Virus record (IMG/VR): IMGVR_UViG_3300043409_000980
Coordinates: 1-34,594 of that record
DNA from: a virus
Reading direction: 5' to 3' (one strand)
DNA length: 34,594 nucleotides
How positions within the stretch are numbered: the first letter of the stretch is position 1; each line of letters opens with the position of its first letter. The notes under the pieces were generated by a model. The model worked only from the letters and a program-made list of their open reading frames with translations, made no database searches and was not told where the DNA came from. Shown piece after piece: positions 1 through 34,594 of the stretch. The position numbers were made by a program, and so were the translations under genes.

Positions 1-148
1 AGTTCCAGCAAAGGTCTTGAGTTCCGTTGCATCCGCACCCGAGAGATTTGAAAAGTACATTGGCCAACCATTGGTATTCTGCGATGGCCGCTCGCAATGT
101 CTCCACGTCCGTTTCTTCGGACATGGGCTTGATGTTGTTCTCGCTCAT
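1..148 (-). CDS. Partial small phage protein (C-terminus outside window)
   Basis: The ATG at 148-146 overlaps the stop of the upstream gene in an ATGA junction (145-148), the arrangement used through most of this operon. The 49 visible codons begin MSENNIKPMSEETDVETL and continue with an acidic, helical segment and a short Cys-Gly-Cys (GCGCNG) stretch. The frame stays open to the window edge. I do not recognise the family. The start is supported by the overlap; the function is unknown. Confidence 0.6.
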   Translation of the reverse strand, partial: MSENNIKPMSEETDVETLRAAIAEYQWLANVLFKSLGCGCNGTQDLCWN

Positions 149-264
149 TTGACGACGAAGAGAACGAAGTAGGCCGCAGTGATAACCATGCCCATGCAGA
201 ACGCCATGATGAGCAGATGTTTCAACTCCTCGGGCGAGGGCGGACGATTGGCTTTGTGTATCAC
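145..264 (-). CDS. Small single-span membrane protein, GTG start
   Basis: A 39-residue protein starting at GTG 264-262, which overlaps the TGA of the RuvC-like gene (261-263) as GTGA. A longer frame opens upstream but lies inside the resolvase gene, so the GTG is preferred. Residues 1-15 are polar and proline-rich (PPSPEEL). The rest is one hydrophobic helix (LLIMAFCMGMVITAAYFVLF) ending in VVK. The family is unknown. It sits between the resolvase and the next gene, coupled to both by overlap. A small inner-membrane accessory is the most that can be said. Confidence 0.55.
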   Translation of the reverse strand: MIHKANRPPSPEELKHLLIMAFCMGMVITAAYFVLFVVK

Positions 265-725
265 CGGCCACCGCCCATCGCGTAATGGAGGATCAAAAGG
301 GCGTCGCAGTTTTTGAGTGTGACGTCCAGATTCGGATACAGTTCCTGAGCTTTGCTTTTTAGCTTTCGCTTCCATTCTGGTCCGGTTTCGCATGATTTAC
401 GTCCTCCAAGCCCAAGTGGTTCTTGCCAGATTTTCGGCTCAACACGGTGGAGTGCGTAGCCTTGCGCGTAGCCTAGCCCCTGCACAATCCCGTAGTTCTC
501 ATGGAGCGTCGCCATGCTGGCCGACGACGTGAGTTTGCTGACGAACTTTGGCACCTTCTCGACCCACAGATGCGAGTCGGCCACCTTGAATCCTGCCAGT
601 AATTGCGCCGTATCTGGCAGCGACTCAGGCATTGGAAATAGGAGTATTCCTTCCGAGGTGCTGACCGCGAATCCACCGCCCACACCCGGATCGACCGCAA
701 CGATTGTTTGGTTTGATTTGTTCAT
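261..725 (-). CDS. RuvC-like Holliday junction resolvase
   Basis: About 154 residues with an RNase H-like fold typical of phage RuvC-type resolvases. The first strand carries the catalytic Asp in VAVDPGVGGGFAV (about residues 8-20). The second acidic residue is the Glu in LWVEKVP (about residue 56). A late acidic residue lies in NCDALLILHYA near the C-terminus. Such enzymes cut four-way junctions during phage recombination and before packaging. The start is uncertain: in-frame ATGs lie at 725, 758 and 827. I chose 725 because RuvC proteins begin a few residues before the first catalytic strand. It belongs with the recombination genes upstream in the same operon. Confidence 0.82.
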   Translation of the reverse strand: MNKSNQTIVAVDPGVGGGFAVSTSEGILLFPMPESLPDTAQLLAGFKVADSHLWVEKVPKFVSKLTSSASMATLHENYGIVQGLGYAQGYALHRVEPKIWQEPLGLGGRKSCETGPEWKRKLKSKAQELYPNLDVTLKNCDALLILHYAMGGGR

Positions 726-798
726 ATTTGTAGACTGATAAATTTGTTCGACGCTCATTTTGAAAAGTGTAAACGCTCGTTTTCTCGGATAGTAGATG

Positions 799-1617
799 TC
801 AGAGAGCGCATCCACCTTCGCACTCAAGGTTGAATTCTGACTGTCCGCGCTCGTTGTCGGTTAGATGAACCTCCTTGAGGGGACGGCAAGACTTATGGAT
901 GTAGAACTTTTCATTGAGGTTGCGGTTGCAAACGGTTCCTTCAACCCGAAGCGCGTCGTCTATTTCGACAGCTCTCGCCCATCCTTCTGGGTCTGTTTCA
1001 CGCAACAGCAACCACTCATGGTTCGACTTGTAAGGGCAGAACACGCAAGCGGATCTTGGAACCGTGTGAGGTATTCCGAAAGTCTCAAGCCACTTCACGC
1101 AGTCGGCTCTGGTCATCATCTTGTCGCATAATGGAAACACCGGCTCTGACCAATGCGGACTGTTGGCCTTAATGCGTGTGGCTCGTCCAGCTTCGTCGAG
1201 GCTGATTCCAAAGATCTGGTTTAGCTTCGTCTTTATCCTCTGACCTTTTGCCAGCCCAAGAAGTTTGCGACGGATAAATTTTTCAATCGGCAAGATCTTG
1301 TATTCACTGGTGCATTGGCGACGAGTTTTACCAAGCGGCTCACCTTCTTTTTGAGCCGTGAATGCGGGAATCGAAGCGAATCGCTGTCCGGTTGAATTGA
1401 TTCCGCGCATCAAGTCATTGCCAAGAATCCCAGCCGAGACAACGTGGATAGTTGGCCCACCCAGACTCTTGAGCCATTCCATGTGGGCATAGACTGACTT
1501 TGGCTCCTCACCAAGATCAGCGAAGATGGCGCATTGAATCGGATCAATTTCACCGCGCATTGCCATCAGGTAAAGCGTCGTCGATTGGACTCCACCGCCG
1601 AGGTTGAGGATTCTCAT
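799..1617 (-). CDS. PAPS reductase-like / N-type ATP pyrophosphatase family protein
   Basis: 272 residues of the adenine nucleotide alpha-hydrolase-like family often annotated in phages as phosphoadenosine phosphosulfate reductase. It has a PP-loop-like N-terminus (NLGGGVQSTTL, residues 5-15), an acidic FADLGEEP segment after strand 2, a conserved Cys patch RRQCTSEYKILPIE, and cysteines in ACVFCPYKSNHEW and CEGGC that could bind a metal or Fe-S cluster. Family members activate sulfate or a tRNA/DNA base through adenylation. DndC, from DNA phosphorothioation, is a distant relative. No other sulfur-modification gene is visible here, so the substrate is open. ATG 1617 overlaps the stop of the small HTH gene, with AAGGA about 7 bases upstream. 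Confidence 0.75.
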   Translation of the reverse strand: MRILNLGGGVQSTTLYLMAMRGEIDPIQCAIFADLGEEPKSVYAHMEWLKSLGGPTIHVVSAGILGNDLMRGINSTGQRFASIPAFTAQKEGEPLGKTRRQCTSEYKILPIEKFIRRKLLGLAKGQRIKTKLNQIFGISLDEAGRATRIKANSPHWSEPVFPLCDKMMTRADCVKWLETFGIPHTVPRSACVFCPYKSNHEWLLLRETDPEGWARAVEIDDALRVEGTVCNRNLNEKFYIHKSCRPLKEVHLTDNERGQSEFNLECEGGCAL

Positions 1618-1787
1618 TGGGTTTTCCTTATCTGTCCGCGCTTAACCTTTGATATCCACCCAAGACTGACAGCGTAATCGTCAGCGATTTGCCGGTAGGT
1701 CTTTCCGGTTTTCAGGTCTTCAACCACTTCCAGAACAACAGCCTGAGGTATGTGTCCGTTTGCTGGGACATAAGTAATGTTTTTCAT
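1614..1787 (-). CDS. Small helix-turn-helix protein
   Basis: A 57-residue protein from ATG 1787-1785 to TGA 1616-1614, ending in an ATGA overlap with the PAPS-reductase-like gene. Residues 30-50 (TYRQIADDYAVSLGWISKVK) read as a helix-turn-helix: a short helix, the AxDY turn, and a recognition helix ending in basic residues KVKRGQIRK. It may be a small transcriptional regulator or a DNA-binding accessory. It lies directly downstream of SSB in the same operon. The family is recognised only at the motif level. Confidence 0.62.
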   Translation of the reverse strand: MKNITYVPANGHIPQAVVLEVVEDLKTGKTYRQIADDYAVSLGWISKVKRGQIRKTQ

Positions 1788-1791
1788 TCGC

Positions 1792-2148
1792 TTAGTAACA
1801 GAGGATAGTAACCTGCTCGGCAGCGATTCGAACCGCTGATTTCGTGTCTCCGCCCTCGCTCCACTTCTCGACCTTCACACGGCCTTTGACGCGCACCAGA
1901 GCGCCGTTCTGAATCTCGATAATCTTCTCTGCAACTTGTCCCCATGAGGACAGCTCGAACTCATCGAAGTCTTCGTGGAAGCGCCCTTCGTTGTCAGTCC
2001 AGTGACGGGCGATTGATATAACGCGGCGCACCATGAGCGAGCCTGTCTTGGTTTCTGTCTGCCGACTTATGCCGCGCAGTTCGCCGATCAGATAGACTAC
2101 GTTCTCGGTGGGCGTGGATGTTTCGTTTGCTGGCGTGGATACACTCAT
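1792..2148 (-). CDS. ssb: Single-stranded DNA-binding protein
   Basis: 118 residues with the OB-fold pattern of bacterial SSB. After a Thr/Pro-rich leader, strand 1 is NVVYLIGELRG, followed by SLMVRRVISIARHW, an acidic loop, FELSSWGQVAEKI, and GALVRVKGRVKVEKW. It protects single-stranded DNA during phage replication and recombination. The usual acidic C-terminal tip (DDDIPF-like), which recruits partners, is absent; the protein ends VTILCY. An upstream ATG lies four codons earlier, but ATG 2148-2146 forms an ATGA overlap with the helicase stop and is preferred. It follows the SF2 helicase, a pairing common in phage replication modules. Confidence 0.85.
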   Translation of the reverse strand: MSVSTPANETSTPTENVVYLIGELRGISRQTETKTGSLMVRRVISIARHWTDNEGRFHEDFDEFELSSWGQVAEKIIEIQNGALVRVKGRVKVEKWSEGGDTKSAVRIAAEQVTILCY

Positions 2149-3221
2149 TGGAAAATACAACCTAGTTCACGGTAGCAAGCCATTCGCTTCTTAGCGTGGA
2201 ACGCTCCGATGGGGTGGAATTTGTCAGAGAAATCTACGATTGTCGCGCAGTTCTTGGTTTCTGTTTTCCGCAATGCTCGACTGGCTCGTTGGATGGTCTT
2301 CTGCGACGACCGACCGCCGCTGACCATGATGAGTAACTCGACGTTGGGCAGATCCAATCCTTCGTCGGCTAGCGAGGTGGCGATCATGGTTCGCAGGTTG
2401 CCAGCCTTGAATTCCTCCATTGCCGCCTTGCGCTGCTTCTTGCCGATCTTCGAATGGACGAGGAGCGAACCAGGGATGCGCTTTTCGTAGTCCTCGCCCA
2501 GCGTGATGCGCGGAATGAGGATGAGCGTCTGCATGTCGAGGTGTTCGACCGCGTAGTTGATGGCGTAGTTGTTGCGCTCACGGTTCTGGCAGATGCCGAT
2601 ATCGACGAGCGATTCCCAAGCGCACATACGCTTCAATTCATCCTCGCTGATCCGCATGTACTTGACGCGAGTGTTGAACAGCCGGTCGATGTTGTCGTCG
2701 ATCTTCTGCTGGATGTTAAGGTCCGTGGCGTGGCTGATTTCGAGGTAAGCGTCGGCCAATGAATCGCCAATGTCGTTGCGGTTTATCTCGTAGGTGCGGT
2801 TGCGAAAAAGCGTTCGCGTTACAGCGTTGCGATCCTCGTCATCTCCCCACGGCGTGGCATCGAAACCATAACGCAGACCGTTACAGGACTCGATGATGCG
2901 ACGCCATCCGGCGGCAGGGCTGTGCTTCGCTTCGTCCACTATAAGAAGGTTCTTCTTGCTGAAGTCCACTGACTCATGCGGACAGCGGACGTCTACAATG
3001 TTGTCTGGAATTCCCGCGACTCTCAACGATGTGCGCGCTTGCTGGCATGTCTCGCGTGTTGGGGCCATCCATCCAAACGACATGTCAGGATAAAATTCGT
3101 GGTAATGCTTGATGATCGATGCAGCAATCCATGTCTTGCCACTGCCTGCCGGTGCGACGATCAGCCCATAGCTATTTTTGGCCCACTCTACTGCTTTTTT
3201 TTGGTATTCTCTTAGATTCAT
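2145..3221 (-). CDS. SF2 DNA/RNA helicase (DEAD/DEAH-like)
   Basis: 358 residues with the two RecA-like domains of superfamily 2. Walker A is APAGSGKTW (residues 23-31). The Walker B box is LLIVDEAKH (residues 92-100), a DEAK variant of DEAH. FDATPWGDDE occupies the motif III position. In the second domain, RTMIATSLADEGLDLPN and QRASRALR give motifs V and VI, with an Ala where Gly is usual in QRxGR. The layout resembles compact phage helicases of the UvsW/XPB type that remodel branched DNA. It is coupled to SSB by an ATGA overlap. No primase or polymerase is visible in the window. Confidence 0.88.
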   Translation of the reverse strand: MNLREYQKKAVEWAKNSYGLIVAPAGSGKTWIAASIIKHYHEFYPDMSFGWMAPTRETCQQARTSLRVAGIPDNIVDVRCPHESVDFSKKNLLIVDEAKHSPAAGWRRIIESCNGLRYGFDATPWGDDEDRNAVTRTLFRNRTYEINRNDIGDSLADAYLEISHATDLNIQQKIDDNIDRLFNTRVKYMRISEDELKRMCAWESLVDIGICQNRERNNYAINYAVEHLDMQTLILIPRITLGEDYEKRIPGSLLVHSKIGKKQRKAAMEEFKAGNLRTMIATSLADEGLDLPNVELLIMVSGGRSSQKTIQRASRALRKTETKNCATIVDFSDKFHPIGAFHAKKRMACYRELGCIFQ

Positions 3222-3225
3222 AATT

Positions 3226-3306
3226 TTAGGAAATTTGCCCCTCCGACCGCCGCTTCATGACGGCCAGAGGGTTTTGTCCGCACCACACGGTGCGATTCGC
3301 CGTCAT
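3226..3306 (-). CDS. Very small unknown protein
   Basis: A 26-residue frame whose ATG (3306-3304) overlaps the TGA of the ribbon-helix-helix gene as ATGA and whose stop lies 4 bases before the helicase start. The sequence is basic (MTANRTVWCGQNPLAVMKRR...). The exact overlap and the way it fills the gap are the only evidence. A longer frame in phase runs back into the neighbouring gene and is less likely to be used. Confidence 0.4.
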   Translation of the reverse strand: MTANRTVWCGQNPLAVMKRRSEGQIS

Positions 3307-3494
3307 TCGTTCGTTGTACTGTCGGTAGAAGGCGCGCTCGATTGCGTCGTGGCGCACTTCTTGTTCAGCAACTTCCTTAACGCTTGATTGGCGAAAAATC
3401 CGATCTTCAAACCATTCTCGTCGCAATGTTTGCGAACCTCTTCGTGGAGCGCCGAGTCGATGGTGATAACTGTGTATTTGGCTGGTTTCTTCAT
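3303..3494 (-). CDS. Ribbon-helix-helix DNA-binding protein
   Basis: 63 residues starting at ATG 3494, just after the stop of the upstream gene. An N-terminal basic beta strand (KPAKYTVITIDSALHEEVR) is followed by two helices (EEVRKHCDENGLKIGFFANQ and ALRKLLNKK), the Arc/MetJ/CopG ribbon-helix-helix pattern. Such proteins bind operators as dimers of dimers, so this is a candidate regulator of the early operon. The C-terminal tail is Ser/Thr-rich and likely disordered. A longer frame starting at 3587 lies inside the upstream gene and was not used. Confidence 0.68.
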   Translation of the reverse strand: MKKPAKYTVITIDSALHEEVRKHCDENGLKIGFFANQALRKLLNKKCATTQSSAPSTDSTTNE

Positions 3495-3496
3495 AA

Positions 3497-4009
3497 TCAC
3501 TCGCTCTTCATCGGAGTCGATTGAACGCCATTGTAGGCGATGGTCTTCGGGCGGTAGATGCCTACCTGCTCCGTTTCCTCGACCCAACTAGGACCGCCCC
3601 TGATATGGAAAATGCAGGAGGACATTCCGTTCCATGATTTTGTAGATGACTTGGCCGAGGTATACGCAGATCCAAACGTAGCGTTCAAATCGTCGCTCGA
3701 CATAGCCTTGACGTTGGCCCAGTCGATGTCGCCTGCATGCCACAGTTTAAATCCTAGCTCCAGCGGCGCGACGACTTCTGCGATGCCGGGAAAATGCCAT
3801 ACCCACTCGTCATGGGATGACGCATCACCGGACATAACCGCGTAGCACTGGTAATTGCCCAGCGGTACGGAGCCGCTTCCCCAGTCGCAGCTCTCGCCGG
3901 GTTTAAGAACAGCCGAGCGTGTCGGATGGTCGTTGCATTTGGGCTGCTCGAAAAGAGCAACCAATACTGGGACTTCGGTCTGATTCTCGATCTTGATGTG
4001 TGTACTCAT
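3497..4009 (-). CDS. Unknown 170-residue protein, probable beta-sandwich
   Basis: I do not recognise the family. The N-terminal half alternates hydrophobic strands (HIKIENQTEVPVLVALFE, SAVLKPGESCDWG, LGNYQCYAVMSGD) with short polar loops, suggesting a beta-sandwich. Cysteines lie at about residues 25, 41 and 55. The C-terminal half is rich in Ser, Thr and Trp. There is no signal peptide or membrane span. It lies in the early operon between two small unknown genes and the RHH gene. No clear Shine-Dalgarno precedes ATG 4009. Confidence 0.6.
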   Translation of the reverse strand: MSTHIKIENQTEVPVLVALFEQPKCNDHPTRSAVLKPGESCDWGSGSVPLGNYQCYAVMSGDASSHDEWVWHFPGIAEVVAPLELGFKLWHAGDIDWANVKAMSSDDLNATFGSAYTSAKSSTKSWNGMSSCIFHIRGGPSWVEETEQVGIYRPKTIAYNGVQSTPMKSE

Positions 4010-4021
4010 AGGTGTCGGTTG

Positions 4022-4219
4022 TTATGGGGTTGGTTGCAGGATGAAATCGAAGTTGATCTTCCAGTTGTCGCCCAGGCGATTGTAGGTGTCGTGCTTGATC
4101 TTCCAGAGTCGAGGATTGCGAGTCGTCCCAGTGTGTCGGCACCGGATTCTGACATCGATGTCCTGGATGGCGACGTTCCGCAGCCGGTGGTCGGCAGGCA
4201 GGTCGTGAAGGTGTTTCAT
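4022..4219 (-). CDS. Unknown 65-residue protein
   Basis: ATG 4219-4217 overlaps the upstream stop as ATGA. The protein is basic, rich in His and Arg in its first half (KHLHDLPADHRLRNV), then NPRLWKIKHDTYNRLGD and a hydrophobic end NFDFILQPTP. It has no recognisable domain. Its reading frame is supported by the overlap and by the 12-base gap to the next gene. Confidence 0.55.
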   Translation of the reverse strand: MKHLHDLPADHRLRNVAIQDIDVRIRCRHTGTTRNPRLWKIKHDTYNRLGDNWKINFDFILQPTP

Positions 4220-4413
4220 GTCAGCAGGTGTTTAATGATTAGGTTCCGCTCTTTGCCCTTTGCTCGGAGAATGCTCTCAAGAACAACGTGAGGGTTGATT
4301 GTCGCGACGTGTTTCCACTCTGGGCTTTGATCGACGTGCTTGGCTGTATCAAGACTTTCAACGCGCACTAATCCGTTAAATGCGTGGACGTAGATGAAGG
4401 CGCAGTCTCTCAT
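4216..4413 (-). CDS. Unknown 65-residue protein
   Basis: ATG 4413-4411 overlaps the stop of the coiled-coil gene (4410-4412). A GGAGG Shine-Dalgarno lies inside the end of that gene, about 4 bases before the ATG, which fixes this start over an in-frame ATG seven codons earlier. The protein (MRDCAFIYVHAFNGLVRVESLD...) looks alpha/beta, with a C-terminal helix LESILRAKGKERNLIIKHLLT. The family is unknown. Confidence 0.58.
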   Translation of the reverse strand: MRDCAFIYVHAFNGLVRVESLDTAKHVDQSPEWKHVATINPHVVLESILRAKGKERNLIIKHLLT

Positions 4414-4622
4414 TTTACCTCCTTCTCCTTCCACAGCAGCAGATCCGCTCGCATTGCGTCGTTTTCTGTTTCGAGATTGTTGATTCGGTCGTTGAGACGA
4501 TTTAGTTCTCTGACGATGCCTCGTGGGCGTATGTCGCTTAGGAACTTACCTTCTGGAGTCTTAATACTAAATCCGTTGAGTGGAGGCATTCGTCGCAACA
4601 GGATGTGGGTGTAGCGTTTCAC
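4410..4622 (-). CDS. Small coiled-coil protein sharing a C-terminal module with 4744-4956
   Basis: 70 residues from GTG 4622-4620, which overlaps the TGA of the small membrane gene (GTGA). GGAGG lies about 7 bases before the GTG. The N-terminus is basic; residues 40-70 form a heptad-patterned helix (VRELNRLNDRINNLETEN, then DAMRADLLLWKEK). The segment LETEND(A/S)MRADLLLWK recurs almost unchanged in the protein at 4744-4956, and the underlying DNA is duplicated. The role is unknown, but oligomerisation through the coiled coil is likely. Confidence 0.58.
   Translation of the reverse strand: MKRYTHILLRRMPPLNGFSIKTPEGKFLSDIRPRGIVRELNRLNDRINNLETENDAMRADLLLWKEKEVK
4429..4475 (-). repeat. Direct repeat copy 1 (47 bp, coding for LETENDxMRADLLLWK)
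   Basis: Matches 4766-4812 at 43 of 47 positions in the same orientation. It encodes the shared coiled-coil end of the two small proteins at 4410-4622 and 4744-4956. This indicates duplication or recombination of a gene module within the operon. Confidence 0.85.
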
Positions 4623-4747
4623 CGATTTACCTCCTTCAGTATGAAGTAAGCCGAACCAGCAATCACAAGTGCAAGCCACAGTTCTGGATGTCTCCTGTGG
4701 AACTCCAGCTCTGCTTTAACCCATGCGAGAACCTCTTTGAGTTTCAC
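4619..4747 (-). CDS. Small membrane protein, GTG start
   Basis: 42 residues starting at GTG 4747-4745, inside the GTGA overlap with the upstream gene, and ending at TGA 4621-4619 in another GTGA overlap. The N-terminal half is amphipathic (KLKEVLAWVKAELEFHRRH). A hydrophobic span follows (LWLALVIAGSAYFIL), then KEVNR. The last codons carry the GGAGG that serves the next gene. It could be a small inner-membrane or holin-like protein, but the early position argues against a standard holin. Confidence 0.52.
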   Translation of the reverse strand: MKLKEVLAWVKAELEFHRRHPELWLALVIAGSAYFILKEVNR

Positions 4748-4956
4748 GGCAACGGCCCTCCGTTCTTCCACAGCAGCAGATCCGCTCGCATCGAATCGTT
4801 CTCTGTTTCGAGTTGCGTGATGTAAGCCAGTCGTACTGCTGCGAGTCGCTCAAGTCTTCGACACAGTATACCTAGCTCGGCTACGTTGTGAGGGGTTGAG
4901 TCGGATATGGGGGTATCGCTGATCATTTTCGTGGCGTCAGGAATATGATCGCTCAT
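4744..4956 (-). CDS. Small coiled-coil protein built from two repeated modules
   Basis: 70 residues from ATG 4956-4954 (ATGA overlap; GGAG about 6 bases upstream inside the previous gene). The N-terminal module MSDHIPDATKMISDTP is nearly identical to the start of the protein at 5300-5785. The C-terminal module QLETENDSMRADLLLWK matches the protein at 4410-4622. Between them is a Leu/Arg-rich helix (ELGILCRRLERLAAVRLAY). This chimera looks like the product of recombination between neighbouring genes. Function unknown. Confidence 0.6.
   Translation of the reverse strand: MSDHIPDATKMISDTPISDSTPHNVAELGILCRRLERLAAVRLAYITQLETENDSMRADLLLWKNGGPLP
4766..4812 (-). repeat. Direct repeat copy 2 (47 bp)
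   Basis: Same orientation as 4429-4475 with four mismatches. It encodes the C-terminal coiled-coil module of the 4744-4956 protein. Confidence 0.85.
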
Positions 4957-4958
4957 TT
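4913..4958 (-). repeat. Direct repeat copy A (46 bp, codes for MSDHIPDATKMISDT)
   Basis: Matches 5742-5787 at 44 of 46 positions in the same orientation, covering the start codon and the first 14-15 codons of each gene. Homology extending over the start suggests the 5' end was copied as a unit. Confidence 0.88.
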
Positions 4959-5303
4959 CGACTCCTTCCATTTGCCAACCGTCCTCAGAAATGCCTCTGC
5001 GCGTTGACGAGCGGTGGCTTGTAGAATGCGCGTCATCCCGTCCAGTTCCGACATTTGCTCAGCCTCAAGCACTCGCATCAGATTCACCGCAAACTCAAGC
5101 CATGCAGTTGATCCACCAAGTGCAACCATCTCTGCTTGGCGCATCGCGTTGAGGTCTTTGCAGAAACTTGGGACACCAAGTTCAGCCTCGTTTGGGTGTG
5201 ATGTTCCACGAGGAAACCATACGCCACACCGAATATCTCCGCAGGCGCACTTCGCCCATCCAAGCTGCAAAGCGATTGCTTCGTTGATTTCTTCGTCTGT
5301 CAC
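4953..5303 (-). CDS. Phage ABA-sandwich-like protein, GTG start
   Basis: 116 residues from GTG 5303-5301 (GTGA overlap with the upstream stop). The pattern is that of the widespread phage ABA sandwich domain: an N-terminal helix (DEEINEAIALQLGW), a Cys-rich middle (KCACGDIRCGVWF), a PSFCKDLNAMRQAE segment, and a C-terminal ATARQRAEAFLRTVGKWK helix. Members are common early-region phage proteins of unknown role. The final codons (KESK) contain the GGAG that serves the next gene. Confidence 0.65.
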   Translation of the reverse strand: MTDEEINEAIALQLGWAKCACGDIRCGVWFPRGTSHPNEAELGVPSFCKDLNAMRQAEMVALGGSTAWLEFAVNLMRVLEAEQMSELDGMTRILQATARQRAEAFLRTVGKWKESK

Positions 5304-5785
5304 GGCTTGGCCTCCTTGGCTTTGCGCCAGTTGACGGTTGCCAACAGGTCGTAGGTCTGGGTATTGGCTAGCGCATCCCCCGCCTCCTCCAGCCGCTTGA
5401 TGCGCTCCCCTCTGTCTTCGTACAACGCAACGTCCGCAACCAGCGCGGCGTGCTTGTTATTCGCGTCCATTAGATCCTCCTCTAACATCTTTATGCGCTC
5501 TTGTAACCCACGCACAACAACCACTCCCTGCTCGATTTCGTCTGTTCCAAGCAATTCTCGGAACTCTTCGCGGAGGCTGATCTTTTGATCGGCTTGCAAT
5601 CGTGCGGTGTTACGCTCTGCAACAAGCAATCGAATGCGGTCTTGAGCGGTGGCAAGTTCGCGTTCGATGTCACAACCAACCTTCCAGATATTGGCAAATC
5701 CAGCATCGGGAGCGTTGAAGAGTGCTGCTTCCATCCTCGGTGTATCGCTGATCATTTTCGTGGGGTCAGGAATATGATCGTTCAT
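5300..5785 (-). CDS. Coiled-coil protein with the DHIPD N-terminal module
   Basis: 161 residues from ATG 5785-5783 (ATGA overlap; GGAGGA about 6 bases upstream). It begins MNDHIPDPTKMISDTP, the same module as the 4744-4956 protein. Residues 45-145 form a long heptad-rich helix (ELATAQDRIRLLVAERNTAR, LQERIKMLEEDLMDANNK, ERIKRLEEAGDAL). No catalytic motif is seen. A structural or scaffold-like early protein is possible. Confidence 0.62.
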   Translation of the reverse strand: MNDHIPDPTKMISDTPRMEAALFNAPDAGFANIWKVGCDIERELATAQDRIRLLVAERNTARLQADQKISLREEFRELLGTDEIEQGVVVVRGLQERIKMLEEDLMDANNKHAALVADVALYEDRGERIKRLEEAGDALANTQTYDLLATVNWRKAKEAKP

Positions 5786-5787
5786 TT
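5742..5787 (-). repeat. Direct repeat copy B (46 bp, codes for MNDHIPDPTKMISDT)
   Basis: Second copy of the 4913-4958 repeat with two mismatches, in the same orientation and at the same position relative to the start codon. Confidence 0.88.
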
Positions 5788-6132
5788 GGATTCCTCCATC
5801 ACTCCGCACGGGAGCCATGTTTTGCCACCATCGATTGAATGTTCGTATTTTTCACACCAATCCTTTCTGTTCTCTTCGCTAGATGTGCGGTCGATCAACC
5901 AACGTGTTTTGGGGTATTCACGATTCCTCGCCTGCATTCCCAGCGGAACCTCATCCGCAGTCCATGGGCGGAGGACATAGGTGGGTTTGATGCGGTACTT
6001 TGTGTCGTCCCAGCCCCACCGAGGGAAATATAATGGTTCCCATTTTCCAACAGGACCCAAGACCTCTAGGTCCTTACCATCCACAAATGCCTGCATCACA
6101 CGAATGGCTTCTTTGGTTTCTTCGATGTTCAT
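5782..6132 (-). CDS. Conserved phage protein of unknown function (WxWDxxxYRIKP type)
   Basis: 116 residues from ATG 6132 (ATGA overlap, AAGGAA about 6 bases upstream). It has the pattern of a common phage early protein: VMQAFVDGKDLEV, then GKWEPL, WGWDDTKYRIKP, and a second segment RPWTADEVPLG followed by a Trp-rich C-terminal half (TRWLIDRTSSE, GKTWLPCG). I know this family only as uncharacterised. The last codons (MEESK) supply the Shine-Dalgarno of the next gene. Confidence 0.62.
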   Translation of the reverse strand: MNIEETKEAIRVMQAFVDGKDLEVLGPVGKWEPLYFPRWGWDDTKYRIKPTYVLRPWTADEVPLGMQARNREYPKTRWLIDRTSSEENRKDWCEKYEHSIDGGKTWLPCGVMEESK

Positions 6133-6332
6133 TTCGATTCCTTCACTTGTTGCATCTGAACAAAGTCCAGTCGGTTCTCTTCGTTGATTGCAATGCCCCA
6201 GCCGTTGCGACGGCAGGACAGTTCGATTGCGCTGAAGACTTCGTTCATAACTGCGTCGGGCAGATAAATGGACAGCAGTCCTTTGAATGTGATTCGATAC
6301 TGCTCTTTGTCTTCTTTGATTGGCTTGACCAT
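6129..6332 (-). CDS. Unknown 67-residue protein
   Basis: ATG 6332 follows an A-rich leader in the 72-base gap after the DUF669-like gene. The protein (YRITFKGLLSIYLPDAV..., then AIELSCRRNGWGIAINEEN) looks alpha/beta. It ends in VKESK, whose codons supply the AAGGAA used by the next gene. Family unknown. Confidence 0.55.
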   Translation of the reverse strand: MVKPIKEDKEQYRITFKGLLSIYLPDAVMNEVFSAIELSCRRNGWGIAINEENRLDFVQMQQVKESK

Positions 6333-6404
6333 AGATACGTTTTTTAATTCTTAGGTTTTAGTTTCGAGCGTTATCGCGGAATGCGCTCCCCTCCGTGATG
6401 CGGT

Positions 6405-6842
6405 TCAGAACGGCTTCGGATCAAGATCGTCGCCATCGACCTCGGCAATCGGAACCTCGCGCATGTTCTTGATGCGAAGGGTCCGCTTCGTCTCGCCGTT
6501 GACCATGTACTCCTCGGATCGAGCGGTGATGAGTAGCTCCAAGCCGGTCATTGACTTGAGAAACGCCGCGTAGCTGCCCTTGACGCCAAGGAAGTCGTAC
6601 TCGGTTCCATCGGGAACATTGTGCTTCGTCGCTGCGACAAGCTGATTGACGCGAAACCAGACATTCTCCTGATTGATGAAGCGGTCAGTGATGGATGCGC
6701 CATCTTCAGTCTTAAACGTAACCTTACAGACCTCGCGGCCTTTGGCGTCGAGCGTTTCCTCGACCTTGGCTACGGTGACGGTGTAATCGCCTTCGGCATC
6801 GATGTATCGGCCTCCGGCATCTCGGCGGTTTACTTGGAACAT
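6405..6842 (-). CDS. DUF669-like single-strand-binding accessory protein
   Basis: 145 residues resembling the DUF669 family, whose members sit beside phage recombinases and are thought to bind single-stranded DNA. It starts MFQVNRRDAGGRYIDAEGDY, then VTVAKVEETLDAKGREVCKV, a TEDGASITDRFI segment, and VWFRVNQLVAATKHNVPDG. The C-terminus is acidic (AEVDGDDLDPKPF), like the tip of SSB-type proteins. It directly follows the RecE-like nuclease (14-base gap), which supports a recombination role. Confidence 0.65.
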   Translation of the reverse strand: MFQVNRRDAGGRYIDAEGDYTVTVAKVEETLDAKGREVCKVTFKTEDGASITDRFINQENVWFRVNQLVAATKHNVPDGTEYDFLGVKGSYAAFLKSMTGLELLITARSEEYMVNGETKRTLRIKNMREVPIAEVDGDDLDPKPF

Positions 6843-6856
6843 AATTTATTCGGTGG

Positions 6857-7651
6857 TTAGTTTTCGGATTTATTCAGAACCCACTTAGGGCATGAAAGGG
6901 TTTGCGTCGCTGTTGGGTAGGCTGGCCAACTGTCCAGTGCGCGGCATTCGTGCAGCGTCGAGATTGCCTTCCTACGAAGGTTCGCGCCAGCCTGAAGCCA
7001 TTCGGCATCCAGTCGATAGATGGCGACAGCATACGGAGCCTTACGCTCGACCGCCACGAAGATGAAGCTATCAGCGCCAGTCATCTCCAGATAGTGCGCG
7101 GCCTGTATATGATAGCCGAACGAGGCGATGGTTCGCAGGAACGCCTCGGGCGATGCGTCGTCGGTTGTTTTGATGTCAACGAGCGTATGACCCTCGATCC
7201 ACAGATCGGGACGTGCCTTGAGAGCAATGCCGGTTTCCTCATCCTGAGCGAACACGCTGGCTTCGATCCGGTGGTCGAGATGAATGATGTCCCAGAACGG
7301 ATGGCGACGGACAGAGTTGGCCACACCTTGCACGTCGATGTCTTCAGCGTGAGTCAGGTGGATGCGGCTCTTATGCTGCTCCTTCCACTGCTTTCCTTCC
7401 TTCGTACGTCCATCGATGTCCGGCGGAATCACGGCGACGACTTGCGAGTACAGTTGCGGTTCAAGTACAGCGGTATGAATCGCCGTACCCATCTGCATGG
7501 CCTTGGACGGCTCCTGATGCTCCTCTAGCGCGGCCCGATAGTGCGCCGGGGACTTGAGGATCTTCGACATCATGCTTTTGCTTAGAGCATCAACGGCGTG
7601 ATACTTCTCCGCTGGCATGTCGAGGTTGACGTGTTGGTTGAGAATGCTCAT
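6857..7651 (-). CDS. RecE-like PD-(D/E)XK exonuclease
   Basis: 264 residues of the exodeoxyribonuclease VIII-like phage nuclease family. Motifs: LSKSMMSKILKSPAHYRAAL near the N-terminus, MGTAIHTAVLEP (about 54-65), the catalytic ALKARPDLWIEGHTLVDIKTT (about 142-163; Asp in PDLW, Asp-x-Lys in VDIKTT), and FGYHIQAAHYLE. It would resect duplex ends 5' to 3' to give single strands for the RecT-like annealase encoded just upstream, to which it is coupled by an ATGA overlap (7648-7651). Confidence 0.85.
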   Translation of the reverse strand: MSILNQHVNLDMPAEKYHAVDALSKSMMSKILKSPAHYRAALEEHQEPSKAMQMGTAIHTAVLEPQLYSQVVAVIPPDIDGRTKEGKQWKEQHKSRIHLTHAEDIDVQGVANSVRRHPFWDIIHLDHRIEASVFAQDEETGIALKARPDLWIEGHTLVDIKTTDDASPEAFLRTIASFGYHIQAAHYLEMTGADSFIFVAVERKAPYAVAIYRLDAEWLQAGANLRRKAISTLHECRALDSWPAYPTATQTLSCPKWVLNKSEN

Positions 7652-8448
7652 TCGGTGGGCGGGTTAGCGAACGCCTTAGCCTTGGAGATGAAGCCGTCGG
7701 CATCGGCGAGGATCATGTTGGCCACCTTCGTGGATACATCGCGGAAGTTCTGGCCTTCCTTGATCAAGTTCTTGCTGATGAGGAACGCATTCGCTGCCTC
7801 GGAATGTGGCTCAAGAATCTGCTCTAACTTCTCAACGAGCGAGAAGGCTGATTCCGGCGTCACGTTGACTGTCTGGCGCGTCGTAGCGGTGACGGTGGGT
7901 GTTGACGGCGCAGCAAAATCAGCAGCCTCCTCCGGGGTATAGACGCCAGCAACAACTTCAGGTGCGAGCATTCGAATAGCCTTGGAAATACAGCGAGCGC
8001 GGAGCATAGCTGCCGGATCTTTCTGCCATCCAGAACCAGCCTTAGCGGGAAGCAGTCCTGCGATTTTTGCGTCCTCGGTCGTAAATCCGATTTCGCATTC
8101 GTTGCCGTCGAATTTCCAAACTCCGATAGCAGCAGTCGAATCGAACTGCTTCCAAATGACCTTACCGCCCCGAGTCCGATATCCGGCGAGCATCGCGTCT
8201 GAGCGCATCGTCAACGAGCCGTTGACCAGATGAAACTCTCGCTTGAAGTCGAACGGAGTCTTGCGAGTGGCTAGGCATTCAAGGGCGATCATGTTGCCTT
8301 GCTCGTCCTTCTGACAGTTGAAGACTCCGCTTCGCGCAATCCACGATCCGAGTTCCTTGACCGCTTCAAGCGATGTTCCGATGCGGGAGTAGAACTCTCC
8401 GTCAGGACTGACTGGCGGTTGCGTTGTTGCTAATAGGTTGCTGCTCAT
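7648..8448 (-). CDS. recT: RecT-like single-strand annealing protein
   Basis: 266 residues with RecT-family features: GGKVIWKQFDSTAAIGVWKF, ECEIGFTTEDAKIAGL, and the conserved KDPAAMLRARCISKAIRMLA followed by PEVVAGVYTPEE. The C-terminal third is variable, as usual in the family. It pairs complementary single strands produced by the RecE-like nuclease. ATG 8448 (MSSNLL) is chosen over an ATG 12 codons upstream because homology begins later and the upstream codons are low-complexity. An HNH endonuclease gene lies just upstream. Confidence 0.85.
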   Translation of the reverse strand: MSSNLLATTQPPVSPDGEFYSRIGTSLEAVKELGSWIARSGVFNCQKDEQGNMIALECLATRKTPFDFKREFHLVNGSLTMRSDAMLAGYRTRGGKVIWKQFDSTAAIGVWKFDGNECEIGFTTEDAKIAGLLPAKAGSGWQKDPAAMLRARCISKAIRMLAPEVVAGVYTPEEAADFAAPSTPTVTATTRQTVNVTPESAFSLVEKLEQILEPHSEAANAFLISKNLIKEGQNFRDVSTKVANMILADADGFISKAKAFANPPTE

Positions 8449-8507
8449 TTGTATTCTCTTGTTGTTTCTTTGTTGTTTACACATCCACTGAACTCAGCGG
8501 ACAAAAT

Positions 8508-9074
8508 TTATTTCGGTTGATCTGAATGTTTGCGGTGATAAGTTGCATGGCAATTGTCGCATAACCACCTGACATTCAACCAATCTTTTACATCATAACT
8601 ATCGTGATGTGCATCCGGTTTGCATTCGCATCCGCAAGACGAACAATCTGAAGGTCGAGTTAATTTTCCAGATTTGATTGCGCGACGAACGGCTGATCGA
8701 GCCTTTTCCCGTTCTGGATGCTTGTTTTTGTATTTTTTTGATCCTTTTTTCATTATTTCCCTCAAGATCAAAAGGCTTTCTGGATTTGACCTAATTTCAA
8801 CGTAACGTTTTTTATCGTTTAAACGCCTTTGATCAATGGTTGATGCATACCACTCTCTGGTCCTCTTTATTATTTTATCTCTGTTTTCTTGGTAATATTT
8901 TGATTTTTGATCTGAAATTTTGTCTTTGTTTGCAATCTGATATTTTTTGTCACACAGTTTGCAGCTTGCCTTTAAACCGTTCCTTCCTAGCTTTTGTTTT
9001 GCGAAACAATCGAAGCCTTGTTCCAATTTACAAACCGTGCATACCTTTCGGTCTAAGCTGCTGCACTGATTCAT
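8508..9074 (-). CDS. HNH homing-type endonuclease, AT-rich
   Basis: 188 residues. The N-terminus has a zinc-binding pair CTVCKLEQGFDCF and CKLCDKKYQ. Next comes a Lys-rich linker with repeats of the YYQENRDKI type. The C-terminus is a zinc/HNH domain: DCSSCGCECKPDAHHDSYDV, then VRWLCDNCHATYH. This layout is typical of free-standing phage HNH endonucleases. Its base composition differs from its neighbours: 8881-8940 contains 16 G or C in 60, against about half elsewhere. It is coupled to the upstream HTH gene by ATGA and sits between that gene and recT. Probably a mobile insertion. Confidence 0.8.
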   Translation of the reverse strand: MNQCSSLDRKVCTVCKLEQGFDCFAKQKLGRNGLKASCKLCDKKYQIANKDKISDQKSKYYQENRDKIIKRTREWYASTIDQRRLNDKKRYVEIRSNPESLLILREIMKKGSKKYKNKHPEREKARSAVRRAIKSGKLTRPSDCSSCGCECKPDAHHDSYDVKDWLNVRWLCDNCHATYHRKHSDQPK

Positions 9075-9286
9075 TTCACTTCCTCCTGAGCCTTCGTTTT
9101 CCGGGCGAACGGATTTACTTCATCTCGCATCACCTTTGAATCGAGCAGCGCGGCCAAATCTGATTCCGTGAACAGGATTCGACGACCGACGCGGCGGTGT
9201 TGTGCGCCCTCCCGGCAGAGTCGGCGCAATGTCTCGCTGCATACGTTCAGCATCTCAGCGGCAGTCTTGGTCGTGTAGCACTTCAT
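9071..9286 (-). CDS. Excisionase/MerR-like helix-turn-helix protein
   Basis: 71 residues beginning MKCYTTKTAAEMLNVCSETL (start ATG 9286; an ATG six codons upstream is also possible). This is the helix-turn-helix 17/Xis pattern: TAAEMLNVCSETLRRLCREG, then RRVGRRILFTESDLAALLD with the basic wing. Such proteins act as excisionases or small regulators. Without an integrase in view, a regulator of this operon is more likely. Its promoter region (9287-9436) holds three copies of a TGCAATCAGG-like site it might bind. AGGAGGAAG at its end serves the HNH gene. Confidence 0.72.
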   Translation of the reverse strand: MKCYTTKTAAEMLNVCSETLRRLCREGAQHRRVGRRILFTESDLAALLDSKVMRDEVNPFARKTKAQEEVK

Positions 9287-9299
9287 GGTTCGTTGGTTA

Positions 9300-9419
9300 T
9301 GCAATCAGGTGATCATTACAGGTAAAAATCCGAAACCTCGTTGCGCCACCTCGACGCACTCTACGCCTGATTGCAAAAAATCGTTGTGACAAGTTATGGG
9401 TTGCATCAGGTCGAGTCAA
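9300..9419 (-). promoter_or_regulatory. Candidate promoter with three operator-like sites
   Basis: On the minus strand, TTGACT (9419-9414) and TAACTT (9396-9391) are separated by 17 bases, a plausible sigma70-type promoter for the HTH/HNH/recT operon; the -10 match is only moderate. TGCAATCAGG occurs at 9300-9309. Its exact reverse complement occurs at 9366-9375. A copy lacking one A (TGCATCAGG) lies at 9402-9410 inside the promoter spacer. Spacing and number suggest repressor binding, perhaps by the HTH protein just downstream. Confidence 0.45.
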
Positions 9420-9436
9420 ATCTATTTTGATAATTC

Positions 9437-10024
9437 TCACTTCCAAGCTGCGGCAACCATCGATTCAATGGTGTTGGCCGGTGGCTGATGCTTGGTTTTG
9501 CGGGGTTTTTCGCTGGGTCTTCCGAGTGATTCTTTCATCTCTTCCAGCCAGTTGACATCCTCGTCTTGGCTCTTGCCCATCTCCTTCGCGTCGGAATACA
9601 AGTCGGCCATCTGCTTGTTCAGCCTCTTGATTTCTTTCAAAGCCTTTCGCAGTTCGCCATCCATCGCGATGACCCGGCGTTCCAATGCCCGATGCTCAAC
9701 CAAGATCATGGCGTCCTTGGAGTTCTCATCGGAGGGCAACCAGTCGCAGCCCTTCCACATCCGGTGGACTTGATCGAAGACAACCACCTTCGACTTGGGA
9801 TGGCGCATCGAGTTGAACGCCCGTATCGACCGCCCGATATCGCAAATCAGATTTTCCCGAATGTAGGCCAGAACTTGCGAGCGGTTCGGGTCCGCATCGT
9901 GATGCAGGGGCGGCATTAATCGGAACAGGCTCCGGTGCGTCGATCCGTTTTCTAGATAGCTCATACGAACTTTAAATTCACTCTTCGTTTCGATATTGTC
10001 AACATCTCCCAAACTAACTTTCAT
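9437..10024 (-). CDS. Unknown 195-residue protein with coiled coil
   Basis: The N-terminal half looks globular (FKVRMSYLENGSTHRSLFRL, VLAYIRENLICDIGRSIRAF, VVVFDQVHRMWKGCDWLP). Residues 105-170 form a charged coiled coil (LERRVIAMDGELRKALKEIK, LNKQMADLYSDAKEMGK). The C-terminus is basic and proline-rich (SEKPRKTKHQPPAN). The family is unknown. It is preceded by two palindromes (10039-10110) and followed by the 9.3 kb promoter region, so it may be a separately regulated unit. Confidence 0.6.
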   Translation of the reverse strand: MKVSLGDVDNIETKSEFKVRMSYLENGSTHRSLFRLMPPLHHDADPNRSQVLAYIRENLICDIGRSIRAFNSMRHPKSKVVVFDQVHRMWKGCDWLPSDENSKDAMILVEHRALERRVIAMDGELRKALKEIKRLNKQMADLYSDAKEMGKSQDEDVNWLEEMKESLGRPSEKPRKTKHQPPANTIESMVAAAWK

Positions 10025-10038
10025 CTAACCCACTTTTG

Positions 10039-10110
10039 GCTAACAGAAAGTTAGCATTGTTACCGCTATCTCCCCTATTGGGAGTTACTTAACTCCCCAT
10101 AAATAGGGAG
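10039..10110. promoter_or_regulatory. Cluster of inverted repeats, candidate operator
   Basis: GCTAAC(5 bases)GTTAGC lies at 10039-10055. GGGAGTTA-CT-TAACTCCC lies at 10080-10097, with 8-bp perfect arms. The blocks CTCCC (10070), GGGAG (10080), CTCCC (10093) and GGGAG (10106) alternate, so several hairpins are possible. The cluster lies between the end of the 10089-10334 gene and the start of the 195-residue gene. It could be an operator, or the 10080-10097 hairpin could act as an RNA processing or weak termination site; no T-run follows it. Confidence 0.45.
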
Positions 10111-10334
10111 TACAATTCCGCTTTCGCTGACTTGCTTGAACCGCTCCCTGCCGGGGCGGACGCAGTCAGCGGCGGAATTGAAACCCCTCCAAGACCGCTC
10201 AATCGCTCGTTCGACATAGCGTTCAATCGCTCAGAAACGCCCCGTAGAGCGATTTTGATTGGCGAACGGCCTGTGGATGCAGTTTGGCGTCTCTCTGCCG
10301 CTAGAATCGAATTTTGAATCTGACCGATTTTCAT
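10089..10334 (-). CDS. Unknown small basic protein
   Basis: 81 residues, rich in Ser, Ala and Arg (SILAAERRQTASTGRSP, ALRGVSERLNAMSNERLSG), with no recognisable domain. GAGAG precedes ATG 10334 closely and may act as a ribosome site. Its stop overlaps the palindrome cluster. The upstream 58-base gap contains a GATGCGCGG copy (10369-10377). Moderately supported as a gene because no better frame occupies this interval. Confidence 0.45.
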   Translation of the reverse strand: MKIGQIQNSILAAERRQTASTGRSPIKIALRGVSERLNAMSNERLSGLGGVSIPPLTASAPAGSGSSKSAKAELYSLFMGS

Positions 10335-10392
10335 GCTCTCGAATGGGGGTTGAATGGCCTACGAGTTAGATGCGCGGGGCGGATTGGAGAAG

Positions 10393-10653
10393 TTAGATGG
10401 ATTTTGGCTTTTCGCTCATTCGCTCGACGACCGGATACACATCGTAGTCCTCCGACAGTTCGACCGGGACGACCCGAATCCGCCCTTGCGTGTATTCGCC
10501 GGGATTCAATTCACGCGCCGCTTTCTCCGCATCCTTGCGCGATGCGAATTCGACCGTGCGGTAGCTGACGACCTTCTCCTTCATGTCGGACCAGCCAATC
10601 GCGCCGCTGAGCTGGACTTTGTAGACTGGCTTCGCGAACAGGTTGCGGCTCAT
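10393..10653 (-). CDS. Unknown 86-residue protein
   Basis: ATG 10653 overlaps the upstream stop as ATGA. The protein has strand-helix-strand character: VYKVQLSGAIGWSDMKEKV, VEFASRKDAEKAARELNPGE, RIRVVPVELSEDYDVYPVVE. The middle resembles small phage proteins that carry a DAEKAAREL helix after a strand. The function is not known. Confidence 0.6.
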   Translation of the reverse strand: MSRNLFAKPVYKVQLSGAIGWSDMKEKVVSYRTVEFASRKDAEKAARELNPGEYTQGRIRVVPVELSEDYDVYPVVERMSEKPKSI

Positions 10654-10913
10654 GGATACAGTCCTCCCGTGCGGATGAGGTTGATGATCGTCTCCGAATC
10701 GTCGATGAGTTGTTGTCGTCGTTTCTCGCCCTCGCCGGTCGTGTCGAGCGACTTGTACATCCTGACGTAGAAAAGCGCGTCCTGAAGGCAGGTGAGCGCG
10801 GCGGCGACGTGCGCGAGACGGGTTGATGCGGATGCGATGAAAGGATTCTTAAAATCATCGGCCATCAGCTCAAGTTGTTTGGCCAACTCATCGAGCGGGA
10901 TATTTCGGTTCAT
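10650..10913 (-). CDS. Unknown helical 87-residue protein
   Basis: ATG 10913 overlaps the upstream TAA (10913-10915) as TAATG. The protein is nearly all helical (LDELAKQLELMADDFKN, LAHVAAALTCLQDALFYVRM, QQLIDDSETIINLIRTGG). No catalytic or binding motif is seen. It is part of the run of small coupled genes downstream of the lysozyme-like gene. Confidence 0.6.
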   Translation of the reverse strand: MNRNIPLDELAKQLELMADDFKNPFIASASTRLAHVAAALTCLQDALFYVRMYKSLDTTGEGEKRRQQLIDDSETIINLIRTGGLYP

Positions 10914-11146
10914 TATAGCGTCTCCAAATCAGGTGTACCGGAGCAAAGCACGTCGCCCTGCTCGCGCTCGATGATGAGTTCAAGGATTTGCGTGCCATCC
11001 TTCGCGATGAGGGAGCAGATATGTTTGTTGTCGTCGTAAATCGAGAGCGGGGTTGCGCCGTGTTCTTGCTCCTCGCCGGTTAGAATTGCGTTGAACAAAT
11101 CGACGATGGTCTGGGCGTTCTGTTTGGATTGAATGGTTAGTTTCAT
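10913..11146 (-). CDS. Unknown 77-residue protein
   Basis: ATG 11146 overlaps the stop of the lysozyme-like gene as ATGA. The sequence KLTIQSKQNAQTIVDLFNAI, then SIYDDNKHICSLIAKDGTQI and LELIIEREQGDV, suggests a small alpha/beta fold. Family unknown. Confidence 0.6.
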   Translation of the reverse strand: MKLTIQSKQNAQTIVDLFNAILTGEEQEHGATPLSIYDDNKHICSLIAKDGTQILELIIEREQGDVLCSGTPDLETL

Positions 11147-11499
11147 TTCTTTGCTGTTGTTTGACTGGTTTCGAGAGAGGAAAGTTTTCGCATGACGCGA
11201 CGGCCATAGGCGCGGGAAGAGGATCGTTTGAGGGCTTTTGGCCCACCTTGCCAGATCCTTGCGAGCGATTCGTCGCTGAGATTGCGTCCGTAATGGCTTA
11301 GGTATGCGTTGGCGATGAACGTCGCGACGGCGCGGTTGGTGACTTGGGCGTGCGCGTAATGCGTTCCCATGATGCGATTCACATCGCGTACAAGAATCGG
11401 CTTGATCTGGAGCGCGCCAAGTTCGCCGTGACGGCCACGGGCAAGATCATTTCCGCTGGATTCGATCTGAATCAGGGCCGAAAGAAGCAATGGATGCAT
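11143..11499 (-). CDS. Lysozyme-like / SLT-type peptidoglycan hydrolase (endolysin candidate)
   Basis: 118 residues matching the lysozyme-like transglycosylase fold. The catalytic Glu lies in ALIQIESSGND (residue 13), followed by GALQIKPILVRDVNRIMG, a helix VATFIANAYLSHYGR, and LARIWQGGP near the C-terminus, equivalent to the RxxNGGP motif of phage SLT enzymes. It would cut the glycan strand of peptidoglycan to release phage or assist entry. There is no signal peptide, so a holin would be needed; holin-like genes are 11 kb away on the other strand. The start is preceded by CCGCGCATCAAATC rather than a Shine-Dalgarno. Confidence 0.75.
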   Translation of the reverse strand: MHPLLLSALIQIESSGNDLARGRHGELGALQIKPILVRDVNRIMGTHYAHAQVTNRAVATFIANAYLSHYGRNLSDESLARIWQGGPKALKRSSSRAYGRRVMRKLSSLETSQTTAKK

Positions 11500-11572
11500 G
11501 ATTTGATGCGCGGATGCGGTTTATTCGTGGGATTTGATGCGCGGACAGGGTTTACCGGATAATCGGAGCGGC

Positions 11573-11848
11573 TTAAAGGCCTTTCGCCTTCCTGGTGATG
11601 GCGCGAGCAAAGTCTAGGTCGTCATCATCGGCCATTGGATGCGCGAGACGTTCGAGGGCGGATAACATAGCGGGGGCGGAGGCGATTAAATGCGCGTTGG
11701 CTTCAACATCTCCGCCATGTTCCGGCTCGATCTGAGATGCGTGCAGGCGGCAAACTCTAGTTCTCAAGCCATCGTTGCCGACTCGACAAATATCGTAAAC
11801 TCCGGTGTCGATTTTCTTGGTTGTCCAAGGACCGGGAGTGTGGTTCAC
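11573..11848 (-). CDS. HTPGPW-family phage protein, copy 3
   Basis: 91 residues of a very common phage early family of unknown role. Hallmarks: MNHTPGPW at the N-terminus, and VEANAHLIASAPAMLSALER in the C-terminal half. It is the most downstream of three tandem paralogues and is coupled to copy 2 by ATGA. Its C-terminus (AITRKAKGL) resembles the ends of the others (AIAKAKGNL, AISKAKGKL). Confidence 0.72.
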   Translation of the reverse strand: MNHTPGPWTTKKIDTGVYDICRVGNDGLRTRVCRLHASQIEPEHGGDVEANAHLIASAPAMLSALERLAHPMADDDDLDFARAITRKAKGL

Positions 11849-12195
11849 AGATTGCCTTTCGCTTTGGCGATGGCTTTACGCGCTGCAATGACTTCACTGT
11901 CTTTCTCAGCACTCCACGAAGGCGGATAATCAGACTGGATTAGTTCGACATAGGCTTTCGTTACGGCTTCAAGCGCGGATAACAATTCAGGCGCGGAGGC
12001 GATGAGGTTGGCGTTTGCAAGCGGTTCGTCCATGTGAGGCGCGAAGGCGCTCACGTTGATGAAGGCGAGGGAGAGCGCGCCGTGTGTATGGTTCACTGAT
12101 TCTTCACGGCCATCGATGATCTTAAGAGTCGAATGCGTCGGGTCGAATTGATCCTCGTCGAATCGGACAAGCCAAGGGCCGGGGGTATGGCTCAC
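11845..12195 (-). CDS. HTPGPW-family phage protein, copy 2
   Basis: 116 residues: MSHTPGPWLVRFDEDQF at the N-terminus and ANANLIASAPELLSALEAVT, with a longer C-terminal helical part (WSAEKDSEVIAARKAIAKAK). It overlaps both neighbours by ATGA. The family is known only from conservation across phages. Confidence 0.75.
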   Translation of the reverse strand: MSHTPGPWLVRFDEDQFDPTHSTLKIIDGREESVNHTHGALSLAFINVSAFAPHMDEPLANANLIASAPELLSALEAVTKAYVELIQSDYPPSWSAEKDSEVIAARKAIAKAKGNL

Positions 12196-12503
12196 AGTTT
12201 GCCTTTCGCTTTAGAGATGGCGAAACGTGCGTCCTCGGCGTTTGCGTGCATCCGTTCATGGAATAGTTGAGAATCTCCAGAATCTGACCATGCTTCGACG
12301 TCATCGGCGATCTGCTGGAGTACCGCGAGAAGGTCAGGCGCGGAGGCGATAAGGCGCGCATCCTCGGGCAATATGTCGCCAGCAATAAACGCCGGATTCC
12401 ATTCGCCAGTCGTCGTGACGATATCCATGCGGAGGCTATCAGGGTTGCGTGAAATGGCTGTTGTGGGAATTGCAAGCCAAGGGCCGGGAGTGTGGGATTT
12501 CAT
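12192..12503 (-). CDS. HTPGPW-family phage protein, copy 1
   Basis: 103 residues: MKSHTPGPWLAIPTT at the N-terminus, EDARLIASAPDLLAVLQQIA in the C-terminal half, ending AISKAKGKL. It is the first copy in transcription order, separated by 4 bases from the upstream 202-residue gene. Confidence 0.75.
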   Translation of the reverse strand: MKSHTPGPWLAIPTTAISRNPDSLRMDIVTTTGEWNPAFIAGDILPEDARLIASAPDLLAVLQQIADDVEAWSDSGDSQLFHERMHANAEDARFAISKAKGKL

Positions 12504-12507
12504 TGGT

Positions 12508-13116
12508 TCAGGCGTTGGTGGTGAATGATTCTGCGAAACGAAGACCCTCGGCGCGGCCTGATTCGGAGCCGCCTAGAACGACAGCCTCGCACGCGGAATC
12601 CGATAGCTGGCGCGCATAGGCGTTCCAATGTTCGCCTGCGTCGCAGTAGGGGATACCACAATCGCGGTTCAGGATATGGGCGAAGGATGAATAAAAGTCA
12701 GCGCGAACGGATTCGACGGCATCGTCCATTTCGATGGCGCGGAGCAAATCGGCGTCCATGCGGGATAATTCCATGCGCGGGAGGAGGATTTCGACGGCGA
12801 AGTCTGTCGCGTCCGCCCATACGCTGCTGTACGCGTTGGTTTTGAGCCACAAAGAGCCGTCATCGAATAGATGATAGACGGACGAATCGGGATTGCCGAT
12901 ACCGCCAGCGTCGCGAATGGATTCGGATCGGTTGTCCGAAAGCGCGGGGAGCGATTCGATGAGGTCATGCTCCTCCCATGATAGGCTGCGGCACATGACG
13001 TAGGTATGACGAATGTAGGCGAGCGCGGATTGCGGGAGGTTGTCCGCGTGGAATGATTGCAGGATCGTCTCGCGAGCAATGATGCGTTCGAGGATGGGGA
13101 TTAGCTTTGGATTCAT
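12508..13116 (-). CDS. Unknown 202-residue protein
   Basis: No recognised domain. It is acidic and helical, with a central DSSVYHLFDDGSLWLKTNAY segment, a Trp (VWADATDF), and a Cys-containing region NRDCGIPYCDAGEHW. The start ATG 13116 is preceded by AAATCCCGAATC. It heads the run of coupled HTPGPW genes. Confidence 0.58.
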   Translation of the reverse strand: MNPKLIPILERIIARETILQSFHADNLPQSALAYIRHTYVMCRSLSWEEHDLIESLPALSDNRSESIRDAGGIGNPDSSVYHLFDDGSLWLKTNAYSSVWADATDFAVEILLPRMELSRMDADLLRAIEMDDAVESVRADFYSSFAHILNRDCGIPYCDAGEHWNAYARQLSDSACEAVVLGGSESGRAEGLRFAESFTTNA

Positions 13117-13198
13117 GATTCGGGATTTATTTTGAGGAGGACTTTATGGCCTACCCTGTCGCCCTACTCTTTCGAATAAGGCGCGGAGGATAGGTCAT

Positions 13199-13402
13199 TC
13201 AATCTAGACTTGACCAGAGGGCGGAGCCGCGTAGGCCGCTATAATGGACTTCATAACGCGGAGGATTTAGGACGCCTACTTCGCGCCAAAGGTCGAGTTG
13301 CTGGCGCGCATAAGCGACGGCGTCCGCTTGGGACTTGGCCCAATGTTCTAGCAACGGTTTTGAGCCGCTCGCGAGACTCGTTTTCATGACGTAATATTTC
13401 AT
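13199..13402 (-). CDS. Unknown 67-residue protein
   Basis: Begins MKYYVMKTSLASGSKPLLEH and continues as an alpha/beta protein (KSQADAVAYARQQLDLWREV, RYEVHYSGLRG). Directly before ATG 13402 lies CCCCGCGCATCC, one of five intergenic copies of CCGCGCATC on the coding strand. The 82-base gap downstream (13117-13198) holds only very short frames on both strands. Confidence 0.52.
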   Translation of the reverse strand: MKYYVMKTSLASGSKPLLEHWAKSQADAVAYARQQLDLWREVGVLNPPRYEVHYSGLRGSALWSSLD

Positions 13403-13420
13403 GGATGCGCGGGGAATGGG

Positions 13421-13702
13421 TTAAATGTCGAAGGTAATCAGGCGGTAGCCTTTGCGAGGCTCAATCTTGGCTGTCATTCGCTCCTTTCGCGTCGCGTCGC
13501 GCATGGCCTGATTCCATTCTACCTTGTCGCGAAAAGAGCCGTTTCCGATTTTCACCGAGACATTGCGCGGCATTTCATGCGCGAGAGATTGTGCGCGTTC
13601 GAATTGCGCCAGTGGTGAAAGATTGAGAAAGGCCGGGATTGAATCGCCAAAGCCATTCCAGAATTGATCCGACAAATCGCGGAAGATTGCTGTGATTTTC
13701 AT
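13421..13702 (-). CDS. Unknown 93-residue protein
   Basis: ATG 13702 (MKITAIFRDLSDQFWNGFGD) is chosen over a much earlier in-frame ATG that lies inside the upstream gene. The leader contains CCCCGCGCATCCA just before the ATG. The body is helical and basic (LAQFERAQSLAHEMPRN, then NQAMRDATRKERMTAKIEPR) and ends YRLITFDI. Family unknown. Confidence 0.55.
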   Translation of the reverse strand: MKITAIFRDLSDQFWNGFGDSIPAFLNLSPLAQFERAQSLAHEMPRNVSVKIGNGSFRDKVEWNQAMRDATRKERMTAKIEPRKGYRLITFDI

Positions 13703-13721
13703 TGGATGCGCGGGGATAGGG

Positions 13722-14162
13722 TTAGAACCAGCGGGAAGCGATAGCGCGACCAAAGGTTTCAACGGCCCATGCGCGAATGTCGGACTCTCCGTGCACATGG
13801 TAACGCCAAAGCGCGGAAGAAATCGCGCGACACACGGCGGCGCGGTATTCCGTAGGGAAATACTGCCCCGTGCAATAGTCGATTGAACCGCGCGCAGGAT
13901 TGAACGAAAGGCGCTTTCCTTCGGACAATTCGGACAGGAGATAATCGGCGGGAATCGAAGATTCTTTAACGAATGAGAGAAGCGCGCGCGCATCCTTCCC
14001 GTGGGTCAAAATGGTTTTTTTATCAGTCCACAACGCACCTAAACCAACGGTGTCGTTGCAGTCTCTCGCGTAATTCCGCCAGTCTAGGCCGGAGCGTTGC
14101 GCAATGAATGCGCGGAGGAGATTGCAGAGTTCGGACTTTGTAACACTGTATTCTGTAGTCAT
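13722..14162 (-). CDS. Unknown 146-residue protein
   Basis: Start ATG 14162 (MTTEYSVTKSELCNLLRAFI), directly preceded by CAATCC; a frame 13 codons longer is possible. The protein is helical, with an RNYARDCNDTVGLGALW middle and a C-terminal AVCRAISSALWRYHVHG. No function is recognised. Its coding strand is pyrimidine-rich, unlike most genes of the window. Confidence 0.55.
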   Translation of the reverse strand: MTTEYSVTKSELCNLLRAFIAQRSGLDWRNYARDCNDTVGLGALWTDKKTILTHGKDARALLSFVKESSIPADYLLSELSEGKRLSFNPARGSIDYCTGQYFPTEYRAAVCRAISSALWRYHVHGESDIRAWAVETFGRAIASRWF

Positions 14163-14240
14163 GGATTGGATTTGTTGAATCGGGAATCGGGATTGATTCA
14201 CCGCCGGAGGCTATCCTTGCGGATAGACTCTCGCGGGGAA

Positions 14241-14561
14241 TCACTTCCGGCGGATGATTCCTGCCGCAATCATTGCTTTGCGCCAGTATTTCAGCGTGCG
14301 CGGATGATTTGAGCGGTCAAGGTGAAGGGATTCCGTCCGGTTAGAGCAATCGCGATAGTCCGTTTCGGAATGGGACGAAAGCCAATCCCACTGGGAACCG
14401 GCGCAAGGACTTGATGATGGGATGGGATGATCGCGCATAAGAGAGACTAGCTCGCGGAAAGTCACGGCTTCGCCTTCAGATAGGAAACCGGATTCTGCGG
14501 ATTCGCCTTCCTCTGCGGATTCTGGCGTTATGACTTCGAAGGTGCGGGATATTAGGATCAT
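14241..14561 (-). CDS. Unknown 106-residue phage protein
   Basis: The N-terminus is a strand (MILISRTFEVITPESAEEGE) followed by an acidic stretch. The middle has VTFRELVSLMRDHPIPSS and SQWDWLSSHSETDYR. The C-terminus has SNHPRTLKYWRKAMIAAGII. This Ser/Trp-rich, RTLKYWRKA-ending pattern is one I associate with uncharacterised phage early proteins. ATG 14561 is preceded by three tandem ATCCC units (14562-14576). Confidence 0.58.
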   Translation of the reverse strand: MILISRTFEVITPESAEEGESAESGFLSEGEAVTFRELVSLMRDHPIPSSSPCAGSQWDWLSSHSETDYRDCSNRTESLHLDRSNHPRTLKYWRKAMIAAGIIRRK

Positions 14562-14576
14562 GGGATGGGATGGGAT
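14562..14576 (-). repeat. Tandem ATCCC x3 directly before a start codon
   Basis: Read on the coding strand: three ATCCC units abutting ATG 14561. They replace a Shine-Dalgarno site in the 15-base gap between two genes. Confidence 0.6.
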
Positions 14577-14780
14577 TTACTTTGCGGAAGGGATGGGACG
14601 AAACTCTAAGCAAGGGCCGGAAACGGAGGCGGAAACGTAATAATCGGACAGATGGAAAGCGGCCCAACGCTCCGAATCGGGAAACGGTAGAATGGCAATG
14701 CATTCATGGGGCTTTCCTTCGTTTCGAATGCGCGGAGTTCTATCTATGCGGAGGCAGAGTTGAGCGAGTGTCTCTTTCAT
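14577..14780 (-). CDS. Unknown 67-residue protein
   Basis: Start ATG 14780 (MKETLAQLCLRIDRTPRIRN) follows four tandem CAAAT units and CCC. The frame is open 15 codons further upstream, but those codons are the repeat itself. The remainder is alpha/beta (CIAILPFPDSERWAAFHLSD, YYVSASVSGPCLEFRP). Its coding strand is markedly pyrimidine-rich: 43 of 60 plus-strand bases at 14581-14640 are purines. Confidence 0.52.
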   Translation of the reverse strand: MKETLAQLCLRIDRTPRIRNEGKPHECIAILPFPDSERWAAFHLSDYYVSASVSGPCLEFRPIPSAK

Positions 14781-14783
14781 GGG

Positions 14784-14803
14784 ATTTGATTTGATTTGAT
14801 TTG
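14784..14803. repeat. Tandem ATTTG x4
   Basis: Four perfect 5-base units in the leader of the 14577-14780 gene (CAAAT on the coding strand), followed by CCC and the ATG. It could be a slippage tract that tunes expression. Confidence 0.65.
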
Positions 14804-14858
14804 ATCGGCTTTGATTGACCGCCATTCCCTTCAGTTGCCCGAAAGGAATCGCGGGGAA

Positions 14859-15041
14859 TCAGGCGAGATTAAAGAGCTTTCGGAAGTCCGCGTAATCGTG
14901 GCAAAGATCGGTTGAGAAGCGATAGACTCCAATATCTTCATGGCCGTCGGCGCGTTTGACGGTGACGAATTGCCACTTTTCGCCGGATAGGATGAAAGGA
15001 TCTTCAAAAGATCGAAGGCGGATAAATTCAAGGACTTTCAT
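14859..15041 (-). CDS. Unknown 60-residue protein
   Basis: Begins MKVLEFIRLRSFEDPFILSG and continues KWQFVTVKRADGHEDIGVYR, then FSTDLCHDYADFRKLFNL. It looks like a small beta-rich fold. ATG 15041 is preceded by CTAACCCC, four bases of which are spacer after the previous stop. Family unknown. Confidence 0.55.
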   Translation of the reverse strand: MKVLEFIRLRSFEDPFILSGEKWQFVTVKRADGHEDIGVYRFSTDLCHDYADFRKLFNLA

Positions 15042-15045
15042 GGGG

Positions 15046-15153
15046 TTAGTGGTTGGGGGTAAAACCGGCGGACGTTTCTAGATAGGCTTGGATTAGGACG
15101 GCGGAAATTATTAGGGCTGCAACGGCGAGGCGTTTGATGGTTGAGCGGCGCAT
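15046..15153 (-). CDS. Tiny secreted or membrane-anchored peptide
   Basis: 35 residues from ATG 15153 to TAA 15046. It has a basic N-terminus (MRRSTIKR), one hydrophobic helix (LAVAALIISAVLIQAYL) and a short polar tail (ETSAGFTPNH), as expected for a signal-anchor. The leader reads TTTAATCCC-ATG. It fills the gap between two genes with 4 bases on each side, which supports it. Confidence 0.48.
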   Translation of the reverse strand: MRRSTIKRLAVAALIISAVLIQAYLETSAGFTPNH

Positions 15154-15157
15154 GGGA

Positions 15158-15562
15158 TTAAATAGCGTTTGTGTCGATGAAAGCGGTTTGAGGAATAACC
15201 AGATTTAAAACCCAATGTCCCTCGTCACCGTCGCCGTTTTCGGAAACGGGAATGGACGAATCGTCACCGAAGATAGTGACGCGGTCCGGATAAGTGTCGT
15301 AATCAACGTCAACGAATCGGGAGCGTAGAAACCGGATTGCATTTTCCACATTGGTGACGGTGACGGTGACGGGCTGGGCCGTGGCGACGCTATCGGCAAC
15401 TGCAGCAGCAATTGCTTGGCGTTGCTCCAATTCTGCCGCATAGGCTTCGGAAGCGGATATCGCCAAGAAAATGGCCATGGCGGCGGCAGCTTCGTTGCTT
15501 TGCTCTACGGCAATCTTGCCGAACGCTTTGGATGCGGACGAAAGGTCTGAGTGGCTTGTCAT
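15158..15562 (-). CDS. Unknown 134-residue protein, first gene of the leftward operon
   Basis: The N-terminal half is an Ala-rich helix (AAAAMAIFLAISASEAYAAE, LEQRQAIAAAVADSVATA). The C-terminal half has strands VTVTVTNVENAIRFLRSRF and YPDRVTIFGDDSSIPVSENG, followed by DEGHWVLNLVIPQTAFID. No family is recognised. As the first minus-strand gene after the divergent control region it is probably expressed early. Confidence 0.58.
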   Translation of the reverse strand: MTSHSDLSSASKAFGKIAVEQSNEAAAAMAIFLAISASEAYAAELEQRQAIAAAVADSVATAQPVTVTVTNVENAIRFLRSRFVDVDYDTYPDRVTIFGDDSSIPVSENGDGDEGHWVLNLVIPQTAFIDTNAI

Positions 15563-15812
15563 CTTCGTTTTCGTTGGTGTTTTCTGCGCCGCCCTTGCGG
15601 TGCGTTCATTCTATCCACGAAGGAAGGAAAATCTAGATTTATTTTTGTTTATTTTTGATGGAAGGGGGTGAAAGGCCGGTTTCATTGGGGAAAATGCGTG
15701 AAAAATTTTTGAGACGAGAACGACTGGCGAACGCAAAAATCGAATTTTTGGGGCGGGGGAACGGAGAAAACTCGCCTTGCGAAAGGCTACCTAGGCTTGC
15801 AAGGTACTTGGC
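15563..15812. promoter_or_regulatory. Divergent intergenic control region
   Basis: 250 bases between the leftward and rightward operons, the longest gene-free stretch here. It has an AT-rich tract with a repeated TTTATTTTTG word (about 15635-15658), A/T runs around 15700-15750 (AAAAATTTTTGAG, AATCGAATTTTTGG), and a small hairpin GCCTT-GCGA-AAGGC near 15774-15787. Both promoters must lie here or overlap the flanking genes, but I cannot assign a convincing -35/-10 pair. An origin is also possible. Confidence 0.4.
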
Positions 15813-16241
15813 ATGAAAGGGAAGGCATGGGAAAAGGCGAAGGCGCTCTATCTAGCAGGAAAGAGCTGGAAGGCGATTTCAGACGAAACGGGAATAGTTC
15901 AGTCAACTCTGCAGTCCAAGGCATCACGGGATGATTGGACGAAGTTTCGACGGGGGATGAGGGACACAATTGCCTCAAATGAAATCCAATCCCTAGAAAG
16001 CCTCTCCGTTCTCGTCCGTTCTAAGCTCGCCGCTGATGCCGCAAGTACGCTTGAAAGAGTCGACGGCTATGACCTAGACGGCCTGAAGGACGAGGCAACT
16101 CGCGAGACGATACTGAACAGCGTAGCCAAGAGAAGTGCACTCGTTTTCGGCTGGAGCGAAGCTGGAGAAGCGACCAGCGTCTCGATTAATCTGCTCGGTT
16201 CTATGCCGGATCGGTTCGCTGAGGTTGTCGTCTCGAAGTGA
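15813..16241 (+). CDS. Probable terminase small subunit (HTH DNA-binding)
   Basis: 142 residues. The N-terminus (AKALYLAGKSWKAISDETGI, then VQSTLQSKASRDDWTKFRR) is the helix-turn-helix typical of phage small terminases that recognise the packaging site. Residues 50-115 are helical (LSVLVRSKLAADAASTLERV, TILNSVAKRSALVFGWSE) and fit the oligomerisation domain. The C-terminus ends in short strands. AAGG lies 8 bases before the ATG. It is the first gene of the rightward operon, 15 kb from the large subunit. A general HTH regulator remains possible. Confidence 0.52.
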   Translation: MKGKAWEKAKALYLAGKSWKAISDETGIVQSTLQSKASRDDWTKFRRGMRDTIASNEIQSLESLSVLVRSKLAADAASTLERVDGYDLDGLKDEATRETILNSVAKRSALVFGWSEAGEATSVSINLLGSMPDRFAEVVVSK

Positions 16242-16417
16242 AGATAACACACATTGTGCAACGGGGGAAAACTTATAGTCAGGATAAGTAAATCTAATGG
16301 GGCAAAAGGATTGTTTTTCCTAGGATTGGCACGAAAGTTGACGTAGGACATGGCACCCCCTTTGCGGGGTGGCTTCGTTTACGATACCCCCCTCAAAAAT
16401 TTTCCGTCTTTTTGACC

Positions 16418-16945
16418 ATGTTAAGTAAAATTAAAATTGGTCAAGTTATTTCTCTCAATCAAGCTGAGAGGAAGTTGGCCCACTTCGTAGCCAAGAATCG
16501 CAACGGCAATAACCGTCATTTCAACACTACGAACTTGAAGATAAGCACGGATGACCCTGCAACCGTGGATCTGGAGGGCGTGTGCGGAGAGATAGCCTTC
16601 TGTAAGCTATTTAATGTCTACCCCGACATCGACACGAACCGCGAGCCTCCGCACCCGCTCTACGACGCGATTATTCCGCCTATTCCTCCGGGCATTCGCA
16701 TCGATGTGAAGACGACGAAGTACGAGAATGGAAAGCTACTGGTCGATGCGCGCAAAGGTTCCAAGACCGACGGCGTGGATTACTATGCGCTGATGATCGG
16801 TCAATTCCCGGGTCCGTATACGTTCAGGGGATTCATCGCGAAGGAACATATCATCCAGCCGCATAGGATCGGAACGCTCATCAAAGGATACAAAACGTAC
16901 ATGGCGGATCAGAGTGAGCTAACGGACGAGGTAACTATATTCTAA
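16418..16945 (+). CDS. PD-(D/E)XK nuclease-like protein
   Basis: 175 residues from ATG 16418; a TTG two codons earlier is also in frame. Glu in LEGVCGEIAFCKLF could be the first acidic residue. It is followed by the core Asp-x-Lys in PPGIRIDVKTTKYENGKLL and a strand DYYALMIGQFPG, the order seen in PD-(D/E)XK folds. A His-containing tail follows. Phages carry such proteins as nucleases for DNA processing or host DNA degradation. The place between the small terminase and the capsid gene hints at a packaging-linked role, but activity is inferred from motif order only. Confidence 0.55.
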   Translation: MLSKIKIGQVISLNQAERKLAHFVAKNRNGNNRHFNTTNLKISTDDPATVDLEGVCGEIAFCKLFNVYPDIDTNREPPHPLYDAIIPPIPPGIRIDVKTTKYENGKLLVDARKGSKTDGVDYYALMIGQFPGPYTFRGFIAKEHIIQPHRIGTLIKGYKTYMADQSELTDEVTIF

Positions 16946-16954
16946 TTGACTCGG

Positions 16955-16972
16955 TGACGCAATTATGCGTCA
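16955..16972. promoter_or_regulatory. Perfect 7-bp inverted repeat upstream of the capsid gene
   Basis: TGACGCA, four bases, TGCGTCA, immediately after the 16418-16945 gene. No T-run follows, so it is more like an operator than a terminator. It lies at the head of the 199-base gap before the capsid gene, the place for a late promoter or RNA processing site. Confidence 0.4.
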
Positions 16973-17144
16973 GTCCGGCTTATCGACCCTAAGCAAGGCG
17001 GAGGCTTGGTCAGCCATCGCAAAACTGTCTAAGCGGCAATGACGCTCCGCATCGGTCAGCGCGTAGGTCCGATCCGCCATCGTTTGATGGATGGATAGAA
17101 TGGCCTACCAAATGCAGATAACGTCGGTTTAATTTTTTCTCAAT

Positions 17145-18392
17145 ATGGCTTGTCCTAATGTCTTCAACGCCTTCGCCGTAGCGACTGAGTCGCTCGCGCA
17201 GGACGTCTATAAACGCGCCTCGTATCGCTCGATGTGGCTCAATATGATTGAGCGCGGAGAGTATCCTCAAGGTACTGGCTTGACCCAGACCTCGTACAAC
17301 ACGACCAGCATCGAGCCGACTTCGGCTGAGGAGTGGTCGGCCATTACCCTTGCGAGCGGTAACCCCGGCGACAACGGCGGCGCTTGCGATGTCACCTACA
17401 GCGAGGTTCCGGTTGGTTTCAATTCCGTTACATGGAGTCCTGAGCGTTTCGCGCTCAAGGGTCCGCTTCTGTGTAAGGATGACCTGACCTATGACCACCG
17501 CGTCGAGGCGTTCTTGCGCGTGTACTTGGAGAAGCTCTCGATCCGCGCTCAGCGTTCATGGGAGACTCGCTATCAGAATACGTTCGCGAAGTTCGCCATC
17601 AAGGCTGTGGCCGACTCGTCCTTCACTCAGGTCGAGACGATTCCCTCTGGCGTGAATGAGTTCCCGTGGATTCAGACCGGATCGGCTGGTCAGGCGCTCA
17701 ATCAGTCCACCTCTGAGTTGACTCAGGAGATGCTGGATGTCGCGGCTGCTACGCTGATCCGTAACGGCGCGACGAATCCTGATAGCTCCGGTTTCATCTC
17801 GTACAGCAGCGACGGTCCGGTGTTCCCGCTATATATCGGCTTGGAGGCTTCGCAGCGTATCGCTCAGAACAACCCCGCGTTCCGCGATGACTTGCGCTTC
17901 GCTGATCAGGGCAGTGGCGCTGGTGCGGAGTTGCTCAAGCGGATTGGCGCGAACCGGGTGATTAAGAACTATCGCCATGTGCCGAATCTGTTCCCGCCTC
18001 GCTTCACCTATGCCGGTGGCAAGTACACGCTGGTCCAACCCTTCACTAGTGCGAGCGGAACGAAGGGCACTGTGTTCAGCGTCAATTCGAGCTGGACGAC
18101 TGCTCCGTACGAGGCCGCGTTCATCGTGACTCCGTATGTGTTCAAGAGCCACATCGTGCGGCCCGTCAATCGGGTTGGCGATTTGGCGTGGATGCCGACC
18201 AACTATATGGGCGAATGGCAGTGGGTGACTGGTGCCTATAAGTTCAATACGGACTGCGAAGATCCGTTGGAGAAGAAGGGTCAGCATTATGCTGAGTTCG
18301 TTCACGCTTCGGAGCCTATATTCACAAACCAAGGAATGACTATTATCTTCCGACGTTGCACAGGAGCGCTCACACAGGTCATTTGTAGCTGA
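17145..18392 (+). CDS. Major capsid protein candidate
   Basis: 415 residues with no signal peptide or membrane span. It is the right size for an HK97-fold major capsid protein. It has its own 199-base leader and a strong terminator immediately after the stop, as for a very highly expressed gene. The N-terminal region includes ESLAQDVYKRASYRSMWLNM. The middle has helical YLEKLSIRAQRSWETRYQNT, reminiscent of a long spine helix. The C-terminus has SEPIFTNQGMTIIFRRCTG. No other gene here has this combination of size and context. The AT-rich leader lacks a Shine-Dalgarno. It lies on the opposite strand to scaffold and portal. Confidence 0.68.
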   Translation: MACPNVFNAFAVATESLAQDVYKRASYRSMWLNMIERGEYPQGTGLTQTSYNTTSIEPTSAEEWSAITLASGNPGDNGGACDVTYSEVPVGFNSVTWSPERFALKGPLLCKDDLTYDHRVEAFLRVYLEKLSIRAQRSWETRYQNTFAKFAIKAVADSSFTQVETIPSGVNEFPWIQTGSAGQALNQSTSELTQEMLDVAAATLIRNGATNPDSSGFISYSSDGPVFPLYIGLEASQRIAQNNPAFRDDLRFADQGSGAGAELLKRIGANRVIKNYRHVPNLFPPRFTYAGGKYTLVQPFTSASGTKGTVFSVNSSWTTAPYEAAFIVTPYVFKSHIVRPVNRVGDLAWMPTNYMGEWQWVTGAYKFNTDCEDPLEKKGQHYAEFVHASEPIFTNQGMTIIFRRCTGALTQVICS

Positions 18393-18415
18393 TTTCCTCA
18401 GCAAAACGCAAGAAT

Positions 18416-18445
18416 CCGCAGGCCGAAAGGCTTGCGGGTTTTTTG
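18416..18445 (+). terminator. Rho-independent terminator after the capsid gene
   Basis: A GC-rich stem, CCGCAGGCC and GGCTTGCGG with a GAAA loop and one G-T pair, is followed by TTTTTTG. It stands 24 bases after the capsid stop and separates it from the HNH gene. Confidence 0.9.
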
Positions 18446-18481
18446 TTGCCATCGTTCAGTTTTGTACTATTTTTACTCCGC

Positions 18482-19273
18482 ATGGACAATGAACCAAAAC
18501 GTGGCGACGTACGCGAGGATGGGCGTGTTTGCTGGGGTTACACTTGGAAGGACAAGGATGGAAACAAGCGGTATCAGTGGCTAACTCCTGAACGATTTGC
18601 GGAGAAGGTGGCCCACGATAAAGAGCGTCTAGTCAAGTACGCCGCTGAAAACACGGAGGCTATCCGCCTCAAACAGGCCGAGAAGTACGAGAAAAGCAAA
18701 GAATACTACAAAGCCAAATCGAATGAAAACCACGCCAAAAACCGAGAGCGTAACAACAAGCGGAACGCTGAGTATCAGCGCAAAAATGCTGAAATCCTAA
18801 AACAGAAGCACAACGAGTACCGCGCCAATAATCGAGAACGCGCTCGCCGCTGGCAAAAGCGATATAGCACGGCAAACCATTCCAAGATAAACAACAAGCT
18901 CCGCGAGCGCCGCCGGAACGATCCGATGATGCGGCTCAAGGACGCGATTCGAAACTCAGTTCGCGCGTATCTTGGCAGCAAGAAGACGCGACGGTCGGCC
19001 ACGTTTGAGATTGTCGGCTGCACTCCTGACTTTCTGCGTGGTCATTTGGAGAGGCAATTCAGGGATGGAATGACGTGGGAAAACTACGGTCCGTACTGGC
19101 ATGTTGATCATCGCATTCCGTTGGCCAGCGGAAATTCACCGGAGGAGATTATGGGTTTGAGCCATTGGACAAACCTGCAACCGCTGACCGCGTTCGAGAA
19201 CATTTCCAAAGGATCAAAATTGGTGTTGCCCAACGATAACTCTGAGCTAGGTTTGCCTCGGTTGAATCAATAG
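18482..19273 (+). CDS. HNH homing-type endonuclease downstream of the capsid gene
   Basis: 263 residues from ATG 18482; the longer frame begins in the terminator tail. The N-terminal part has GRVCWGYTWKDKDGNKRYQW. A long Lys/Arg/Asn-rich helix follows (residues 50-150; repeats such as NAEYQRKNAEILKQKHNEY). The catalytic HNH domain comes next: FEIVGCTPDFLRGHLERQFR, WHVDHRIPLASG with the His-x-Asp-His core, and WTNLQPLTAFENISKGSK. It lies between two independent terminators, so it looks like a self-contained invading unit. Confidence 0.85.
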   Translation: MDNEPKRGDVREDGRVCWGYTWKDKDGNKRYQWLTPERFAEKVAHDKERLVKYAAENTEAIRLKQAEKYEKSKEYYKAKSNENHAKNRERNNKRNAEYQRKNAEILKQKHNEYRANNRERARRWQKRYSTANHSKINNKLRERRRNDPMMRLKDAIRNSVRAYLGSKKTRRSATFEIVGCTPDFLRGHLERQFRDGMTWENYGPYWHVDHRIPLASGNSPEEIMGLSHWTNLQPLTAFENISKGSKLVLPNDNSELGLPRLNQ

Positions 19274-19309
19274 GTTGAATGTCTTGTAAAGCGCCTTATT
19301 GTGAGGCAC

Positions 19310-19347
19310 CCCGTCACTGGCCCGAAAAGTTAGTGGCGGGTTTTTTA
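19310..19347 (+). terminator. Rho-independent terminator after the HNH gene
   Basis: Stem CCCGTCACT and AGTGGCGGG with a 13-base loop, followed by TTTTTTATT. It isolates the HNH gene from the downstream tail genes. Confidence 0.88.
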
Positions 19348-19368
19348 TTGCCCGTTATCGCTTAGACA

Positions 19369-19395
19369 TTGACATCCCAATGCGCGGCGTAATGC
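19369..19395 (+). promoter_or_regulatory. Candidate sigma70-like promoter for the tail/lysis operon
   Basis: A consensus TTGACA (19369-19374) lies 15 bases before TAATGC (19390-19395). The spacing is short and the -10 weak. A promoter is expected here because a terminator stands just upstream. Transcription would begin at or next to ATG 19403, so the first gene could be leaderless. Confidence 0.4.
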
Positions 19396-19402
19396 TCCCC
19401 GT

Positions 19403-19687
19403 ATGCCGTCATTTACGATTCCAAAAGGCGTAGAAATCCCCGAGAACCTTGCGGAGGGCGAAGCGTTCCAGACTATGGCGACTATCGTTCTTGGCAAGAA
19501 TGGCAAGGCGGAGGTCATCGAGATTGATGGTGTGGCCATTCCCGGATACGAGAAGAAATCCAAGGGCAAGAAGCTGGCCGAGCGCGGCGAGGAGGAGGAG
19601 ATGGAGGTAGAGGAGGGTGCGACTCCCGGCGGCGGTGGATTTATCGCCGAGGTGATGCAGCGCGGCGCTGGTCCGATGGCACGATAA
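19403..19687 (+). CDS. Unknown 94-residue protein
   Basis: The N-terminal half looks like a small beta fold (MPSFTIPKGVEIPENLAEGE, FQTMATIVLGKNGKAEVIEI). The C-terminal half is low-complexity: Lys-rich (YEKKSKGKKLAERG), then a Glu run (EEEEMEVEEG), Gly-rich (TPGGGG) and a final helix. It may be a structural accessory of the virion. Family unknown. Confidence 0.55.
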   Translation: MPSFTIPKGVEIPENLAEGEAFQTMATIVLGKNGKAEVIEIDGVAIPGYEKKSKGKKLAERGEEEEMEVEEGATPGGGGFIAEVMQRGAGPMAR

Positions 19688-19705
19688 CAATTTCCATAGA
19701 ACGAT

Positions 19706-20143
19706 ATGCCAAACATCACATGCGACGAGGCGGCAACGCTCATCAACGAGGCGGCGTCGCTGGGATGTCGCTCACCGTGGGAGGTTGAGTTGGCCAAGCT
19801 GGCGCTGGAGAACCGCATTGCGACATATCTTCAGGGCGGCGGCGCGACACGCGGTGCGTATCGGTCGGTGACGACGAGCGGCAGCGTGGTGAGCGGTGAT
19901 TACTTCTTGGTCTGCGATGCGACGGCGGGAGCGATTACGATGACCCTGCCCCCGGCAGCGTTGGTTGCTGGTCGTATCTACGTTTTCAAGCGCATCAATG
20001 CTGGCGCGAATACGGTGACGGTCGATGCGTACGCGTCCGAGACGATTGACGGAGCGGCCACACATGTGCTGTCCCCGCAATGGAATTCGATTACCATCAT
20101 TTCGAACGGTACGGCTTGGTTCATCACTTCGCATCCGTTCTAA
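19706..20143 (+). CDS. Virion/tail protein with a shared N-terminal helical module
   Basis: 145 residues. Residues 1-42 (MPNITCDEAATLINEAASLG, CRSPWEVELAKLAL) match the start of the next gene's product, including the spacing of the two cysteines and the SPxE box. The C-terminal part (SGDYFLVCDATAGAITMTLP, GRIYVFKRINAGANTVTVDA, WNSITIISNGTAWFITS) is a beta-rich domain common at the ends of phage tail appendages. A small tail or fibre-tip protein is likely. Confidence 0.62.
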   Translation: MPNITCDEAATLINEAASLGCRSPWEVELAKLALENRIATYLQGGGATRGAYRSVTTSGSVVSGDYFLVCDATAGAITMTLPPAALVAGRIYVFKRINAGANTVTVDAYASETIDGAATHVLSPQWNSITIISNGTAWFITSHPF

Positions 20144-20149
20144 AATATC

Positions 20150-20359
20150 ATGGCAAACATTTCTTGCGCCGATGCGGCCACACTAATTGCGGAGGCTCAG
20201 GGGGCTTCGTGCATGAGTCCGCGTGAACGTATTCTGCTGGAGATTGGCCTACTCTGGGAAGCGGCGACGCTTGGCGGAACGGCGGATATCACGGCGGATA
20301 ACACGGTGATAAGCGCGGACGTGACGAGCATCACGGCGGACATGACCGAATTTCTGTAG
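20150..20359 (+). CDS. Paralogue of the 19706 N-terminal module with TADxT repeats
   Basis: 69 residues. Residues 1-41 (MANISCADAATLIAEAQGAS, CMSPRERILLEIGL) repeat the helical module of the previous gene. The rest is a repetitive tail (residues 44-66, TADITADNTVISADVT and following) with a T/S-A-D-x-T unit every seven residues. A similar unit occurs in the gene at 34135. It could be a small attachment or spacer protein in the virion. Confidence 0.58.
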   Translation: MANISCADAATLIAEAQGASCMSPRERILLEIGLLWEAATLGGTADITADNTVISADVTSITADMTEFL

Positions 20360-20386
20360 GTCAACGTAACATTCATTTAGTCATAT

Positions 20387-21622
20387 ATGTCAAAGCAAAC
20401 CATCAATATCGGCGCATCGCCGAACGACGGAACGGGGACGCCGCTGCGGACTTCGTTCGATTACTGCAATCTGAATTTTACGGAGCTGTACACGGCCACC
20501 GGCCCGAGCGGCAATGACATCGTCGTACCCGGAAACGCCACCATCACCGGCGATCTGACGGTGGACACCTCGACGCTGAAGGTTGATTCGACGAACCATC
20601 GGGTGGGTATTGGGACGGCGACTCCGGGGTTTCCGCTGGATGTTAAATCGGCCACTGCGGTATTCAAATTGGAATCAACGACTGGCACCAACGCCGCATA
20701 TTTGTATGCGACAAGTACCGGAGGTGATTTTTATTTTGGCAGGGATAACAGCACAGGCACAACATTTAGCACAGGAACCGGATATTCTGCGGTTGTCTAT
20801 TCAGCCAATGCATATCCGATGGTGTTTTTTACCAACGCCGCCGAACGCTACCGCATCGACTCCACCGGAGTAGCAACTTGGTCCGTAGCTGGCTCCACCG
20901 CCATGACCCTCAACTCTACGGGGTTGGGCGTGGGGGTTGCGCCGACCGACAAACTGACTCTACAGAGTACGACTGATTGCGCTATTTCACTCGCTAAGAC
21001 AACCGGCACAAATAAGCTGTATATAATTACTGATGGAACCACTGGATTCCTTGGCAGTACTGCTGGATCAACTGGAAAGAAGATCGCATACAGCCTAACG
21101 TGTCCAGACAACTCGTTAACCCTCGATGCGAGTGGGAATTTGCTGGTAAAAAAGACTACGCTCAGCGCAAGCACTCTTGGTTGCGAACTTACAGCAAGCG
21201 GTCAGATCAATGGCGCGACGGCAAATCTTGATAATCTCAACATTTTTAATACGACTGCTGGTTTATATCGCTTCTATGTTAGCGGAGCCGGTACGGTTAA
21301 TGCCACTAGTGCCACTATATCTGCCATCTCCGATGCTCGACTAAAGGAGAACGTCAAAGACATCGACGTTGGGCTGGCTGCGATTCTTGCACTCAAGCCG
21401 CGCAAGTTCGATTGGAAAGCCGGTAAGGGTAAGGACATCAAAGGCGACAGAGGATTTATCGCTCAAGAGTTTGAGACAGTGTTTCCCAATCTTGTAGACG
21501 AGTGGAAAGACCCTGCTCCCGAAGGCGAAGCTCCGTACAAGTCCGTTCGCCAAGACCTTATTCCTGTGCTGGTGAAAGCCATCCAAGAACTCACCGCCCG
21601 TGTTGCCGCTCTGGAAGCCTAA
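20387..21622 (+). CDS. Tail fibre/spike with C-terminal S74 intramolecular chaperone
   Basis: 411 residues. The N-terminus (TINIGASPNDGTGTPLRTSF, DYCNLNFTELY) is a typical phage fibre attachment motif. The middle consists of repetitive beta segments (ITGDLTVDTSTLKVDSTNHR, VGIGTATPGFPLDV). From about residue 315, SDARLKENVKDIDVGLAAIL is the start of the peptidase S74 domain; the Ser-Asp at 315-316 is the self-cleavage site. GFIAQEFETVFPNLV follows, then a helical end. The domain trimerises the fibre and then cuts itself off. This is a probable receptor-binding protein. Confidence 0.85.
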   Translation: MSKQTINIGASPNDGTGTPLRTSFDYCNLNFTELYTATGPSGNDIVVPGNATITGDLTVDTSTLKVDSTNHRVGIGTATPGFPLDVKSATAVFKLESTTGTNAAYLYATSTGGDFYFGRDNSTGTTFSTGTGYSAVVYSANAYPMVFFTNAAERYRIDSTGVATWSVAGSTAMTLNSTGLGVGVAPTDKLTLQSTTDCAISLAKTTGTNKLYIITDGTTGFLGSTAGSTGKKIAYSLTCPDNSLTLDASGNLLVKKTTLSASTLGCELTASGQINGATANLDNLNIFNTTAGLYRFYVSGAGTVNATSATISAISDARLKENVKDIDVGLAAILALKPRKFDWKAGKGKDIKGDRGFIAQEFETVFPNLVDEWKDPAPEGEAPYKSVRQDLIPVLVKAIQELTARVAALEA

Positions 21623-21628
21623 TATCCC

Positions 21629-22018
21629 ATGATTACTATCAACTGGATCATCGAACGCCTTCTCGTCCGCCCCACCGAAGGCTCTGAAACGAATGTCGTC
21701 ATCACCGCCGACTGGCGATGCAATGGCACTCAGGATCAATACAACGGCACCTGCTACGGCTCCTGCTCGTTCGCTCCGCCGTCTGGTAGCTTTACGCCTT
21801 ACGAAGACCTGACCGAGCAGCAAGTCCTAGACTGGTGCTACGCCAATGGAGTCGATAAGACCGCTATCGAAGCGAACGTGACGCAGCAGATCAACGACCA
21901 GATCAATCCGCCGATCATCGCTCCTCCGTTGCCGTGGGCGGCGCAGCCTTTACCGCCGGTGCCGCCTTCGGTTAAGGTTGCCGAGCCTGTGGTGGTTGCC
22001 GATACTTCCGCCGCATGA
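21629..22018 (+). CDS. Conserved phage tail-region protein of unknown function
   Basis: 129 residues. The N-terminal half (MITINWIIERLLVRPTEGSE, TNVVITADWRCNGTQDQYNG) and the middle (GSFTPYEDLTEQQVLDWCYA) follow a pattern I associate with small proteins encoded next to phage fibre genes. The C-terminal third is Pro/Val/Ala-rich (PPIIAPPLPWAAQPLPPVPP) and probably disordered. It follows the S74 fibre by 6 bases. Confidence 0.6.
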   Translation: MITINWIIERLLVRPTEGSETNVVITADWRCNGTQDQYNGTCYGSCSFAPPSGSFTPYEDLTEQQVLDWCYANGVDKTAIEANVTQQINDQINPPIIAPPLPWAAQPLPPVPPSVKVAEPVVVADTSAA

Positions 22019-22173
22019 TCAAGATCGAACTCAGCACCGAGCAGGTGAATAGCCTCCTCCAACTCATCGACATTGCCATCAAAGCCGGTGGCTATCAGAA
22101 CGCTAAGGTTGGCGTTCCTCTGGCCGACATCATCCTCGACGCAGCCAAATCGCAGGCTCCGCTCGCTAACTAA
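22015..22173 (+). CDS. Unknown 52-residue protein
   Basis: ATG 22015 overlaps the upstream TGA as ATGA. It is two short helices (MIKIELSTEQVNSLLQLIDI, then GVPLADIILDAAKSQA) joined by a Gly/Lys-rich turn. Small proteins of this type occur just before phage holins. Family unknown. Confidence 0.55.
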   Translation: MIKIELSTEQVNSLLQLIDIAIKAGGYQNAKVGVPLADIILDAAKSQAPLAN

Positions 22174-22181
22174 CCATCACG

Positions 22182-22376
22182 ATGACGGACCACCACGCTT
22201 TTATTAGAGACATCTCAATCGGCGTCGGTGGTCCGATCATCGGTATTCTGGGGAACGCGGTATTTTCAGATCCTCATCTCAAGACTGCGTCGTTAGCTCT
22301 TGGCGCATTCGCCGCGCTTCTAACCTGCGTCGTCAAAGCACTCGAACTGTATCGCAAACTAAAAACAGAAAAATGA
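22182..22376 (+). CDS. Small two-span membrane protein, holin/antiholin candidate
   Basis: 64 residues with two hydrophobic segments (ISIGVGGPIIGILGNAVF and TASLALGAFAALLTCVVKAL) and a charged C-terminus (LYRKLKTEK). It is coupled by ATGA to a second two-span protein. Tandem small membrane proteins just before a spanin-like gene suggest a holin/antiholin pair. Confidence 0.58.
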   Translation: MTDHHAFIRDISIGVGGPIIGILGNAVFSDPHLKTASLALGAFAALLTCVVKALELYRKLKTEK

Positions 22377-22570
22377 ATCCTAATCTCGCCTCTCTTGTCC
22401 GCCACATCTTGACCGCTGCCGGTGGTTTCCTCGTCGCCAAAGGGTTGGCCAGTGCTGATCAACTCGCTGAACTCGTAGGCGCTGTCGTAAGCATCGCTGG
22501 CGTTGGCTGGTCTGTTTACAACAACAAGAAGGCCGCGAAGGCTGCGCCCGAGGTTGCCAAAGCTGAATGA
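22373..22570 (+). CDS. Holin-like protein (Pam3 gp28 type)
   Basis: 65 residues: RHILTAAGGFLVAKGLASAD (first span), QLAELVGAVVSIAGVGWSVY (second span), then a basic, Ala-rich tail NNKKAAKAAPEV. This order and these Gly-rich spans resemble the Pam3 gp28-like holin family. It would permeabilise the inner membrane at lysis. ATGA overlaps join it to both neighbours. Confidence 0.68.
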   Translation: MNPNLASLVRHILTAAGGFLVAKGLASADQLAELVGAVVSIAGVGWSVYNNKKAAKAAPEVAKAE

Positions 22571-22746
22571 ACTTCTTGGCCGACTTGGTGATGAAGCTGG
22601 TTATCTGGCTTCACGCGCTGACGAAGCAGGATGTCACAAGCGAAGATGCGAAAAAACAACCCGATCTTAAGCGTGGTCTGCTTGCTCGCATTGATGAGCA
22701 TGAGCGTGAGCTGCGCGAGCCGGGTGATTTACGTCCCCCACGGTGA
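22567..22746 (+). CDS. Small inner-membrane-associated protein overlapping the lipoprotein gene
   Basis: 59 residues: an amphipathic/hydrophobic N-terminus (MNFLADLVMKLVIWLHALTK), then charged helix (DVTSEDAKKQPDLKRGLL, ARIDEHERELREPG). ATG 22567 overlaps the holin stop. The last 116 bases overlap the lipoprotein gene in another frame, the arrangement of phage Rz/Rz1 spanin pairs. The hydrophobic segment is weak, so an inner-spanin role is a guess. Confidence 0.5.
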   Translation: MNFLADLVMKLVIWLHALTKQDVTSEDAKKQPDLKRGLLARIDEHERELREPGDLRPPR

Positions 22747-22873
22747 GCCTGTGCGCCTCGCACAGAGCGTTAAGGCTAAGGTTTGGGTGGTTGACTCTAC
22801 CGGCAAAACGGTGCGTAGTAATAATCGCATCATCATCCACGAAGGCTGGTATGCACTACCAAAGGACAAATGA
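22631..22873 (+). CDS. Outer-membrane lipoprotein, o-spanin-like
   Basis: 80 residues. A lipoprotein signal is clear: basic n-region (MRKNN), hydrophobic core (PILSVVCLLALMSMSV) and lipobox VSC-A. The mature part (RVIYVPHGEPVRLAQSVKAK, VWVVDSTGKTVRS, IIIHEGWYALPKDK) matches a pattern common in phage lipoproteins next to holins. It begins inside the previous gene in another frame, as Rz1 does in Rz. It would join the membranes at the last step of Gram-negative lysis. ATG 22646 is an alternative start. Confidence 0.68.
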   Translation: MSQAKMRKNNPILSVVCLLALMSMSVSCASRVIYVPHGEPVRLAQSVKAKVWVVDSTGKTVRSNNRIIIHEGWYALPKDK

Positions 22874-23022
22874 GCAATAACGCACCGTACAAAGGTTCAC
22901 CGTCTGTTAAGGGGAGTGGCAGCGGACCTTACAAGCAGTCTCCTCCATCGAAGCCTCCGGTTAAGCCGAAGCCAAGTGGAAGCGGCCCTTATAAAGGTGG
23001 CAGTGGTCCGTATCGTAAGTGA
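22870..23022 (+). CDS. Gly/Ser/Pro-rich repeat protein (GSGPYK units)
   Basis: 50 residues from ATG 22870 (ATGA overlap with the lipoprotein stop) to TGA 23022. It contains SGSGPYK twice, a degenerate third unit GSGPYR, and an APYK unit near the start, joined by a Lys/Pro linker (SKPPVKPKPSG). It has no hydrophobic core and is probably disordered. It is the last gene before the terminator. Function unknown. Confidence 0.5.
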   Translation: MSNNAPYKGSPSVKGSGSGPYKQSPPSKPPVKPKPSGSGPYKGGSGPYRK

Positions 23023-23033
23023 TTCAAAGCAAA

Positions 23034-23066
23034 ATCCCCCGCTGGTAATGAAACCAATCGGGGGAT
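23034..23066. terminator. Bidirectional terminator between convergent operons
   Basis: Perfect 8-bp stem ATCCCCCG/CGGGGGAT around a 17-base loop. It is preceded by AAAA (T-run for the minus strand) and followed by AATTGTTT. It lies between convergent stops at 23022 and 23087, so it probably ends both transcripts. Confidence 0.82.
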
Positions 23067-23086
23067 AATTGTTTCTACGCGTAAGG

Positions 23087-24268
23087 TCAGCGTCCTAACG
23101 ACTTCAGGACGTTCGTGACGAAGTCCTCGCTCTTCGAACCATTCGCATTTGATGCACGGGAGCCGCCAGCCGTTGCCTTCGAGCTAACGCCGGGTTCACT
23201 GCCTCGATACTTCGCTAGTTCGGCTTGCAGGCGCTTGTTTACCTCGACCTGAGAGTAGAGAAGCTCGCGGTATTTCGGTGCGGCAGCGGCCCATAGAGCG
23301 GCCTTTGCGAGGTCTTCTTCACTGTTCTCGCCATTGAAGATCTGCTGGGCGAGGCTAAGTCGGCCAGTCAGTTCCGTGTTCCATTCGTCGTCGTTTTCAC
23401 GCGGCTCAAAGATTTCAAGCGCACGCGCATTCTCGCTCACCTTTGTCCAAGTCTTATTGGCCGACTCCAATGCAGCGCGAGTGCCTTGCTCGTTTTCCTG
23501 CTGGTACTTCGAGATAACCGATTCGTAATCGGACTTCGCTTCGGACATCTCCGCAGACTTCTCGCCGTTAATCTCGTCGTACTTGACGATCAAAGCGCCA
23601 AGCTTCGCCTTCTTGGAGGGCGAAAGACCCTCAACGATGTCGTCGATCTGCGAGTTGCGATAATCGTTCTCAGGGGACTTGAGTAGGCCAATAAGCCTGT
23701 CGCCGTCCGTGCCGACGACCGATTTCATCGAGTCGAACACGCCGGTAATCTTGCTCTCGTACTTTTTGACGAAGTTGGGATGGCGCTCAATGTCGAGGAG
23801 TCGAACACGTTCGGAAAGCGCGTCACGCTCCTCCTGCAAAGTCTTGAGCTGAGCTTCAAAGTTCGGATTGGCAATCTTGCCAGACTTCATCTCCTCAAGC
23901 TGCTTGGCTAATTGCGCCTTCTCTTCCTTGATCTTGCGAAAAGCATCAGCGGCTTTCGTAGACTTGATCGACTCAGGGATGCCAGAGTCATCAGTAGCCG
24001 AGGAATCCTCGGCAGCTGGAGCCTTCTCCTTCGGACTGAACATCCGCTCGATATCCATCTCAGACTTGCTGAGCTTGGTGTTCGCTTCGGACTTAGGCTG
24101 CGTTTGCTTCTTCTGCTTAGGCTCCTCGGTTAATTGCGAAGCTTTTGCACTAGCCTCTCCAGCGGCAGCATCCTCAAGAGTGTTAGCCTTGAAAGATTCG
24201 ATGAAGGAGCTTTCGAAATCAGGCGTTTGCGCGGAGTTAACGGTCGGTGAGTTCAGTGGTTCTTCCAT
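23087..24268 (-). CDS. Probable capsid scaffolding protein
   Basis: 393 residues without a single cysteine. It is strongly charged, with an acidic disordered N-terminus (residues 1-110), a coiled coil (DAFRKIKEEKAQLAKQLEEM, LKTLQEERDALSERVRLLDI), a helical middle and a short conserved-looking C-terminus (SEDFVTNVLKSLGR) that could contact the capsid. This is the profile of phage internal scaffolds. It lies at the end of the terminase-portal operon, but the capsid gene is on the opposite strand. Confidence 0.62.
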   Translation of the reverse strand: MEEPLNSPTVNSAQTPDFESSFIESFKANTLEDAAAGEASAKASQLTEEPKQKKQTQPKSEANTKLSKSEMDIERMFSPKEKAPAAEDSSATDDSGIPESIKSTKAADAFRKIKEEKAQLAKQLEEMKSGKIANPNFEAQLKTLQEERDALSERVRLLDIERHPNFVKKYESKITGVFDSMKSVVGTDGDRLIGLLKSPENDYRNSQIDDIVEGLSPSKKAKLGALIVKYDEINGEKSAEMSEAKSDYESVISKYQQENEQGTRAALESANKTWTKVSENARALEIFEPRENDDEWNTELTGRLSLAQQIFNGENSEEDLAKAALWAAAAPKYRELLYSQVEVNKRLQAELAKYRGSEPGVSSKATAGGSRASNANGSKSEDFVTNVLKSLGR

Positions 24269-24274
24269 AAAATG

Positions 24275-24565
24275 TTAGTATTGTTTTTCAAATGTTGCTT
24301 CAGGTTCTCTCGTTGTGTCGGTTACTGCAAGTTTTCGAATGTTTTCGAGGCAATGCGCGTATCCAGCAGTCACGCCAGCAGCGAAAACAATGTCCGATTC
24401 CTTGCTTCCTTGGGAGGGCATAGGCACCGGCATCGATTCAGCTACGATGCGTAAAGCCATCCGAAGAATCGGATTTCGTAAAATAAGCGCAAGTTCGCCC
24501 TGTTGGCCAGCCGTTGTCCATTCGAGAATGTCTACCTCAGGCAAGTCCATCAGGCTTTTCGCCAT
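24275..24565 (-). CDS. Unknown helical protein between scaffold and glycan cassette
   Basis: Up to 96 residues; the start is uncertain (ATGs at 24607, 24565 and 24550, all inside the end of the upstream gene). AAGGAG directly abuts ATG 24565. The core is helical (VDILEWTTAGQQGELALILR, NPILRMALRIVAESMP, then VTAGYAHCLENIRKLAV). The ILRNP...GYxxxLENI layout looks like a small virion-associated protein, but I do not recognise it. Confidence 0.5.
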   Translation of the reverse strand: MAKSLMDLPEVDILEWTTAGQQGELALILRNPILRMALRIVAESMPVPMPSQGSKESDIVFAAGVTAGYAHCLENIRKLAVTDTTREPEATFEKQY

Positions 24566-25892
24566 CTCCTTGCGGTTCTTCGTCGAGCCTCTTAGCCAGT
24601 TCATCATACTTTGATTTCTTGTTTCGTTTTAGTTTATGTCTCTGCGGAATTGGATCGAGAACTTCGTCGAGTTTGATTGGGTTCTCTTTGTTGACGACGT
24701 CGCGTTTCGGTCGAATCACCTTCGTCACCTCAAGCAAGTCGGCCAACGGAATCTTGATGTAACCACAGTCCACATCGTTGATTCCGTACGAGACGACAAA
24801 CTTATTCTTTGCGGTATCGAAGAATGCGCCGCACGGGAAGACTACCGCAGGCAATCCCGGCCACCAATCCTGCTGATTCGTTCCAGTCAGAAGCGGCAGC
24901 GTCGTCATTCGGACGATGCGGAAAGGCGGCTTCGCTTCGAAAGCGTAGGCACCCATGTAGTAACGGCGCTTCTTGTTGATCCACGGCAGCGAGCTGTGGA
25001 AGAAGGTCCAGTACAGGCCGTCGCATAGGATCGGATTGGAGCCTCCGCGCACCTCGCCAAACTTCCAGAGCGGATTGAACTCGTCGGTGACGTATTCCTC
25101 CTCCTTCTCTAAACGCCCATTAAGGCGCACAACGACGTGAGGATTGGCCGAATACACCATGTGCGGCGCGTTATCGTGGACGAAGTAGAGCCAGTTCTTC
25201 TCATGGCCATCGTTGATCATGGCCTGCGCGTAGTTGTTGCCGTAGATCATGTCGAAGCGGCCTACGTTCAGAAAATGCTTGTCCAGAAGGAACATCCCTT
25301 GGTGCGCGTAGCTCTTGAACGGGACGAATGTGCAGCACGCAAGCCCGTACTTGTCGCCGAATTTGAGGACGCGAGGGTCTTCAAACTGTTCAAGGGGGTA
25401 ATGGGAGATTAACTGGGTCAGAGACTTCTTTGTGGCGCGAAGATCCTGACTCAGCTCGAACACGACAATGTCGTTCTTCTCGATGTAGACATCCTCGTCT
25501 TTCTCGCGCTTGTTACGGCAGCGACGGGCAAAAAGCATGATTCGACCATCCGGTTCGAGCATGATTGCCGGGTTGAAGTAGTACGTCCCCGTTTCCTGCG
25601 GCAGGACGATTTTACCAGTCTCCCAATCGGTTTGTTCACTCAGCTTGGGGACGTCATTTTTTGCGTAGCTCATTAGAAACTCGGCAGCGAATTTGATTTC
25701 ATCGTAGAGGGCAAGCCAATGATCGCGCTCCTCGCGGACCTCGGTCAGATGCTCGTCATGTTCTTTGGTTCGAATCTCAAGCGTTTTGCGAAGGTCTTCG
25801 ATTTCCTGAAGAAGATCAGCCGGACCATCGCCGCCCGTTGCAAATCGTTTGAGAGCCTTGAGGGACAGACTTCGGATTATGTCTTTCATCAT
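24537..25892 (-). CDS. Beta-propeller glycoside hydrolase/phosphorylase-like protein (GH130/GH43-like)
   Basis: 451 residues. Residues 25-75 form a coiled coil (LLQEIEDLRKTLEIRTKEHD). The rest looks like a five-bladed propeller: YYFNPAIMLEPDGRIMLFAR, LEQFEDPRVLKFGDKYGLAC, GEVRGGSNPILCDGLYWTFF, and KRRYYMGAYAFEAKPPFRIV. The FNPxxxLxPDGRxxLFAR, EDPRVL and GGSNPI signatures recall GH130 mannoside phosphorylases and related GH43-like proteins. The C-terminus is basic (RHKLKRNKKSKYDELAKRL). It may cut or bind sugars added by the neighbouring transferases. Catalytic residues could not be assigned with certainty. Confidence 0.55.
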   Translation of the reverse strand: MMKDIIRSLSLKALKRFATGGDGPADLLQEIEDLRKTLEIRTKEHDEHLTEVREERDHWLALYDEIKFAAEFLMSYAKNDVPKLSEQTDWETGKIVLPQETGTYYFNPAIMLEPDGRIMLFARRCRNKREKDEDVYIEKNDIVVFELSQDLRATKKSLTQLISHYPLEQFEDPRVLKFGDKYGLACCTFVPFKSYAHQGMFLLDKHFLNVGRFDMIYGNNYAQAMINDGHEKNWLYFVHDNAPHMVYSANPHVVVRLNGRLEKEEEYVTDEFNPLWKFGEVRGGSNPILCDGLYWTFFHSSLPWINKKRRYYMGAYAFEAKPPFRIVRMTTLPLLTGTNQQDWWPGLPAVVFPCGAFFDTAKNKFVVSYGINDVDCGYIKIPLADLLEVTKVIRPKRDVVNKENPIKLDEVLDPIPQRHKLKRNKKSKYDELAKRLDEEPQGDGEKPDGLA

Positions 25893-26518
25893 GGATACAA
25901 GTTTGTGTTCTCCTGCGTAGCTAACCTTGGAAGAACCCCGTAGAAGTTCATCCTTGGCATTGAATCGACCAGCATCTGGATGTCGATTGGTGCCCAGACC
26001 TTTTGATTCGTTTCGAGGAGCTTACAAACGCCCTCGTAATTTACAAGATATGCGTGGGTACACATGCCTCTCACCAGTTTGTAGAGGTTTGATGCGATGT
26101 AACCGTGGTCTTCAATCGGATCAGCGCAGCAACTTCCAAGGTAGACGACGTGCCAGTCATTCGGCAGAAACTCAAGGTTGTCATTGGCCTTTGCTTTCCA
26201 GTTCTCGTCAAGAAACTCAACGTCATCCTCGACGATCAAGAAGGTGCGATGATCGGTTACCTTCGATTCAACCATCCACTTGATGGCCGACCAGACGGAG
26301 AAGTGACTAAGTCCGGCGACGATGGTCTTGCACTTCGCCTTTTCCTTTTCGCGAGTGTGATAGTAGTCGGTTGAGATGCCGCAGTTATGCGAACGAAAGC
26401 CGTAAATCGGAACCGCATCGATTCCGAATGACTTCATGTATCTGATGCACCGCTTCTCTTTTTCGCTCTCAGGTTTTGAGACGATGAAGGTCGGTGTATT
26501 CTCGAAATCAACTTTCAT
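25889..26518 (-). CDS. GT25-like glycosyltransferase, copy 2
   Basis: 209 residues from ATG 26518 (ATGA overlap). It has GT25 family features: N-terminal TFIVSKPESEKEKRCIRYMK, CKTIVAGLSHFSVWSAIKWM, the acidic metal-binding box RTFLIVEDDVEF, and WHVVYLGSCCADP. The C-terminal block CTHAYLVNYEGVCKLLETNQ and APIDIQMLVDSMP is shared with the 27110-27712 protein. GT25 enzymes transfer sugars (often galactose) to LPS or, in eukaryotes and giant viruses, to collagen. No membrane span, so it acts in the cytoplasm. Confidence 0.72.
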   Translation of the reverse strand: MKVDFENTPTFIVSKPESEKEKRCIRYMKSFGIDAVPIYGFRSHNCGISTDYYHTREKEKAKCKTIVAGLSHFSVWSAIKWMVESKVTDHRTFLIVEDDVEFLDENWKAKANDNLEFLPNDWHVVYLGSCCADPIEDHGYIASNLYKLVRGMCTHAYLVNYEGVCKLLETNQKVWAPIDIQMLVDSMPRMNFYGVLPRLATQENTNLYP

Positions 26519-27105
26519 CGGTTTGGAAGGATGTAGATGATGCCACGTCGCGCACCTGTGCATCGGCTCGGATGATTGTAGTAGTAGCTATAGCCATAAC
26601 GCTGAGTTAAAGTTTTAGCCCTATAAATAGCGTCTAGCTTCTCTTTGACGTATCCAAAACATATTTCATGTTCTTTGTAAGCGTCGTACCCAAGCTGTCC
26701 GGTGGGTTCTTTGAAGTCGTGGATTGCGATGACTGGATGAATATCGAACCGATTGATTGCCTCAAGTTCTTCGAGAAGCGGTAGATAGTCGTTCCAATGC
26801 GCGTCGAGGAAGAAAATTGTGTCGTGTCCAACGCCGTGATGCGGGATGAACCAGTTCATGCAGGCATCGCTGCTGCCTTCGAACATCTCGACGTAGACAT
26901 TCTCGCGCTTGAACCGCTCCTTCGCCTTCTCAACCCGATCATTGTCAAGTTCGCAGGAAACCGTCTTCAGGAAGTTCTTGGCCAACCAGATGGTCGTATC
27001 ACCTTCGTGCGTTCCTGTTTCGACCGCAGTCGTCAGCTCGAAGCGTTCCTTGAGGTAAAGAAACTCCTGCTCAATGAATGTGTCTCCGTTGAATGGTGAA
27101 CCCAT
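26515..27105 (-). CDS. Class I SAM-dependent methyltransferase-like protein
   Basis: 196 residues. Motif I-like TTAVETGTHEGDTTIWLAKN (SAM-binding loop) is followed by an acidic residue in TVSCELDNDRVEKA, as expected for ribose binding, then DTIFFLDAHWNDYLPLLEEL and PVIAIHDFKEP. This layout is typical of Rossmann O-methyltransferases that act on sugars or small molecules. It is sandwiched between the two GT25-like genes. Confidence 0.65.
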   Translation of the reverse strand: MGSPFNGDTFIEQEFLYLKERFELTTAVETGTHEGDTTIWLAKNFLKTVSCELDNDRVEKAKERFKRENVYVEMFEGSSDACMNWFIPHHGVGHDTIFFLDAHWNDYLPLLEELEAINRFDIHPVIAIHDFKEPTGQLGYDAYKEHEICFGYVKEKLDAIYRAKTLTQRYGYSYYYNHPSRCTGARRGIIYILPNR

Positions 27106-27109
27106 AGTT

Positions 27110-27712
27110 TTAGTCGGCTAAATTCATCCCCTCTTGGTCGGCAACACGCGGGAAAATTGTGAAGCAGTTGAGGTGATGCTTGCTGTTGAAATACATCTGC
27201 AAATCAATCGGAGCGTAAATTTTCTCGTTCGTCTCGATCAACGTCTTCAGCGCCTTCTTTCGAACAACGTAGCAGTGGGTGCAGAGCGGCATCCCCTCGA
27301 ACAGATTGGAATCATACTCACGGCTAATCTTGCCGTGAACGCAGCATGAGCCGGGATAGAGCAAATCCCAATTCTCAGGAAGCTTGGTTAGAGCGCGTTC
27401 AACCGTCTCGCGCCAGTTCGGCCTGAACAAGATGTCATCCTCAAGCACCATGACCATCTCAGGAGTGTTTGGATCAAACTCTAGGGCGTTCCAGAGCATC
27501 CAATGCGACATCGTGCATCCGACATGCTTGTGGCAGATTGTGTATCCAGAGCCGGGGTTATCGACCTCGTACGGAATGCTGGCCTTTAGCCCAGACTTCT
27601 TCCCATCAAGACCATAGAAAATCCGATAGCTATTGATTCCAGCGGATTCAAGGTTTTCTTTTAAGCGCGGGATGCGAGAAGAACCTCGCACCGTGATAAC
27701 GACCGTTTCCAC
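27110..27712 (-). CDS. GT25-like glycosyltransferase, copy 1
   Basis: 200 residues: VVITVRGSSRIPRLKENLES, then FYGLDGKKSGLKAS, CTMSHWMLWNALEF, the acidic box MVMVLEDDILFRPNW, and LLYPGSCCVHG. The C-terminal THCYVVRKKALKTLIETNEK, IYAPIDLQMYFNSK and PRVADQEGMNL align well with copy 2, so the pair arose by duplication or joint transfer. It is probably cytoplasmic. Confidence 0.75.
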   Translation of the reverse strand: METVVITVRGSSRIPRLKENLESAGINSYRIFYGLDGKKSGLKASIPYEVDNPGSGYTICHKHVGCTMSHWMLWNALEFDPNTPEMVMVLEDDILFRPNWRETVERALTKLPENWDLLYPGSCCVHGKISREYDSNLFEGMPLCTHCYVVRKKALKTLIETNEKIYAPIDLQMYFNSKHHLNCFTIFPRVADQEGMNLAD

Positions 27713-27716
27713 GGGG

Positions 27717-28334
27717 TTACTTTAACTTTCGATAGATGGCAAATACGCTCTCGTTAAGGTCAAATCGCGAAATAAATTCGCAACGCTTGAGGACAAACTT
27801 GAGGGCTGTCTGAGTTGAATCCCAGTTCACATCGTCCATGACCAGATAGCCGCCAACCTTCAGCTTCGGAAGCCAGTTGACGACATCGCTCGTAGACGGC
27901 CATTCAGCGTGATTAGCATCGATGTGAACCATGTCCATGTCTGGCAGAAATCGTGAAGCGTCCCACGAAGACATACGGCAGAACTGAATGTTCTTCACGA
28001 CTCCAGCGCGAACTGTGTGTCCAACAAAAGCCTCGTAGTGCCTGTCCAGATCAAGCGTAGCCCACCACTCTTGATTCGCAGTAGACTCGTCATCGATACA
28101 GTCCTCTTTCTTCCAAGAGTCGATGGCATAGACGGTTCCGCTTCCGTTGAGCTTACATGCGTAGGCTAGAGCAAGCGTTGACTTGCCTTCAAAAACACCT
28201 ACTTCAGCAATCCTTTGAGGCTTTGATTCGAGGACAAGCTTGGCAATTTCAAGCCCCTTTTTCGGATCGCACCATCCTCCCATTTTGGGGAACTGATCGG
28301 CGATGAATTGAGCGACATTTTGTTCGTTTTCCAT
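27717..28334 (-). CDS. Class I SAM-dependent methyltransferase (Methyltransf_24-like)
   Basis: 205 residues. The SAM-binding motif is PQRIAEVGVFEGKSTLALAY, followed by GTVYAIDSW (acidic ribose-binding residue), then MDMVHIDANHAEWPSTSDVV, NWLPKLKVGGYLVMDDVNW. The HIDxxH and GGxxxxDD order is typical of Methyltransf_24 enzymes, which methylate sugars or small molecules. It is placed 4 bases after the portal stop and heads the cassette. Confidence 0.75.
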   Translation of the reverse strand: MENEQNVAQFIADQFPKMGGWCDPKKGLEIAKLVLESKPQRIAEVGVFEGKSTLALAYACKLNGSGTVYAIDSWKKEDCIDDESTANQEWWATLDLDRHYEAFVGHTVRAGVVKNIQFCRMSSWDASRFLPDMDMVHIDANHAEWPSTSDVVNWLPKLKVGGYLVMDDVNWDSTQTALKFVLKRCEFISRFDLNESVFAIYRKLK

Positions 28335-28337
28335 ATT

Positions 28338-30587
28338 TTATCCCTGACGCGACAAGTTGGATTCCGCAGTTGCATTCGCACGCTGAATATCAGCGGTTGT
28401 CTTCGCATTCCGGCGTGACAAATCTGCCATCGCCTTCGTGTTCTGACGCTGGATGTTGGCCATAGTCTCGGCGTTCTGGCGAGCGATTTTCGCCTGAACC
28501 TCCGCGTTCATCACGGCTGTACGAGGATCGGAGCCTTGCTGAATCGCCTGAGCTTGCTGCTGCTGAGCCATCGCTTGCTGCTGTTCTTGGAGCATCTGGC
28601 CAAGCTGCTCGACGGTCTGACCGAGCATCCCGAGCTGCTGGACGTACGCATCGACCTGCTGCTTGCGCGACGGATCGGTTGCGAGCCTCTGGATGTGCTG
28701 CTGAACATGCTGACCAATACCCTGCATGAAGAGCATGATTTCTTCTGGGTTACCGCCACCTTGAAGCGATGACGCTGCTTCGTTCGCCGCGCCAAGGTGA
28801 GTCTCGATGTGAATGATCTGATTCTGCGTATCGGTGACGAGCGGCATGTTGCCCTGACGCAGCGAGGCGTGTTCGAGAACGGCCAGAGCGGCTTGATCCT
28901 GCGTACGAGACGACTGGAGCTGAGAGGGCAGATAACGATCCACCATCTGTTGGCCAACCTGTGCGGCAATATAGTCCTTGAGCAGGTTAATTTTGCCGCC
29001 CTCTGGAAGCGAACCGGACAACTGGAGAAGCGAACCAAGAAGCTGTTGCTTAGCGAACTGTGAACCTTGGCCCACAGTCCTAGTCGCCTCAACGTAGTCG
29101 ATGTCGATCATCGCTTGCACGGGAACGCCGCGCTCTTTGCATCGACGCTGGAACTCAATGGCGTCCTTATCGGACTTCGTAATCGGGTTCAGATTAGGAT
29201 TCGAAGCGCGGTTGTACCGTTCCTCAAAGAAAGAATCGAGCTGAGTGTAGTATCGGCTCAACTGGGTCTTACCGATGGCCGACTGCTGCGAGACGATGGC
29301 TTGGACTTCCGTCGCTGTACGGGGGTTGCCCTGCGGCTTGTTGAGCGATTGGCGATACTGAGAGAGATTGCCTTGAAGAACATTTTCAAGGTCCGCATTG
29401 ACCGCCATTGGAGCATCCAGAACTCCAGCAATATTCTGCTGAACGACTTCGTAATCTGGCGGAAGTATGGCATACGGTCCTTGCTGTACGACGCTTGTCT
29501 TGCTCAGTGCATTGGCGTTCAGGGGTCGAAATAGAATCTGAGTCCTCGCAAACGCGCTGTCTACCATTGAGCAGCGAAGGCGATTCTTGAGTTCCATCGG
29601 CTGAAGCATCTTGATGCCCAAGCCCTTAACGCCGTGATGCTCGCCGTCGCCACGGTCGTAGTACATCGGATGAATGACCTGCTCCCACCGGCTAAACCGG
29701 CGAAGCTTGCGATACATGAAGTCTTCGCTGTCGCGCTCGTCGATGATTACATGGCTGATTTGACCATCGAATTCCTTGTAGAAAACGTGGCACATCAGCA
29801 CCACCTCGGAACGAGCGGAAAACGTGATGTCGTTTGAGCGAAGCTGCTTCTGGAAGAACTCCCAGTCGTATTGAACGCCTGAACGATACGGTTCGGGCAT
29901 CGCAGCGCGAATACGCTGGCGGACATAATCGACATCCCAACCGGAAGCTTTTGCCGCCTCTTCGTCTTGGATCTTCTCGAACAGATCATCCACGCCCATG
30001 CGCGTGCGAACGCAGGCCACCTTCCAGTCGCTTACGTTTGACTTGGTGCCGTCTGGGACGAGTAGATCCGTCGCCATGATGGCTTTGCAGCGCCAGTTGG
30101 TATTGTCCTCGAAGATCAGCGGACCATCGCCAATGAGAACCATCTCACGCTGCGAGAGCTGCATGATGTAGTCGAAGTCCTTGTCGAGCTTCTGGAGCCG
30201 GTCAAACTCCTCGGTGATAATCTTCGACCATTCCTCCCGCTTATCCATGTCATTACCGTACGCGGTGCGAATGTTCGTGTAGGTCGGAACCTCGGCGAAC
30301 ACGTCGTAGAAGGCGGACATTGCCAGCGTGAGGAACGCTTCCGACTCACGGAAGTTGACGTTGGTGCGGAACGCTTGGTTGTTGCGACGCAGTTCTGCTG
30401 GATTGTACGGAGGATTTCCATCGACCAGACCGCGCAGCTTGGCTCGCGTACTATTACGCAGCTCATCGGCCATGATAAGCTTCTGGAAGATTTCGCGAGC
30501 GGATGCCGCGTCGGCTATGCGCGTTTCAGGCGCTTTGCCGTCTTCGTTGATAGTTTCAAGCGGCAGTTGGGCTAGGTTTCCGTACAT
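28338..30587 (-). CDS. Portal protein with repeated C-terminal coiled coil
   Basis: 749 residues, the length of large portals of podovirus-like phages. The N-terminal two-thirds includes RNNQAFRTNVNFRESEAFLT, EWSKIITEEFDRLQKLDKDF, a clip/stem-like LGIKMLQPMELKNRLRCSMV, and NPRTATEVQAIVSQQSAIGK, a widely seen portal signature (P-x-TA-x-E). After residue 600 it becomes Gln-rich (EQLGQMLQEQQQAMAQQQ) and ends in five 11-residue repeats (694-748). It forms the dodecameric ring through which DNA is packaged. It follows the large terminase and a zinc-finger gene. Confidence 0.82.
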   Translation of the reverse strand: MYGNLAQLPLETINEDGKAPETRIADAASAREIFQKLIMADELRNSTRAKLRGLVDGNPPYNPAELRRNNQAFRTNVNFRESEAFLTLAMSAFYDVFAEVPTYTNIRTAYGNDMDKREEWSKIITEEFDRLQKLDKDFDYIMQLSQREMVLIGDGPLIFEDNTNWRCKAIMATDLLVPDGTKSNVSDWKVACVRTRMGVDDLFEKIQDEEAAKASGWDVDYVRQRIRAAMPEPYRSGVQYDWEFFQKQLRSNDITFSARSEVVLMCHVFYKEFDGQISHVIIDERDSEDFMYRKLRRFSRWEQVIHPMYYDRGDGEHHGVKGLGIKMLQPMELKNRLRCSMVDSAFARTQILFRPLNANALSKTSVVQQGPYAILPPDYEVVQQNIAGVLDAPMAVNADLENVLQGNLSQYRQSLNKPQGNPRTATEVQAIVSQQSAIGKTQLSRYYTQLDSFFEERYNRASNPNLNPITKSDKDAIEFQRRCKERGVPVQAMIDIDYVEATRTVGQGSQFAKQQLLGSLLQLSGSLPEGGKINLLKDYIAAQVGQQMVDRYLPSQLQSSRTQDQAALAVLEHASLRQGNMPLVTDTQNQIIHIETHLGAANEAASSLQGGGNPEEIMLFMQGIGQHVQQHIQRLATDPSRKQQVDAYVQQLGMLGQTVEQLGQMLQEQQQAMAQQQQAQAIQQGSDPRTAVMNAEVQAKIARQNAETMANIQRQNTKAMADLSRRNAKTTADIQRANATAESNLSRQG
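28344..28508 (-). repeat. Five 11-residue (33-bp) repeats at the portal C-terminus
   Basis: Units NAEVQAKIARQ, NAETMANIQRQ, NTKAMADLSRR, NAKTTADIQRA and NATAESNLSRQ follow one another without gaps (residues 694-748). The pattern N-(A/T)-x-x-x-(A/S)-x-(I/L)-x-R-x fits a hendecad coiled coil. Confidence 0.85.
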
Positions 30588-31201
30588 GGTCGTTTTTTCC
30601 AGCAGTGAGCCGGAAGGTTTTCGTTCTCTGTAGCGTCCGAGAATTTATGAAGGGTTTCAATGGGAAACCAAACCATGCTTCTGATAAAGCAACCGCAAAA
30701 CTCGCAGCTTTGCAGGCTTTCGTCTACCGGAGTGCTGCCGTGTTGAGAGAAAGTTTTGACAGCATCCTTTAGCACACGGGCGTTGCATCCTGTGCATCCG
30801 AGTGGTTTTCGATTGTAAACGCAGGTCGAGCAGATGCTTGCGCGTCGATTCGCCTCCGCCTGATCCACCTTACCGCCGCCAACCGTAAGTCCGTGGAGAA
30901 GACTCATGCTGAACCGAATGACATCGCCGATCTGAAGCGATTTACGTCCCTCTGGCTTGGGAACATTAACTTCGTTGTAAGAACAATCGGCACCGTTACG
31001 ACACGCATATTCGGTGATTAAATCGTCAAGGTTGCTCGGGATTTGAATCGCGTTTGCCGTGTAGTGATTGCGAACAAACTCATGGAGCTGCGCCCACGAT
31101 CCTCCGGGTACTTCAATCCCAGTCTCAGGAATGCGGTAATGCCATCCGCCGGGGATGACCATGTGTTCGTTCAGAACTTTGTAACCAGTGGTTTTGCTCA
31201 T
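30572..31201 (-). CDS. Zinc-ribbon protein between terminase and portal
   Basis: 209 residues, coupled to the terminase by ATGA and overlapping the portal start by 16 bases. The N-terminus resembles small phage proteins (MVIPGGWHYRIPETGIEVPG, SWAQLHEFVRNHYTANAI). The C-terminal half carries cysteine pairs: RRASICSTCVYNRKPLGCTG-C, SCEFCGCFIRSMVWFP and AHCWKKRPC, enough for two zinc sites. The function is unknown; the position suggests packaging or head assembly. Confidence 0.62.
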   Translation of the reverse strand: MSKTTGYKVLNEHMVIPGGWHYRIPETGIEVPGGSWAQLHEFVRNHYTANAIQIPSNLDDLITEYACRNGADCSYNEVNVPKPEGRKSLQIGDVIRFSMSLLHGLTVGGGKVDQAEANRRASICSTCVYNRKPLGCTGCNARVLKDAVKTFSQHGSTPVDESLQSCEFCGCFIRSMVWFPIETLHKFSDATENENLPAHCWKKRPCTET

Positions 31202-32883
31202 GCTTCAATCGTTTCGTCGTAGTAAATTGAATCTGCGTCCTTCACTAGCTTTTCCCAGACCTTATCCATCTTTGTGAAGCGCGGCTCTAAAACAGCAGTT
31301 TTGCGGACCAGATCAAGCAAGACTACAGCAGCGTCGGCCAAATCAGGCGATTTTCCCGTCCGTTGCTTCATCACGGTCTTGGATTCGACCGATATCTTCC
31401 GCTTGGAATCATCGAACATACGGGCGCAGAACTCTTGAAGTGTCTCGATATCCATGCCGCCAAGGCGCTCTTCAACGGCCCATTTACGCATCGAGAACCA
31501 GAGTTCTGTCACCTTTCTATCGTAAGCCTCATTGCATGGCCTACTGTCCTCGTCGCTGACAGGAATCGTTGATGGCGAGCCACCGAATTCAACGCGATGA
31601 ATTACACCCCATTCGCGGGTCAAGATGTCGGCCAAACCACCGCCTTCACCGCTTGAATCCAGACCAAATTTGTCCGGTGGAACACCGCGCTTGTTGCATT
31701 CCTCTTTAACCCGATTGGCTATCTGGTAATGCACCGGCTCCGTTAGCTGAGCGTTGACGGATATGTGGATGATGTCCTGAAAAAGTATGCTGACCTTGTC
31801 GTTTGCGGTGCCAACCTTGGCAAAGCGAAGGATACATCTGTCACCGCCAAAGCCCGGATCAAGACCGGCTACAATTTGGACGTTGGTCGTAAACACCAAA
31901 TTCTTTGTAGGTGTGTGCGTCTCGATCAATGATTCGGACAAGACCGTCTTGACCATGCCGTCCGGCGACCAGAATCCGCGTGTGTACTTCCAGAACGTAG
32001 GGCTTTGCTCGCCCTCATGGCGCATTGCCGACAAGACCTGATCCTGAGTAATAAGGTACGGATACTTCGTGCGCCCCTCGCTGATGTTCGGCGACTTCAT
32101 GCCGTCAAAGCGTCGGCACATCCCGCGTTCTGTCAGCCAATGCTGGTCTTCAATCGTTACGCTGCGCCAACCCTTTGTCGGTGTGCAGAAGCGTCCGTGT
32201 GGATCAAACTTTGAGGCAGGGTTTCCGATGACCAACATCTTGAACTCGCGGCAACCCTTAGAAAGGTTCGTACACGCTTCGAAAGCCGCTTCAGGCGTAT
32301 CCGTAGCTTCGTCGATAATAACCATCACACGCTCGGCGTGGATGCCCTGAATGTTGGCCACAGCCTTGGATGTGTTGCCCTCGGCGACGGCGATAGCGGA
32401 AATGGAATGTCGGTCGTCGCCTTTGATGGCTTGAAGACTCATCTTCGAATCGACCATGTTTCCGGGGAATCCGCGTGATTTCCGAACAAGATCTTGAAGA
32501 TTGGCCCACATACGCTTTCGGATCATCTTTGCCGTCGTAGACGTAAGAACAACGGTTGTCTTGGAGGGGTTTGCCAGCCACCAAACAGTCGCAAAGAGCG
32601 TCGCGCCGAAAGTCTTTCCGCTCGCACCGCAACCGGCCCATCCGACGTAGTCGTGTTCACAAAGACCTTCGACTTGTGCTTCGAGCCACGGGTTCCAGCT
32701 CATCTTCGGCCATAACATTTTCGTGGCGTTACGAAAATGATCGAAAGTACCCAGTCCGCCCTCATTCGGTTGGAGCCGATTTCGGAATGCGTAAAGTTCC
32801 AGTTCTAGGTCTGGAATCTTGACTGGCGAACGAATCCCGTACTTGTGGTCGATCAATGGATGCTCTGACACTTGCTCTGGCAT
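31198..32883 (-). CDS. terL: Terminase large subunit
   Basis: 561 residues. The packaging ATPase domain has Walker A GCGASGKT (about residues 85-92) and Walker B VMVIIDEATD (about 187-196). The RNase H-like nuclease domain shows IVAGLDPGFGGDRCILRFAK, FGLDSSGEGGGLAD and SPDLADAAVVLLDL, with the expected acidic residues. ATG 32883 (MPEQVSEH) is preferred over the longer frame because AAGG lies 7 bases upstream; ATG 32898 is an alternative. It heads the leftward head-assembly operon, divergent from the collagen-like fibre gene. Confidence 0.94.
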   Translation of the reverse strand: MPEQVSEHPLIDHKYGIRSPVKIPDLELELYAFRNRLQPNEGGLGTFDHFRNATKMLWPKMSWNPWLEAQVEGLCEHDYVGWAGCGASGKTFGATLFATVWWLANPSKTTVVLTSTTAKMIRKRMWANLQDLVRKSRGFPGNMVDSKMSLQAIKGDDRHSISAIAVAEGNTSKAVANIQGIHAERVMVIIDEATDTPEAAFEACTNLSKGCREFKMLVIGNPASKFDPHGRFCTPTKGWRSVTIEDQHWLTERGMCRRFDGMKSPNISEGRTKYPYLITQDQVLSAMRHEGEQSPTFWKYTRGFWSPDGMVKTVLSESLIETHTPTKNLVFTTNVQIVAGLDPGFGGDRCILRFAKVGTANDKVSILFQDIIHISVNAQLTEPVHYQIANRVKEECNKRGVPPDKFGLDSSGEGGGLADILTREWGVIHRVEFGGSPSTIPVSDEDSRPCNEAYDRKVTELWFSMRKWAVEERLGGMDIETLQEFCARMFDDSKRKISVESKTVMKQRTGKSPDLADAAVVLLDLVRKTAVLEPRFTKMDKVWEKLVKDADSIYYDETIEA

Positions 32884-32937
32884 AGTTTGGCCTTGCATTA
32901 GTTCTCGCTGGACTTGACGGTCTGGCAAAGGAAAAAT

Positions 32938-34131
32938 ATGCCGTCGCAACTTGTTTCTTCAACCGGCTGTTGCCAGCCTTGCGATACCGTTCCGGTTGTC
33001 GTGAACGTCCCCGGACCACAGGGTGCTGCGGGTACTAACGGAACAAACGGCGCGAACGGGGAAAATGCGTTCTCGTATACGACCGCGTCGTTTGTAGTTC
33101 CGACGTTTGGAGCATCGGTTGTCGTTGCGGTTGCGAACACTTCGTTTCTTCCAGAGTCGGTTGCTGGACAATTTTTTGTATCGGTTCAGGGATGCGGCTA
33201 CTTGCAGGTTACATCGGTAGACGGTTTGCTGGTAACCCTACAAAACCCACTTGCAGGCGTTCTCGGAATCCCAAATGCGATTCCTACGACGGTGATTCCT
33301 ATTGGTTCACTTATCACGCTGTCGGGTGCAATTGGCGCTACGGGTGCGGCAGGAGCGTCTGGCGGAGCATCCTCCGCAGCGACGTACATTGTTCGAACTC
33401 CCGACGCATCGGTTCCAAGCGCGACGGCGCTCAATTCATTTTCATCTGGTTATCTCAAGACCCAAGGGTCGAGCGGATCTGGATTTCTATCGACCGTCGC
33501 AACGGTTCCTGTGGGAGACATCAGCGGCGTGTTGCCGGTTGCAAACGGTGGAACGAACGTCGCAACCATACCTACCAATGGCCAACTGCTCATTGGCAAC
33601 GGAACGGGATACACGCTGGCAAGTCTGACCGCAGGGTCGAACATCACGATTACGCCCGGTGCAGGCACGATTAGCATCGCATCGACAGCCAGCGGAGCAG
33701 CGTTCACTTACGTCACGTTTACGCGGAGGGTTACTTCAAATGCGCCGACAATGAGCGCCGTTGCAAGCAACCCGTTCAATTCGACTACCTACCCGTCAGT
33801 AACCTATTCTGGAATTGATACGGTATCAGGATTTACTCCCGCAACCGGAAGGTTTGTTGCGGCAAATTCTGGGTATTATAGGTTAAGCTCTATAGTTCAT
33901 AATGGATTTGTTGGCGGTGTTTACGACATAACTCTACAAATCAGAAAGAACGGAACACCTATTTACAGTGTTGGATACCGCATATCAGCGGTAGATGAGC
34001 CGCCTGTTGCTGTAGAGGTTTTAGATCAAGCGTCGATTTCTGATTTCTACGAACTTTTTATAACATCGGCAACAAACACATCTTTGTTTAACGTCAACTC
34101 ATCATTCTCCATCCAGCGGATTCAGGCTTAA
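32938..34131 (+). CDS. Collagen-like fibre protein with C-terminal jelly-roll-like domain
   Basis: 397 residues from ATG 32938, with AAAGGA 6 bases upstream. The N-terminus has a Cys pair (TGCCQPCD). It is followed by collagen-type Gly-x-y triplets (GPQGAAGTNGTNGANGEN, about residues 26-43) and a second Gly-rich stretch (GAIGATGAAGASGGASS). Beta-rich repeats follow (ISGVLPVANGGTNVATIPTN, the GxLPVANGGT motif of phage fibres). The last 140 residues (GYYRLSSIVHNGFVGGVYDI, TLQIRKNGTPIYSVGYR) resemble C1q/TNF-type jelly rolls. Probable trimeric receptor-binding fibre. Confidence 0.75.
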   Translation: MPSQLVSSTGCCQPCDTVPVVVNVPGPQGAAGTNGTNGANGENAFSYTTASFVVPTFGASVVVAVANTSFLPESVAGQFFVSVQGCGYLQVTSVDGLLVTLQNPLAGVLGIPNAIPTTVIPIGSLITLSGAIGATGAAGASGGASSAATYIVRTPDASVPSATALNSFSSGYLKTQGSSGSGFLSTVATVPVGDISGVLPVANGGTNVATIPTNGQLLIGNGTGYTLASLTAGSNITITPGAGTISIASTASGAAFTYVTFTRRVTSNAPTMSAVASNPFNSTTYPSVTYSGIDTVSGFTPATGRFVAANSGYYRLSSIVHNGFVGGVYDITLQIRKNGTPIYSVGYRISAVDEPPVAVEVLDQASISDFYELFITSATNTSLFNVNSSFSIQRIQA

Positions 34132-34134
34132 GCC

Positions 34135-34594
34135 ATGAGCGAACGCGCACCACGGCGGTACACGGATGGGTCTGTCACCTTTGAGGGTGGCATTGACGCT
34201 GGTGTGATGCCGTCTGAGGTGGACAAAAATCAGGTCGCCTTCGCGGTAAATGCCAGCTTTCGACAAGGATTCATCTCTCCTCGACCCGGTTTCATCCAGA
34301 AAGATTACGACGTATGCTTGTCGATTACGGCAGACAGCACACTCGTTACTGCGGATCAAACCAATGTCACGGCGGACGGCTACTCCGAGGAGTGCTATGG
34401 TTCGAGCAATTTGACCGGCGTGTTCCAGTGTGCGCTTCCGTACATCGGCGACAACGGAGCGACGTTTATCCTGATGCTAATCAGTGGTAAAGTGTGGCTT
34501 TACGACTGCCTTCAAAACAGCGTTCAGAACCTTTCAGCTTCGCCCAATCTTGAGAACCCATCAAACATACTCGATGGCTGGATGGTTCAGGCGG
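34135..34594 (+). CDS. Probable tail accessory/beta-propeller protein (partial, 3' end outside window)
   Basis: 153 codons visible from ATG 34135, 3 bases after the fibre stop. The N-terminus (VTFEGGIDAGVMPSEVDKNQ, VAFAVNASFRQGFISPRPGF) has the N-Q-x5-N-x3-R-x-G-x4-RPG pattern of phage tail-tube or DNA-stabilisation beta-propeller proteins. Residues 64-81 carry T-A-D-x-T repeats like those of the 20150 gene. GDNGATFILMLISGKVWLYD suggests propeller blades. Confidence 0.6.
   Translation, partial: MSERAPRRYTDGSVTFEGGIDAGVMPSEVDKNQVAFAVNASFRQGFISPRPGFIQKDYDVCLSITADSTLVTADQTNVTADGYSEECYGSSNLTGVFQCALPYIGDNGATFILMLISGKVWLYDCLQNSVQNLSASPNLENPSNILDGWMVQA

Follow-up and report, generated by a model that had tools for sequence, protein, structure and literature searches.

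A 30-nt imperfect palindrome, here called E1, forms the core of a 5' module that two small genes of an environmental virus record have in common; it lies in frame directly after the second codon, and by inspection one of its reading frames alone is open. There is about an even chance that E1 is a mobile protein-coding palindrome, similar to the Rickettsia palindromic elements but only 30 nt long and carried by phages, which doubles as a recombination joint. This reading draws on features visible in the aligned sequences, namely identity at the DNA level, independent exchange of both flanks, presence and absence, inversion, and position at joints. The small helical phage proteins concerned are assembled from interchangeable blocks, and sequence comparison shows that recombination exchanges these blocks where short stretches are conserved. 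We infer that the palindrome reached these genes by few insertions, with the act of insertion, its enzyme and any benefit all being presumed; its later spread would be due mainly to recombination that uses the homology of the palindrome itself and of adjacent sequence, and it would thereby serve as a joint for swapping gene parts. The RecE/RecT-like pair encoded nearby could promote the exchange, as a candidate role.

Small genes and exchangeable modules

The window, meaning the whole stretch of DNA analysed, is the 34,594-base virus record IMGVR_UViG_3300043409_000980 of IMG/VR, and the features discussed here are collected in Table 1. The RecE-like and RecT-like genes are located upstream of genes A, B and C on the same strand. 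Genes A, B and C had no credible match in Pfam, PHROG or NCBIfam, and the phage record collection contained no DNA or protein similar to the window; no cultured phage relatives of the gene families were found, all relatives being metagenome contigs. Rfam matches and tRNA were absent from the window, and defence families gave only matches with E about 0.005. Elsewhere the window carries a gene with a glycoside hydrolase family 130 match (24537-25892; Pfam PF04041, 5.7e-11) and a phosphoadenosine phosphosulfate reductase-like gene (799-1617; phrog_424, 1.4e-37). An assignment to a host was set aside as too weak, the link being one 4-kb contig of a Verrucomicrobiota MAG.

Table 1. Positions of the small genes, their repeated modules and the recombination genes in the window.
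Feature	Positions	Strand	Basis and description
Gene A	4410-4622	minus	ORF, GTG start; KRYTHILLRRMPPLNGFS... body and RADLLLW tail; relatives found
Gene B	4744-4956	minus	ORF; N-box, DTPISDSTPHN middle, RADLLLW tail
Gene C	5300-5785	minus	ORF; N-box, DTPRMEAALF middle, long coil
3' module copy in gene A	4429-4475	minus	repeat comparison; LETENDAMRADLLLW
3' module copy in gene B	4766-4812	minus	repeat comparison
5' module copy in gene B	4913-4958	minus	repeat comparison
5' module copy in gene C	5742-5787	minus	repeat comparison
E1 (30-nt palindromic element) in gene B	4921-4950	minus	codons 3-12, peptide DHIPDATKMI, 12/15 positions paired
E1 (30-nt palindromic element) in gene C	5750-5779	minus	peptide DHIPDPTKMI, 11/15 positions paired
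RecE/exonuclease VIII-like gene	6857-7651	minus	phrog_412, 3.7e-78; DUF3799
RecT-like annealase gene	7648-8484	minus	phrog_561, 9.4e-25; Pfam RecT at its cut-off

The two pairs of repeats that the original prediction had placed here were borne out at the positions given in Table 1, with two mismatches between the copies of the 5' module and four between those of the 3' module (counted by eye); the 5' repeat extends to 57 nt at 91% and the 3' repeat to 57 nt at 86%. The longest exact direct repeat between positions 4200 and 6000 measures 27 nt, compared to at most 13 nt in 200 dinucleotide shuffles; both repeats are far beyond chance. The description of these loci as three neighbouring genes that share ends holds in part: genes A and B have the tail alone in common and genes B and C the start alone, and the genes are not directly adjacent, since other small ORFs separate A from B (4619-4771) and B from C (4953-5303). 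The palindromic nature of the 5' module as a DNA element had been missed.

Relatives were obtained through protein searches of IMG/VR (loci L003-L335), and regex extraction yielded 291 distinct genes, 53 of which were dropped by a stricter filter that kept 238. Their common plan begins with a leader containing a ribosome-binding site, an optional N-box of ~10 residues, DTPR or DTPI, and a variable middle; it continues with a coil of the LERELNAANxRIKRLEEAGD type, sometimes with extra coil blocks, and a variable tail that often ends in KEAKP. The 238 genes comprise 47 middle clusters and 92 tail clusters, which occur in 149 middle-tail combinations and 162 start-middle-tail combinations; 16 pairs of middles have at least two tails in common, resulting in 41 four-gamete quartets (the clustering thresholds are our own, and the contigs are not independent). 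The blocks nonetheless clearly have separate histories.

Individual joints can be followed in the relatives. The 150 nt upstream of gene C recur with 100% identity in L043 and 98.7% identity in L387, where they precede bodies of the gene B type; L013 has a body of the gene C type behind an upstream region of the gene B type. The 3' module (RADLLLW) is joined to many unrelated bodies, and its distinct contexts number 157. The joints predicted from the 5' repeat are thus present in relatives, together with many other module combinations, and the genes show rearranged joints rather than perfect conservation, so that the module exchange originally proposed is upheld; its proof requires these relatives, although the window alone had been offered as direct evidence. 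The proposal that the middle gene is a recombinant of its two neighbours was not sustained, nor was its origin as a fresh recombinant of genes A and C: the full design of gene B recurs in other phages (for example L044), and its 3' module is attached to many different bodies. The suggested link to the RecT-like annealase is not supported either: when five further records whose gene starts carry E1 were compared, its RecE-like partner was unmatched in two and only 42% identical in one, although the records may be incomplete.

A structure prediction for gene C by AlphaFold2 (9 sequences, mean pLDDT 79) indicates a helix from residue 28 to 142 and leaves the first 16 residues unstructured, at low confidence; because of this predicted N-terminus, the N-box would be located where an insertion is tolerated. 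In L031, L155 and L168, some genes start at an ATGATCAGC (peptide MISDTP) similar to the palindrome's end, as though a joint had formed within the element.

Conservation, folding and distribution of the palindrome

E1 is 96% identical over 30 nt in 3491 pairs that are unrelated both upstream and downstream, within a set of 93 distinct contexts; these contexts were chosen by a DNA pattern that fixes most E1 bases, so that the value arises partly by construction, and neither contexts nor pairs are independent. In the same 93 contexts, 81 pairs have the upstream region in common but not the body, and 50 pairs the body but not the upstream region. Some of the E1 scans used composite queries, and two of the 49 extracted 30-mers were judged false. 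The unbiased test is that of third codon positions, for which the loci came from protein searches only: across 53 contexts, third-position diversity was 0.004 within E1 and 0.54, 0.65 and 0.56 in the three codons that follow; for comparison, fourfold-site diversity in the RecE-like gene was 0.222 (35 rows). Codon 6, at the tip of the hairpin, is the sole freely varying codon of E1, and its amino acid changes. Since third positions are frozen while the tip codon alters the amino acid, the conservation appears to reflect a constraint on DNA or RNA, or a recent spread as DNA, and not a selected peptide.

The two arms of E1 covary at 0.200 among 47 natural variants, versus 0.114 when shuffled (0 of 500) and at most 0.098 in slid registers; this set leaves out one idealised row and two non-family copies. 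Pair 7-24 is unpaired in all 47 variants, and two measures, the pairs with a double change and the number of pair types, were no higher than in shuffles (233 and 492 of 500, respectively). The RNA of E1 alone is predicted to form a hairpin (z -4.1); within its gene context the advantage of the fold over shuffles is only weak (z -2.0 and -1.7). Taken from phage sequences only, the case for a maintained hairpin is moderate.

Near-identical genes with and without E1 are 95-100% identical over the 75 nt downstream; in L047 and L215, which differ in the presence of E1, these 75 nt are identical, and in L021 and L150 both flanks are alike. E1 is absent from most genes of the family (158 without vs. 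49 with the element), and such presence and absence at DTP starts could also arise by recombination of gene starts. Five contexts have E1 in the opposite orientation at an unchanged position, where the encoded peptide is DHFREVRNMI or DHFRDVRNMI. The triplets that flank E1 agree in only 23 of 49 cases (AGC/AGC in 19, AAC/AAC in 4), and consequently there is no clear target-site duplication. For the mid-gene copies described below, a comparison of the RPEPSRLE-type family yielded no empty site whose flanks matched. Among 20 carrier virus records, neither a Y1 (REP-type) transposase nor a BRO-N/DinD protein was detected (0/20 each), and no insertion enzyme was found in terms of these two candidates; DinD as a phage-encoded binder of the palindrome was discarded on the same count.

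A scan of the whole virus collection returned at least 119 stretches, and among those listed, most are starts of DTP-family genes; a few other gene bodies (DGGPAFP, ETACNAT) carry E1 at the same start-proximal place. The same 30-mer or near variants also occur in other phages in mid-gene position, between a coiled coil and an RPEPSRLEIAA-type sequence, with two of these copies on contigs of about 200 kb. This second family (L529-L607) is itself mosaic, consisting of a variable coiled coil, a RPEPSRLEIAAM handle, a variable part and a ADALIAAAKEAK end, and at that junction it also contains degenerate forms related to the element. In the records tested, neither the terminase nor the RecE-like gene of the window was matched in the mid-gene carriers; weak RecE-like matches were obtained in a dinD-bearing record (G316). 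Palindromes with at least 12 of 15 positions paired in the E1 frame were counted in 82 contexts of 605 virus loci (4.64 Mb) and in none of the reversed sequence: 71 are DTP starts, six belong to the RPEPSRLE type, and five are others, including one (L373) that by eye is another DTP start.

Several minor occurrences accompany this distribution. In a phage record from Manatee Spring, DHLRDATKMV is encoded within a different open frame. Two palindromes lie side by side in L371 (~3820-3890) and L419 (~11500-11565), where a DHFADVGKM or DHVPDGGKMV type adjoins a DHFR type; the arrangement suggests tandem or repeated insertion. Within the window, the terminase-like gene contains a related palindrome (32713-32742, 11/15 paired) with the peptide DHFRNATKML. 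Its interpretation as a third inserted copy was rejected: the listed terminase relatives match nearly the whole query, and the peptide is present in 52 of 80 relatives (regex) in several codon variants, as expected of a native sequence. A high-copy host repeat was rejected as well; the strict pattern occurred in 8 of 288 genomes from the phylum of the MAG behind L448, and in six of those eight it lies in dinD-type genes.

Competing explanations

Counting against mobility, nearly all copies (71/82) occupy one position of one family, a clustering that fits few insertions followed by recombination but also a regulatory site. The main rival is a start-proximal DNA operator or mRNA hairpin for a shared regulator, which would occupy codons 3-12 in a number of early genes, be conserved because it is bound, and travel with the gene starts through recombination; we regard it as unlikely, but as a serious contender. 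It would account for the predominance of DTP starts, for the DGGPAFP and ETACNAT bodies with the palindrome at the same place, for frozen synonymous sites next to a varying tip codon, and for the predicted hairpin of E1 RNA; yet in other phages identical copies sit at a module junction within genes, most family genes do without the element, the RNA fold in gene context is weakly better than shuffles, and the 20 carrier records contain no BRO-N/DinD protein. Selection on the peptide itself, with DHIPDxTKMI as a functional tag and the DNA alike through recent spread alone, is highly improbable: the near-constancy of the peptide among E1 genes would be explained, but the inverted element encodes a different peptide at the same place, the amino acid at the tip codon varies although synonymous positions are frozen, and the N-terminus is predicted to be flexible, at low confidence.

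Improbable, too, is plain local duplication and divergence within one operon, that is, ordinary phage mosaicism in which the palindrome has no special role and the short homologies are conserved parts where recombination happens. The simple direct repeats of the window are compatible with it, as are the 3' module, which is not obviously palindromic and yet is shuffled too, and the frequent occurrence of short fragments common to phage proteins in the cited parts of PMC10684548; conservation of the same 30-mer at the DNA level, its inversion and its presence in unrelated phages speak against it. Chimeric metagenome assembly at repeats could create false joints, and every relative is a metagenome contig with no cultured counterpart found; this is the least probable explanation, as the same joints recur across metagenomes (L016/L017, L011/L022, L047/L048, L041/L042). 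A wider form of the mobile-palindrome reading, which we hold tentatively and at somewhat less than an even chance, would make the 30-nt coding palindrome a dispersed phage joint element with a single open frame, functional in either orientation; it would give unrelated small genes a shared recombination point, so that libraries of parts are shuffled across lineages without a common terminase or RecE-like gene, and dinD would represent its old, nearly perfect form.

Relation to known elements and to dinD

Rickettsia palindromic elements and Wolbachia protein-coding palindromic repeats are reportedly due to Ogata and colleagues. The start-associated sequences of cluster K mycobacteriophages are a conserved element just upstream of start codons, whereas E1 is situated inside the coding sequence. 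According to the cited portions of the sources, the Rickettsia and Wolbachia elements are about 100-150 bp long and reside in bacterial chromosomes (PMC10969869, PMC2229807); like them, E1 is palindromic DNA that is able to fold back, contains an open reading frame and lies in frame within genes unrelated to one another (DTP, DGGPAFP and ETACNAT starts, and the RPEPSRLE junction), but it measures 30 nt, is phage-borne and is tied to the shuffling of gene parts. REPs, as characterized in the cited part of PMC8266576, are short imperfect palindromes, typically extragenic, with a cognate Y1 transposase, TnpA-REP; E1 resembles them as a dispersed short imperfect palindrome on the 20-40 nt scale and differs from them in that its copies are coding (77 of 82 contexts are coding positions of two families) and that no Y1 transposase was present in 20 carrier records, a count limited to virus records, from which host genomes may differ. 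PARCEL repeats, in the cited account (PMC2996958), are palindromic coding DNA that has spread horizontally in proteins of unknown function as 25-residue tandem repeats, in contrast to the single 10-residue copies of the likewise palindromic and coding E1. Smug et al. (2023; PMC10684548) reported, in the cited parts of the study, ongoing shuffling of fragments between otherwise unrelated phage proteins, with mosaicism strongest in receptor-binding, lysis and polymerase proteins; fragments common to otherwise unrelated proteins were found here as well, but in small helical proteins of unknown function and with a palindromic joint. As far as these sources go, protein-coding palindromes, mainly from Rickettsia and Wolbachia, and the shuffling of phage protein fragments are already known, and a search of open-access papers found no description of palindromic coding elements for phages. 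New here are a much shorter protein-coding palindrome, its occurrence in abundant environmental phages, and its tie to very active shuffling of small proteins; this provides a system in nature, open to counting, in which the assembly of new small phage genes from parts can be studied, and bears on whether a DNA palindrome can drive protein evolution.

A look-alike is found in a DNA-damage gene of several bacterial groups: dinD genes (BRO-N) of bacterial genomes, plasmids and phages contain, at one place, a 30-nt palindrome of the form DHFxDVx'KMV, and a plasmid dinD matched the perfect palindrome at 30/30. Its codons 4 and 7 are reverse complements, with 2.86 of 3 bases in agreement compared to 1.34 after permutation (0/2000), for 21 distinct motifs extracted by regex from 24 of 33 loci; the nine other loci include four with weaker or variant palindromes (L637, L644, L646, L649), one with none (L643), and four without a readable motif. 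In a covariation set of 24 sequences, with three distinct variant palindromes added, pairing reached 94.6% and covariation 0.455 vs. 0.166 when shuffled; compared to random synonymous recoding, 4 of 23 motifs had p above 0.0134 (0.023 to 0.12). The dinD palindrome and the phage element agree in 30-nt length, frame and the H..K-M positions, and differ in that the former is fixed inside one domain and nearly perfect; at codons 4 and 7 some phage N-boxes have GTT/AAC, but E1 has CCT/ACG. The likeness suggests that both may belong to an older family of protein-coding palindromes. Quasi-palindrome correction during replication could keep such palindromes without selection. The literature search yielded no relevant paper on DinD with palindromes. 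Nearly perfect in-frame dinD palindromes were observed in L620-L642, L608, L610, L442, L644 and L647.
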